A stretch of 64,000 nt of DNA. It comes from Coniochaeta sp. PMI_546. Its lineage: Eukaryota > Ascomycota > Sordariomycetes > Coniochaetales > Coniochaetaceae. Under the pieces are notes generated by a model. That model worked only from the letters and a program-made list of their open reading frames with translations. It had not been told where the DNA came from and made no database searches. The position numbers and the translations under genes are program-made. Position 1 is the stretch's first letter, and every line of letters starts with the position of its first letter. This document shows positions 1 to 64,000 of this stretch, piece after piece. Location: positions 2,799,277 to 2,863,276 of the forward strand of contig MU271143.1 of the NCBI GenBank assembly GCA_021432605.1, in the 5' to 3' direction.

Positions 1-422
1 GACTGGTTAAGCTTGCGGGTGGAGTGGGAGAGTTTGAGGCGATCATGGAACGGAGGGTTAAAAAATTGTTAGGGGAGTGAAAGGGGTAATGGGCTAGCTA
101 CGTGAATGTTTATCAAGGGCTTCCCGACGAGCCTGCATTGCAATCTAGTCAAGACCCTCGTCGCGAGTATAGTTTCTGAACTGTTTAGTCATTTAACTAT
201 TAGGTCTTTGAGGCCAGATCCCGGAGAAAGCAGCCCGTCTGATGTAGACAGTGCTCATGCGTAGAAGAGCGTCCATCAACAGTCGATGTAGATTTTCCTG
301 GCCGCTGTTGACATAAGATTATCATTACGTACGTATATACAAGAGTAGTGGTCGGAAGATATATGATACCCAAAGATGAAACAAGCCAGACGGGAACAGC
401 GAACGATGTTAGTTGACTTTGT
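1..422. other. 3' flank, no gene seen
   Basis: This stretch lies downstream of the transporter gene that ends at 423. No reading frame here resembles a known protein and no RNA gene was recognised. It probably holds the transporter's 3' UTR. Confidence 0.5.
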
Positions 423-2379
423 CTAGTAAGTCTGCTGCCTTTGATAAGGCTGCCGTGGATACTGCTGCTGTGCGTATTGTTGCGGCGGGTAATTATATTG
501 AGACTGCTGTAGTGGAGGCGTATGTTGGTATGGCTGCGGCGACGGGGTAGGCTGATAATGCTGCGGCGGAGGTGTGTGCTGCCAGTGCTGGGGAGGTGGC
601 GTGTGGGAGTACTGCTGGAAAGACTCATGACCGTGCGGCTCATTGTATTGTTGATGGTATTGCTGGGCAACCCCTTTCGGACCACCGCCGGCTCCAGCCT
701 TTGCGGCGTTGATTCGGCGCATTTCCTCGGCGAAGGTCGTGTGAGGGACCCAAGCTGCCGACTTGCGAGGGGTGACCTCCTCCATCATCTTGTCGACCTG
801 CTCCAGCGTCAAGCCCTTCATCTCGGGGACGAAGAAATACGCAAAGAGAAGTGACATGATGCAGAACGAGCCCCAGATGAAGAACACCTTTGGGCCCAGA
901 TTTGCTGAGCCTGGAGAGTTGCCGACCATGTAAGGTGTAATTACGGCGATGATCTACGGAAATGTTCAGCAAACGTTAGAAGACACAGAATGTTAGCCGG
1001 TCACCACATACCGTATTCCAGAACCAGTTCGAGGCAGTCGAGATAGCCACCCCACGCGAACGGATGGGAAGCGGAAACAGCTCGCCGATCAGGACCCATG
1101 CGACTGGACCCCAGGTGACAGCAAAGAAGAATATGTAGAGGCAGATGAAGGCTATCATCGACTTTACCGCCCCGTCGTCATGATCCTCGGGTCTGCCAGA
1201 GGTAACTCCAATGATCGCAGTCACAAACTGCATGAAAATCATCCCCAAAGCACCCCAGATTAGCAAGAATCTGCGACCGAACTTCTCAATAGCCCAGAAG
1301 GAGAGCGGAGTGGAGAGGACGTTCACAAGGGTGGTGACGAGGGAGATGAAGAACGGGTCGGAGATGGTGCCCAGCTGCTGGAAGAAGGTCGTTCCGAAGT
1401 AGAAGATGAAGTTGATACCCGTGAGCTGCTGAAATACTTGAATTCCGCTGCCAAGAACGGTCCGACGCAAGTTGCTGTTGCCGTGTCTGATTGAGCCCTT
1501 GAAGCAGGCAAGCCAGGAGCCAACATAGCTGGTATGCGGGATCTCCTGTGTCTCATATTCGTGATTCGCAATGATCTCGGCCAGCTCATCCCTGATATAC
1601 TCTGAGTCAATCGGCTGGCCGCGAATGATAGAGAGAGCCTTTGCAGCCGATTCTAGATGGCCCTTTCTGACATGATATCGGGGGGATTCCGGGAGCAAGA
1701 ACAACCCTATGCCAAGAATCAGAGCCCATATGAATTGGACACCAATTGGGATTCGATATGAAGCCGTGTCTGCCCGGTCTTGCGTTGAATAGACAACGCA
1801 GTTGGCGAGTAAGATGCCTAGGGTGATGCAGAACTGGTATCCGGAGACGATGGCACCTCGAACCTTCCTGGGGGCGATCTCGGACAGGTACAGGAGGATC
1901 ACGGATGATATAAACCCCACGCCACCACCGGCGATGAGTCGACCACAGACAAACAGCACTTCCTGGTTGGTCGAAGCTATCTCGAGTATGCACCCGAGCG
2001 AGAATAGCCCGCAGCCAGCAATGATCGTAGGTCGACGGCCGATGAAATCAGCAATATCACCGGCAATCAAGGCCCCAAAGAAGGTGCCACAGGACAAAAT
2101 GGAGGTCATGAGCGACTTCTGCGATGATGTCAGGCCAAAATTGACTGGGTCGACGCCGATAGGCCGTTTGTTCTCGTAGTCATAGGCGATTCCAGTGTAG
2201 AGCGTGATGAAGTATGGCATAGCCAGCACTCCAGACATCCAACCAGTGTCGTAACCAAAGAAAATGCCACCGAAGGCCGCAAAGGCGCAGACCAAGTATG
2301 CCTTGATAGTGACTGGAGCCTCGATCTTGCTCACATCGGCCGTGCCCTGGTAAGGCATGTAGATTGGGCCTCCGACCAT
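423..2379 (-). CDS. MFS hexose transporter with Q/P/Y-rich tail
   Basis: Predicted plasma-membrane sugar:proton symporter of the sugar-porter MFS family, closest in feel to fungal high-affinity glucose transporters. Model: exon 1 2379-1012, exon 2 953-423; the 58-nt intron has donor GTATGT and acceptor TAG, and joins ..WFWNT to IIAVITPYMVG in frame. Predicted 632 residues. Family marks seen: GIFFGYDTG in helix 1, GRRP after helix 2, PESPRY after helix 6, QQLTGINFIFYF in helix 7 and PEMKG (variant of PETKG) after helix 12. The start is the only nearby in-frame ATG and gives the usual N-terminus before helix 1. Odd: about 100 residues follow the last helix, rich in Q, P, Y and H, with repeated PPPQH-type units; most hexose transporters end much sooner. 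Substrate cannot be fixed from sequence; a glucose sensor role is an alternative. Confidence 0.9.
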
Positions 2380-5300
2380 CTTGTCCGTGCGTTCAGTAAC
2401 CAGCTAATAGAGCCACTTGACTACCGACGCGGCGGACGCGGGTCGCCTGGAAATTCGAGAGTATACACACAATTAGACCTAGAGTTAGAGTGTATTCTTG
2501 ACTTGACATGAAACTGAAAAGAGCAACAAGGCCAGCGAAGGGTTGACAAAGTATTATACATAAGAAGTCTTGTGGGGTAGGCCGAGAGCACGCTTAAAAC
2601 GCCACATCAACCTAGATGGTCTTGGAAGTCCAGACCAGTGCTCCAAGAGCCTTAAAGCAGTCCGAGCGAAGTCCACTCGGCTTCGGAACAGGACTGCTAA
2701 GCAACAAAGGAGCAAGGATACAAAATGTGGTGTAATGCGTACGATCCACCACGTGTGACCAAGAGGCAACAAAGACAAACCTGAACGACCACAGGAGCAG
2801 AGCGATTCGCACAATGAGCACCGATCTGGGCTTCACAACTTTTCAGTCGTTTTGCGACATTGGCATTCCAACTCTTGCTTGAACAGATCGAAGAGTAACC
2901 TGCATATGACATATGCGGCCAGTGGTCGGGGTTAGTAGGCGATGTTGACATGCTGGGCGTTCTGTAGGAGTGCGACAAAGCAGGCTGGGGGGGACGAAGG
3001 AATGGATAACCTCTGTTTGAGTAACCATCCAAGGTGTGCAAATGCTTGTCAACTCGCACGAAGGTAACCAGTCCGAGATTGACCAGGTCCTATGTACAGT
3101 CAGAAAAAGCAAGTTGTTGCTCTTGTCTCTGTACTTCTTCGACATTGTGCTCGGGGCGATGCAGTTGTCGTCCACCACGGATGTTAGGAACCCGCTGACG
3201 GGCTGGGTCTCTTCGCATGTCTCCCTTACGAACGGTCTGCCCTGGGCCGACTTTGATTTGTGAGCGCTGCTGGTGACGGCATGAGTATATGCATCAACAT
3301 CTCAACTTTGGCCTTTCTGATTCGGCAGTTTACCCGGGTGTGCTCGCTGCCTCTTGCTAGCTTGCCGAAAGCTCGCATTAGACTGCGATGGGCTTGTCGA
3401 GTTCAGTCATAGGAGAACGCCATCTGTACGACAACAAACGTGGAGAGCTCAGCCCTATCGAAGGTATGTGGCAGGATGGGTAGCTAAGCAAAGCTACTTG
3501 TTCGGTTTTCAACGGCGGTCACTTCTTCGACGCCAGAAGGCAGGAGCACAAAGAAGGGCCCCGAGATCTTGTAGCCATGCGTCCTTGGCGAAGCAAGGGA
3601 GTAAGGAGGCCAGCGCAATGCCGTGATGCAGAATGGACAGCGGGATAGCGAGACCTTGCCGTATCCCGAATGCCAGTGGCTACGGCAGACTGCCTCCGTC
3701 GAGGTCCCCACACGGATGCGGTCCCCGGGCTTAAGTTAACGAACATCGACATCCCGCGATGCGCGGAAACAACGGAACGCGGCACTTAATGGCTGAAAAC
3801 AAGTACACGAAAGGCGTGATGAAATTGCAGATCTTGTGCATTCGCAGCTGTGCATATGCACACCTACAGGTGGTAACAAACTAGGCAGGCGCAGCTCAAC
3901 ACATCTGAAGACTGAAACCAGGTGCTTGGATATGAGGTTCCTAGGTCTGGCACATGGAATCGGATATGGGGACAGGCTGGCGTCAATACAGGTCCCTTGT
4001 AAGCTTAGGAGACGAGCGAGATCTAGTGCTGAGTTGCGGGTATGGCGAGACAACGGTTGGCCGTCTTCTCTGTTGAACAGCAAGCAACCGGCGACTCTTG
4101 CACCTGAGTTTACGCTTGAGGGTGAGTGAAAGGAAGATACCTAGTAGTTATACCACAGTTAAGGGACTGAAGGGCTATTTTGGGAAACCAAGATGCCCAC
4201 CCCACTTACCCCGCCATAATCCAATTTCCAGGTTGCATCCGTGGCCCGTGCACTGGTCCCTTCTTTTCCTCATCCCGGGGTTTTCCTTGGGGCGCTGGAT
4301 CTACATAGCTGGCAGGCACTGCGGGCCAGGATCATCAGATTCATCAGATCGTGATGTGCAAAAGATGCCGCAACTTTATTTTGCTCTGACCTGTGTAGTG
4401 CCGAAGCGTCCCCTGTTGCGGCTTTGGATGCTAAAATACACGTGTTCCTGGGTGACTACCCGTATATAGTAGGCTGAATCACTCAGGTCAACACGAAGGC
4501 GCATGATCTTATTTAGCCACACGGGTGAGATTACTGTGGTAATGGTTATTGGTGCGAGATGGTCCTCGTATCCGCCCCTTTGCCAAGACGCCATAACACC
4601 ACAACCACAGGGGAATCCAGCCCCTAATTTCCCATGCTTGGGTCTCTCCTTGCTCAGCAAGACGTGAATCTTCCATCCCCAGAGCGAATCTTGGAAGACA
4701 AGAAGAAAGGCATTGTGCACGACGTTCTGCATAAGGCACATCGATCATCAGAGCATCCAGGCGAGTCTTTGCTTGTCATAGAAGGATACAAAATACCACA
4801 GGAGGATCAGATAGTGGGTTCCACCCTGGCGAACGCGCAAGGCTGGCGCAACGCTACGGAATCGCACACCAACCCCAAGCAGCAAATTAGCAACGCGGTT
4901 GATGCAAGCAAGGGGGCGTTGGTATCGCGCTCTCGTATTGCATTTGGGGTTGCATGAGACCATTTTAGCACAATAGAACTCTTTTCCAGTGCTGCCAGGC
5001 CCAACAATCTCTACAGTCATGGAATAGAAGACGGTCTCGTTCCGAAATGCGATTGTCAAGGCGAGTCTGACAGGACTCTGCCTGATACTAGACATAGTGT
5101 CTTGGCCAGAACTTCAGACGAGTCTCTGGTGTAAGACTAAGGTACACAACCAATCAATGAAGTTGCCGCTGGCAGAGATCCTTGTCCACGGACAAAAGTC
5201 GAGCCAAATGTGGATGGCCCCGAGATAATGATGTGATTTTCCCATGGCCTGGGTAAGCCACACATATCACGTTGGGGCAGACGCGACTCGCTGTATAAGT

Positions 5301-5539
5301 GTAGCCAAACGCGGGCCGCCACTGCACCTCCTCAATGGTACCAAGGGGGCATTCATTGCATTGGGCCGTGTTCGCCGTTGCTTATTCGCAATGTGGAATG
5401 CTCATGGGAGGGTTAGCCAAGACACTTTATCCCCCCTTGGGAGCGCACGCCTATCATATGATGGTAAGACCCTCTCATCACTTTTTCGCCATGCGCATCC
5501 TTTTTTTTCTTCCTCATTCTCCATCTGTGACAGTTCAAT
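2380..5539. other. 3.2-kb gene-poor interval
   Basis: This interval separates the 5' ends of the divergent transporter and GT69 genes, so both promoters lie in it. Several open frames of 60-125 codons occur but overlap one another on both strands, lack family motifs and show no consistent splice phasing. No tRNA or repeat was recognised. The final 60 bases before the GT69 start are T/C-rich, as expected of a fungal core promoter. Confidence 0.45.
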
Positions 5540-7249
5540 ATGCACCGTAGCATGTTGATGAGAAGGCGGTTCTTTGTTTACGTTCAGATAACGCTACTGT
5601 TCTTGGGAACGGTCTACCTTCTTTTCAGACATGACAAACTTCCGATACCCTCGTCATGGACCGTTCCTCACTACTCTGTCGATCCATGGCCGGTAGACCC
5701 TGCTCAAGGGAAGCCGACGGCCACGCCGGCGGCTGGCGTGGGGTATAAGGTTGCAGACTTACCATCATCCGTCCCGGAACCCGTTGCAGATACCACGGAC
5801 GAGGCGGACAGTCCCGACGAGACGTTGTTCTCGTCGGATAAGGCATCAGAGGACGGAGACGAGGGTGTGAAGACAGTGTCCTCTGCGGGCAAGGCGCACG
5901 AGGGCGACAAGAACGACAAGGACCATGAGAATCAGCAGGAGGCTGACGCAAAGGGAAAGCCAAAGGTTGACGAGAATGAGGAGAAGGGGGACGCGTCAGA
6001 GTCCACAGAAACCGCCGCCGCCGCGACACAAGCCGTCGCAACTCCGGAACCATCGCCCACTTCTCCGCCAAAACCAACCAAGGAAGAACTCCTCAGCAAA
6101 GCACAAACCTTCATCCCCTCTATCCTAGATCCCAACAACACCTCCATCGACCGCATGACCTGCCCGCCCATCAATGAGACCCGCTACTCGTACCTCAAAG
6201 CATCCAAATGGGAGCGCAAGCATCAGTACTTCATCGCGCTCAACCTGCGCAAATGCGTCGATCTCCTGCCGCGCCTCCTCGGCTCCCTGGTCGAAACGAT
6301 CAACTTCCTAGGCCCCGAGCAGGTCGCCGTCAGCATAGTGGAAGGCAACTCGGACGACGGCACCCTCGAGGTCCTCGAGCTCCTCAAGAAGGAATTCCAG
6401 CGCATGGGCATCCTCTACTACCTCCGCACCACCCCGCTGAACCCGGCAGACGGCAACCGCATCGAGAAGCTGGCCATGCTGAGAGCCATGGCCCTGGCGC
6501 CGGTGACGGGCATCTACACCCCGGACACAGATCCCGACTCCCCCGACTTCCCAGCCCCTTCGACGGTCCCCCAACTCCCCCTGGCGGAAGAAGCCACCGT
6601 CCTCTTCCTGAACGACGTCGCCGCCTGCGCGGAGGACATGCTCGAGCTCCTCCACCAGCGCACCCTGCAGTCCGCAGACATGGCCTGCGCGATGGACTGG
6701 ACGCACCCGGGTCCCGACCCCCTATTCTACGACGTCTGGGTCTCGCGCGCGCTGAACGGTGACCTCTTCTTCGACATCCCCCCCGTGACGACGACCTGGG
6801 ACCACGCAAAGGACCTCTTCTGGAACGAACCCGTCGCCCGCGCCCGGCTGGCGGCCGGGAAGCCCTTCCAGGTCTTCGCCTGCTGGAACGGGGCGGTCAC
6901 GTTCACCGCCGAGCCGCTGGTCAAGAACGAGGTCGGGTTCAGGTCCGCCAAGCCGGGCGAGTGCTTCCAGGGCGAGCCGCAGCTCTTCTGCAAGGACCTG
7001 TGGTACAAGGGGTACGGGAAGATAATGGTCGTGCCGAGCGTGAATCTGGAGTACACGGATTCGCTCGGCCGGCAGGTGAAGAAGGAGAAGGGCTATGTGG
7101 GGGAGTGGATCGTCGACGAGAACGAGGAGAAGAACGGGACGTCGCTGATGGTGCCCTGGCAGCTTGAGCCGCCGAGCCAGGTCAAGTGTATGCCTACCTT
7201 CGATCGGCAGGACTGGATGCCTTGGAATGAGAGCCTGCCGCTGAGATGA
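5540..7249 (+). CDS. GT69 CAP59/CMT1-like alpha-1,3-mannosyltransferase
   Basis: Predicted type II Golgi membrane glycosyltransferase of family GT69 (cryptococcal CAP59/CMT1 group), expected to add mannose to surface or secreted glycans. Single exon, 569 residues. A short basic N-terminus (MLMRRRF) is followed by one membrane segment at about residues 12-30. Residues ~50-190 form an acidic, E/K/D/T-rich stem of low complexity. The catalytic region runs from ~220 to ~530: YFIALNLRKC, then SIVEGNSDDGTLE near residue 265, FLNDVAACAEDMLELL near 355, and ACWNGAVTF near 450, all hallmarks of the family. ATGs at 5552 and 5558 are possible alternative starts that keep the membrane anchor. Donor and acceptor cannot be read from sequence. 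Confidence 0.9.
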   Translation: MHRSMLMRRRFFVYVQITLLFLGTVYLLFRHDKLPIPSSWTVPHYSVDPWPVDPAQGKPTATPAAGVGYKVADLPSSVPEPVADTTDEADSPDETLFSSDKASEDGDEGVKTVSSAGKAHEGDKNDKDHENQQEADAKGKPKVDENEEKGDASESTETAAAATQAVATPEPSPTSPPKPTKEELLSKAQTFIPSILDPNNTSIDRMTCPPINETRYSYLKASKWERKHQYFIALNLRKCVDLLPRLLGSLVETINFLGPEQVAVSIVEGNSDDGTLEVLELLKKEFQRMGILYYLRTTPLNPADGNRIEKLAMLRAMALAPVTGIYTPDTDPDSPDFPAPSTVPQLPLAEEATVLFLNDVAACAEDMLELLHQRTLQSADMACAMDWTHPGPDPLFYDVWVSRALNGDLFFDIPPVTTTWDHAKDLFWNEPVARARLAAGKPFQVFACWNGAVTFTAEPLVKNEVGFRSAKPGECFQGEPQLFCKDLWYKGYGKIMVVPSVNLEYTDSLGRQVKKEKGYVGEWIVDENEEKNGTSLMVPWQLEPPSQVKCMPTFDRQDWMPWNESLPLR

Positions 7250-8669
7250 TGGGAGTGAACCGGGTCTATTTTCGGAGTTCGGGATTGTATGCATGAGAAG
7301 GAGTTTAGGAGAACTTGGGTGTTGATCTCGTGGGCCTCTTGTGGCCCAGGGTTTTTGTGGTAATGCTGTTGTTGGATAGCAGAATATACTTAATATCGAC
7401 CTTGGCCGCGACAGGCTACTCTGATCTAGAGTCTGCAAGACTGTCCACATACTATTGGTACCTCAACCATCGCGCCATCTCAGAATTTGCTACGGAGCAC
7501 ATTGTGTGGTGTATGCACTGGGTTATAGCTCAGCGAGATACCTCCTCCTGAGGTGCACATGTCCTCCGGTTACCTGCACCCACCCCCTACAACTCGACCA
7601 CAAGCCAAGCATGTTGTGCAGATAATCTCGCGACGGTGACTGCTGCTGTACCACGGAAGCGATGACCTTCTTCCCCTTCAAGAACTATTTAGCGGGCGTG
7701 TTGACGGGCAGCCGCATCGGGAAAAGGATTTCAGGTTCCAACTTGCGTCCTGTTAAGCTTCTCTGGCCTCTGCTCTCCGGGTCTACGAAAGTTTGACGTC
7801 AGGAGTAGGGTCACTTGAAAGGTCGCATACAATACATGTCGAATCTGGTTAAATACCGCCCTCATCTTTTCCCATTCGGCCAATCTTGCACAGTCGCTGC
7901 TGTGGTACTGTACTATACATGAGGCACAGTAGACACGACACAGTAACTGTACTTCAGGTTTGCTGCCGGCATTCATTCACCGCCACAACTTGTGGACTAC
8001 CGGTTCCCGGTTTACCCTGGATGTGGCGCCCAGTTGTCGGATATAGATGGAGCCTTCAAGAACAATGGGCGGGGTGGAGACATATGACGAGGACCTACGA
8101 GCTGGACGCGAAGAATGTGCATAGTCGGTATGTTATTGTCTCCAGGGCAGTTAATAGGAACAGGAATGCAAATCCATCGGCAAACGCGGAGAGGCAAGTG
8201 CAAACTCCGCAAAACACAGAAACCGAGGCGTGCTCGGCGGATATCGAAGGTATCGACAATATATCGAAGGTCAAAAAAGCACAGAAAAAACTAACGGAAC
8301 AAGTCCCAACCTCTTCAACACGACGGTTGTTCCCTTTTGCCCCCCCTTTTCCGAACCCATATCCCGAATAGAGTATAAAGCCCCAAACCGTGCACGTAAA
8401 GTAGTTTCCGCATCATTAAGCGTCCCATAAGTCGCGCCTCATGATCAGGGTCAAGTCGAAGAGTGAATATGTCGAGAGCCAAGCAAAACCACGCCGGACT
8501 ATGCACAAAAAAAATAAGAGGAGGTCGTAGGTCGGAGGATTAGAGGTCTGTCGCACGCTCAAAATTGTCATGTCGCATGTCTCATAGCAGTGTCGCTGCT
8601 GGGGCGACGGTGATTAGGTGTCGTATTCGTCCAGGCCTGGGTCCAGCAGCGTCGAGCGCCATTGTGAGC
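7250..8669. other. 1.4-kb interval, no gene seen
   Basis: This lies between the 3' ends of the convergent GT69 and Cys-rich GPI genes. Open frames up to 161 codons occur without recognisable motifs. It probably holds both 3' UTRs; nothing else was recognised. Confidence 0.4.
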
Positions 8670-9462
8670 TTAGAGAAGAGCTGCAATAGCGGCCGCCGCA
8701 AGGAGAGACAGCGCACCGGCGGTACCAACGTTGCTGGCGCCGCTGATGGACACGGTGGAAGGGGTCGTCGAGGCGACAACACTAGGTGCCTTAGACGTGG
8801 TGGTTGTGTTCGACGCAGGCCATGTGGCTGAGCCCCCGAGGGTGCTAGTGCATGTAGTGACAGTGCCGGTCGACGTTGCGGTGGTAGTTGTGTTCTGAGC
8901 GGCAAAAGTGCTGCTAGCGCTCGACGACGTGGTGATAACAACAGATGAGGTTGACGATGAGCTCGACGAAGTAGTCGCCTTCGCTGTCTCAGACACGAGA
9001 CCGCCAGTCACGCTGTAGGCCGCAGCACAGGCAACAAGATCCATGCCGTCGGGGCAGCACCACGTCTGGCCCGCAGTGTCAGCGGTACAGAAGTAGCCAT
9101 CGTCGCATGAGTCTGCAGATACCATAGTCAGTTATCAAAGTGCATCAAGCAGCGATATGGGGGGAACACGTACTGCCGCTGTTGTCGGGACAGCAGGTCT
9201 GCTTGGCTGCCGGGTTGTAGCAATGAATGGTCGTGTCGCTCGAAGCACAAGTAGCATAGCCGGCGCCGCAGGCATCAGCACAAGTGGCACCCTCACCGCA
9301 GATGCTCTGGGTAGGCTGATATCCGTCGGTCTGGCGACGGCCGAGGCCGAACATCTGATGAACCGACATCTTCATGAGCGGCTTGTAGGGCATCTTCTCC
9401 GAGGCGCTGACATGAGCAGCGAGGGCGAGGACCGCCAGAGCGGAAATAGATTTGGCCAGCAT
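8670..9462 (-). CDS. Cys-rich GPI-anchored cell-surface protein
   Basis: Predicted secreted, GPI-anchored wall or membrane protein of unknown function. Exon 1 9462-9174, exon 2 9112-8670; intron of 61 nt with donor GTACGT, acceptor CTGCAG, phase 1, creating ..SGNSCDDGYFC... Predicted 243 residues. The start is the ATG at 9462, which gives a clean signal peptide (LAVLALAAHVSAS). The longer frame begins at a TTG and is not needed. After a short spacer come about 12 cysteines in two half-domains, each carrying a CCPD motif, then a Ser/Thr-rich stalk rich in TTTT and SSSS runs, and a hydrophobic C-terminus (LSLLAAAAIAALL) fitting GPI attachment. Similar Cys-rich GPI proteins are widespread in Pezizomycotina but I know of no assigned role. 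Confidence 0.82.
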
Positions 9463-11154
9463 TTTGGGGTATCTCAAACAGGTAATCGCAGGTGGATGTG
9501 GCAGGATATGTGTGTGTGTTGTTGATGGGTAAACAGGATCGACGCGGCGCGAAAAGTAGTGATGTCTGTTAGGACTGAACGATAGTAATGCGGTCGGACG
9601 CGAGAAACGAATGAAGTTGAGTACAAAGACTCTGAAAGGAGTGTAAGGTCTTCGACGTGAGGTGTCAGAAGAGGAAAAGCGGTGATTGTTGCAACGGAGG
9701 AGAAAAGCGAGGGATTCAGGGAACTCAAATTGGGTGCGCTGACGAGTGGGCGCCCAGCAGGCTCACGGACGTTGGGCAGGCGCAAACCGTGAGTGGGTCC
9801 TGGGGTGTCAAGTACCGTGCCGCACAGAAACTGCTGGTTTGGTACTTGCGTGCCACCTCCAGCGACTTCAGTGCGTCTCCTTAATTTTACTCTGGTCAAC
9901 GTCCGGGGTCGTTGTTACCCTTGTCAGGATGCGCCAGACAACGAACGACCGGGAGATGTTCTTTCTAAACCCATTTTATCATACCAAAGAAGTCACGATC
10001 GGTCTTCGAATCTTGGGCTGCCGTAAAGGGCCCTTCTTAGAATCCACGCCGATATTCTTGGAAGTACACACGAGAGACAAAGGCAATGATAGGATCTTGG
10101 CGTGTTTCCTTGCCGCGAACCAGGTGCGACCAGCAATGAGTCGGCCACGAAGTCATGCACTAGCCAAACAAAGCATGTTGCATGACCTGGTCAAGAGACA
10201 ACCGAGCAGGTCTAAAAAAATACCATGGTCGCCAATACCCAGGCCACTATGTCAGCACTCAACCGGCAAAATGCTGGTCTTCAAGGCACGGGAGGTATCA
10301 AGGTACCTTACACATCGAGAGGTTGGCGGATGTTTCGATCTGCACCGCCAGTCCGGAAAGAATCACCACAATCTGGATGGTCGCCGAGAACTCATTTATT
10401 CCCACTGCCAAGAAGGTACAGGTTAAGCTGGCCTGCCACGCTACGATATCAATTTTTCAGCATCCAACCATGGGTTGAACAAAGAGCAAGCCGCTGTCGA
10501 ATCGAAGCGCCGTTCGAATTGTCAAAAGAAGGCAGGAACCACCAGCCAAAGATTAGCTAGCTCCTGAATGATTGGCCAGCATTGACTTGTTCCTGCATTG
10601 CGAGACGCGCCAAGGGTCGAGACTGACTGGGCGAGGGCTGACGCTAGCCTGGCTAAGCTAAATTTGTGGGAATTGCGATGGAGAGCCCCACAGACATCTC
10701 GCAGATCTGACTCGCTGCGCCGTGACGTCCTCTCAAGCGCCTTTAAGTGCCGGTGCCTTGAAGAACGGGCTCGCGGGCCGGGTGTCGGTGTGCTTACCAA
10801 AGTCAACAAGAGGTACCTTAGGTATAAGTTGCAGTAAGGTATACGAGAAACACCCCCCCTCGTCACCGTTGTAAGCCACGGATGAAGAGGACATTGAGCG
10901 TAACTTGTACAGCATCTTTCACGATGTTTGGTTCATGGATTCGACATCACGAGGATTTACAACGACATGGCACCTTCCCTAGACCAGCAACCAAGGTTCT
11001 GGCCATGCAAATACCCGGTATCATGGCCTCAGACCAACTGCAGTGAAGTCAAGTACCTCTAGGCAGCCCATTGCAAAATACCTATGACAAATTCCGTATG
11101 CGACGGACATCATAAAGGGAGTAAGATTTACGTCGTCCTCCATCTGTCGCATCA
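9463..11154. other. 1.7-kb interval, promoter of the GPI gene
   Basis: This holds the promoter of the GPI protein gene and the 3' flank of the folate gene. Frames of 75-226 codons around 9.6-10.6 kb overlap on both strands, lack motifs and look like chance. Copies of the AGGTACCT-type motif occur near 10300 and 10811. No RNA gene recognised. Confidence 0.4.
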
Positions 11155-12864
11155 TCAATACCTCCAGATAGCATCAGCCATCGTAACAACCTGCGCCATC
11201 TCCCGCACATCGTGCACCCTTACGATATCCGCTCCCCCCTGCACCGCAGCCGCAACCGTCGCCGCCGTTCCCCATATCCGCTCCTTCGGCGTCGGCACGC
11301 CCGTTATCTTCCCTATGAACGTCTTCCTGCTTGAGCCCACCAGCCACGGCAGCCCCTGCAATCCAGGCCAGGCTCGTAACTCGTCTAGATGTCGTAGGAC
11401 ATCGATATTTTGCATGCCCAGCTTCGCGAAGCCCAGTCCGGGATCGAGTATGATCCTCCACCTCCTGATGCCCGCCTCTTCGGCGGCCGCCACGCGCTGG
11501 AGTAGTTCGGTGGCTACGGCTTTGATGAGACCCTGACTACCGTCTGGGTACGAGGCTAAGGAGTTCATGTTCGCTGGCGTGCCGCGCATGTGCATCAGGC
11601 ACACGGTGCTGCCCAACCGGGCGACGGTCTTGAGCATCTCCGCATCCATTGCCCCGGCAGACACATCGTTCACCACGTCTGCGCCAGCCTTGACGGCCGC
11701 TTCCGCAACGGCGGCGCGGTACGTGTCCACGCTGATCACGACGTCCTTGCCAGCCACCGAGCGAATGAGATCGATAGCTGGCAAGACGCGCGAGAGCTCT
11801 TCCTCGACGGGTACCTCAGGGGTTCGCGGGGCGGACGACTGGCCCCCTACGTCGATCATCGTGGCGCCGGCGTCCAGGAAGGATTGAATGGTGGAGGCGA
11901 GAGTGGATGTATCTTGAGGTTTATGCTGCCCGCCGTCCGAGAAGGAATCGGGTGTCATGTTGAGGATAGCCATGACGTGAGTCTTGCGTGTGGGTGTTAG
12001 GGCCTGGAGGGGGGCGTGGTGATGTGACAGGGGAGTGAGGGTTGATAGTGGTGGTGAAGATGGGGGCAGCGCGTTGAGGTGGTCTTGAATTAGGGTCCAG
12101 GGTTTTGAGGGGTCAAGAGATTTGGTTGGTATGAGTCTGTGTGCGAGGTTAGAAACTGCTTCTGATGAGTATTAGTCTATGACCGGTGGGATACTCACTC
12201 TGCCAGGGGTCTGAGGACAAACTCCCGTTCTGTGATGCCGATATGAGGGATCTTTAGACGGGGATGATCTATCTTCTCATCCTCATAAAGTAATATGTCG
12301 AGGTCGATGTTTCGAGGACCTTTATCTATGACCTTCTTGCGACCAAGTGAGTTCTCGATGTGTTGGAGCTGATCCAGCAGAGCCAGGGGCTCAAGCTCTG
12401 TCTCGACCTAGCGCAATGTTCAGCTCAAGTTCTTCCACAAGACGATGGAGTAAACATACCTCGCATGCTCCATTGACGAACCTATCTTGATCCAGCACAT
12501 ACATCGGCTCGGTCTCCCACAGACTACTCGTTCTCTTCACCCTGATTCCTTTTGCGTCCATCTCACGGCAAGCCTTTTCTATCCAGCCAATGCGGTCCCC
12601 CAAGTTGCTGCCCAGGGCTATATACGCCGTCCTCTTCATCTTGGGCGATTGCGACTTCTCTGCGTTGCTTGGTTTTGAGGGAAATGTATATCGTTTGAAT
12701 CCCAATGTGTCGTGGCGACGGGAGCTTGAGCTCGAGAAGAATTTTCGCCTGCCGGTGTCTAATGTCCGGAGTGGCACTTTCGCACACGTCCTGACACCAG
12801 GAGAGGAGAACGACAGTATACCGACGTTTGAGTACCAGCTCAGGTTCAACACAATGGCCTTCAT
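11155..12864 (-). CDS. FOL1: Bifunctional folate enzyme HPPK-dihydropteroate synthase
   Basis: Catalyses two steps of de novo folate synthesis: pyrophosphorylation of 6-hydroxymethyl-dihydropterin (HPPK) and its condensation with p-aminobenzoate (DHPS). Exons 12864-12460, 12407-12199, 12136-11155; introns 52 and 62 nt with donors GTATGT and GTGAGT; predicted 531 residues. The first ~75 residues are rich in Arg, Ser and Lys with almost no acidic residues, resembling a mitochondrial presequence, as the yeast enzyme is mitochondrial. HPPK: AYIALGSNLGDR, then RNIDLDILLY completed across exon 2. DHPS (about residues 260-531): MAILNMTPDSFSDGG, GADVVNDVSAG, ILDPGLGFAK, GSSRKTFIG. No dihydroneopterin aldolase domain is seen, although yeast FOL1 carries one at its N-terminus; only 0.85 kb separates this start from the divergent neighbour. 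An in-frame ATG upstream at 12893 stops after eight codons, so 12864 was chosen. Confidence 0.93.
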
Positions 12865-13716
12865 GGTTAGCGAGGCCGTTGGGGTACCGTCATGAAGATT
12901 CGCCTTCAGCTACAAAGTGGATCGCGAAAGTTGAATCTTGCAAACACAGGGTTAGGGTTTTGCAAGCGGTCGAGCAACATGCCTCTGAGAGCGTGTGCGC
13001 ACTCTATCGTCAAGACCTGAGGCATATACGTGCTTGAAGCGACAATTATATTGCACTTGATTACCTATTCCTGGAACTCAATCAACGCCGTTTTCTCTCA
13101 CAGTGGCCGAAACTTGTGCGTAGATTGACTGATAGTGAGTTCCTGCTCTATACACTACACATCGTCGATCACGTGGCATTATTACCAGCACACCCCGTCA
13201 GGTCAGCTCAAGCCCTGCAAATGTCAGCTCAGCTTTTCTGGCTAGAATTAGCCTAACCTTGTCAGATTTTCTGTGATATTGCAACAATCACGAAAGACGC
13301 AGCCTTTAGGTCGGATGTCGGCCTCGTCGTCGTGGTTCAACGGGAGATATACCAAGCAATAGGTCTCTGCCGTGCTTCCTGGGCCTCGGTGCTTTTCAGT
13401 GCCATCGTCATCCACACCCGCACCCGCACTTAACCGCACGCTAACGGTGAACCCCAGACTCCAGGGCGAGACTAGCGTCACCTCGGTCGAGATGGGAACC
13501 TCGGCAACTGGACATCTGATGAGGCGGCCACATTTGGCCCCGAAGATGCCTCCTCTTTTGTCGACTTGTTGATCTTTCCTCATATACCCATTGCACGCAC
13601 CTTTGCTCTGAATAGATCTCATTCATTTCTTCTACCCAAATATACCCAAATCACATCTGCACTTCCCCTGTGTTTCTGTGCATCTTTTAACCACACAACG
13701 CCCTACACATTTCACA
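12865..13716. other. Divergent promoter region
   Basis: This 0.85 kb serves as the shared upstream region of the folate gene (-) and the nitronate monooxygenase gene (+). A short upstream ATG frame for the folate gene begins at 12893 and stops after eight codons. No other feature recognised. Confidence 0.45.
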
Positions 13717-14981
13717 ATGGCGTCACCACGTAAGTATCACTTGGCTGCCCCTCGCGATCCCCTCGCGCTGCGCATGATGCTGACGTTGTGCCCTTGTAGA
13801 AAAGATCCGAACGACGGCTACCGATCTGTTCAAGATCAAGCACCCGATCCTCCTGGCTGGCATGAACGTTGCTGCTGGACCTAAGCTCGCCGCTGCCGTC
13901 ACAAATGCCGGAGGCCTGGGCGTCTTGGGTGGCATCAACTATACACCAGAGATGCTACGAGACCAAATCGAAGAGTTGAAGTCCCACTTGACAGATAAGA
14001 GCGCTCCCTTCGGCGTCGATCTGCTACTCCCCCAGGTTGGCGGCAATGCGCGCAAGACAAAGTCAGTTTTACCTCATCCCGGCGTTCAATACTAGGCCGT
14101 TCACTAATACGACTCTCAACAGCTACGACTACACCAAGGGCAAGCTCCCCGAGCTTATCGACATCATCATCGAGTCTGGCGCTAAGCTATTCGTCTCTGC
14201 TGTCGGTGTGCCCCCAAAACAGGTCGTTGAGAAGCTGCATAAGCACGGCATCCTCTACATGAACATGATCGGCCACCCCAAGCACGTCAAGAAGTGCCTC
14301 GACCTGGGAGTCGACATCATCTGCGCCCAGGGTGGCGAGGGCGGCGGCCACACGGGCGACATCCCCACCACCGTCCTGATCCCCGCCGTCGTCAAGGCCG
14401 TCGAGGGTTACAAGTCGCCCATGACAGGCCAGCCTGTCCAGGTCATCGCCGCCGGTGGCATACACAACGGCCAGCTGCTCGCGGCCGCGCTGATGATGGG
14501 CGCCAGCGCCGTCTGGGTCGGCACACGGTTCGTGCTCAGCGAGGAAGCTGGCGCGCCCGAGTCGCACAAGGAGGGCGTCCGCACGGCGGGTTTCGATGAC
14601 AACATCCGGACCATCATCTTCACTGGACGGCCGCTGCGCGTGCGGACGAACCCGTACATCGAGAACTGGGAGAACGAGCGGCAGCAGGAGATCAAGGAGC
14701 TGGTTTCCAAGGGAAAGATCCCTTACGAGGCCGACCTGGACAAGGTCATGTCCGGCGAGATGACCTCGCCGCCCAAGGGCCTGGTAGTCGCCAAGGGCGA
14801 GGACGGCGAGGTGGACATTGACGAGGTGCTGGATCAGTTCCGGCCCATGCTTATGGGCAAGTGCGCCGCCGTTGTGAATGAGAAGAAGCCGGCTAAGGAG
14901 ATCGTGGACGAGTTCGTGAACGATGCCGTCAAGTGGATGCAGAAGGGCAACAGCATGATCGTGTCTCAGGCCAAGCTTTGA
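13717..14981 (+). CDS. Nitronate monooxygenase (2-nitropropane dioxygenase family)
   Basis: FMN-dependent TIM-barrel enzyme that oxidises nitronates such as propionate-3-nitronate, a plant and microbial toxin. Exons 13717-13729 (13 nt), 13800-14061, 14123-14981; predicted 377 residues. The tiny first exon reads ATGGCGTCACCAC and joins at phase 1 to give MASPQKIRTT. Intron 2 has donor GTCAGT and acceptor AACAG, phase 2, giving ..GGNARKTNYDYTKGKLPE. Seen: HPILLAGMNVAAGPKLAAAV near the N-terminus, GGLGVLGG, then GGEGGGHTGDIPTT, which carries the His of the family's GHTGD motif, and AAGGIHNG and MGASAVWVGTRF in the FMN phosphate-binding region. No targeting signal, so probably cytosolic. Within the family the exact substrate is uncertain. 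Confidence 0.93.
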
Positions 14982-16229
14982 GTAGTCATCGGCGGAACTG
15001 GAAGTCTAAGCTGAGCTAGCATGTTTTGTGTAAATAATTCTACCTGAATCCTGGGCCTTGATACTCGATAACAAATTTGTGATGCTTAATTGCAGAAGTG
15101 ACCGTTCATCTGGTGAAGTTAGACCAGAACAAGTAACCAGTCCTACCAATCTGCCTAGATTTTTGGAGGTAATCTTTTCTGTTCGGTAGTCTAGTAATTT
15201 CATGTCAAGCCATACTCTAATTATCTGGTCGTCCTACGAGTCACCTCTTCCTACTGTCTAATCCTGAATATCAAAGGTTTCATATCTGTAATGCAAAGAG
15301 TTGCAACAACGCCCTCCCGGACCGTTTGTCTTGGTTAGGTGAGCAGTCATCTAGCAGGTGTATGAGCTTGAAAACAAAGTCGCCGTCTATGATGCAGCAC
15401 TGCTGTACCTTTTACATTTGAAGCATCACAATATCAGACGGCCGGGACCAGGTCCGGCACAGTCACGGACGCCCCGAGTATAGAACGGGACCCGTTTCGG
15501 TTTCAAAAGAGCACTAAAACCGCGGCCTTGGCCCGTGCTCAACACGGCAAACAAGCGAGGCGCCAGCCAAGCACCGCCTCTGACCTCCTTCCTCCTCACT
15601 GGCTCATTGGCAGGTGCACATGGCCAGGGTTTGGAAGCCGGGTTTGAACCTCAACCAACGACCTGCAACCTCGAAGCGAGCGATGACGCAGCTGCCGTCG
15701 GCCACCACAGAACCCTGGAAAATGGCAAATTCTTGGCCTCGCTCGCCGTCTGGCTAACCAATCCTCAAACTTGGTCTGTGAAAAGCCACGCCCAGATTGG
15801 ACGTTGAAGAGTTTACGCGAGTCGGATCTGGGTGCGGACGCTGAGCATTTGCTTTCTTCGTCCAAGGCCTCCCTCTGCGGGACGAGTGTCATGTCCAGTG
15901 AAAGGCCACGGCCGTTGACCTTGGACTCGGGAGGCCGACAACTGGTATATGCTATATCATGTTGACCTAATATGTTTCATTTACCGTCTGCTATATTCAT
16001 CCACCTGTTTCTATCTTCGCTGAATGACTGAAGATCTCTGTTTATATATACCGATATCTAGTGAATTCCATTTCAGTCAAGTCGACTGTGAGCCTGCTTC
16101 GCTTGTGACTTATACTTAAACAGCTGCTTCCACTCCGGTGCCACCTTACATACCTTTTCCTCGACTTCCTTTCCCCCTTGTTACTTCCTCTTCTCAACCC
16201 GAGCTGGTCTCAAACTACTACAGAACAAA
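14982..16229. other. 1.25-kb interval, SUR7-gene promoter
   Basis: This holds the 3' flank of the nitronate monooxygenase gene and the promoter of the SUR7-like gene. The only structure noted is the tRNA-promoter-like element at 15641-15704. A pyrimidine-rich stretch (about 16155-16200) precedes the SUR7 start. Confidence 0.4.
15641..15704 (-). other. Possible pol III A/B-box element (tRNA-like or SINE-like)
   Basis: Read on the minus strand, TGGCCGACGG (15704-15695) resembles a tRNA A box and GGTTCAAACC (15650-15641) resembles a B box; they are 44 nt apart, the spacing of a tRNA gene. A proper acceptor stem and T stem cannot be drawn, so it is not a working tRNA. It could be a tRNA-derived SINE, a decayed tRNA, or chance. 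Confidence 0.2.
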
Positions 16230-17327
16230 ATGAAGCTACACATGCCCCTCGCCCTTCCCATAATCTGCTCCCTGGCAGCCACAATCCTCGCCTTCCTGAT
16301 CCTCTTCGCCGGCAAATCCCCCAACTTCATGGAGGACGCCCACATGATCATGCTCAACACCTCCTCGCTCGGCAAGAACCTCGTCCCAACCGCCACCTCC
16401 GGCGGCGGCGACAAGCCGACGACCACCAGCGACGGGTGCAACGGCCTGCCCGGCTTCCTGGCCAAGGGCTGCAGTGCCGCGACCTCGGCCGTGGGTAGCG
16501 TGGCGACGCAGGCTGCGGGGGTTCTGAGCGACGTCGAGAACGACATCGCCGACAAACTCGCCGCGAAGCTGGGCATCAAGCAGTTTTACTCCCTACACGT
16601 GATGGATTCGTGCGAGGGAGACTTCAGCCCGAACGTGACGGCAAAGGATCCAGGTTATAATGTCTCTAGTTGCACGGAGCCGCTGAAGACTGGTAGATCA
16701 CCCCTTTCTCCCAAATCTCCTTTTTCCGGCATGTACGATTATCGCTGACATGAAGCAACAGCCCAGTACAATCTGACCGCCAAACTCGACCATGAGCTCG
16801 CCATCGGTCCGCTGAAGCTCAACCTCGCCGACCTCGGCTTCACGAAAGACCTGCAGGACGAGTTCAACAAGATACCGCATCTCCTCATGGCGCTGGCACT
16901 GATCTACATCCTAGCCGTGGGCTTCACGGGGCTGTCTTTCTTTGGCTCCTTGGCGGCAGTGCCCCTCATCAACAGTGCCAAAGCCCGCCTGGTGATACTT
17001 GCCCACTTGGGGACGGCTGGACTCGCTGCCATACTACTGCTGGTTGGTAGCTTGACCACGACTGTTGGCGCCAAAGGCGCGGCGGACAAGATCGATGATC
17101 TGGGCGAGGATATCGGGCTGAGGGCTACGGCTGGCGGCAAGTTTCTCGGACTGACGTGGGCTGCCGTCGGTCTCATGGTTGTTGCGGCCGGGTATTGGGC
17201 GTGGGAGGTTGTGCGGAGCAGGAGGAGAGGAGCAGAGCGGTTTGAGGAGAAGGTTGGTGGTGGGAGGTTCTCGGCCGAGAGTTATAGCCAGCCACAGTTT
17301 CAGCGTGAGTTTCGGGCGAGCTACTGA
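16230..17327 (+). CDS. SUR7/PalI family plasma-membrane protein
   Basis: Four-helix membrane protein of the SUR7/PalI family, whose members sit in eisosomes (MCC patches) or act in ambient-pH sensing. Exons 16230-16692 and 16762-17327; intron of 69 nt, phase 1 (..PLKTAQYNLTAK..); predicted 342 residues. Seen: helix 1 at residues ~5-27, a long extracytoplasmic loop of about 190 residues with Gly/Thr-rich and Asn-glycosylation sites (NVT, NVS, NLT) and Cys residues (SCEGDF, SSCTEP), then helices at LLMALALIYILAVGF, LVILAHLGTAGLAAILLLVG and FLGLTWAAVGLMVVAAGYWAW, and an Arg-rich cytoplasmic tail. The MscL gene follows 550 bp downstream on the same strand. Which SUR7 subgroup it belongs to is not clear. 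Confidence 0.82.
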
Positions 17328-17877
17328 TGGTGGCTTGACGGGCCAGCGACGCAAGGTTGTGTGAGATTGCTGTGGCGCTGGTGATGAGTATCTCGGTTCA
17401 TCTCTATTCAATCTTAGATTTTAGATACGTTCGATTTGGCGTTGGAGGTATAGATTTGGGATAGCGTGCTACGATATTGCCCTTGATGGGTGGAGTGTCG
17501 GGTACTGCTTACTTGGCATGACTGCGTGTAATTTCTGTCTCAAGTTGACAGCACCCCTAACCTAACTTACATTCACTTTACACTACAACTTTGACCTTGT
17601 CTAATGAACTGATCTATTGAGCTAAATGGCCAGTCCAATGTTAGGAGAATTGGTCCGGGAGTCGTGCTAGACAGACTTATGCCGAGATTCGATGGTGCCT
17701 ATGCCCCACCTTTCAGCAGCTAGGCGCGAGTGGCTGGGAAGGCGAAGGGTACCTCTACTTTAGAATACCGGTGACTTCATCGAGCCATGCCAACTTCACA
17801 CCTCTTTGATTAGCTCACTCGTGCTCGTATCTCAACTCTTAGTATTCAGTAGCTGTGCTCTATAGACTTCTGCCAAC
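17328..17877. other. SUR7-MscL intergenic region
   Basis: This 550-bp interval holds the SUR7-gene 3' UTR and the promoter of the mscL-like gene. A GGGTACCTCTACT motif near 17750 belongs to the recurrent motif set described in the findings. Nothing else seen. Confidence 0.4.
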
Positions 17878-18597
17878 ATGCCTAGACTCAACGAGTACGG
17901 CCAAGAGGAGTCGGCCACCCTCTTGGAGGAGAGCACGGAGAGAGTCCGCCGTGTATGGGATGGCTTCATCGATTTTGCACTTCAAGGGAACATTCTCGAG
18001 ATAGCCTTCGGACTAATGTAAGTCTTATATCGAATTGGCCACTGGTTTCGCGCGAGTTTTGCGCAAGATGCGATACCATCGTTTTTTAAGGACGCCATGC
18101 TCACGTCGTCAACAGTATTGCCTCAATCTTCACCTCGCTTGTCTCCTCCTTCGTCAGTGACATCATCTTGCCGCCCCTCTCCGTCATCCTCCCAATGAAC
18201 AGGAACCTGGAAGAGAAGTTCGCCGTGCTCCAGAAGGGCCCCAATTACGAGGAGCTGGGAGGGTACAACACGCTCAAGCTCGCCCAGGAAGACGGCGCCG
18301 TCGTCATGGCCTATGGTGTATTTCTCAACAAGCTGGTCAACTTCTTTGGCATTGGAATTTCGTTGTACGGGCTGGCAGGCTTGTATCAGTGGTTGAGCAA
18401 CGATCCGATCATTAAGCATACCGTCAAGTGCAAGTACTGTCGGAAGAGTATTAGTGAGAAGGTGAGTGAGAGATTAGAGAGCGTGATGGCATTGACAGGA
18501 CTTATGAAATGCTAACGCGGCTGGGGGGTAGGCGAAAAGGTGCGTCAACTGCACAAGTTGGCTTGATGGGAGTGAGGAGCGCATTCGTGGGGTGTGA
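17878..18597 (+). CDS. Large-conductance mechanosensitive channel (MscL family)
   Basis: Homopentameric membrane channel that opens under membrane tension; fungal members are known though the family is best studied in bacteria. Exons 17878-18017, 18116-18461, 18532-18597; introns of 98 and 70 nt, the last with a clear GCTAAC branch point; predicted 183 residues. Helix 1 and the pore region (FIDFALQGNILEIAFGLIIA, then SSFVSDIILPPLSVI) match bacterial MscL (FAMRGNVVDLAVGVIIG, SSLVADIIMPPLG). The periplasmic-type loop contains ED-GAVVMAYG, then helix 2 (LVNFFGIGISLYGLAGL). The third exon adds AKRCVNCTSW, so the tail reads CKYC..x11..CVNC, a zinc-ribbon-like motif also present in some bacterial MscL. 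Without exon 3 the second CxxC would be lost, which supports the splice. Confidence 0.93.
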
Positions 18598-19391
18598 GGC
18601 AGTGCTCGCCTCGGTGTCAGACGCGGTGTTCCTTGGAGAAGACGGCAGGTTTAAGCACGCGTGGCTTGGCGGTGTTACCTATGGAGAAGTTGAGGTTGTG
18701 TTTGTTGACTTGCATGGCGCTGCATGGTGGTTTATTCTCTTCTTGATACCTCGTTACGGAGCATCAGCTCTTTCTCCCTGCGATATGGCGGAGACGTCAG
18801 GCTCTTATGTGAGACCTGCCAGGTGTCTATGTCTCTGTTCTCCTTTCACCGTATCCAGATCTCAGCATATCATACATTAGCCACTAGACGGTGAGACATT
18901 CATTGCTTTTCCATCGTTCTGATACTCAAGGGTAAGGTGACCCTGACACATCTCGGTTATGTTAGCGGTTTTGGTCATCTTTGAGGAGTTGCTGCTACGT
19001 TCAAGAGCGCCGACAGTATCAAAACAACTTCGTGCAAAGGCATGACCTTGATGTGTACGCTCTTGTCAGAGTAAAGATAAGGTACGTAGGTATATTAGTG
19101 TGCTGGATGTGTAATCTTGGGTACAACACTTTGCAACCAACCTATATACTAGACGTACTCAGGTACTGAACGAACTCTCCTAAGCAGACGGTGTATTCAG
19201 CCACCGGTACTGGACCAGATGATGGCCGGAGACTACGGCTTCGTGCATCGACAATAAAGACGGCGATCTTCTCGCTGGTGCTCTTGCGACATGCAGCGCA
19301 GTTTGGCAATCATATTTCCAAGGCTGAAGGATATCCCACAATATTCACAGCCACAGTCCTGTCCATCGAAAGAGCCGCGGGCAGCCACGCT
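18598..19391. other. 0.8-kb convergent 3' interval
   Basis: This lies between the 3' ends of the MscL gene (+) and the GPI protein gene (-). Only motif-less short frames occur. It probably contains both 3' UTRs. Confidence 0.4.
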
Positions 19392-20087
19392 CTAGACAAC
19401 CAGCATACCCCCAAAGACAGCGGCAACCCCAGCAATGACCGCATTGCCCGTGACAGCCACCATCCCAGCCGTGCTAGTCTTGGAGCTTTGCGCTGCCCCG
19501 GTCCCGGTCCCGGTCCCGGTAGCGGTAGGGGCAGCTGTACTCCCGGACGACCCAGTGGGTGACACAGTGTCACTGCTGCTTGCACTCGTAGTCGTACTAG
19601 AACCACTGGCAGACGTAAGAGCCTCCAATCCAGCGGTGACCGTGACGGGCATAGCCCACGAGCTGATACCCTGAAACTGCGTCGCAATAGCCGTCAAGCC
19701 GCCCGGCCCTTTCTCGCTCTGGTTACAGTTTGCCGTGTCCCCGCTCAAACTGCAGGATACATCATCCGTGCTCTCGCCCAGCGTCATGTGCACCTCCAGC
19801 GTGGAGGGGCCTTCTAGGACCTTGATGCCGGTGCCTAGGCCGCACTCGTCGTCTGGCTCGTCGGTCGGGCAGGTGAGTAGATAGGAGGTTGCGGTAGGGT
19901 TGGCGGTGATTATGGACGCGAGGATAGTCTGGTCGTCGAAGTTCGGGAGGTGCAGGGTTACGACGCTGCTTGACGCTGCCCGGCGATGGAAGTCTTGGTT
20001 GTCGTAGGCTGGTGTTGCTTGTGTGTGAGATGGGAAGGCGAGAACTGATAGCGCGGTGGCCATGGCTACAAGATTGAGTTTCCCCAT
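19392..20087 (-). CDS. GPI-anchored secreted protein (paralog A)
   Basis: Predicted cell-surface protein of a fungal GPI family of unknown function. Single exon, 231 residues from the ATG at 20087 (the longer frame begins at TTG). Signal peptide MGKLNLVAMATALSVLAF to about residue 22. The ectodomain begins VVTLHLPNF, continues LASIITANPTATSYLLTC, then EGPSTLEVHM, VSCSLSGDTANC and VTVTAGLEAL. A Ser/Thr/Gly stalk with TGTGTGTG and SSSTTTSASSS runs follows, then a hydrophobic C-terminus (VIAGVAAVFGGMLVV) for GPI addition. The same order of segments occurs in the gene at 26050-26851, six kilobases away on the far side of the regulator/efflux pair, so the two are paralogs. Function unknown. Confidence 0.85.
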   Translation of the reverse strand: MGKLNLVAMATALSVLAFPSHTQATPAYDNQDFHRRAASSSVVTLHLPNFDDQTILASIITANPTATSYLLTCPTDEPDDECGLGTGIKVLEGPSTLEVHMTLGESTDDVSCSLSGDTANCNQSEKGPGGLTAIATQFQGISSWAMPVTVTAGLEALTSASGSSTTTSASSSDTVSPTGSSGSTAAPTATGTGTGTGAAQSSKTSTAGMVAVTGNAVIAGVAAVFGGMLVV

Positions 20088-20725
20088 TGTCAAAGACTTG
20101 GCGCGGGTGATGTTGACGACTGCGCGAGTGTTGTGGTTGAAAAGAGTTGAAACAGGAGGAGGGCAATGCCATTTGAATACATGACAACTGCGTACTCGCT
20201 ACGTCGCATGATGGCCCACTCGCCCACCCTCATTTCCCCATCTCCATCGTCATCCATGTCGATCCCGTCATGGACAACACCAAACCAAACATGAACGATT
20301 TCAAGGGTCGAGAGTCATCGTGCTGGCGTGTCTTGAAGGCACGACACAGGTCTTGTGTCCGCGGTGCTCGCTAACCGTGTCGTGGCCCATCAAGATGGTT
20401 GAACGTTTGGGAGACGAGATGTGGCGAGAAAACCTGCTTCTCACGAAGGGACAGGTGTTTGTAGAATCACTGCTTCATATCGACGCGTTTGTATCGCAAG
20501 ACGTTCTTCAATCTAAGGAATGGTGGACTACCCACGGTAACTTATACCTTATCTCCATTCTCATGCATGTCTAAAGCCGATGATGGGAGAGTGCTTGGCA
20601 TTTCTCTCAAGGAACACCCCCACGGGCAGGACTAAATAACCTGGGGCTCTGCCACATAGCTCATTACTAATCCTAGTTTACTAGGTAAATACCCCTTATA
20701 TGGCATATGGACGGTCAGAGCCAAG
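20088..20725. other. Divergent promoter interval
   Basis: This 0.64 kb lies between the starts of GPI paralog A (-) and the Zn2Cys6 regulator (+), so it may carry control sites for both. No CGG-CCG palindrome was found by eye. Confidence 0.4.
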
Positions 20726-21917
20726 ATGAATTCGCGTCATATAGCGTGCAAGGTGTGTCTGCCGTGGTTTTGCAGACTTCGTCATCTCGGGCTCGATTAT
20801 GCTGACATTAATGACAAAAGCTCTGCCGGGAGCGCAAGGTTCGCTGCCCCGGTCAACAGCCAGCGTGCGACAAGTGCCGCCGGGCAGGCGAGGAGTGCAT
20901 CTATCTCCCAGCGCAGAGGCCGTCCAAGGCCACGTCTAGTCTCAATGAGACGGTGGAGGCATTGCAAAGGCGCTTAAGTAAGCTCGCCCGCTATCTGGAC
21001 ATGGCCGCGTTGAGGTGGAAGGCTCATGGCTGACACTTGCGGCTCGGTGGGAAGGCGATGCCGAGACCTTGATTCTCAATATGGGCGGGCACTTGAACAA
21101 CACTACGGCTGCGCCGAGCTCGCGCGGTTTTAGATGGCCTACCAACCCGGATTTCGTAACTTTGGCGCCTTCGAGGTTCTTAGACTCTTCCTTCGTGCCC
21201 TTGGGAAGTGCCACACTCGGCCGTCAAGAGCCAATTTATCAGCAGCCTGATACACATGTGTCCGCGCCACAGCCGTTGCAGTTAGCTGGTAGCCAAACGT
21301 TGGCGGCAGCGGAAAATGAGTTCCAAGGCAGTGAGCCCATGGACTTTGACGACTCACTTATGCTTGCTTTCAATCAAGCGAGTAGCGAACAATTACAGGC
21401 CGTCACACAACGATCGAGCCATGGAACACCTGCCAGCCCTACTGATAGGTCTACGCTGGCGCCCTCGCGTGATACCCTTAGGAACGAGACAGATAGAATG
21501 ACCGAAGAGCCCGGAGTAGGCATCGTCCTCGATCCTCTTGCAGCTTACTGCTCATCCGTTATCCGCCGGGAGGCCGAGGTGGCCGGCGTCGCCACCGCCG
21601 TGGCCGATTACATATCCTGGACGCGCAACATCCCGTCGACTGGCGCACCGCCAGTCACGAATCCGGTCTTCCAACAGATGTTGCAAAACATTGAGATACG
21701 CGTCAGAGAGCTGGTTGAGATAGCCCATAAGGGGCATGACGTGCCGCTTGGAAATCTGCTCCAAACGCTCCGAGGGGCTTCGGGCAGTGCTATGGCTGCT
21801 CGAGTGGACGCTTTGGAAGAGGATCTTCAGAAACAAGCGCGTGATCAAACGTCCTTCTTCAAGACGGAGTACGACGCCTGCAAATTTCTCTCGGAGCAGA
21901 CACAAAAACGACCCTGA
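20726..21917 (+). CDS. Zn2Cys6 transcription factor
   Basis: Predicted nuclear DNA-binding regulator. Exons 20726-20752 (27 nt), 20821-20977, 21055-21917; predicted 348 residues. Splicing exon 1 (MNSRHIACK) to exon 2 at phase 0 restores a full binuclear cluster: CKLCRERKVRCPGQQPAC continuing DKCRRAGEEC, six cysteines with the usual spacing. A short linker (NETVEALQRRL) suggests a dimerisation helix. The third exon (phase 1, acceptor GGGAAG) has no full fungal-trans domain; it contains an acidic patch (SEPMDFDDSLML) and a C-terminal region (LDPLAAYCSSVIRREAEVAG..) like that in short pathway-specific regulators of the AflR size class. The 3' end faces the DHA14 efflux gene, 781 bp away, which is the natural candidate target. 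The intron-2 acceptor is the least certain point. Confidence 0.8.
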
Positions 21918-22698
21918 TGATGGGGGCCTGGGTCTGGGGGCAGCGTGCATAATATCTGACACATTTTCAGGCGAGCCCGTACTTTGCTGGCTCTGGGCCG
22001 GTGCTGTTGTTTCCGAGGTGGCCCCGGCGAGTTGAATCGCAGGGTCTCTTACGATGGATGAACTAGGGACGCAGTACACTTGCTGGCTTTATGCAAGGGG
22101 GAGGTTGATCTGCACATAGCACGCATACAGATAGATCATGGTACGCCATGGGTTCGGTGGCGACTAGCGTTGTAGGTCAAATGGTCCCAGTCAGATGTCG
22201 CCCTTCAAGATACAACAATATGCATCTCTATCAAGCAATTCTTCACCTAGTCCTCCATTGCTGCCTGCTTGTCAAACGCTTCCAAAGAGTCTCGTCACCG
22301 AGTAGCCATTTGCTGTGGCTTGCAAGATATGACTGACGGATATCACTGCACTACTGAGACGTGGAAGTCACACCGTAGACTTGCATACTGTCCGGATAGA
22401 CCTAGATCTTTCGTTCATTTCCTATTACAGCGATTAAGTTACATGGTCAGGTAGCGGAGTATTTCAGTTGTGTGAAATATTCTCCCGGCGTGTTCAACTG
22501 CCCGAGTCGAGTATTGTACATGTATGCGAGAGACACAGTGTCCCCCGCAATCATAATCCAGAACGTTTTCCACCAGCTTCTCCGCGCTCAACTGACTTTT
22601 CGGACTCGTCTACTTGGGTCATCGATCATGTAACCCCGGTTACTAGACGCTCCAGAAACAAAGGGAGGCTCTAGAAACGAATCACAAAAATGCGACTA
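21918..22698. other. 0.78-kb convergent 3' interval
   Basis: This lies between the 3' ends of the regulator and the efflux pump. Short motif-less frames only; no gene between them is supported. Confidence 0.4.
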
Positions 22699-24880
22699 CT
22701 ACACAGCCACCGCGCCACCCGACAGGAAGAGCTTCTTTGGCTGGAGCATGACGGAATGAGTTAGCAAGTAAATAGGAAACTATACCATCTTTAACATCGA
22801 GCATAGGAAGAGGGGTGCTTACGCTCAGGAATAGTGAGGTGATGAAACCCACTGCAGTGATGCCCACGAGATAATAAAAGGCTTCCGAGATCGCGCTAGT
22901 GATCTGGGCGACGACCACGGCCCGATCACCGTCACTGAGGCTCTTGTAGAAGTGGCCACTGGCTCCTGTGATCAACTCGGTAATCTCATTCGGCGGGAGT
23001 TCGGGTAAGGCGTCAGTAATCTTCCCTATAGCCTTGTTCGTGAACACCGATCCAGACACGGCAAGGGACAGGATGATGCCGAGTACTTGTCCTACATTGC
23101 CATGCTGCGTTAGTACGACCGGTAGTGATACCTTGCTGGTTCTCTGCAATACGACGTACCGACCGTCATGATTGACACCACGTTGCTGACATCGGACGGT
23201 GGAGCAAGAGCACATGCGACGCCGATGCCTGCACTTTGGAAGGCGCCTATTCCAAGACCAATGAGCACCGTATACCCATAGAGTGCGGAGTTTGATATCG
23301 TCGGGGTGATAGTTGCTGTCCATCAACATCCGCTGTCAGCTCAACCGCCGTCACTCTTCACCTTGAAGGACATAAGAAAGTGTGTCTTCATACTCATCAG
23401 GGTGGAACCGGCCACCAATAAGGCATTGCCAACAACAAACCAAGGCTTATAATAACCGAGCTTTGGCATGGCAAGACCATTGAATAGGCAGCCAAAGACG
23501 ATCATGGAGATGAGTGGGAGGATGCGTACTCCAGCCAACAATGGACCATCACCCTTCGTAAACTGGAAAATCAAGGGGGTGTAGTAGATAGACATCATCA
23601 TACTACCCGCCACCAGAAAGGCTTGTAGAGGTACGATGACAAGATCCTTGGTGCGCATGAAGCTGACAGGCATGAGTCTGGACTCGGCGGGTACGAGAGG
23701 GTGGTAGATTGTGACGAGGATGAAGACGATGAGCAGAAAGAGGGTCATGACCCAGAGAACAATCTCGGAACCGCTCTTCCAGGCATACAAGGTCCCACCA
23801 AAGCTGCCAGCCATGCAAAAGCAGAGGCAGAACGCAGTGAAGACCACAATGCCGACCCAGTCCTGCATGCGCATTTTCTTGCTGAAAGACGTATTCGGCA
23901 TCGCGTTGATGTTGGGAAGACTGAAGAGGAATGCGGGTGAGAACACGGCGGCAATGGGGAGCTGTAGAGACCAAGTCAGCAGCAGGATCACTTCATCGTA
24001 TGCGTATGACTATGAATTCTTACATTGATGTAGAATCCCCATCTCCATGTGGCAGAGCTGGTGGCAAAAGCACCACCCACGATAGGCCCCAGAACATTAC
24101 CAAAGCCCCATACAGACATGAGGATGGCGAGATACAGCGGGCGCTCGCTCGGAGTGGTCAGGATGCTGATATAGGTTAATCCGCCAACATAGACTCCGGC
24201 GCCGCCAACACCGGCAATAACACGACCCACGATGATGGCATCCATGTTGGGTGCCGCGCCACAGATTGCGCTTCCAGCCTCGAAAAGAACCAGGCTGACA
24301 ACAAATAATATCTTCATGCTGAACATACCATACGCCTTGCCACTACATATGTTAATCATCAGTCAGCGAGTTCAATACGAGAATGGGACTCTTGACGCAC
24401 ACGGGCAAGATGACAACTTGTCCAAGCACGAAGCTCACTCCGATCCAAGCCAGACTTTGCTGGTCGCTAAATGTTTCGACAATGGACGGTTGAATGGTTG
24501 CCACGATGGTGTTGTCCAGAGCGAAGAGTAGAACCTGTTCCGGTATATCAGTCTCGATACCGTGTAGGGGCAAACGGAGTACGGACGGTGGACATCAAGG
24601 ACGTGATGACAATAAACCACTAGAGAAGAGACGATCATGTCAGCGTGGCAACGAAGCGTGCCTGAGGAGAATGTCCCCTGCTCACCTTCAGACCAGTTAT
24701 GGTTCTTGTAGGCTTGGTGTCGGGAGCAACGGGCGGGACAACCTGGTCCGCACGGTCATCTGACTTCTCGACGTCGTGGACTGCTTCGGCGACGATAGCC
24801 ACAGTCGCGGGGACGTTGCCATGTTCATGGTCATGATCAGGACGGGAGTTAACGGTACTGGGTTCGTCGATGGCAGCCAT
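22699..24880 (-). CDS. DHA14 MFS drug/toxin efflux pump
   Basis: Predicted 14-helix drug:H+ antiporter of the DHA2 (14-TMS) family, as used for export of mycotoxins or drugs. Eight exons: 24880-24686, 24619-24587, 24534-24401, 24342-24024, 23961-23394, 23315-23160, 23091-22823, 22740-22699; all phases agree; predicted 571 residues. Seen: acidic cytoplasmic N-terminus; ST-VLLFALDNTIVATIQP in helix 1; GRVIAGVGGAGVYVGG; GNVLGPIVGGAF followed by TWRWGFYINLPIAA (family signature); GYTVLIGLGIGAF; GQVLGIILSLAVSGSVF; short tail PKKLFLSGG. Odd: intron 2 uses donor GTCCGT and spans only 52 nt, and exon 2 is 33 nt, but the join gives the expected helix 1. It is tail to tail with the Zn2Cys6 gene. No biosynthetic gene is adjacent. 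Confidence 0.9.
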
Positions 24881-26049
24881 TCTCACCGAAGCCGTCGACT
24901 CTTGACTCGGTTTGTACTCTGTAGTTCTAGTTTGTGCACGAACGACAGAGGTTCATTCGCGACTGGTAAGGCTGCGGGCGACGATATATTGTGCGGTCGG
25001 CCCGAGACCTGGTCGCCGTGAATGGCAACCCGCCATGATGACGACATGGTAGGGGCCAGCGGAGGTTTCTGGAGTCTAGCTAAGCCTCGCACCTATTCTC
25101 ATGATTGTACTTGTTCCCTCGTTGGCTGAGGTTTGGCTGTGATGGTCATGATGGTCAAGCTCATAACCCCAACCCCAATCCACTTGGATGCCTTGCCGTT
25201 TCTCAATTGCCCAATCGTATTGTCGGTTCGGTCCGGACCCGCCGAGCCCGCCATGTGGTCTCGGCCTTGACATGGACCTGAGCCCGACCAGAATGGTTCG
25301 TGAGCTGCCAGACAGCCTTCAGCTTTGATTCTGTTGCCATGACATGGTCCAGGTTTTGTCTACCTTACCTATCTTATACCTTACATATGTATGCACGGTA
25401 TGTAGTCTCCCTCGAATACACCGAGCTTATTTAATCCTCAAACTTCTGAAACGTGCAAGCTTCGGACGCAACCACCTGCCAATTCAAAACAACTCTTGAA
25501 GCTTCGGCCAATGCCTAGGATATCGAGAACCCTCATAGTCTTCGCTCTGGTTCGGAAGCCGAAATCTGCATACAGGGCGGCTGTCGCCGAGGACAAAACA
25601 AGAACTTCCTTGGCTCAGAACTCGACCAGCAAGGCTTCCCCATTGCGGACCATCTACTGTCTAGTGCAGTACACCATTTGTATGGCAAAGTGGAAATGCT
25701 GAGGAAATGCCGTTGCACGTGTGCTTGGCAAAGCCCATCGTGGCACCTTGGCACCAGAAACAATGCTCGCTATAGGTCTAGCAGGTCTTGGTGCCAAGAC
25801 CCCAAGACCCCCAAAGACCTCATATGTACCGGAGAAGTCCCCGACTTATTGTCCAAACAATTCCCATTCCTATTTTCCGTTTCCATTTTACTTGACAGTT
25901 TCCAGATCGAGTCATCGCGCGCTTCTTTCCAATCTGGAGGCGAGGCAATGGGTTGATAAAGGCGCCATCCACTGAGTCGCGACGCCCTTCTCGCCATGTC
26001 AAGCGACGGCGACACGAGATTTAGGTGTTTGCGGACTGCCTACCGAAAT
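24881..26049. other. Divergent promoter interval
   Basis: This 1.2 kb separates the starts of the efflux pump (-) and GPI paralog B (+). It contains a run of TACCTTACCTAT-type repeats near 25360-25390. Short frames here have no motifs. An in-frame upstream ATG for paralog B lies at 25996. Confidence 0.4.
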
Positions 26050-26851
26050 ATGCCGATCCGGCTCCGGCCGGTGCTAGTCGCCGTGAGCCTTTGTGTGGCT
26101 ACGGCCGGAGCTCAGAACCCTACCACCGTTCCGGTATTCCTTCCAGGGTACGGTCCCGGAGACTGGGAGGCTCTGCGCGGGAGCATCATCGCAAGTGTAT
26201 GTACGTGTGTGTGTAGTAGTACATGCATGGTCAAGGTCCGCTTACCTGTGCGGCTTTGCTGATGACGGCATGACGCTCTAGGACGATAAGGCGACCACAT
26301 ATACACTCTTCTGCGTCGAGCAGACGCCGCCTTCATGTGTGCTGGATACCGATTTGCCGTTAAGCTTTGCAGAGGGACCCGGCACACTGCGGTTTGATGG
26401 AACGAAGTCTGGTCAAATGCACGTTCTTCAAGGCCTCTCGGCTGTCAGATGTGACGGTCTTTCGATGAGCCGAGTATGCTGACGTTTACTGTACAGTACC
26501 GCGCATCTGAGCTGTAACCTTGCAGGCTCAACAGCAGCAACCTGCACTGGCTCGTCGTTCTACGGCGCAGGATTCCACGAAGGGTCCATCACCGGTCCGA
26601 CACAGACTGTCTGGACCAAGACATTGACGGGCAACGAAATCAAATGGGGTGTGCTGACATTGACGACGCCGCCCGCGCAACCAGCAACGACAAATCTTGA
26701 CGATCCGACTCCCGTGGAAAGTGCCACCGTCGGTGCGCCAACGTCTGCTCCTAGTGTCTCGGGAAGTGGAAGACGATCCTTTGCCTGGAGTCAAGGCGCA
26801 TGTTGGACGGTACTTGCGGCGTCTGTGGGCACAGTGGCGTTCTTAATATGA
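26050..26851 (+). CDS. GPI-anchored secreted protein (paralog B)
   Basis: Predicted surface protein, same family as the gene at 19392-20087. I chose the ATG at 26050 because MPIRLRPVLVAVSLCVATAG is an ideal signal peptide; an in-frame ATG at 25996 would add 18 residues. Exon 1 ends at 26196 (donor GTATGT), exon 2 starts at 26282 at phase 0. Segments match paralog A: VPVFLPGYGPG, RGSIIAS, TTYTLFC, EGPGTLRF, then HLSCNLAG and a W..VTL-like end, with a hydrophobic GPI tail (VLAASVGTVAFLI). The second intron is unclear: exon 3 most likely begins at 26497 (after GTACAG, phase 2), and exon 2 could end at 26406 (donor GTCTGG) or at 26418 with a GC donor. Both keep the frame, and neither donor is strong. 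Function unknown. Confidence 0.7.
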
Positions 26852-28602
26852 CATGACATGGATAAACATGTGACGACGAGACCTAGCGCAAACAGACACG
26901 GAAGTATAACTGGTGGTTGATGAGGCTTCGGATGGGATCAAACCCCATGGAGGCCCAGACTGGAAGAGTTGATCATGATACGGACCGGCTATATGATAGA
27001 TGGTACGACTGGGGCCGTAGGTGGTGACGCCTTCAAGGAGACTTTTGATCACGGTCCCTTGACGGAGTCGGGATGAAATCCATATGACCGGAGTGGTTGG
27101 ACTGCACTTTGGGCCTTGATACCATGAGCGGTAGTCGATTGCACCCTTAATGACTAAGAATACAATGCTGGAATATCCCGCGTATATCATCGTCAGATTG
27201 GTTCGGTATCTACCTGGTAGATATCTATGATCGAGCTTGGCTAGAAAGGTTCCAACTCAGCTTGTCTCTGGTCTCGCTCGTATCGACATGACCACCGTAG
27301 ATCTGCAGGCTGCCTCGGCCAACGCCAGGATGCCACTTTCAATGTTGACAGTCGCGCGGCTCCCAGCAGCTTTTGAGTCGGTGTTTCATGTTTCAGGGTC
27401 CTCTGGCGAGAGCCAATCGGTAGGGCTTGTCAGTAGCAGCCTGCCGGTTACCTTACCCCACCTTCCCATCTTTCAGTTGACTGTGGAGGAAGGTGCTGCC
27501 CCTGGAAGACTGTTGCTCAGTGTGTGGTCACGACTGCAACCTCGCAATGATTTCTCCAAAATCCTCACCCCAGTGTCCAGGCATCATCCAAGAAGTATGA
27601 CCGAATCCAGGCCACGAGTCCTTGTCAGAGTGGGCTTGCAACGTTTCTTTCTCCCTTGTGTCCTGGAGCCGACCACTCTAATCATTCTAATGACCGATGT
27701 CCGATGGCTGATGATGGTCTCGCATCGCATTGTCTTTGGATGCTGGAGCGGACGTCAAGAACAAAGAACATGCTGCACTCGCAATGACTTCCTAGCAACA
27801 GTGGGTTTCAGGGTCTCACGCCAAGGGTCTCCTAGACTAGAGGTAGGGAAGTTCCAGCCCTTCTTTCGGCCTTTGTTCATTACCATAGTATGTGGAGGGA
27901 CGAAGGGCTGGAAACGAAACAAGCTAAAAATACAGATCGCTGTGTTCAACGGACCAAGATTGCATCGATTGGCCACTAGAACTCCCGCTTCCCATGATCC
28001 TTGCGCTTCACGACTCTTTGTGCTCTGGAACCGTTGGGTGTCATCATGGCACATACTGCACTGTCCTCCGTGTACGCTGTACCTGCAGTTATGTGCGTAA
28101 AGTGGTTGGGTACTACCACAAGTTGAAGATCCCTTTACTGTGTAGGTCCGAATCCACAGCGGTGCTGTCTAATTCAGGGGTACACCGTCAAGTCAACCAC
28201 TCCCTCTCAACTGGAGATCGATTCGATGGTGTTAGGTTCTTAACCACCAGGGCTCCCCAGCTCACTATTTTTCTTTCTTATTTGTTCATCAAAACGCTTC
28301 ATGCGTTCTGGCTGTCGATATCTTTGCTTTGTTTCCTGTTATTGAGGATCTTTCGTTCATTGTGCCTACGTCCGGTGCTGTTGCTATTGTTGCTGGTGGC
28401 TCAATCTTGCGACAATAACAGCTTCTTCACATTCACTACGCACTACCTGTGGTTGCTGCGACGATTCATATAGACTGCTGGACTGATCTTTCGTTCTTTT
28501 GACACTCGCTGTGCGGACCAAAACTTATCTTACGGCCTTTCTTTTCACACAGCTCAGATCTAGACTCGTTTGGGACCTTATCTTGCCATCCGCTCAATCA
28601 AC
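26852..28602. other. 1.75-kb interval, GH76 promoter
   Basis: This holds the 3' flank of paralog B and the upstream region of the GH76 gene. A 287-codon open frame (27237-28100, +) is discussed in the findings; it begins at TTG and has no recognisable domain. The last 350 bases before the GH76 start are T/C-rich, suggesting a long 5' UTR or promoter. Confidence 0.4.
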
Positions 28603-29985
28603 ATGGTGTTCGTCAAGTCAACACATCTGGTTCCTGCCATAGCGCAGATAGCCTCCTTCATAAACCCTCGAGACCTGAAGATCAATGAGCCATCTACCAT
28701 CAAGGGTGTTGCGAGGACCATCGCCGCCGAGACCATGTCATACTATCCCGGCACCGAGCAGGCCTTCGCCGACCTGCCAACACCGTACTACTGGTGGGAA
28801 TGCGGTGCGTTGATGGGGGCTATGCTCGACTACTCACACTACACCCAGGACCCAACTTACGACAGGACTCTGGCAACAGCTCTTCTAGCCCAAGCAGGCC
28901 CAGACTTCGACTATATGCTTCCGAAGCATTTTGGCGACGAAGGCAACGATGATCAAGCATTTTGGGGTTTCGCCGTCATGTCGGCGGCTGAGAGAAATTT
29001 CCCGCAGCCCGACGCTTCGGTTCCGGCATGGCTGGGGCTAAGCACCAACCTCTGGAACTCTATGGCTTCACGGTGGAACACGTCATCCTGCGGAGGCGGC
29101 CTGGCATGGCAGATTTTCCCCAGCAACCCCAACGGCATGAGCTACAAGAACTCCGTATCCAACGGCGGCCTCTTCCAGCTGTCAGCCCGTCTAGCTCGTG
29201 CGACGGGCAACCAGACGTACTTGGACTTCGCACAGAAGGTCTGGGACTGGACAGAGGGCGTGGGATTGATCGACCAGGACTTCAATGTGCTCGACGGCAC
29301 AAGTTCGGACGACAACTGCACCAAGATCAACCCGGTCTCCTTCTCGTACAGCGCGGGCATCTACCTCTACGGCGCTGCCGTGCTAGCCAACACCACCGGC
29401 GACGAGATCTGGACCACCCGCACGGAAAAGCTGCTCGAGGCGTCAAAGTCGTTCTTCAGCCCCTTCGACAATGCCACCAACATCATGTACGAGCACGCCT
29501 GCGAGCAGGTAGACAAGTGCAACACCGACATGCTCTCGTTCAAGGGCTACTTCTCGCGGTTCGCCTACGCTTCCACGTTGATGGTGCCGTCCATCCTCCC
29601 CACCGTCAACGACCTGTTCCACGTGACTGCCACTGCCGCAGCTAAGGCCTGCTCCGGTGGCGACAAGGGTACCACCTGCGGAGAGAAGTGGTACGTGGAC
29701 GGGTACGACGGCCACACCGGTTTGGGGCAGGAGATGTGTGCTCTGGAGACGATCCAGGGCCTGTTGGTGGCTGAGTCGACGCCTCCGTTCCAGAAGGACC
29801 AGATCAAAGTCGTGCGGGATTTTGCTGCGACTGCTGCTCCTTCGCCCACCACGGCCCCGTCCGCGTCTGCGAGCGCGACATCTGCGCCAACCAAGAGGTC
29901 GAACTCGGCTGGGTCGGTGACTGTGGACTTCCGGTGGGTTACGTTGAGTGGCTTGACCGGGTTGTTGGTCTGGGGCATGCTCTGA
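28603..29985 (+). CDS. GH76 mannan endo-1,6-alpha-mannosidase (DCW1/DFG5 family)
   Basis: Wall-biogenesis enzyme of family GH76 thought to transfer GPI-proteins from the membrane anchor to wall glucan by acting on the alpha-mannan core of the GPI glycan. Single exon, 460 residues from the ATG at 28603; a longer frame begins at TTG. Residues 2-20 (FVKSTHLVPAIAQIASF) form a modest signal peptide. Domain from ~30: TIAAETMSYYPG, PYYWWECGALMGAMLDY, and DEGNDDQAFWGFAVMSAAE, which holds the paired Asp catalytic motif; then WNTSSCGGGLAWQI, YKNSVSNGGLFQLSARLAR, KGYFSRFA and GLGQEMCALE. A Ser/Thr/Ala-rich stalk and hydrophobic end (LSGLTGLLVWGML) indicate a GPI anchor. Convergent with HIS5. Confidence 0.93.
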   Translation: MVFVKSTHLVPAIAQIASFINPRDLKINEPSTIKGVARTIAAETMSYYPGTEQAFADLPTPYYWWECGALMGAMLDYSHYTQDPTYDRTLATALLAQAGPDFDYMLPKHFGDEGNDDQAFWGFAVMSAAERNFPQPDASVPAWLGLSTNLWNSMASRWNTSSCGGGLAWQIFPSNPNGMSYKNSVSNGGLFQLSARLARATGNQTYLDFAQKVWDWTEGVGLIDQDFNVLDGTSSDDNCTKINPVSFSYSAGIYLYGAAVLANTTGDEIWTTRTEKLLEASKSFFSPFDNATNIMYEHACEQVDKCNTDMLSFKGYFSRFAYASTLMVPSILPTVNDLFHVTATAAAKACSGGDKGTTCGEKWYVDGYDGHTGLGQEMCALETIQGLLVAESTPPFQKDQIKVVRDFAATAAPSPTTAPSASASATSAPTKRSNSAGSVTVDFRWVTLSGLTGLLVWGML

Positions 29986-30314
29986 TCGCATCGCATCTGC
30001 CGGTTATTTATGACTTGGGAGGACACAAGTTCGCTTGGAGCTCTCTCGTGGTACATACAAATGGAATGAGCATATTGAAAAGACTTCAGTTCGTTGTACA
30101 TAGCACCTTTTTGCATCACAGGCTTCTCGGCATTTGCATACAGTTCTGGCATCTTGGGACAGACCAAGTTAGGCAAACATTTAGAATTCAAAAACCCATC
30201 AGTCTAGGGCATTGTGCCTCCTTTGCCAGTCGATCGAGTCACACAAACCCCAGTTTCTCTTTTATAGTTACTCCGTCTAACCAGTCCATGTTCACCGGAT
30301 GTCTCTCAGATTCG
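29986..30314. other. GH76-HIS5 3' interval
   Basis: This 329-bp convergent spacer presumably holds both 3' UTRs. No gene or RNA seen. Confidence 0.4.
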
Positions 30315-31685
30315 TTACGCAATGATACCGTTAGCAGCCTGCTCCCTGCTCTCCTCATCTTTTCCTGCCTGCACGCCTCTAACCTCCTCAAGCGTCCGCC
30401 TCAGCGCGTCGAGAAACCTCCCCACCTCCTCCTCCGTCCCGACAGTAATCCTCAGACACCCCTCGCACCCGTGCTCTTTGCCCCTGAACCTGACCACCAC
30501 CCCCTTCTCCTCCGCCAGCCGCTCGTAGACCGCCAGGGCAGTCACGTTGTCCGGCTTGCCTTTCGCGTCCAGCATCTCGTACAGCAAGAAGTTACTCGCC
30601 GTCCCGCCCCTCAACCTCCCCACCCCGGGAATCCGGGGCAGCTCCCTCAGCAGCCTCTCCCTCTGCGCCGCCAACTTGGCCACATTCTCCCGCATGGCCT
30701 TGAGCCCCAGCTCCGGGTCGAGGGCGTAGGAGGCTATCGCCACGGTGGGCGAGGAGACGTTGTACGGCGCCTTGAGGGCGTTGAGCAGCCTCGCCACCGG
30801 GGGCGAGGCGAAGGCCGCGCCCAGCCGGATGCCGGCCAGGCCGAAGGCCTTGCTCAGCGTCTGAAGGACGACGAGGTTGGGATACTCGGTCACCAGCTCC
30901 GCCAGGGAGGAGTCCTGGGGCGCGAAGTCGATGTAGGCCTCGTCCAGCACCACGACGCCGTTCCAGGTCGGGTGGGCCAGGATGGTCTCGACCGAGGACT
31001 TGGACAGGAGCGAGCCCGTGGGGTTGCCGGGGCTGCAGAGGTAGACCAGCTTTATGGTCTGGGCCTCTGCTTCGGACGAGAGGGTTTGGGTGATGGCGTC
31101 CACGTCGAGCTGGAAGTCGGGCGCGGGCAGGAGAGGGACCTTGACCAGCCCCACGTCGTTGACCTGGGCCGAGACGGAGTACATGCCGTAGGTGGGCGGG
31201 CAGACGAGGATGCGGTCCCGGCCGGGGACGCAGAAGCACCTGAGCAGGGCGTCGATGGCCTCGTCGCTGCCGACGCCGACGAAGAGGTGCTCCGGGGTCA
31301 GGGTCTTGGGGGTGTGGGCGTGGGTGTTGCGCAGGTTGCAGAGGAGCTGCTTTAGGTCGTGCTGGTGGGGGTCCGGGTAGCGGTGCAGGCCGAGGAAGTC
31401 TAGGGACGGTCCTGAGGGGGTAGAGGTGGTGGTGGTGGTGGTGGTGGCGTCGTGCTTGACGTCGGTGGGGTTGATGGCTGGTCCGTAGGCGTTTTCGTTT
31501 GCGTCTAGGAGGATGTTTGTGCCGTCATCTTTGTAGTCGCTGGTGGTGACGTTAGTATCTGGTGAGGTGAGTGCGTCCCAGAGGGGGGAGGGGGACTTCT
31601 TGGTTTCTTACTCCCGTGCACATCGATATGGCTCAAGGGCCAGTATGTTGGGTCGAGCACACGTCTCGATGTTGAAGGCTGGCAT
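30315..31685 (-). CDS. HIS5: Histidinol-phosphate aminotransferase
   Basis: PLP enzyme of histidine synthesis that converts imidazole acetol-phosphate and glutamate to histidinol-phosphate. Exon 1 31685-31612 (MPAFNIETCARPNILALEPY..), exon 2 31539-30315; the 72-nt intron has donor GTAAGA, branch ACTAAC and acceptor CCAG, phase 2; predicted 432 residues. Seen: YRCARDDY, LLDANENAYGPA (substrate loop), GLHRYPDPHQHDLK, VGVGSDEAIDALLRCF, YLCSPGNPTG, VVLDEAYIDF, and TLSKAFGLAGIRLG with the PLP lysine near residue 250; then the C-terminal domain with GCLRITVGT. Odd: a run of eight Thr between PAINPTDVKHDA and STPSG, encoded by a GGT/ACC repeat. A consensus GCN4/CPC1 site lies 140 bp upstream. Confidence 0.95.
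31425..31447 (-). repeat. Trinucleotide (GGT)n repeat inside HIS5
   Basis: A near-perfect GGT run on the plus strand (ACC on the coding strand) encodes eight consecutive threonines in HIS5. It lies in a non-conserved loop and could vary in length between isolates. Confidence 0.85.
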
Positions 31686-31824
31686 GATTGTGAGGTGATT
31701 ATGTGGTGATCTCACAAGCTTTGGGTAAATGTGTACTCTCTGTGGTTGATCACTGGTCTAGCTTCATGAGATGCTCACAATATTGAGGTGAGTCTGTATC
31801 AAGAATGAGTCTCAGTCTTCACCT

Positions 31825-31831
31825 TGAGTCA
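31825..31831. promoter_or_regulatory. GCN4/CPC1 consensus site upstream of HIS5
   Basis: TGAGTCA here is the exact binding consensus of the bZIP regulator GCN4 (CPC1 or CpcA in moulds), 140 bp upstream of the HIS5 start. Two near matches (AATGAGTCT at about 31804 and GAGTCAT at about 31842) flank it. Cross-pathway control of HIS5 is established in yeast, so use of this site is a reasonable inference. Confidence 0.55.
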
Positions 31832-32933
31832 CCAAAACTAAGAGTCATGACCGGAGGTGGACCGTGGAGCGAATTCTGAACCGCGGGGCCCACATTGGCG
31901 ACGTCCTTGCCGGGCCCGACTCCGGAGCTGCACAGTCGACCACGGGTGACCCGCCAGACTCTTTTATCTGGCCCGTCTTGGCAGTTTCGCGCCCTCGAAA
32001 CCCCAGTAATAAACATCTTTCGATTCCATTTCACACGCTTCGTCACATATGCTCCGGGGGAGACGTGCATCTCGACTGTCTGTCCATTAAAATCCGCGAT
32101 CCGGCAGTCCAACATCCTCTAGGGTCTAGTCTGTTGTCATTAGACTGCTCTCAGGGTTCACAATGCATTTAGCCTGTGAGAGTGGCGCCAAAACTTCTCT
32201 TCGTCATCGATTCTGTCAATCTTCTAATGCTGTGCCCAAGTTATTGTGTTCCTCCATTTCCGCGTTAGCAAGGTTGTCGTTGAACGCAATGAGCCACGGA
32301 CATGATGCTGCGAAATGAGCAGAGACGCAATGCGACGGCAAGTCGGCAGCCCTGGGGATCGCATTCCTTGTCTTTTCCGTTGACTTGGCCCACAGGTCCC
32401 AGTGGGATGGATGTGCTGGATGGCAGGATGTCCGGATCTTTGACCACGTTGCGAATTTGTTCCGTCTACATACATAGAGTAGTAGCAGTTTCTTCCCCTC
32501 ATCTCGTTTCTCTCCGCCTCTCCATCTCCCCACACCTTCTACAATCGTTCTACCGTCCTTCCCCTCACAATACTACTACGCGACACACCACAGAGACACG
32601 GGTCATGGCCACCACATTGCGACTCTCGTACGCTTGTTCGTCATGTCCAAGCTTTGAGGCTCCACCTCCCGATCGCTCCGGCGCGGTGTGCGGTGTAGCG
32701 CGCCATGAGGTTCCATCGACGACGGATCGAATTGCCAATGGCACCTCTGCCTCCGCTCGCCCTGCCAAGGATATATATCTCCCGGGCTTGACCTGCAGCT
32801 TGAGATGGAGACCTCAATATAGCCGCCCGCAGTTGATATTTCCGTCCCACGCGTCGTAGTCGATGCCCTCTCCCGGGTGAATGGGACGATTTAGTGCCCT
32901 TCACCCACATAAAAAATCGAGGGTGTGGTGCTG

Positions 32934-32963
32934 TATAGGTAGGTAGCAGTTTACCTACCTATA
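32934..32963. repeat. Perfect 12-bp inverted repeat
   Basis: TATAGGTAGGTA and its exact reverse complement are separated by six bases (GCAGTT). It lies about 185 bp upstream of the CE16 start and could form a hairpin or serve as a dimeric binding site. Confidence 0.8.
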
Positions 32964-33146
32964 TAGCCAGGGACGATCCCCGAATCCTTGGATCCAGAAG
33001 TCTGGTCCATCTTGTCGTCCGTCTTCCTCGTCGAGTGCTACCCGGTTATTGGTATCTGTGGACCTCGTGGAGTTTGGTGTGTATGGTTGCCAGCCGTACT
33101 CTTCGTGATCAACTAGACAAGCCTTGGACCTCCGGTGTCTTCAATC

Positions 33147-34263
33147 ATGCTGTTCCCTTTACTCCTTAGCGGGGCCTCTCTCGCGGCGGCCAAGAGCTGT
33201 TCCTCAAAGCCATTTGACAACTTCGTCACGTTTGGAGACAGCTACACAGACAACGGTCGTCTGGGATACTACATCAACAACAACGGCCAAGCTCCTCCGC
33301 CTGGTGGCTACCAGACCGTCAGCAATGTGACAGCCAGCGGTGGACTCGCTTGGGGGCAGTATGTAGCGCAGTACACCGGCGCCAACTACCGCGACTACGC
33401 TGTCAGTGGAGCTACCTGCTCCAACGAGATAATATCTCGGGAATTCTCTGCCATCCACAAGCCATTCCCCTCGGTCATCGACGACGAGATCCCTTCTTTC
33501 AAGGCAGATGTTGCTTTCAAGACCCTTTACCCTGATAGGACTGCAGAAAACACCGTCTACGCCCTCTGGATCGGGACCAACGATTTGGGCTATGGCGGCT
33601 TCCTGAGCGACTCGCAAGCGCCCGGCACGACCATCTCCGACTACGTTGACTGCGTCTGGAGCGTCTACGACAACATTTACCAGGCCGGTGGGCGGCGGTT
33701 TGTCCTCCTGAACCTCGCACCGCTCGAGCTTGCGCCTCTGTACGCTCCCTTGTCCGCGGGAGGCATCGGCGACAGCCAGTTCTGGGCCAACAAGACTCAC
33801 TACAACATCACGGAGTACAGCCAGAAGATGAAGGAGTACACGACCAATGTCAACACCATCTTCGATTACGGGGTGCCTTTCCAGACCGTGGTCAAGTCGC
33901 GGTGGCCTGGAGCGAGCTTTGACATCTTCAACGTCCATAAGCTGCTGGTGGATATCTACAATAACCCGTCCCAATACCTGGATGCTCCGGCCATCTCCAA
34001 GGGCTTTTATCACCACTGCGACCCTGTCACTACCTCCAACTGCCAGGATCTCACTGCCCAAGGACCCCTCAGCGCCTTTATGTGGTATGATGAGCTGCAT
34101 CCGTCGACCAAGACTGGTAAGTATATCAACATTCGGTGCCTGGACCGTTGTGAGTCGTAGGAGTTGTAAAGTTGCTAACTGGCTGGCAGACTCCATTATC
34201 GCGGAGAAGTTCCTCGATGTGGTGGCTAGAAATTCGACGTATGGTACGCATTACGGTGCATGA
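33147..34263 (+). CDS. Secreted GDSL/CE16-like carbohydrate esterase
   Basis: Predicted extracellular SGNH hydrolase resembling family CE16 acetylesterases that deacetylate hemicellulose fragments. Exon 1 33147-34116, exon 2 34190-34263; the 73-nt intron has donor GTAAGT, branch GCTAAC and acceptor GGCAG, phase 1; predicted 347 residues. The start is the ATG at 33147, giving signal peptide MLFPLLLSGASLAAA. Seen: FGDSYTDNGRLG with the nucleophile Ser near residue 33; the block II region DYAVSGATCSNE; WIGTNDLG (block III Asn); and DELHPSTKTG with the catalytic Asp and His near residue 320. Several NxT/NxS sites fit secretion. Without the splice the frame would stop just after TKTG, so exon 2 (DSIIAEKFLDVV..) is well supported. 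Exact substrate is inferred. Confidence 0.9.
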
Positions 34264-36004
34264 GACGTAAGAAAACTTATGTACAGTATTGGAGCAACCT
34301 GGAAGGTACCCATGCTCCTCGTGGTGAAGGTGAAGTGCGGCAGAACAAGCTAGACTAGTACATGTATGGAGTGTCCTAATACTGATAATAAGACGTACAC
34401 TATGCGATCCCCTACCGAGTAGCGTTCATTGGGAAGACTCTTCCACCCTCTCTATGTTTGGCGGCTTCCATATATGGCGTACACTGGCCAAGAGCGTCAA
34501 GTTCGGTGTTTGGCGTCCGATATGTACGACCAACATCGTTCTGATGCGGTGGAGGAGGTCGATCACAAACCGGGTTCAACGTTTGGATACAAAACATGAG
34601 CTGTGTTGCACGCAGATCTCATGCTACAATCCCTATCAGGCAAGCGACCTTTGACCATCATAGGCTACAGCAAGCAAATAACAAGTAGCCAACCACATAC
34701 AGCCAATTATCACCAATTTTGGTTGTCTGGATGCAAGAACGGGCGCAACTGGAGGCGGTGAGTACGACATGCACCATTCGAGATTGCCCGTCATCGGAAG
34801 GTCCTGCTGCCACAAAACTGTCGCGCTCAGGTCGTCTTCCCTCCTCTTCTACAGTATTGCAACCACGCATATAAGGTAGGCTACCTGCGGTAGGTACCTG
34901 TCTGCGAACCAATAACCAGACTTTGGAGGGGAATCTAGACTGCATCCGAGATAGAGTGCAGTGCATCGTCTGCACTAGCGATCGTCTTTTTGGATTGGTT
35001 TCGGCAAGAGCAACTTAAACCTGGACCTTCCGTTGATTAAACCAGGGACACGGATCTTGGAGGGGCGGCTTCTTTTGGCGGGGCAAAGCTTGATGGTGGG
35101 GTCACCACGCTCTATCTTATCGGGCACTTTTTTTTTCCTGCTCGCACGATCTGTTTTCCTTCTGCATCTCTTCAGAAGAAACGCAATGTTTGAAGAGGTG
35201 TTGCTTCTGTCTTCAGGGGTCATTTCAGTATGGAGGACTTCAAGTGTAACATACAAACAACGGCGTGGCTTCGGAAGGAACATGTCACAACAGCAGAGGT
35301 AACGCAATGCAGGTGGCCCCTCCATTGCTTAGTACCTACACCTAGAAATCGGCCTGCAGGGAGCTCCAACTTTGTGCTTTGCATCCCACCCTCCACAAGG
35401 CACACCCACTGCACAGTAGAGTGTCATCCAATGATCATGTCGCCGGCAGCGGCCGCATCTTTTTGAAAATGTCGGACCCCATGGGAAGAGGGACCGGAGT
35501 CTCCTGCGGTCAAACGTCTCCACCCTCTCCCTCCCTCTCTCTGTCTCTTCTCGATCACCTTTCCTTGGGGGACTTCATTTCCTTTTTCTTCTTATTTTGC
35601 TTTTCTTAATTCTCCTCCGTCAATAACGAATCAAGGTTGCCGGTCTGTCTCTTCTGAACCGGTAGATCCCAGTCAGGAACCAGGTAAAGGGAGGACGGAT
35701 GCGCTGACCTTTAAGCCTTCTCCAAGATTGTCCACATTGTAAGACATGTTCTTGCTTCTTGACTCCCTTGCTGTTGTTTGTCGTGACTTGCTTGCACACC
35801 GTCAGCCTCAGCCTTGACCGGGCGTATCCCTTTCCTAGCTTGGCGTTAATTACCATACCACTGCCAGCCTGCCCCTGGCGGACTTCTTGTCACTTCTACA
35901 TAGTCCTTCCTCCTCTTCCTTGACTTATGTCATACTAACCTCCGGCCCAAGTCTCTCCCCTATAGCTGCCCACACCCGAGCAACGCTCGACCTCCACGCC
36001 CAAG
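34264..36004. other. 1.74-kb interval, MTHFR promoter
   Basis: This holds the 3' flank of the esterase gene and the promoter and 5' UTR of MTHFR. A GTAGGTACCTG motif lies near 34890 and CT-rich tracts at about 35515-35610 and 35900-35960. No gene supported. Confidence 0.4.
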
Positions 36005-37920
36005 ATGCATATCCGCGAGATGCTTGCTGATGCCGAGAGGACCGGTGACCCGTCCTTCTCGTTCGAGTACTTCCCTCCCAAGACCGCCCAGGGTGTCCAG
36101 AACCTCTACGAGCGCATAGAGCGCATGTATAACTTTGGCCCCAAGTTCATCGACATCACATGGGGTGCCGGCGGGCGTATTGCGGAGCTCACATGCGAGA
36201 TGGTCGTCCAGGCACAGACGTATTTCGGCCTAGAAACGTGCATGCACCTCACGTGTACCGACATGGGCGAGGAGAAAGTCAACGATGCGCTACGGAAGGC
36301 CTACAAGGCCGGCTGCACGAACATCCTCGCGCTCAGGGGAGATCCGCCCCGAGAGAAGGAGAAGTGGGTGGCTACGGAGGGTGGCTTCCAGTACGCCCGG
36401 GATCTGGTCCGCCATATCCGCGATACCTACGGCGATCACTTCGATATTGGTGTTGCCGGCTACCCCGAAGGTTGTGACGACAACAAGGACGAAGATCAGC
36501 TTCTAGACCATTTGAAAGAGAAGGTTGACATGGGCGCTACTTTCATCGTGACCCAGATGTTCTACGATGTGGATAACTTCCTTCGATGGGTGGACAAGGT
36601 GCGCGCAAAGGGCATAAATGTGCCCATCGTACCAGGTATCATGCCCATAGCGACCTACGCCAGCTTCATCCGCCGTGCAAATCACATGAAGTGCAAGATC
36701 CCCGAGGACTGGATGACCAGGCTGAATCCGGTCAAGAACGACGATGTTGCTGTTAGAGAGATCGGCAAGGTCCTGGTCGCCGAAATGTGCCGCAAGATAC
36801 TCGCTGCCGGTATTCGCCATCTACACTTCTACACCATGAACCTAGCTCAGGCCACCCGCATGCTTCTCGAGGAGCTCGACTGGATGCCCTCGGCCAACCG
36901 TCCCCGCAAGCAGGCACTACCCTGGAAACAGTCTCTCGGACTCGGTCGTCGCGAGGAAGACGTGCGCCCGATCTTCTGGCGCAACCGGAACAAGTCCTAC
37001 GTCCTGCGGACACAAGATTGGGACGAGTTCCCCAACGGCCGCTGGGGTGACTCTAGGTCACCCGCTTTCGGTGAGCTGGATGCATATGGCATCGGCTTGA
37101 CGGGAACCAACGAAGAGAACCGCAAGAAGTGGGGTGAACCTAGGTCCCTCAACGACATTGCGGCGATGTTCGTCAAATACCTCGAGAAGAAGATCGACGC
37201 ACTCCCATGGAGCGAGTCGCCTCTCACCAGCGAAGCCGATTCGATCAAGGAGGACCTCATCGCCCTCAACAAGCGCGGTTTCCTCACTATCAACTCGCAA
37301 CCTGCCGTCAATGGAGTCAAGTCATCACACCCAATCCACGGCTGGGGCCCACCGAACGGTTACGTCTATCAGAAGGCTTACATCGAACTTCTGGTCCACC
37401 CGGACGTATTCCCCGAGATGGTCCGCCGTATCGAGCAGAACCCAGACTTGACCTACTATGCCGTCAAGAGGGAGGGCGATTTCACCACGAACGCACCGAA
37501 CGAAGGACCTAACGCTGTCACCTGGGGTGTCTTCCCGGGCAAAGAGATTGTGCAGCCAACTATCGTCGAGAGTATAAGTTTCCTCGCCTGGAAGGACGAG
37601 GCTTTCCAACTCGGTACTGACTGGGCGCGCTGCTACGAGGCGAATACCCCTAGTCGACTGCTGCTTGAGGATATGATGGAGCACTGGTACTTGGTTAACA
37701 TTGGTGAGTGCCAATGATTCTGATTTTATGGCTAAAAGGCATGAGCTAACGAGCCGCTACAGTAAACAACGATTTCCACCAACCACGCACCATCTTCGAG
37801 GTTCTGGACGGCTTGACAGTCCCGAACCTTGACGTGGTGCCTCAGCCTGAGGCCGAGACGAACGGTGTTCATCACACCGAACCCACCACCGCTGCCGAGG
37901 CTTCTTCCTCCTCCGCATAG
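36005..37920 (+). CDS. MET13: Methylenetetrahydrofolate reductase
   Basis: Reduces 5,10-methylene-THF to 5-methyl-THF, supplying methionine synthesis; FAD enzyme of the cytosol. Exon 1 36005-37703, exon 2 37763-37920; the 59-nt intron has donor GTGAGT, branch GCTAAC, phase 1 (..WYLVNIVNNDFHQ..); predicted 618 residues, the usual length for eukaryotic MTHFR. Catalytic TIM barrel in residues ~15-300: FSFEYFPPKTAQG, FIDITWGAGG, ETCMHLTCTDM, NILALRGDPP, FDIGVAGYPEG, FIVTQMFYD, PGIMPI and HLHFYTMNL. The C-terminal SAM-binding regulatory domain follows a linker (RPRKQALPWK): WDEFPNGRWGDSRSPAFGEL, SLNDIAAMFVKYLEKK, GYVYQKAYIELL. It matches the MET13 type better than the MET12 type (GVQNLYERIERMY; HFYTMNL). 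The last ~25 residues are an A/E/S-rich tail. Confidence 0.95.
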
Positions 37921-38896
37921 AGAGTCTCGAAGTAACGGGGGGAAAACATTCAACAAATCGACATATAAAGTTCAGCATGTCACATTCAACATAATAATCA
38001 TAACAGGCAACAAAACCCAGCTCGGAAAACAAAGGCAGGCAAGAAGAGCATCGACTGTGGCGTTCTTTTTTCCCATTTCCCTTCCACGAACGGCTCGAGA
38101 CTCGGGCAGAAAAACCGGAAGCATAACGCATGAATTGACGACCTGGTTAGGGAACTGATTTTTCAACAAAAAGGGAAAGGGGGGAGTAGCAAAACTTGGG
38201 GGGGCTTCAACATCATTAAATGGCCAATGGCTTTGGCCGGGGTGAAACGGGGGCAAAAGGATGATTGCATCGGTGCATACCATATCTCAACGATACCCCG
38301 TGGGAAGGAAAAAAGCAGTCCAAGTGACTTGCATTCCGCTTTTTGAATTTTTTCTCTCTCTCTTCTCTTTCTGTCTTTGGGGGGCGGTTGGGCGGGAGCT
38401 CTGGAGTTGGCGTTCGGGCATTCCCTCAACGAGGATACCTGCCAGGTGCTTTTGCATTTTTATATTACTAGGCGTAGCCTTACAGATTACTGATAGTTGG
38501 TCCGTGGACGAGGATATGGGAAACGTGGAGGGAACAACCAGCCCAGTCAACCTGGGCTCAGGAAGGGGAAGCACAGGCGAAAGACGCGTAGGACGGATTG
38601 GGAGTGAGGAGTAGGTTGGCGTGGATAACAAAACAGGCGAATTTGGGCGCACGTTCGTGCCCTCTTTTCCCATCCTCGGTCCATTCGCAAGCACAATTGA
38701 CTCTTCATGACCGTTCTCGCTGTGATCCAGAAGGCTGCAAGGTTTCTTTCCGATCCGTAAGCTTTTCCCTCGTCCAATGGCCATCTCCCAAGGCATACAA
38801 TACATGGAGGCAATTCTATACTCTACAAAGCACGCTCCCTCAGCTCAGGGACCGTGACTACTGCTCCTCTTCCCGAGATCAAACCCCCTGGGCCAA
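37921..38896. other. 0.98-kb convergent 3' interval
   Basis: This lies between the 3' ends of MTHFR (+) and the RNA-binding protein gene (-). It includes a T/C-rich tract near 38345-38375. Short frames only; both 3' UTRs are expected here. Confidence 0.4.
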
Positions 38897-41474
38897 TCAA
38901 CCGATATCCCACTGGTCGTCACCGGCAACGTCGTAATCCATCTCCACCTGCTCCTCAGGCTGCTGCTGCTCCTGCATCGCGACGTCCTTATCATCGCGGG
39001 CATCGGGTCTAGCCTGGTCCCTGTGCTCCTCGCCCGCAGCAGCAGCTTTCCCTGCTCGCGCGCCTCCGCCGTTGGCGGCCGGAGAGCTGCCGGCTGTGGA
39101 CGAGCCTGCCTGGTCCGTGACCCAGCTCAGCTCGATCTGGCCGTCGATGCCGGGTATCTGCTTGTTCGGCAGGCCGTAGAAGAACTTCTCCGCCGTCTTC
39201 CTGTCCTTGAACGTGATGGTCGTCGCGGCCGACGTCTCGTGGATGTCCGTGAACTCGCCAATGCCCTGGAAATCACAGTTAGCAACGCGCCTCTCAACCT
39301 CCACCATCAAAAAGAGAGAGAGAGTGACAGAGGAAGGATAGTAGCAAAAAAGACTCACAAATAAAAACTGCTTCAGCTTCTCCCCCTTAACCTCATCCGT
39401 GAAGTCCACCCCCGTCACGGCAACCTTCTTGGGCCGATTATCAATCGAATACGCCGCATAAGCAGCATGCCCGCCGCCCCTCGCAGCCCCTACTCCTCCC
39501 CGACCGCGGTACCCCCCCGCGCCCCGGGGTACGTACCCTCCCCTACCCCTGGGCGCGAACCCACCCCTCCCGCGTCCCCTGTACGCCCCTCTATAACTAA
39601 ACCCGCCCCATGGCTGCTCCTCCTCCGGCACAGCATCGGGATCGATACCCAACTGCTTCGCCTCGGCCTCGAGCGCAGCCAACTGCGCCCGCAGCGCCTC
39701 GCTCTGAGAAGTCGGCGTCTTCTTCATCTTCTCCCCGCCCTCGTCGTGGCCCGAGTCGGACCCCGCCTCCTTCTTGCCCGAGGTCAGCGCCGCGATCCTA
39801 GCGTACAGCCTCTGCCTCTCCGCCTGCTGCTTGGCTAGCAGCTCCTTCTGCTTGCGCTCCAGCTCCTCGCGCTGCCGCTCGATCTCGGCCGCCTTCCGCT
39901 GCTTCTCGACAAAGGCCCTCTGCGCCTCTTCCTGCCTGCGGAGGAAGTCCTCCATGTCGATCTCGGGGGCTGCTGCTGCTGCTCCTGCTGCTGCCGCCGG
40001 CGCGGCCGAGGCGCTGCCTTCCCTGGCGGCGGCGGCGGCAGTGGCTGCGGCGTTCTTGCTGCCTCCGGCGGGGGAGGTTTCCTCGTCCGCGTCCTTGTAC
40101 CAGAAGACCTTGACGAAGCGGTTGTCGAATATGACCTTTGGGCTGCGGTAGGCGGCGTTGGCGGCGTTCCAGGAGTCGAACTTGACGATGGCCAGGTGCT
40201 TGTAGGGCCTCATCGACACCTCGACGATGTTGCCGTACTGCGAGAAGAAGGTCCGCACCTCGTCCTCGCTGAAGTGGTCTTCCGGTATGTTCTCCACTAC
40301 TATCGTCGACTTTGTCTTGTCCAGGACGGGCCCTTCGGCTGAGAAGGCCGCTCTCCGAGTGCCTTTCCGCGGGAATCTCGGCTTGCCGTTGTGTGATGGG
40401 CGCTGGAAGTTGTTGTCTGGTTTGAATGGCTGGTTGGATTGTGCCGTGTTTGGGAGAGGCATTTGGGACAGTAGCATGCCCGCGTTGGACGGGTCGTATT
40501 CTGGAGCATAGTCAGCACAAGCGCAGTGGATTGGAATATAGGAGAAGAGGGGTCCTACCTTCATGACCTGGTGACTGCGGCAGTGGCATCACCGGTGGCA
40601 CGAATATCGAGTCCGTGCCATGCTCAAACATACAGCTGCTGCCCCTGGCACAGTACCCTTTCGTATCGTAATCTCGACACCGCTGCCTCCTCCTCGGCGG
40701 CTGTTTGGAATGCTGCTGCTGCTGCTGCCCCGGTTGTGGAAACGGTGGCAACGGCGGCAGGGGCAAGCCCATGGCCTGCAGCCTCATCATCGCCTCCATG
40801 GGATTGTTTGGGTCGAAGCTGTTCGGATCGAAGGGCTGTTGCGCGCCGGGGGTGGGAGCCCCATACGTCGGTGGAATCTGATAGACGCCCGCGGCAGGGT
40901 AGCCGCCGGTCGCCGAGCCTCCTCGGAAGCCATTCGCGTCGTCCATCCTCCCGCCTCGGCCGCGGCGCGGCTGCTTATACGACCTTGGCTGATTGTTGTA
41001 ATAGTCCGCCGCATCCTGCATCTGCACATCGCCGCGGTCGTGATACGAGCGCTTCCTCGAACCGTTCTGCGTCAGTGGGTCTGAAGGCGCCGGTAGGTCA
41101 TCGTACGGCAAGCCTTGCGGCGGAACAGCAGCGGCGTTGGGTCGCGGTAGCCCTCCGCCGGGCAGATATGACCTGTACTGAATCGCGTTGAACACATCGT
41201 TGACGAAGACGCTGGTATCCTCCTTGAGAAAATCCGGTATCTCGGCTTCGCAGAGCGCCCGCACCTCCTCGACGGTGCCCTCGTGGCGCAGGAGGGCGAG
41301 GACGTATTCGGCTAGGACGTCGGCGTCGGCATCGGAGCTGACCATCACGAATAGGTTAGTATGGCCCATCGGATCAGATCAGAGAGGTAGTGCAGGGGGA
41401 TCAGCATACGTGTTCTCGAGTCGTTTTATAATCCATGCCTTCAGCAGGGACGCATCCTCTTCTGGAAACAACAT
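38897..41474 (-). CDS. RBM26/27-like RNA-binding protein (PWI-like, CCCH, RRM)
   Basis: Predicted nuclear RNA-binding protein related to human RBM26/27 and fission yeast Rmn1, factors tied to nuclear RNA surveillance (MTREC/PAXT). Exons 41474-41410, 41337-40559, 40500-39359, 39265-38897; phases agree; predicted 784 residues. Order: PWI-like N-terminus (LKAWIIKRLENT joined to SDADADVLAEYVLALL); basic RG patches; poly-Gln; one CCCH finger CRDYDTKGYC-x5-C-x3-H near residue 240; first RRM (STIVVENIPEDHF, HLAIVKFDSW); an E/K/Q-rich coiled coil (about residues 450-510); an RGG block (RGRGRGGFAPRGRGG); second RRM-like fold (KKVAVTGVDF .. FKDRKTAEKFFYGL); acidic C-terminus. The exon-2/3 join at phase 1 (..PGHEEYDPSN..) and the exon-3/4 join (..KQFLFGIGEF..) restore both domains. 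Start is the ATG at 41474; the longer frame begins at GTG. Confidence 0.87.
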
Positions 41475-42742
41475 GTTTTGTACGGCGGAAAGCCAGTAAA
41501 ATCCTTCTTTATTTATGCCAGCATGAGAAATTGCGACAAGTGCCGAATAAAGATTGCAGTGATAGAAGCCGTCTGCGAGCACGGGGGGTCGTGGAGAAAT
41601 TCACTACAGTATCTGGGTAGGGAAGCTACCTTACCTGTCGGCGTATTTCCAAAAGTTTGGCTTCAGCCGCTACGGAAGCTGCACCTCCCAGCGCGGAAGG
41701 TATGGATAAGCTCAACGCGCCGGCGCCATGGTGGGCGCTAGACCTAAATGAGAAACTATTTGATTTGATAGTGTTCCCCTTGAACCCCCGCGGATGGTGA
41801 ATTTTGCAGTGCAGGAGCCTGATGACTTCTCTTGGCACGGATATTCGACCATCCTTTTTCTCTCTCTCTCGTCATGAAGCTATCACGGCCTCCAACCGGG
41901 CTTGATGGTTTCTACAGTCCACTTTGCGCATCAAACCTATCACCAAGCCTGTTGGTAGAAGTGCTCAACGCCGCTCACTTGGACACTCAAGCTGGCTGGT
42001 CGGAGCACCAATTTCCGCCCAAGCAAATTACTTTAGTCATTCTAACCTCTTCTCTTGTCGACCTTCAGATGCAGTGGTGACAGACCCTCATCTGATTCCC
42101 GATGAGCGGGTTCGCCACCTTCTCCTGACTTCGTTTGTCAGGTACTGTGCACGGCCAGCTCGATGCCGCGGCTCCTCCTTGAAGTGATGAGTGACGTAGT
42201 GGTCATCAGGTCCTCCACAGGAGGTGAAGGTATTACCGCGATCCTTGCAACATTTCTCCTTCTGCGTAAAGAGTCCTATCGAGGCAATGTTGAAGGGCTC
42301 CCCTGTCGAGAACTAGCTTGCTGCTACGTGACCTTTCTCTCTGAAATATACATGATATTCCGAATACTTACTGCAGTATGCGACGCATTACTAACATCGT
42401 AAAGCAATATGGATGGAGTAAGGTACTGACACCATCTTCACCTACTTTCAACCAACATAGAGCACAACTTGGCACACAGTAAACAATAAAGGTCCGAGAA
42501 CAAATCAGTTTCTACGTTGCTACAACCAGGAACCAAGCCAACCACAGTCGACGGCATCCGTATTGCCTTCAACCATCTATCAAAGCCTTGACTTTTGGCC
42601 TGCCACACCATCCCGACTCTGACGGTGACCCCCGTTTTGCCCTGCCCCAATTGAGTAGAGCGTCATACATCGTGAGAGAAGCGCCGTGATCCTGTAGATC
42701 GGGGCGCGAATAGAGGGTTTGCGTATGCTTGGCAAGAGCCGT
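41475..42742. other. 1.27-kb interval between RBM-like gene and EF-2
   Basis: This contains the promoter of the RNA-binding gene and the 3' UTR of EF-2. Frames of 60-87 codons lack motifs. Nothing else seen. Confidence 0.4.
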
Positions 42743-45700
42743 TTATAGCTTGTCATAGTACTGTTTCCACGTGTTAGTATACTACTATAACCGATAGATC
42801 GGATAGAGTCGAAGCAGAAGAGAGAAAAAAAACTTACGTTGTCGACACCGGGCACCTCGACCTTGATACCCTTGCGCTTACGCATCGTCGTGACGATTTG
42901 GCCGACCTTCGAGGTGGCATCCAGAGGAGAGCCACCGGGGAGGATCTGCCAGTGGTCGAAGATCATTGTGGGGAAGGCCTGTCCAGAGGTGGCCTGGCGC
43001 AGATCGCCGTTGAAGCCGAAAGACTCCATGACGGGGAGGTAAGCCTTGATGGTGAACAGAGGAGTACCAGGGCGCTGCTCCTCCTGGAAGACGTGACCAC
43101 GACGGCGGGTCAGGACACCATAGACACCACCCATGGCAGTCTCGGGCACCTGGATCTCAACCAGGAAGACGGGCTCGAGCAGGCCGGGCTCGGCGAGGAG
43201 CATGGCAGCGTAGAGCACACGACGGGCAGTGGGGATGATCTGACCACCGCCGCGATGGATGGCATCGGCGTGGAGGGTGACATCGAGGATGTTGAAGCGG
43301 ACGGAACGCATGGGCTCCTCAGCGACGGGGCCCTCCCTGGAAGCCCACTGGAACCCGGAGACGACCGAGTCCTTGATTTCGTTCAGGTACTGGACGGCCT
43401 TGGTCTGATCGACCAGCAAGTTGGCACCGTTGGTGTCCGGGCCGAAGGTCCAGATCTTACGGGCGTCAGTGACGTCCCAGCCGAACTCGTCGGCGAGGAC
43501 ACGAGCGCGAGCCTTGAAATCGTCACGGGGCGAAATCCGACCAGCCTCGATGGCCTTGCTGAGCTCCTCGTCCATAGGCTCGGCAACCATGTAGAGACGG
43601 TTGTGCTTGTTGGGAGACTTGGAGAGGGCAGTCATGCTGGACTTGGCACCGACGGTCTCACGGTAGTTGACGACAGGGTCGGAGATGATAAGAGGCACAC
43701 CGGCGTGGTCCTCCTCGAGATCCTTCAAGCAGATCTCGAGATGGAGCTCACCGGCACCAGCAACGACGTGCTCACCGGACTCGGAAGTCGAGGTAAGGAC
43801 GCAGGGGTCGGACTTGGACAGACGCTTGAGACCCTCGACCAGCTTGGGCAGATCCTGGGCGTTCTTGACCTGAACGGAGCGCTGCACAACGGGCGACACG
43901 GAGAACTTCATGACCTTGAGGTTGTGGGCGGTCTCGCTGGTGGTGAGGGTACCGCTCTTGAGCAGGAACTGGTCGATACCGACAAGGCCGACAATGTTTC
44001 CGGCGGGCATATCATCGATAGGCTCGACCTTGCCGCCCATCATGAGCACAGTACGCTGGATAGCCTTGATGAACAGATCCTCCTTCTTTCCAGGGGTGTA
44101 GTTGGGTCCCTGGATGCGGACCTTCAGACCAGACTTGACAGTACCGGCGAAGACACGGCCGAAGGCGTAGAAACGACCCTTGTCGGAGGTCGGCACCATC
44201 TTGGAGACGTAAAGCATGAGAGGTCCCTTGGGGTCGCAGTCACGGATGGCAATGGCAGCCTCGTCGTCGGGGGGGCCCTCGTACAGAGTCTCGACACGGT
44301 ACTTCTGGGCGGTGACGGGCGAGGGAAGGTGGAGAATCATCATCTCCAAAAGACAGTCAGCAGCGGGGAGGAAAGTGCGCATGACAGCCTTGAGGAGCTG
44401 CTTGCCCTCCTTCTCACGATCCTCGACCGAGAGCTTCAGGTTGAGCTTCTCGAGGAGAGTAGCGGTCTCCTCCTTCTTGAAGTTCATGACGGACGAGAAG
44501 ATCTTGAAGATAGGGTCCAGGATGAACTGGTTGAAAGCACGCTCGAGCTGCTGGCCCTCGTAGGTGCCGTTCTTGGTCCACTTCTTGGTCTTAGGGTTGA
44601 AGTAGTTGTCTCCCTGATTTCCTGTTAGCAACTCTGCCGTTCACATGCGAGACTTTTTTATCATGACTTACCCAGAGACGCTCCATCATCTTGTTGCGGT
44701 CGACACCGAACTTCTTGGCATAACGGGTAGCGAACTGACGGATGGTGAAAGCCCATCCGTGGAGACCAGAGCCGAAGGCAACGGTGCCCTTGTAGGGGTA
44801 GACCTGGACATCACCGAGAGCCTTGTCGAAGTAGGTCGAGATGATGACGTTGACGGACTCGATGGTTCTTGAGAAAGACTGGTACAAGTCCTCCTTGGTG
44901 ACCTGGAGCTCGAGCAGAGCACGATCGACCTTGTTGATGATGACAACGGGCTTGATGCGCTCACCAAGAGCCTGACGGAGGACAGTCTCGGTCTGGACGC
45001 ACACACCCTCAACAGTGTCGACGACGACAAGAGCACCGTCGGTGACACGGAGAGCAGCTGTAACCTCAGATGAGAAATCGACGTGACCGGGCGAGTCAAT
45101 CAGGTTGATCAAGAAGTCCTGGCCGTTGGAGGCCTGGCCAACGATGTCCTTGAGATCCTCAGGATCCGGGAGGTTGCCGTACAGCGAGATGGCTGTGGAC
45201 TTGATAGTGATACCACGCTCCTGCTCGTCGGCACGAGTATCTGTGGCACGAGCATCACCAGCTTTACCGGCCGAGATGATACCAGCCTTGGCGAGAAGAG
45301 AGTCGGTCAGGGTGGATTTGCCGTGGTCGACGTGGGCAATGACGGACATGTTCCGAACATTTGTCGGCTTGTCTATTCAAAAGGATAGTCAGTAAAACTG
45401 CTGAGTGGAGCGGTGTATTCCGATCAACGCAAGCTTCGAGTAACCCCGACACCTTCGGCAATGGCGGCTGAGGAGACATCGCCAGCGGACGTCTCCGGAG
45501 CGCAACCCATTCCGAGAGCGACAGAGCTCCTAGCTCGAGAGGCGCATATATATGGACGAACTCACCCATCAAGGCCCGAATCTCGTCGATCGTGAAGCTG
45601 TTGGGCGCACAAAAGTTAGCATCATGGCCGGCGTCATGGAGGAGGGGCTTATCTCCGGGAGGGGTAAGTCGACGAAGACGAGTCTCGCGCAGCGTCCTGA

Positions 45701-45771
45701 AAATGTCCAGTATCGCTGCAAAGACGTCGTCTCCGTCGATGACCGTCAAGAGCAAGGACTTACTTGACCAT
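42743..45771 (-). CDS. EFT2: Translation elongation factor 2
   Basis: GTPase that drives ribosome translocation. Five coding exons: 45771-45764 (8 nt, ATGGTCAA), 45597-45566 (32 nt), 45372-44672, 44613-42838, 42760-42743; predicted 844 residues, the usual fungal length. Spliced N-terminus gives [12 protein letters not shown] then [20 protein letters not shown] (G1). Also seen: [16 protein letters not shown] (G2), DSPGHVDF (G3), NKVDRALLE (G4), the EFG domains, and [19 protein letters not shown] around residue ~700, where His in AIHRGGG is the diphthamide target. The fourth intron precedes a last exon encoding only YYDKL. The first two introns are long for this window (166 and 193 nt). In Neurospora this gene is cot-3. 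A long open frame on the opposite strand (42898-44628) is a codon-bias shadow. Confidence 0.97.
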
Positions 45772-48218
45772 TTTGCCGGTATTGATACGACGACCTGGTT
45801 ATGTGGTGGTTTGGTGGTATGAAGAAGTTGAGATGGAAGCGGGGCAGAGAATTTTATCAGTTGACTTGAATGTGCTGACAAAATCTCGGCGGTGGTCCTA
45901 CTTTGCCACTTGTCTGTTAGCTTCGCAACCCAAGTGAAACAGCGGTAAGCGGGAGAATAAGGCAGTATTTGTGACGACAATTTTGAAAGTGGAAATGAGC
46001 TAAAGTACCTGCACCGTCAAGCCTTTCTCCTGCTGGACTTAGGTGGTGACAGAGGGCGAGAAGAAGTGCTGAACGAAGGGGAGGAGGAGTTGGGCAGGAA
46101 CCTGAAGCCACTCTGAAATCTGGCGGGCAACGGTAAAAATGAAGCAGGTGGGGCAATTGTTTGTTATCATCAACTCCCGTGCTTAACCCCGCCAAATCGA
46201 GTGAATTCATACAAAAAAACCTGTCTCGGCAACAGGAGTGACTGGAGGGTCCTCCTCAATGGAAAAGATTCACCATATGCACTAGCATCAGACAACACTC
46301 ACTCACAAGGATATTAACCTCAGTCAAGAGAACTTCCTACAACGAGTGTGCGCCACTTGGCAACTACTCTGCCCCAAACAACCAGCTTCAAGAGCTCAGC
46401 TTCAGCTCCCAGTCAGCTCCTCCAGCTCGGAGATAGCAGCTGCGACAAGGCGGGGTAATTGGGAGTGGCTGCCAGGGCTGTACGACATTTTCTGTGTGCG
46501 TCGTGTCGAGGCGGGGTATGACGAGAGAGTGCAGCGGTCAGGGCTTTTGCCCTCTTTGCCATCTTGCCCCTCCTCTTGAAAGTATGAACGAACAAGTTGC
46601 CTGAACGTACCTGAATGTTTGACAGCAGCAAGTTGGGTCAGTCGGAGGTCTAACCTTGCACAGATGTCGCCCGATACTAATGGTCTTCAAGCTCTCAAAT
46701 GAATACGTTGCTTATAATCTGGCATGGACCAGAGTCTTAAATATTGCTCTCACTCGAGCTCCTGCAACCTTTTCAAGGAGCTCCAAGCTTGGGGACCCAC
46801 AAGTTAGGAACTCAATCAGCAATGAGATGAGGACAGCGGTCGACCAGTGCATCACTAATAGCTCTATCTAGCCTGTGATTTTCTTCGCTCTATACTGCCA
46901 CTCGGCGTGACTCACCTGCTTCAGATCTGAACCGCCACTTGTATAAAGGACCGATGAGAACCGAACTTCTTGCAACAGCTCAGTCAATCAATGACTGTGA
47001 GACTCATCCGGGTTACTCGCAAGATCAGACCGACCAGACAGCGTGCCCGCGAGAAGCAACCTGGCTCGTGGAGACGAGATTCGAGTGTGTTACCTTAGTC
47101 TATGTCATCGGCCAGAAGAACATCTACATTTAAGTTGCTATGCAAAGTCCTTCAAGTCCGCGGTGTCATTTGTAGATCAAAGACAATCGTGATGAGACTA
47201 TCGTTTAATAAGCGACTAGTAGGTACCAACCAGCGAGTCGAAGGCGATGGTGCCTCTTAGGCATAGGCTTGCCATATATCTTGAGAGTACTGGTATTCAG
47301 CAATCGACCAAAAAGCTTGGGACCGTCAACAATACTGCAAGCTGTATCTTGCAGACCGCGGGCTGTCCTCTTGTCCTCGCTAATCTACATCTCGCCTAGG
47401 CGTGCGATCGAACTATATCACAACTTCGCCAAGACAGGATATTGAGGGTTTGAGTAGGTAAGGAAGGTGACGCCGGAAGTCTCCAATGTCGTTCTTGAGG
47501 CTTGAGGTCATGTGCTAAGAGGTTGAAGAACCCCAGATGGAGATTACCCTTCCGGGCTCGTACTTGTTCGTCATAATTTCTACGTAAAATTCGACGTGAG
47601 GGATGATATCACGTGGACCATGGTTATGGAGGCGATCGCAAGATCGCGTTACTCGATCACCCTAGTGTACATCTGTCGTGTGTCGAGCCGGGGGGAGTGG
47701 CGTTGTATGTTCACTACTACTGTGGTATAGTAGTCATGGACGGGAGGCCCGAGGTCGTCAGGTTCTGGACCCTTGACCATCCGTCGCTTATCGATTCGTC
47801 GACTGGACTACGGGGAATCCTACGCCCGATATCGCCTCCGAATCACATGGTTCGTGCGCCCAACTGGGCAAACTGTGGGGTAATTAGCGTCTAGTGTAAA
47901 TTTTCAGCGTGTGCAAGACTCATTGCCCCCCCGGTCCGTCGGACAAGAGGTAAAGGAACTGCTATGGTAAACCCACCGGCTACCTCTACACCACCTCGTT
48001 CGACTCATTCCCAACCGGGCAATTGACATTTTGTTCCCTTGATGAACCAGGTCATAACTTCCCCTTCTTCTTCTCCTCCTTCCAGGTAACAGGGACATTT
48101 TCACGTTCCCTGGCCTTTTGCTTGCTACTGCTTGCTTCTTCTTGCTTGCACTGCACTGCACTGATCCAATTGTTTCTCCGATCCTCGCCGCTGTTTCTCT
48201 CTCCGCTCCCTCGCCACG
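45772..48218. other. 2.45-kb divergent promoter interval
   Basis: This separates the starts of EF-2 (-) and ILV2 (+). A TGACTCA match lies at 46918-46924 but is far from either start. The last 170 bases before ILV2 are T/C-rich. Frames up to 134 codons overlap and lack motifs. No tRNA or transposon seen. Confidence 0.4.
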
Positions 48219-50608
48219 ATGCTACGCTCCGGCCAGGCCACTCGGGCCGTCACCAAGGCCCTCGCCCAGCGCCAATCCTGCCATTCTCGCTCTCTCACCA
48301 CTTCTCCCGCCGTCTCAGCCATCACAGCACCACGGAAGGTACCGTCAACCGTAAGGAATCAAGCTACCTCTGCTGCCGCCAATCCCACCGCTGCGTAAGT
48401 CCTCTTGCTGGTCGCGAGACTGAGTGAGCCCTCGCAGAGTTCGCTGTGACTCACCGTCAGCACACGACAACGACTAACATGGCTTTCCACACAGCGAGGC
48501 CCGGCCAAAACCTAGTCCTTCCTTCAACCCTGGCGATTCCAAGACCAGGCACCATGTCCAGCCTCTGGTCAATCCTCGCCAAGGCGAGATGGATGAATCG
48601 TATGCTTACCGCCCCCCCGATCGCTTGGCCCAAGTCTGCGCAACAGGGATGACTAACATCCGCGTGTTTACAGGTTTATTGGCAAGACTGGAGGAGAGAT
48701 ATTCCACGAGATGATGTTGAGGCAGGGAGTGAAGCATATCTGTGAGTCAGGTACATGCTTTGGCTTCCTTAGTCACGGCTAACACGATATTGCAGTCGGC
48801 TACCCGGGTGGCGCTATTCTGCCCGTGTTCGACGCCATCTACAACTCGAAACACTTTGACTTCATCCTACCAAAACACGAACAAGGAGCCGGCCACATGG
48901 CTGAAGGTTATGCACGAGCTTCCGGCAAGCCAGGCGTGGTCCTGGTCACGTCTGGCCCTGGTGCCACCAATGTCGTGACACCCATGGCGGATGCACTGGC
49001 CGACGGTACCCCAATGGTTGTTTTCAGTGGTCAGGTCGTCACCTCAGCAATTGGCAGTGATGCTTTCCAGGAAGCCGATGTCATTGGAATCTCGCGGGCT
49101 TGCACAAAGTGGAATGTTATGGTGAAGAACGTCGCCGAGCTGCCCAAGCGCATCAACGAGGCCTTCGAGATCGCTACTAGTGGACGCCCGGGACCAGTTC
49201 TCGTGGATCTGCCCAAGGACATCACTGCGGGTGTCCTACGGAGAGCTATCCCGACCGAGTCCACTCTTCCGCCGCTGCCCAGTGCTGCTTCTCGCGCTGT
49301 CCAGGAGCTAACTCAGCGCCAGCTTGACGGGTCGATCCGCCGCGTTGCCGACCTGGTCAACATCGCCAAGCAGCCCGTTATCTATGCTGGCCAAGGTATC
49401 ATCCAGTCTGAGGGCGGCGTTGAGCTTCTCAAAGAGTTTGCCGACAAGACCTCCATTCCCGTGACCACAACGCTGCACGGCCTGGGTGCCTTCGACGAGC
49501 TGGACGAGAAGTCTCTGCACATGCTCGGTATGCACGGCTCAGCATATGCCAACATGGCGATGCAGAACGCGGATCTCATCATCTGCCTAGGCGGCCGCTT
49601 TGATGACCGTGTGACGCTCGCCATCAATAAGTTTGCCCCTGCGGCCAAGGCTGCCGCTGCTGAGGGCCGGGGAGGCATCGTTCACTTCGAGATCCTGCCC
49701 AAGAACATCAACAAGGTCGTCCAGGCTACCGAGGCCGTAGAGGGCGATGTTGCGTCGAATCTCCAACGTCTCCTCCCTCACGTGGAAATTAGGACCATGG
49801 CCGACCGGAAGCATTGGTTCGACCAGATCAACGCGTGGAAGAAGAAGTGGCCCCTGGGAGATTTCGAGCGGGCGGAACGGTCTGGCTTGATCAAGCCCCA
49901 GACTCTGATTGAGGAGCTCAGCACTTTGACGGCAAATCGGAAGGAGCAGACCGTGATCACGACCGGCGTAGGCCAACACCAAATGTGGACTGCGCAACAT
50001 TTCCGGTGGAGGTATCCTCGGACCATGATTACATCTGGAGGTCTCGGAACCATGGGTTACGGTCTGCCCGCGGCGATCGGTGCCAAGGTCGCACGGCCTG
50101 ACGCTCTCGTCATCGACATTGATGGCGACGCATCCTTCAACATGACCCTGACTGAGCTGTCGACCGCAGCCCAATTCAACATTGGCGTCAAGGTTATCGT
50201 CCTGAACAACGAGGAGCAAGGAATGGTGACGCAATGGCAGAACCTCTTCTACGAGGATCGCTACTCTCACACTCACCAGAAGAACCCGGATTTCATGAAG
50301 CTTTCCGATGCTATGGGTATCCAGCACCGTCGCGTGTCCAAGCCGGAAGAGGTCGTTGAGGCTCTTCAGTGGCTGATCGACAGCGATGGCCCTGCTCTGT
50401 TGGAGGTTATCACCGACAAGAAGGTGCCTGTCCTCCCCATGGTGCCTGCTGGATGTGGTTTGCATGAGTTCATCGCTTGGGACGGTGGTATGTGTTTTCG
50501 CCCCCTTACTCTATTTCTCGAAAATCAGCATGCTAACACTCTCCAATAGCCAAGGACAAGGCCCGGAGAGAACTGATGAAGAAGCGGACTAGTGGTCTGC
50601 ACTCGTAG
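48219..50608 (+). CDS. ILV2: Acetolactate synthase catalytic subunit, mitochondrial
   Basis: TPP- and FAD-dependent enzyme that makes acetolactate or acetohydroxybutyrate, the first common step to valine, leucine and isoleucine; target of sulfonylurea-type inhibitors. Exons 48219-48394, 48495-48599, 48674-48741, 48796-50487, 50550-50608; predicted 699 residues. Residues 1-60 form an Arg/Ser/Thr-rich mitochondrial transit peptide (MLRSGQATRAVTKALAQRQS). Spliced core: GKTGGEIFHEMML, QGVKHIFGYPGGAILPVFD, PKHEQGAGHMAEGYAR with the TPP-activating Glu, LVTSGPGATN, VVFSGQV, RPGPVLVDLPKD, GGRFDDRV, and the TPP site GDASFNMTLTEL .. LNNEEQGMV. The final exon supplies AKDKARRELMKKRTSGLHS. All joins keep phase (2, 2, 1, 1). 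Intron 1 carries a GCN4-type TGACTCA. Confidence 0.96.
48447..48453. promoter_or_regulatory. GCN4/CPC1-type TGACTCA in ILV2 intron 1
   Basis: A perfect TGACTCA lies inside the first ILV2 intron, about 230 bp downstream of the start codon. ILV genes are under general amino-acid control in fungi, but function of an intronic site here is only a possibility. Confidence 0.25.
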
Positions 50609-51318
50609 TTGGTGGTGTTTGGTCTGTGTTATCTGCATCTTTTACCCATCTGTTTTGGCCAGCATCTAGCATTTCACTCTTTGCTTCATCACTTATACCA
50701 TGGCTTCTCAACTGTCTCCGGGTCACACATACTCGGCTGTCGTTGGAGTGCCCGCTCGCATCTATCATGAGGCGGCTTCAAAAGTGTTTTCGCCATCCGG
50801 CGAGGTACGGAAAAAAAGTATGCTCTGGACTTGAACAGAAAAACAGGAGTTGCGTTGGAGCGTGACAACAATGCTTGACGCACGATAGCGTCGAGTCTGT
50901 CGAACCCGCTTCGGCGGGCTGTATATATCACCATAATGAAATATCGTGTTTGTTCATGCCATAGTCGAGTCTACCTCGATACCGGTTGGATGCCAAACGT
51001 TGGATTATGGTCAGGTCGGAGTTGAGAACGACTTATTTTATGCTTTTCAAATGTGCTTCGGTCAAGGCTACTATTGCACGGCCTTCACACCGAGTCAATA
51101 ATTATCCTATCCCCTTACACTATCCAACATATTGCATGCTGCTTTCCCATATCATACCATAATTTTCGCCTCATACAGCAACCAACGCATGCAGATGTGG
51201 GTTACAACTGGTGACTTGACCAATCTGTCGCCAGACATTCTCGACATATATCGCGTCAGTACACTACAACTTGACTCCATCCCCATCTCTTTCCATTGCC
51301 GGCCCGCGTAACGAAGAG
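50609..51318. other. 0.71-kb convergent 3' interval
   Basis: This lies between the 3' ends of ILV2 and the metallothionein gene. It includes an ATTATCC..ATAC-rich A+T stretch near 51090-51170. No gene seen. Confidence 0.4.
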
Positions 51319-51475
51319 CTACTTGGTCTTCTGTGAGTTGGGTTAGCGTATACTACTCGATGACAAGCCAGTTGGGTTCGGGGCCGGTCATTACCACGGG
51401 GCAGTTCGGGCAAGTGCAAGTTTCTCCGCAGCCACATTTGCCGCTTGTGGAGCATCCGCAGTCTTCTCCTGCCAT
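51319..51475 (-). CDS. Copper metallothionein (Neurospora type), 30 residues
   Basis: Tiny cytosolic metal-binding protein expected to chelate Cu(I). The unspliced frame from the ATG at 51475 gives 40 residues with seven Cys in the order CxC-x5-CxC-x3-CxC-x2-C, identical in spacing to the 25-residue Neurospora crassa copper metallothionein. Splicing fits better: exon 1 51475-51395, intron of 64 nt (donor GTAATG, branch GCTAAC, acceptor CTCACAG), exon 2 51330-51319 encoding KTK and a stop, giving 30 residues that end in Lys as the Neurospora protein does. Segments seen: GEDCGC, GKCGCG, TCTCPNC. There are no aromatic residues and no His in the spliced form. It is far too short for usual gene callers. 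Two tandem palindromes lie about 210-255 bp upstream. Expression and metal are unproven. Confidence 0.85.
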
Positions 51476-51683
51476 GGTTGACTTTGATATCTCTGTAGTT
51501 TTTGGGGAAAGCTACACTGTTGTGGTGGTGGTTCCTGATGATTTTGATATGAACAGAAGAGAAGAAATCTTGGTGGGGATTATCAGCCGAGTCAACGAGG
51601 TGGTCGTCTACAATACTTGGTCTTAAACATTCAGCTCCTGGGCTACCTAGACGTCTGTCATGAAAGGCGTGGAGTGACAATGA

Positions 51684-51728
51684 CGCTGACCATCGTCAGC
51701 GGTTGATCATCGGTCAGATGACTGACCG
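51684..51728. promoter_or_regulatory. Two tandem 7-4-7 palindromes, possible Zn2Cys6 or metal-response sites
   Basis: Palindrome 1 (51684-51701) is CGCTGAC-CATC-GTCAGCG and palindrome 2 (51711-51728) is CGGTCAG-ATGA-CTGACCG. Both have perfect 7-bp arms and 4-bp spacers; nine bases lie between them and contain TTGATCA. The second has CGG and CCG at its ends with 12 bases between, a typical form for a dimeric Zn2Cys6 site. They sit about 210-255 bp upstream of the metallothionein start and about 760 bp upstream of GAL1. Confidence 0.5.
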
Positions 51729-51996
51729 GGATCGATGGGCTTTGAGCTCACCGAGGTAAGGTGAGGTAGTCTGGATCAACTTGGACCTCGGTTCCATCAC
51801 TAGGCAAGTAGCATCTTGTCGTTGGCATTGGAAATCTTTGTGTTTTTCTCTCTCTAGAACACACGGACTGAATCGTCCTCATCCTCTCAGCTCTGTTCAG
51901 CGTTGCTACAACCGGAGCTCTCTCCGGTCGCCCCGCTCGCACGCCTCTCACTATTCGAGTGTTCTCATTACTCGCATCGCGGTCGCCATGATAAAT

Positions 51997-52009
51997 ATAT
52001 ATATATACA
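51997..52009. repeat. AT dinucleotide repeat
   Basis: A short run of alternating A and T lies in the GAL1/metallothionein intergenic region. It is too short to say more. Confidence 0.7.
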
Positions 52010-52322
52010 TTCTTATTGACAAGCTCGAGCTACAATAATCGGAAACGCTAAGAAGGCTCACAACAAAGGTAGCTTCACGCAGAGAGCTATGAGAGCTCCG
52101 TGTATAAAAGTGGCCGATTTCGGGGCAACCGGAGCCGAAATACTTGAGATGTCACTGAATTCTCCCGACGGATATCGCGACAGTGCTATTAACTAGTAAG
52201 TCTACCAGGTCTACCAAGAGCTTCCCCAACCATGTGGGGATGCAATCACACCTAGTGACACCTACCTCACCTTAGCTATACCTACTAGTCTACTGTCGTA
52301 GTGTAAGGTAGTAACACCACCT

Positions 52323-52328
52323 CCCCGC
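52323..52328 (-). promoter_or_regulatory. Possible CreA/CRE-1 site upstream of GAL1
   Basis: CCCCGC, read on the minus strand as GCGGGG, fits the SYGGRG consensus of the carbon-catabolite repressor CreA/CRE-1, 158 bp upstream of the GAL1 start. A six-base match is common by chance, so support is weak. Confidence 0.3.
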
Positions 52329-52485
52329 ATTGAGGCACACCCGCTTCGTTTGGAGGGGCACACGCAATACTACTTCCTCCGAGTGAGCAAGACATACTCG
52401 GGTTGGTTGCTGTCCTGCTTTCTCTTCTCTTAAAAGATCTAACTCTTGGGGCAGCTAATCCATTGATAACACTGCTGCAACAATC

Positions 52486-54102
52486 ATGGCCGGAACAGTC
52501 CCCACAGCTCGCTCCCTGCAAGACATCTACACCCACGACACCAGGACGACGCTGGCCCAGGGCAAGCGGTGGCATGACCTCCTCACGCAGTTCAAGGCCA
52601 CCTACGGCCACGACGCCGAGTTCGTCTCGCGCTCCCCGGGCCGCGTGAACATCATCGGCGAGCACATCGACTACTCGCTGTACCCGGTCCTGCCCATGGC
52701 CATCAACGAGGACGCCATCCTCGCCGTCGCCACGCGGCCGAGCGACGACGACTCCAACGGCACCTTCAAGATCCAGATCGCCAACTTGCAGAGTGACAAG
52801 TTCCCCTCGCACGAGTTCGACATCCCCTACGACGCCGTCGACATCGACGCCACCGTGCACGAGTGGACCAACTACTTCAAGTCCGGCCTGCGCGGCGCCC
52901 TCGAGCTCCTCAGGAGGAAGAAGAAGCACGCCGACTTCAGGCCCAAGAGCATGCAGATCCTCATGCACGGCACCGTCCCCGCGGGAGGCGGTCTGAGCTC
53001 GAGCGCCGCCTTCGTCACCGCCAGCGCCCTGGCCGTCCTGGTCGCCAACGGCGAGAGGGACGTGGACAAGACGGAGCTCACCGAGCTCGCCATCGTCAGC
53101 GAGCGCGCCGTCGGCGTCAACTCGGGCGGCATGGACCAGTCCGCCTCCGTCTTCTCCGAGCGCGGCAGCGCCGTCTACGTCTCCTTCGCCCCCAAGCTCA
53201 CCGCGCGGCCCGTCAACATCCCCAAGACGCGGCCCGAGCTGACCTTCCTGATCGCCCAGTCCTTCGTCGCGGCCGACAAGCACGTCACGGGGCCGATCCA
53301 TTACAACCTCCGCGTCGTCGAGTGCAGCCTGGCAGCCGCCTACCTCAACGCCGCCCTCAACCCGCCCTCCACCCACCTCCCCGGCGACGCGGCGCCGCTC
53401 GGCATCAGCCTGCACGGCTTCCACGAGACCTACTTTGCCCTGCAGCACCACGACAACAACCCCTCCTCCTCCGACACCAGGGCGCCCACCCTGCCCGAGG
53501 AGCTCACCGAGCTGGTCCGCCTGACCAAGGCGACCCTCACCCGGGAAGAGGGCTACACGCGCGAGGAGATCGCGGCCGCGCTGGGCATTACCGTGGCCCA
53601 GCTCGAGGCGCGCTTCACCTCCCGCTTCCCCGTGCGCGCCGAGCGGTTCAAGCTGAGGCAGCGCGCGCTGCACGTCTTCTCCGAGGCGCTGCGGGTCGTC
53701 CGGTTCCTGGAGCTGCTCGAGCACCCGGACAAGCGGCCCAAGGCCGCCGGCGGTGACGACGAGGACACGAGCGAGTACAACGCCAGGCTCGGCGCCCTGC
53801 TCAACGAGACGCAGGACTCGTGCCGCGACGTGTACGAGTGCAGCTGCCCGGAGATCGACGAGCTGTGCGCCATCGCCAGGAGGGCGGGCAGCTACGGCTC
53901 CCGGCTGACGGGTGCCGGCTGGGGGGGTTGCAGCGTGCACCTCGTGCCCGCCGACAAGGTTGGCGCCGTCAGGGAGGCGTGGGAGAGGGAGTACTACTCC
54001 AAGATGGACCTGACGCCGGAGCAGAAGGACGCCGCGGTCGTGGTCAGTTCGCCGGGGAGCGGGAGCGCTGTGTACTTTGTGGCTGAGGGATCTTTACAAT
54101 GA
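52486..54102 (+). CDS. GAL1: Galactokinase
   Basis: GHMP-family kinase that phosphorylates D-galactose at C1 in the Leloir pathway, cytosolic. Single exon, 538 residues, close to the usual fungal length. Seen in order: SRSPGRVNIIGEHIDYSLYP, the galactokinase signature, near residues 48-67; the glycine-rich ATP loop GTVPAGGGLSSSAAF near 165-180; GVNSGGMDQSAS near 210, with the catalytic Asp; and motif III GSRLTGAGWGGCSVHL near 475. The start follows directly from MAGTVPTARSLQDIY, which matches the typical N-terminal helix. Third positions are very GC-rich compared with neighbours, creating long open frames on the opposite strand. Convergent with PEX12, only 183 bp apart. Confidence 0.96.
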   Translation: MAGTVPTARSLQDIYTHDTRTTLAQGKRWHDLLTQFKATYGHDAEFVSRSPGRVNIIGEHIDYSLYPVLPMAINEDAILAVATRPSDDDSNGTFKIQIANLQSDKFPSHEFDIPYDAVDIDATVHEWTNYFKSGLRGALELLRRKKKHADFRPKSMQILMHGTVPAGGGLSSSAAFVTASALAVLVANGERDVDKTELTELAIVSERAVGVNSGGMDQSASVFSERGSAVYVSFAPKLTARPVNIPKTRPELTFLIAQSFVAADKHVTGPIHYNLRVVECSLAAAYLNAALNPPSTHLPGDAAPLGISLHGFHETYFALQHHDNNPSSSDTRAPTLPEELTELVRLTKATLTREEGYTREEIAAALGITVAQLEARFTSRFPVRAERFKLRQRALHVFSEALRVVRFLELLEHPDKRPKAAGGDDEDTSEYNARLGALLNETQDSCRDVYECSCPEIDELCAIARRAGSYGSRLTGAGWGGCSVHLVPADKVGAVREAWEREYYSKMDLTPEQKDAAVVVSSPGSGSAVYFVAEGSLQ

Positions 54103-54285
54103 AGGGTGGGTAGCTAGCTGGCGTCTCGTGAGATCAATTGTTGTTGGTAGATGATAACCAAAAGTAAATGAAAACAGGGGGTATATTTGTCCTCCATCCG
54201 ACCCTTCTTATCATGATATATAAGACACGCAGTGGTAATTTGTACATTCGTCCACGCCATGCTTGCAAATTTGTACGCAAGCGCA

Positions 54286-55590
54286 CTAGACCATGATCCT
54301 CCTCAACCCCTCCGTCCCGCCCAGCACCCGCCGTCCGGTGACGGCACACCTCCCCTCGCCGCTCTCCCACCTGCCGGCCCTGTCCTTCATGAACTCCTCC
54401 TGCCGCGGGTGCTGCCCGGCGACCCACCGGTGGATGCAGGTGTAGCAGTACACGAAGCCGGTCTGGCACGCCGTGGCCGTGACGATCTCGTCCCCGCATA
54501 TCGGACACAGCCGCGAGTCCTCGGGCGCCGGGACCGTCAAGATCGGCAGCAGCGACGGCGTGGCGATCGGCGCCCTCTGCGCCAGCGCAACCTCGTCGTC
54601 CTTCTCATCCTCCTGTTCCCCGTCCTGCACCTGCTTCTCTCCAATCTGCACCTGCTTCTCCCCGGCATCTAACCCAGCCACCACCGGCGGCGGCAGGTCC
54701 AGACTCTCCGCCGCCCTCCGCGTCAGCTGCTTGGCAAAGTCGCTGGCGTACCACCACTCGAGGAACTTGAGCGCAAAGATACTCGTGGGCAGCAGCACCG
54801 ACAGACCCCCCAGCGCCCTCGCACCCAAATTCCGGGGACTGAACACGCTCCCCGGCCTCTGCCCACCCGCCGTCCCTGATGCAGTCTTCCCCAGCATCTC
54901 GATGGCATCGTAGTCCGCGGGCCCCATCCTCCGGACCCTCGTGCCCACCAGCCACAGCAGCGGGGAGTGGTACCTGGTCTTGTCGAAGAGGTAGGCCAGG
55001 TTGAACGCCAGCAGGGAAAGGTAGTACAGCGCGTTGAGGCTCGGGTAGACCCGGCGCAGGAACAGCCTGTAGTAGAACCGGAGCTTCTCTCTTAACCCGG
55101 CTCCGGCGGCGGGAGGGGCAGTGTAGCTGCGCCCCAGCACCGCGGCCCGGGGGGCCTCGACCTCGAAGGCCTCGTCGAGCTTGCGCTTGAGGTAGGGGAC
55201 GCCGACCAGCACGGCCAGGTTGCGCCAGACGTCGGCCGGGGGGCGGAGGCGGGTGGCGTCGCGGACCAGGGAGGGGGAGGCGGCGGCGGCGCGCGGGACG
55301 TCGCGGACGGGACAGCGCTCGCGCTTGAGGCCGTAGAAGTGCTCGGTGAAGCTGCCGCCGCGGGTGAGGAGGTAGTGCCGCTCGACGGCCAGGAGGAGGA
55401 GGGCGTAGAGCTCGTCGAAGGAGTTGAGGACGCGCAGGAGATAGCGCGGGTGCCGCTGGGTCAGGACTGTGAGGAGGTAGCGCAGGGTCGGCGGGAGGAG
55501 GGAGGAGAGCTGGGCTTCGGAGAGGAGCTCGAAGAGGGAGGGCTTGGCTGGGTCGAAGGTCGAGTGCCGGAGGGAGGTTATGAATTCCAT
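54286..55590 (-). CDS. PEX12: Peroxisome import RING protein PEX12
   Basis: Peroxisomal membrane E3 ligase subunit; with PEX2 and PEX10 it ubiquitinates the import receptor PEX5. Single exon, 434 residues. The start [21 protein letters not shown] is the typical PEX12 opening. The Pex2/Pex12 N-terminal domain covers about residues 20-300: [74 protein letters not shown]; helices fit a membrane protein. A low-complexity linker with EKQVQ repeats precedes the RING at about 365-400: [20 protein letters not shown] then CYTCIHRWV. As usual in PEX12 the RING lacks the second zinc-ligand set. C-terminus: [20 protein letters not shown]. Confidence 0.95.
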
Positions 55591-56449
55591 TTTCTTCTGC
55601 TTTTCTTCTGCTTTTCTTCTTCTTTTGTCTTCCTGTCTTACTGTCTCCTTGCTCTGCTTCCTTCCCTCTTTGTTGAATTTTGATATGAGCGCTGGGTATG
55701 CTACATTGGATGGTAGAGTTTGTGTAGAACTGGCGAGAGTTGTTGTTGATTGCGAATTAATGGTGGGTGCCGTGTCGTGTCGGTCGCGATCATGAATGAC
55801 TTGTGAAAGATGCCGAGGTAAAGTTGGGGATAAGCTTATACCACGGTACCTCTACAGCTATGGGGGATTCTACCCCTGTAGCGCGGTCGCTTAGCGCTGC
55901 TCCGTTGACATGCCTGTGCTGATGATCTTGGGGAATTACACTAACACTTCAGTGCCTCAGAGTTCCCTTTCAGTGCTATTTCACGACCATGTCCATGATA
56001 CCGAGAGAGAGAGAAAACATGGTATTACCCGTCATTCCTACAACCAAGTTCAGATCACCGATACCAGGAAGGTTTAGAGAGGTTCACACGCTTGTGTGCA
56101 TCGCCAATGAATAAAACTATGTGACAATCACCATTCCCTATCTCACTACGTCCAAAGCGTCTATACCCTCCCTTCCTCCCTGTCTCAGATCGTGTGAAAA
56201 CCATACCCTGCACTGCCCAAGGTCCAACGCAAGGCCCGAGCCCAAGCAAGAAGACCGCCGCAGATCAAGCAGTCCCGAGGTAGCCAGCCCCTACGATCTG
56301 AGCCATCACCCGCCTGCGAGCAAGATATGATCTGGCTAACTGGCGCGGCATATTGTTCAACGCCGTTCCGCCATGTATTATCGTAACCTCGTATCATTTT
56401 CAGCAGCCATGTATATACCTTGGACAAAGTCCTAAACAACCGTGCCGGA
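55591..56449. other. 0.86-kb interval, PEX12 promoter
   Basis: This holds the PEX12 promoter and the 3' flank of the F-box gene. A T/C-rich stretch (55590-55680) lies just upstream of PEX12, and a CCACGGTACCTC motif at about 55842. No gene seen. Confidence 0.4.
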
Positions 56450-58433
56450 TCAACCGTCAATCTCAATGTACTCGATATCCACAGGAAGATACACGTCCAC
56501 CTCCTCGTCCTCGACGGGACCCCCTTCGTCGTCGGTGTTGTCGGCATCGTACGCATGCTCGTGGTCCAGCTCGAACTCCTGCTCGTACCCGTCCACGATG
56601 GGGAGGAAGTCGTTGAGTTCAACCTGGTGGTCGTCGCTCTCCGGGTCGCGGTCCGATATCTTCCAGAACGCCGTCGGTCCGCACGGGCCGTGCGGGTCGT
56701 GGTCCCTTGTGCATCGTCAGAACGTGCGGTCAGGCATCAAGTTATCGTATCACACTGGACGTAGAAGCGAATGACATAGGTAAGGGGTAAAAGGAGGAAG
56801 GGGCCAATTTTCATACTTCTCGAACCAGTTACCAACAACGCCCCTGGCCGACCGCCGACCGCCAATCTGGATCCCTTCGCTCTTCCACCTCTCCTGGCCG
56901 CTAAAGATGGAGTAGGTCGTCCACCTCACCTCCCCCTCGGGCGTCATCCTCGCAGTGCCTTTAATACCTTCAAAGTCAGCAAGAGTAAATCCCCCCTCGT
57001 CGGCATTACACCAGACAGTTAATAACTTGGGGGGGGGGGAAAGGGGCAAAAAGCAAAAAGAAGAAAAGACTTCACCATAAAGCCGAACCCTACCTCTCAG
57101 ATCCGAATCCGCGTTATCGTCCCAGCTCGAGTCCAGACTCCTCGAAAACCCCCTAAAGTGCACCACCGGCCCGTCCCCGTCCCCCTCCTCCGGGTCCGTG
57201 ATGTCGGTGACGTGTATCTTCATCAGTATCAGCCTCGTGGCCTCGAACGTGTCCAAGGCGGGGCGGGGCACGTTGTCCGGTATCTCGTCGCCGATGGGAA
57301 AATTGTACGAGAAGAAGTCGTTGTAGTCGAGGAAACACACGACCCGCAGCCACGTGCCGGAGACGTCGTACGGGTCCCGCCTCTCGAGCTCGGTCTGCTC
57401 CCGTCCCAGCTCCGAGGCGGGCGGCCAGGGGATGTAGCTCCCCTCCCAGGGCCCCGCGAAGGGCCTGTCCCAGAAGTGAGCGAAGATGGAGAAGCTGTCG
57501 AGGCTCTTGTTCTTGATGTTGCTGCGCAGGACGAGCAGGATGGCCTCGACCTTCTCCCAGTCGACCCTCAGGCTGCCGTCGCCCATGAAGGGCCCCCAGT
57601 GCGTCTCCTCCGTGTACTCGCGCAGGTCGTACACCTTGCTGCAGGCGAAGGGGTACATGCGCGAGGACCGGGTCCGGCCGTGCTTGAGCAGCGGCGAGCC
57701 GTAGAGGCAGTGCAGGTGCGCGCTCATCTGGTGCTCGGGCTTGGGCGGGTCGGAGAAGTTCTTGGTCTCGCCGCGGGCGCGCTCGAAGATGAAGGACCGC
57801 GAGAGGAAGGCGGTCCGGTTGGTCTCGTCCGAGAACAGGTCGGCGAGGAGGCCGGCGTTGCGGGACGGGGCCGAGGTCACGGAGCGGGTGGGCCGCTCGA
57901 GGGGGGAACGGGCGGAGTGGGCGAGGAGGCGGGTCGTGGTGTCGTAGACAAAGGCGAGCTCGGACTTCTGTTATGGGGTGACAAAAGGTAACCATCAGAA
58001 ATTCCGCTGAAGAAGGCGAGCAGCTCCCCGTTACCCGCGGACGACGAGACAGCAACACTGTTTGCACTTGCGCTCTCCCCCGGCACGTACCTTGTCGAGG
58101 CCCTTGCTCATGCATATGGCCCGCAGCCGGACGTAGTCCTTGATCTCCTTCTCCCAGTCGAGGTCGGCTGAGGGTGGATCATCCTGGCGCGACGATGTTA
58201 GTGGTCGGAGGGCCCAAAAGTGCAGATTTCGAAAAAATATGTCAGGTACCGCAGGGCACACAGGCAGGCCTTACTAGCTTCCGGTAGTACAGCTCGCGGA
58301 ACAGCGCCCGATTGCCGTCGATGAAGGTCAGCAGGTGCCGGCATGTCTGCCGCACGTAGGCCGTGTCTTCGGGTTCTACATGGCTCAGGATGTTGTGGAG
58401 TATCTCTGGTGGCAGTTGTGTCAGGTGTACCAT
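56450..58433 (-). CDS. F-box protein, probable SCF substrate adaptor
   Basis: Predicted SCF ubiquitin-ligase adaptor. Exons 58433-58275, 58183-58091, 57967-57076, 56958-56817, 56705-56450; phases 0, 0, 1, 2; predicted 513 residues. The F-box is at residues 1-45 (LTQLPPEILHNILSHVEPED, then VRQTCRHLLTFI). The ATG at 58433 was chosen; the longer frame begins at GTG. The body matches a fungal F-box family with an unassigned C-terminal domain: HCLYGSPLLKHGRTRSSRMY, ACSKVYDLREYTEETHWGPF, WTTYSIFSGQERWKSEGIQI, GGRRSARGVVGNWFEK. The final exon (DHDPHGPCGPTAFWKISD) ends in an acidic tail rich in D/E and Y. Intron 3 contains a run of C and A/T-rich sequence. Substrate unknown. Confidence 0.85.
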
Positions 58434-60369
58434 GGTGCCGGCTTCAGGGTTCACGTTCACGTTGTTCCGGCCTCAGTCCTGTCTTTTCACTGCGTCTTTA
58501 TCGGATGATACCTTTATGTATATTAGCTAGCTGCCTGATGTGGTTCGGCGAGTGATAGCAGAGCGTTGAGAGGGCGGCGTTGAGCACTTTGATACTAAGG
58601 TACTGTTGATATCCTGCCTGGCAAAGTTGCGGATGACAGTTCCGGAAAGTGCAGTTCTGAGGCTGCTGATAACGCGGTGACCCGGCTAACTAAGGTACCC
58701 TTATTGCAATCCCGAGGTTGCGAGGAATGATGACGGGCGCCGGCGATGAGACCACAGCTGATGGCGAGCTCGACATCGGAGTTAAAGATGCACCAGCAAT
58801 TCAGCGGATCTCGGCTGCGGGGTTCAACTCCGGGAAGCTATCGATAAGCCCAAACTCCAAAGTCCGAGCGCGGGGGGATGGAGGAGGCGAGGAGCAGGGA
58901 GGAAGGAAGCAGCCCCACTCAGCCCCTGGTGCCCCTCTTCTCTGCCCCTCTTCTCAGTACCTAAGGTACACAGGTACCTAGGTAGGGTAGTACATCCACC
59001 TGAGGCAAGGTACCTAATTAGGAGAGGGGGATCTCAATTCATTCTTTGTCTTGGACCGTAATCCGGACAGGACAGTGAAGAGGCATTCAGACAGCCAGTT
59101 CGGAACAACTTTGCCAGATAATATATCTGCATCACATGCAAGAAAAGAAAAGAGTCGGTTCTGTCCCGTCTGCTATGTATAGCCTCACCCTGAGCAGTCT
59201 CGCTTCATCATCATCGGTACCGGCTTCAAACGTTGCCCTCTTCCGTGTTTGATCTGCCGCAGACGGGACATGCAACAAAGGAACACCCGCATTGGAGCGG
59301 CCCTTCACTTCTATTTTCCAAGTCAGGTCCCGGCAGGTTCTAAGGCAACGCGGACGAACCCACATGTCGACAGATTCACGGATGGTCCACTGACCCCCAC
59401 GCTATTCTTCAACGGCTCGCGCCTTTCCTCGCTGATCTATCTGATCCTTGATATTATAGCCTCGCTATCGGACGACGAGTTCAAGGCGTACCTCAGGTAG
59501 ATAGCCAGACGGGGCTGTTTCGATAAGTTATGGAGCCATCCGTGATCCTGCCCATCTGACCTGTCAGCTTTCGGATAGAGCAAAAGATATTATGGCGTGA
59601 CCCAAAGCTTGATTGCTGACGTGCAGACTGCTCTTCATTCATACTACCTATGTATACACACACGCCATTGTGCTGGGCGTCAGCTCATTTGCAAGTAATC
59701 AAATCCTGGGCCGTCTCAGCCGTCTGCGTGCCTATTCTGTGTGCGACGCAGCAGACCGTGACCGTAACCGTGACGGTAATGGCGATGGTGACCGAAGAGC
59801 TGGAGGTCACCCTGTTCCTTAGCACCGCATATCCTTCCTTCCTGTTGATGCGGACCGAGACCTATCTTACTCTCACCAACACCATCGGCTTCGGTTCCTC
59901 ATATACTAGCGATAGAGAGTAGGAATTTGAATAGAACAGCAAACGCAGGTCCGTACCAGGACAGATTATGGGTATACGGTACACAGAAAAGCAAGTCCAC
60001 TGTCCCTCTCTATGACATCGTTCGGAAGGGAAGTGGGAGACGACCATCTGCCACGCCGAGGGTAAAGGACCTCCCCAAAAGAAGAAAACCACCGTCTTTT
60101 GGCCCCCGTTCCCTCATCTTGCCAAAATGCATACACATCGGAATATTTCTTTCTCGCATTCCCTTGAATCCCCCTTCCCGACTCTTCCAATATACAGTCA
60201 AACATAGGGAAAACATATGTGGACCAAAGTTCATCATCCTGCCGAATGTCCACCCGACAAGCCCCGTACGCCTCTTGCCACCTCATAAACCGTCTTTGGG
60301 TGGCCTCCCATGTCACCCTCGATATTTGGCAACAACAGCCCACCCCAAACACCGCCGTAGCCCCCTTCC
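58434..60369. other. 1.94-kb interval, F-box gene promoter
   Basis: This holds the F-box gene promoter and the 3' flank of the C2H2 regulator. It includes the densest block of the AGGTACCT/ACCTAGGT motif (58957-59022). Frames of 60-90 codons at 58.7-59.9 kb show no family similarity. No RNA gene seen. Confidence 0.4.
58957..59022. repeat. Dense AGGTACCT/ACCTAGGT motif cluster
   Basis: Within about 65 bp occur GTACCTAAGGTAC, AGGTACCTAGGTAG, GTAGTAC, CACCTGAGG and AAGGTACCTAATTAGG. The units are palindromic or nearly so (GGTACC, CCTAGG) and recur elsewhere in the window only between genes. Confidence 0.6.
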
Positions 60370-63300
60370 TTACCCAGTCCCAGCCCCATTATTCAAATTG
60401 ACACAGTTTTGTATGAGCGTGGCCCCCTCCTGGAGCAGCTCCCACCGCGTCTCATCAAATGTATCCTTGAGAATCATCATCAGCGCCGTATTCTGGTTGA
60501 TCCCCTTCATGAGCTTCAGCTCCTCCGGGCTCGACACCTGGCTGTACTTGAGCAGGTACGCCCGCATCTGCCGCGTCTTCTCCTGCTGCGTCGTCGGCAG
60601 AGGGACCCCCGGGCACGGCCCTTCCAGCGCGTACCCGTAGGACCAGACCACCAGCGCGGCAAAGTACAGCACCCAGGGCCGGTTGAGCAGCACGTCGTCG
60701 CGCGCGGAGTATGGCTCTGTCGAGGGTGTGTACCCGGCGGGCGGCGACATCCGCGAGTCCTCCGGACAGAGGACCGAGGCGAGGAACTTGAGCGCGTAGC
60801 AGGTCGCGTCTCGGGCCTTGGCGGACGGAGCCCATATGTCCTTCATCCGGCGTTGCGCGCTGTTCAGGTCCTGCTGCCCGATGGCGCGGCCGAGGAGTCG
60901 CTTGGCGCGTGCAAATATCTGGCAGTCCACGATATCGACATGCATCGCCATGTGTGCCAGGTGATGCAGCACGGTCCGGCTCTCAAAGACCACGTTGGCC
61001 TCGTTCCGTCTCGCGTCGTCGTTGTAATAGGGATCAGACATGGAGAGAGACTTGTCGAAGTCGCTCTTCCACGAGTCGAAAGCCCTTGTCAGGGTGCCCC
61101 GCCACTTGTCGCGCCCGCCCAGATTGACGCCGCTCAGGGAGTTTACTTGCAGATCTCGTTGGTTCATGTGCCAACTGACGCTCAGAAGCCCAGCCATCAG
61201 GATGGTCCGGCCAAACGAGTTGGTCTGCACTTCTTGGTTGTTCAATGTCCGCTTCAGGCCCTCCAGGAACGAGATCGGCTTGTTGCCGCTCGACATGATG
61301 TGAGCCTCGATCCTTCCAACCTCGGCCCCGCTCGTAGCCTTCCATAGCTTCTCGTCGCACGGGAGGGGAAGTCGCATCTCGTGGGCCACCATGACGGTCG
61401 AGTGGCCGAACATGGTGGCGTGGATCGAGTCGATCACGAATGCCGCGAATGCTGCGCGGCGGGTCGACTCGTTCGTTATCCAGTGGTTCCACCATTCATC
61501 CGGAGTATGTGCCGCCCCGGATGTTGACGAGTGCCTCGATCCGTTCTGCTTCTCCGGGTCTCTCGGGTTAGGCGGCGAATCTAATGCCGACTTGCCGATG
61601 AGTGCACGGCCACGGCGCATGAGTGTGATGGTGGTTGCGTGGTGTATGTGAGCCCGCTCATGGAGCTCTCTGGTCGAGTACATCTTCTCATACAGCTCGA
61701 GCAGCAAGAGAGTCTGGAACACCCACAGCTTCGCCGGTGGCCTGCAGTTGGTGTCCTGGAACATCTCCCACCGGAGATGCCACGCGAGGAAGTTGGACAG
61801 CTTTGCCCCGGCCTTTGTCAACTTCTGACCGTGACTCTTGTCCAGACAAGCCGCACCAATGGTCATCATGGCGATCAGGAGCAGATTCGGCGTCTTATCT
61901 GGCTGGAATGTTGGCTTATGCAGGATTGGAATCTGATCACTGAAATGGAACCAGTATGACCCGATGTACATCTGCATCATCCGCCGACTGAGCATGTGAG
62001 TATCCTCATTCCGGTCGCCGTCAATGATGCTGTCTCGCTGGCGCTCAATGGGCGCATGTCCATTCTCGTGGAACCTCTCCTTGATGAACTCGAATATCTC
62101 GTCGCTCTTGTCGTTGGAGATGATCGACTCGGGAAGGTTCTGGTCGAGAAGGTTCGTCACGGACATTACCTGTTGAGGTGCTACAGAAGGGGGGTAATAT
62201 CCTGTCGCATGCTCTGGGCCGTAGTACGGAACAGCGTATTGATTGAATTCGCCGTAAGAGCTAGGAGATTTTGTTAGCTATGTCGCACTGTACACGCCGA
62301 TGCGCACAGGTAAAGCGTCTTGTACTTACTTGTAGCTTGGCATCTGCGCCCCAATCAGAGGAGAACCGTCGCCGGGTTGGGTGTTGGTGGTACTGAACAG
62401 ATACGCCATGAAGTCTTCTGGCATGCCTACGTAAGGTGACTTGTTCAACATACTGTCGGTCGGGCCGAAGATGGGGATGGTCGTTGGCATGCTCATTTGA
62501 TCCAGGAGCATCATGTCACTAGACTGTTGTTGATGGTTATGCTCAGAATACTCCGAGGAGGTAGGTGGAGCATACGTCTGCTGGGACTCGCGCGGAACAG
62601 GTGCCGATGTTGTCGAGAAATCAGACGGGGGCAGAGTAAAGGGCGTGAAGTTCTGAGGCGGCACATATTGCGGCGCCCCCGTAGAGGACTGCGGTGTGTT
62701 GTGTGTTTGGCTATGATAACCGGGTTGTGTGGACATGGGCGACATGTATGGACCGGCATTGGTCTGAACAGACGGCCGTTGTGGCCCTGCAGGTGATTGA
62801 TGCGGCCCCCGTTGACCGGGCCCATTGTGGTAGCCGCCTTCATGATGCAGATAGTCAACGCCGTTGGTATGGTGGCCATTAGGGTATCCAGTCGGTGGAG
62901 TGTTGGTCATGGGCGTGTACGGGCTACCCATCGCGTCTTTGGGAGAATGGTACGGCATGCCCATGTGGTTGAACTTGCCGTATGCAGTACTAGGACGGTT
63001 GACTTCCGGAGATATCGACCCAGCGTGCGGGAATGACTGTCGGCCGTCTACAACCGGAGAGGCTTGCCCCATGAAAGAAGACGGAAGCGAATCCTTACGG
63101 TTTAGTGCTGACCCCTTGGCTGTGTGCCGGTCTTTATGCCGGTTGCACAGGTCTAGTCGCACAAAGGTTCGGGTGCAGTCGCCCCAGTCGCACCTGTAGA
63201 CTTGTTTTGGGTTGTGATTTAGTTGATGACGGTACCTATTATTCCAGTCATTAGTTGTGGCCACACATCATGACTCTAAGGGGAAAAAGCCGTACAGATG

Positions 63301-63648
63301 TTCTGCTCTCGAATAACTCTTGCCGCAGCCCTTCTCCGGACACTCAAACTTCTTGTCGAGGCCCTTGCGGCTCCGGCGGCGCTTCCGGGCTGGGCCCCCG
63401 TCAGAGTTTGACGAATTTGCATGGTTACCGTCCGCGTCGCCATCCATGGCGTTGTCCAGTTCGAAACCGTCGGCATCTTTGGTCTCGGACCGGTTCCGAA
63501 CCCGTCCTCTGTCCAACTCGTCCTCCAGCTTGACTTGATGCGGCGGCGTCGGTTCTTGCTTCGGAGCTGACGGCATGGCTGGGTTCGACCGGCGGACTGG
63601 TATCACAGAGTCGATATCACTTCTCTGTGTCGTCACAACGGACAGCAT
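60370..63648 (-). CDS. C2H2 zinc-finger transcription factor with fungal-trans domain
   Basis: Predicted nuclear regulator. Exons 63648-63296, 63235-62330, 62260-60370; phases 2 and 2; predicted 1049 residues from the ATG at 63648 (a longer frame begins at GTG). After a nuclear-signal-like patch (ARKRRRSRKGLDKK) two C2H2 fingers lie near residues 100-155: FECPEKGCGKSYSRAEHL, with its two His completed across intron 1 (YRHQLNH), and YRCDWGDCTRTFVRLDLCNR followed by HKDRH. A long P/Q/S/H-rich region follows (SPVVDGRQSF .. YGPEHATGYYPPS). The C-terminal ~550 residues form a fungal-specific trans domain: YWFHFSDQIPILHKPTF, LLLIAMMTIGAACLD, WVFQTLLLLELYEKMYS, and later WVLYFAALVVWSYGYALEGP. This layout is known in ADR1/KLF1-like factors; targets cannot be predicted. 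Confidence 0.88.
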
Positions 63649-64000
63649 GTTCCACAAGCAATGGCGAAAGCCTAAGCTTCTGGGGGTTGCTGTTGCGCAC
63701 AGCACGATGCTTTCTGCTGCGAGCGAAGCGAATTCGGTATCGTGCAGGCCGTGGTACGTCTCGAGCACGAGTGCTGGAAAGGCCTATGCGCGGTACAAAT
63801 GCCCAACCAAGACCACCAAAGTTGTCGGGAACCGTTACACAGCCAGATCAGGGCAACAGCCCGGCGGTGTTGAAGAGCGACGATAAGAGGCGAATGTTTG
63901 TACAGACTGTCGCAGCACTGCGAGAGGTTGCGCTTCGATTACAGCCGCGCCAAAGCGGGCGATGCGACCGACTGGCCGTCCAATCTCCTCCAAGCGATTC
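63649..64000. other. Upstream flank of the C2H2 gene, window edge
   Basis: This presumably contains the 5' UTR and part of the promoter of the C2H2 factor. The coding frame stays open upstream to a GTG at 63768 but without an ATG. No other feature seen. Confidence 0.4.

What the first reader, a model, noticed from the sequence alone, without database searches (positions are those of the whole stretch)
51319..51475. Hidden 30-residue copper metallothionein gene
Seven cysteines in the exact order CxC-x5-CxC-x3-CxC-x2-C appear in a minus-strand frame too short for standard gene calling. The spacing equals that of the Neurospora crassa copper metallothionein (established knowledge). A GTAATG..GCTAAC..CACAG intron removes a looser extension and leaves a KTK end. 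Such genes are routinely missed in annotations.
Basis: partly seen in the sequence, partly recalled or inferred. Interest (0 to 1): 0.75.

Follow-up and report, generated by a model that had tools for sequence, protein, structure and literature searches.

The report
Small overlooked fungal copper metallothionein gene
A tiny gene in a fungus encodes a short cysteine-rich protein of the well-known kind that binds copper; it looks real and was missed by at least one large gene catalogue, but it is an ordinary new member of a known family.

Summary
On the minus strand, 51475-51395 encodes MAGEDCGCSTSGKCGCGETCTCPNCPV, with seven Cys in CxC-x5-CxC-x3-CxC-x2-C; no other frame of the window has that order and 5e-6 are expected. 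The spacing equals that of Neurospora crassa copper metallothionein. Closest by residues is Podospora anserina PODANS_3_3165 (16 of 23 identical; x4 instead of x3). The adjacent galactokinase is 91% identical to one of Coniochaeta sp. 2T2.1, so the host is Coniochaeta-like. Two protein searches returned no entry for this gene, although that database holds the galactokinase from the same contig: 'missed by gene calling' is supported for that database. The 64-nt intron fits at its 3' end and gives a Lys-ending tail like the relatives, but its donor GTAATG is weak; a 40-residue unspliced product is not excluded. Codon statistics give no support. Expression, copper induction and metal binding were not testable. 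Verdict: very probably a genuine copper-type metallothionein gene, a new member of a known kind, of low surprise.

The parts
51395..51475 (-). Exon 1 of the metallothionein gene: MAGEDCGCSTSGKCGCGETCTCPNCPV
   Evidence: relatives
51401..51460 (-). Seven-cysteine motif CxC-x5-CxC-x3-CxC-x2-C
   Evidence: one in the window, 5e-6 expected; same spacing as N. crassa P0124
51331..51394 (-). Candidate 64-nt spliceosomal intron GTAATG...GCTAAC...CACAG (inferred; weak donor)
   Evidence: donor survey
51342..51347 (-). Branch-site-like GCTAAC
   Evidence: of five NCT[AG]AC sites in the 900 nt around the gene, one of two followed by a YAG in range
51319..51330 (-). Candidate exon 2: K T K stop
   Evidence: Lys end shared with P0124 and P0126
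51353..51475 (-). Alternative unspliced ORF, 40 residues plus stop
51476..51487 (-). Start context TCAAAGTCAACC before ATGG; nearest upstream ATG at -155 (330 nt looked at)
51583..51901 (-). Stretch with six GCTGA pentamers upstream; possible but unproven copper-fist sites
   Evidence: 6 in 500 bp against a mean of 1.27, word chosen after seeing it; longer yeast consensus forms absent or at background
52486..54102 (+). Divergent neighbour: galactokinase
48825..50549 (+). Convergent neighbour: thiamine pyrophosphate enzyme (acetolactate synthase is my reading; 5' part not resolved)

Best explanation
A nuclear gene of a Coniochaeta-like fungus encodes a 30-residue (or, if unspliced, 40-residue) copper metallothionein. 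Its seven cysteines wrap a small cluster of Cu(I) ions and so keep free copper low. Most likely it is switched on by excess copper through the AceA-type copper-fist factor found elsewhere in the genome, and works beside P-type copper pumps. Shown here: the sequence, the Cys spacing, the relatives, and that the genome holds copper-fist and heavy-metal ATPase genes. Inferred: splicing, copper binding, induction, and which factor acts. The confidence is for the gene being a metallothionein of this type, spliced or not; for the regulatory step it is about 0.5.
For: Cys pattern not chance. An alignment search of 5.77 billion proteins returned 6 proteins, among them N. crassa copper metallothionein (E 9e-4; a piece of it was in the query) and P. 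anserina PODANS_3_3165 (E 0.67; not in the query). PODANS_3_3165 shares 16 of 23 residues, all seven Cys among them. 13 columns are invariant over four sequences, two of which are near-identical Neurospora entries. Nearest upstream ATG at -155. Own space between a convergent and a divergent gene. The genome holds two copper-fist loci and three loci over the heavy-metal ATPase cut-off. Copper induces the metallothionein transcript of Podospora (PMC2654708, passages).
Against: No expression data. Pfam Metallothio is below its cut-off (17.5 of 23 bits), though Pfam finds nothing in the N. crassa protein either. Best solved-structure match has E 0.09. The best hit is a fish chain (E 9e-5) whose relative was in the query. 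Codon statistics give no support, and both shifted frames score higher. Longer yeast copper-site consensus forms are not enriched upstream. No Coniochaeta protein relative was returned. Loss of the longer metallothionein CrdA had no copper phenotype in Fusarium graminearum and Aspergillus nidulans (PMC7333239, PMC5447758, passages), so the importance for copper tolerance may be small.
Confidence: 0.85

Rival explanations
1. A sub-form of the best explanation: a real metallothionein that is read without splicing, giving a 40-residue protein that ends VVMTGPEPNWLVIE.
For: The ORF is open to 51353. The donor GTAATG is atypical: 17 of 23 roughly inferred introns offer a +5 G donor, and none of the 23 donors picked was GTAATG. 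The site differs from that inferred for Neurospora and Podospora MT1.
Against: The tail would carry Trp and hydrophobic residues, whereas the relatives P0124 and P0126 have short tails ending in Lys. A GCTAAC branch and CACAG acceptor lie where splicing gives KTK stop.
Confidence: 0.3
2. A metallothionein used mainly for another metal (zinc, cadmium) or as an antioxidant rather than for copper detoxification.
For: A similar CxC arrangement occurs in the fish metallothionein chain returned here. CrdA of A. [quoted passage not shown]
Against: Identical spacing to a protein named copper metallothionein; the Podospora metallothionein gene responds to copper.
Confidence: 0.12
3. A decayed or silent metallothionein copy.
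For: Weak splice donor, unremarkable codon usage, no known copper-site consensus enriched.
Against: Start, frame and all seven Cys are intact.
Confidence: 0.06
4. A chance open frame.
For: It is short, codon statistics do not favour it, and Cys-dense frames occur elsewhere in the window.
Against: 5e-6 of this pattern expected per window, 0 in 40 Markov copies; residues beyond Cys are shared with Podospora.
Confidence: 0.01

Closest known systems
Neurospora crassa copper metallothionein (P0124; the chain of 1t2y has the same letters over the part shown)
   Same: Identical spacing of all seven Cys; DCGCS near the start, Asn before the last Cys, terminal Lys.
   Different: 26 against 30 residues; Gly/Ser-rich between the Cys, where this one has Thr, Glu, Pro and Lys; intron inferred at another place.
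Podospora anserina PODANS_3_3165 (P0126, 31 aa, source name 'uncharacterized protein')
   Same: DCGCSTSG-C-C...CTC-NCP, 16 of 23 residues identical, short tail ending in Lys.
   Different: One residue more between the second and third CxC; has a His in the tail; gene structure and neighbours not available to me.
Podospora anserina MT1
   Same: Copper-induced metallothionein of a sordariomycete (PMC2654708, passages).
   Different: Another gene than PODANS_3_3165: its primers imply a start MGGSCN and an end SCSGCK, with an intron apparently inside the Cys region (my reading of the primers).
Aspergillus nidulans CrdA
   Same: Putative metallothionein with CxC clusters, metal induced (PMC5447758, passages).
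   Different: Larger, 16 Cys and seven CxC clusters.

Membership tests
N. crassa-type fungal copper metallothionein | Seven Cys in CxC-x5-CxC-x3-CxC-x2-C | tested here: met
N. crassa-type fungal copper metallothionein | Very short protein without aromatic residues or His | tested here: inconclusive
   True of the spliced 30-residue form; the unspliced form holds one Trp, and splicing is not proven
N. crassa-type fungal copper metallothionein | Similarity beyond the Cys | tested here: met
   D5, G7, S9, N24 and a terminal Lys invariant over four sequences; 16 of 23 with P0126
N. crassa-type fungal copper metallothionein | Intron at the position inferred for Neurospora and Podospora MT1 (fifth Cys codon); not treated by me as defining | tested here: not met
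   The fifth Cys codon is uninterrupted here; the other position is inferred from P0127 and primers
Pfam PF00131 Metallothio | Score over the curated cut-off | tested here: not met
   17.5 of 23 bits; not filed there. P0124 and P0126 match no Pfam family at E 10
copper metallothionein (function) | Binds Cu(I) and is induced by copper | not testable with these tools
   no expression or binding data
copper-fist-regulated gene | Known copper-fist target sites upstream | tested here: inconclusive
   1010 bp upstream: HTHNNGCTGD 0 sites, DWDDHGCTGD 1 (background mean 1.28); GCTGA 6, a word chosen after seeing it. The motifs are recalled from yeasts

The most novel reading that the evidence does not exclude
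This gene and PODANS_3_3165 form a second, uncharacterised lineage of tiny sordariomycete metallothioneins beside the classical copper metallothionein gene, and here retention or removal of a weak-donor intron after the last Cys switches the protein between a Lys tail and a longer hydrophobic tail.
Probability: 0.1. Interest if true: 0.4.

Novelty: new member of a known kind. Interest (0 to 1): 0.22.

Why it matters
It adds a member to a small set of tiny fungal metallothioneins and points to a likely function for a Podospora protein named only 'uncharacterized'. It shows in one concrete case that a gene of this size was absent from a protein database that covers its own contig, which bears on counts of metallothioneins in fungi. 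It does not change ideas about how metallothioneins work.

Tried and rejected
Pfam gave a sub-threshold Metallothio hit and NCBIfam nothing; Pfam finds nothing in the N. crassa and Podospora relatives either, so this carries little weight. Codon log-odds and synonymous usage did not support coding. A first splice survey was too strict and kept one acceptor; the relaxed one kept 23 at its loosest threshold, 13 and 8 at stricter ones.

Upstream sites: GCTGA looked enriched (6 against a mean of 1.27, reached by 2 of 508 windows, of which by my reckoning one overlaps the region itself), but GCTG was not (6 against 5.98), and the longer forms were absent or at background. GCTGAC near -225 also resembles a branch site. 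I therefore claim no regulation from sites.

A second metallothionein in the genome was sought with PF00131, a 23-residue N. crassa piece and P0126. All three missed even the known locus, so absence of a paralogue is not shown; the gene's own sequence found one place.

Papers: Coniochaeta with metallothionein, 0 in the held library; locus tags around PODANS_3_3165, for synteny, 0. Searches gave listings only, apart from passages then read in four papers; PMC12508003 is not used. Rfam and tRNA scans were empty and the bacterial promoter scan was at chance. No structure was predicted, since a 30-residue metal-cluster peptide would not be modelled meaningfully. Fungal genomes other than the window's own could not be scanned, so conservation at DNA level was not tested.

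Full report
What is there. The minus strand from 51475 encodes MAGEDCGCSTSGKCGCGETCTCPNCPV, followed by a candidate 64-nt intron and then K T K stop. Without splicing the ORF has 40 residues. The seven-Cys order CxC-x5-CxC-x3-CxC-x2-C occurs once in the six frames of the window. About 5.3e-6 are expected per window and 0.003 per 33.5 Mb from the Cys frequency, and 40 Markov copies of the window held none. Cys density alone would be weaker evidence, since two GCT-rich runs give frames with 7 and 9 Cys per 20 residues. Codon log-odds speak against the frame rather than for it: -4.8, lower than both shifted frames, in a weak model that penalises Cys-rich protein. Synonymous choice is neutral.

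Setting. The gene lies between a convergent thiamine pyrophosphate enzyme, which I read as acetolactate synthase, and a divergent galactokinase. The galactokinase is 91% identical to one named for Coniochaeta sp. 2T2.1, so the host is Coniochaeta-like; the species is not known to me. The genome held has 33.5 Mb in 24 contigs. The start context is TCAAAGTCAACC before ATGG, and in the 330 nt looked at the nearest upstream ATG is at -155.

Relatives. A search with the 40-residue ORF alone found nothing. An alignment of the ORF, the spliced form, a piece of the N. crassa protein and a piece of a fish metallothionein returned six proteins: two fish entries (best E 9e-5), N. crassa copper metallothionein and a synthetic copy of it (E 9e-4 and 8e-4), a N. 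tetrasperma entry (E 5.6) and P. anserina PODANS_3_3165 (E 0.67). The fish and Neurospora hits are partly by construction, as pieces of them were in the query; PODANS_3_3165 was not. Its E-value against the whole database is not significant by itself, but it shares 16 of 23 residues with the gene in direct comparison, including DCGCSTSG and NCP. N. crassa has the same Cys spacing; PODANS_3_3165 has one residue more in one gap. The best solved-structure match by sequence is 1t2y at E 0.09.

Hidden or not. The protein database lists the galactokinase that the window encodes with a longest contig of 4343278 bases, the length of the window's own contig. Searches returned no protein identical to this gene, although one of 22-70 residues would share many words with the query. 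So it is missing from that database; whether another annotation holds it is unknown. PMC7394265, seen as a listing with the start of its abstract, says that small ORFs are often overlooked in standard gene prediction. N. tetrasperma P0127 suggests a related error: 28 extra residues inside the Cys region that look like a retained intron (my reading).

The intron. For it: GCTAAC with eleven bases from there to the end of CACAG, an in-frame stop if retained, and a short Lys-ending tail as in N. crassa and Podospora. Against it: GTAATG has T at +5. In a rough survey of the window and 150 kb of the same genome, 17 of 23 acceptors with coding-like flanks had a +5 G donor and 6 had none; none of the 23 donors picked was GTAATG. 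That survey picked +5 G donors wherever one was available, which favours them, and it does not include this gene. A second donor, GTGGTA three bases upstream, keeps the frame and drops the Val. The position also differs from the one that I infer for Neurospora (P0127) and for Podospora MT1, whose genomic reverse primer carries an acceptor-like CTATAG before the codons for SCSGCK (PMC2654708, passages).

How it most likely works. Metallothioneins of this spacing hold a Cu(I)-thiolate cluster (recalled, for the N. crassa protein). The Podospora metallothionein transcript is induced by 250 uM CuSO4. The genome holds two copper-fist loci. The one on contig 10 has a CCCNHGGRCTCCHKK stretch that I read as AceA-type, the one on contig 15 has C-terminal CxC repeats that I read as Mac1-type; both types are recalled. 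Three loci exceed the heavy-metal P-type ATPase cut-off. So parts of the expected circuit exist, but no step from copper to this gene was shown. Upstream, six GCTGA words lie in 500 bp against a mean of 1.27, a word chosen after seeing it, while the longer yeast forms are absent or at background. The role may be modest: loss of CrdA had no copper phenotype in F. graminearum or A. nidulans (passages), while F. oxysporum Mt1 is cited in the former as mattering for metal resistance.

Verdict. It is a new member of a known kind.

Noticed in passing
window 39960-40030 and 40681-40740: GCTGCTGCT-type runs that read as Cys-dense frames on the plus strand; probably Gln/Ala runs of another gene on the other strand, not metallothioneins.
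   Followed up: partly
window 51655-51751: Upstream of the gene on its strand, GTGAGC (51751), GCTGAC (51700) and a CAG (51655) could form a 5' leader intron; transcription start unknown.
   Followed up: no
L018:5276-5800: Copper-fist gene, AceA-type by my reading, apparently split by at least two small introns with GTGAGT and GTGAGC donors.
   Followed up: partly
L019:4679-6403: Second copper-fist gene, with C-terminal CxC repeats of the Mac1 type by my reading.
   Followed up: partly
protein P0127: Neurospora tetrasperma metallothionein entry of 54 residues that seems to include a retained intron, a possible annotation error.
   Followed up: partly
protein P0126: Podospora anserina PODANS_3_3165, named uncharacterized, looks like a metallothionein other than MT1.
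   Followed up: partly
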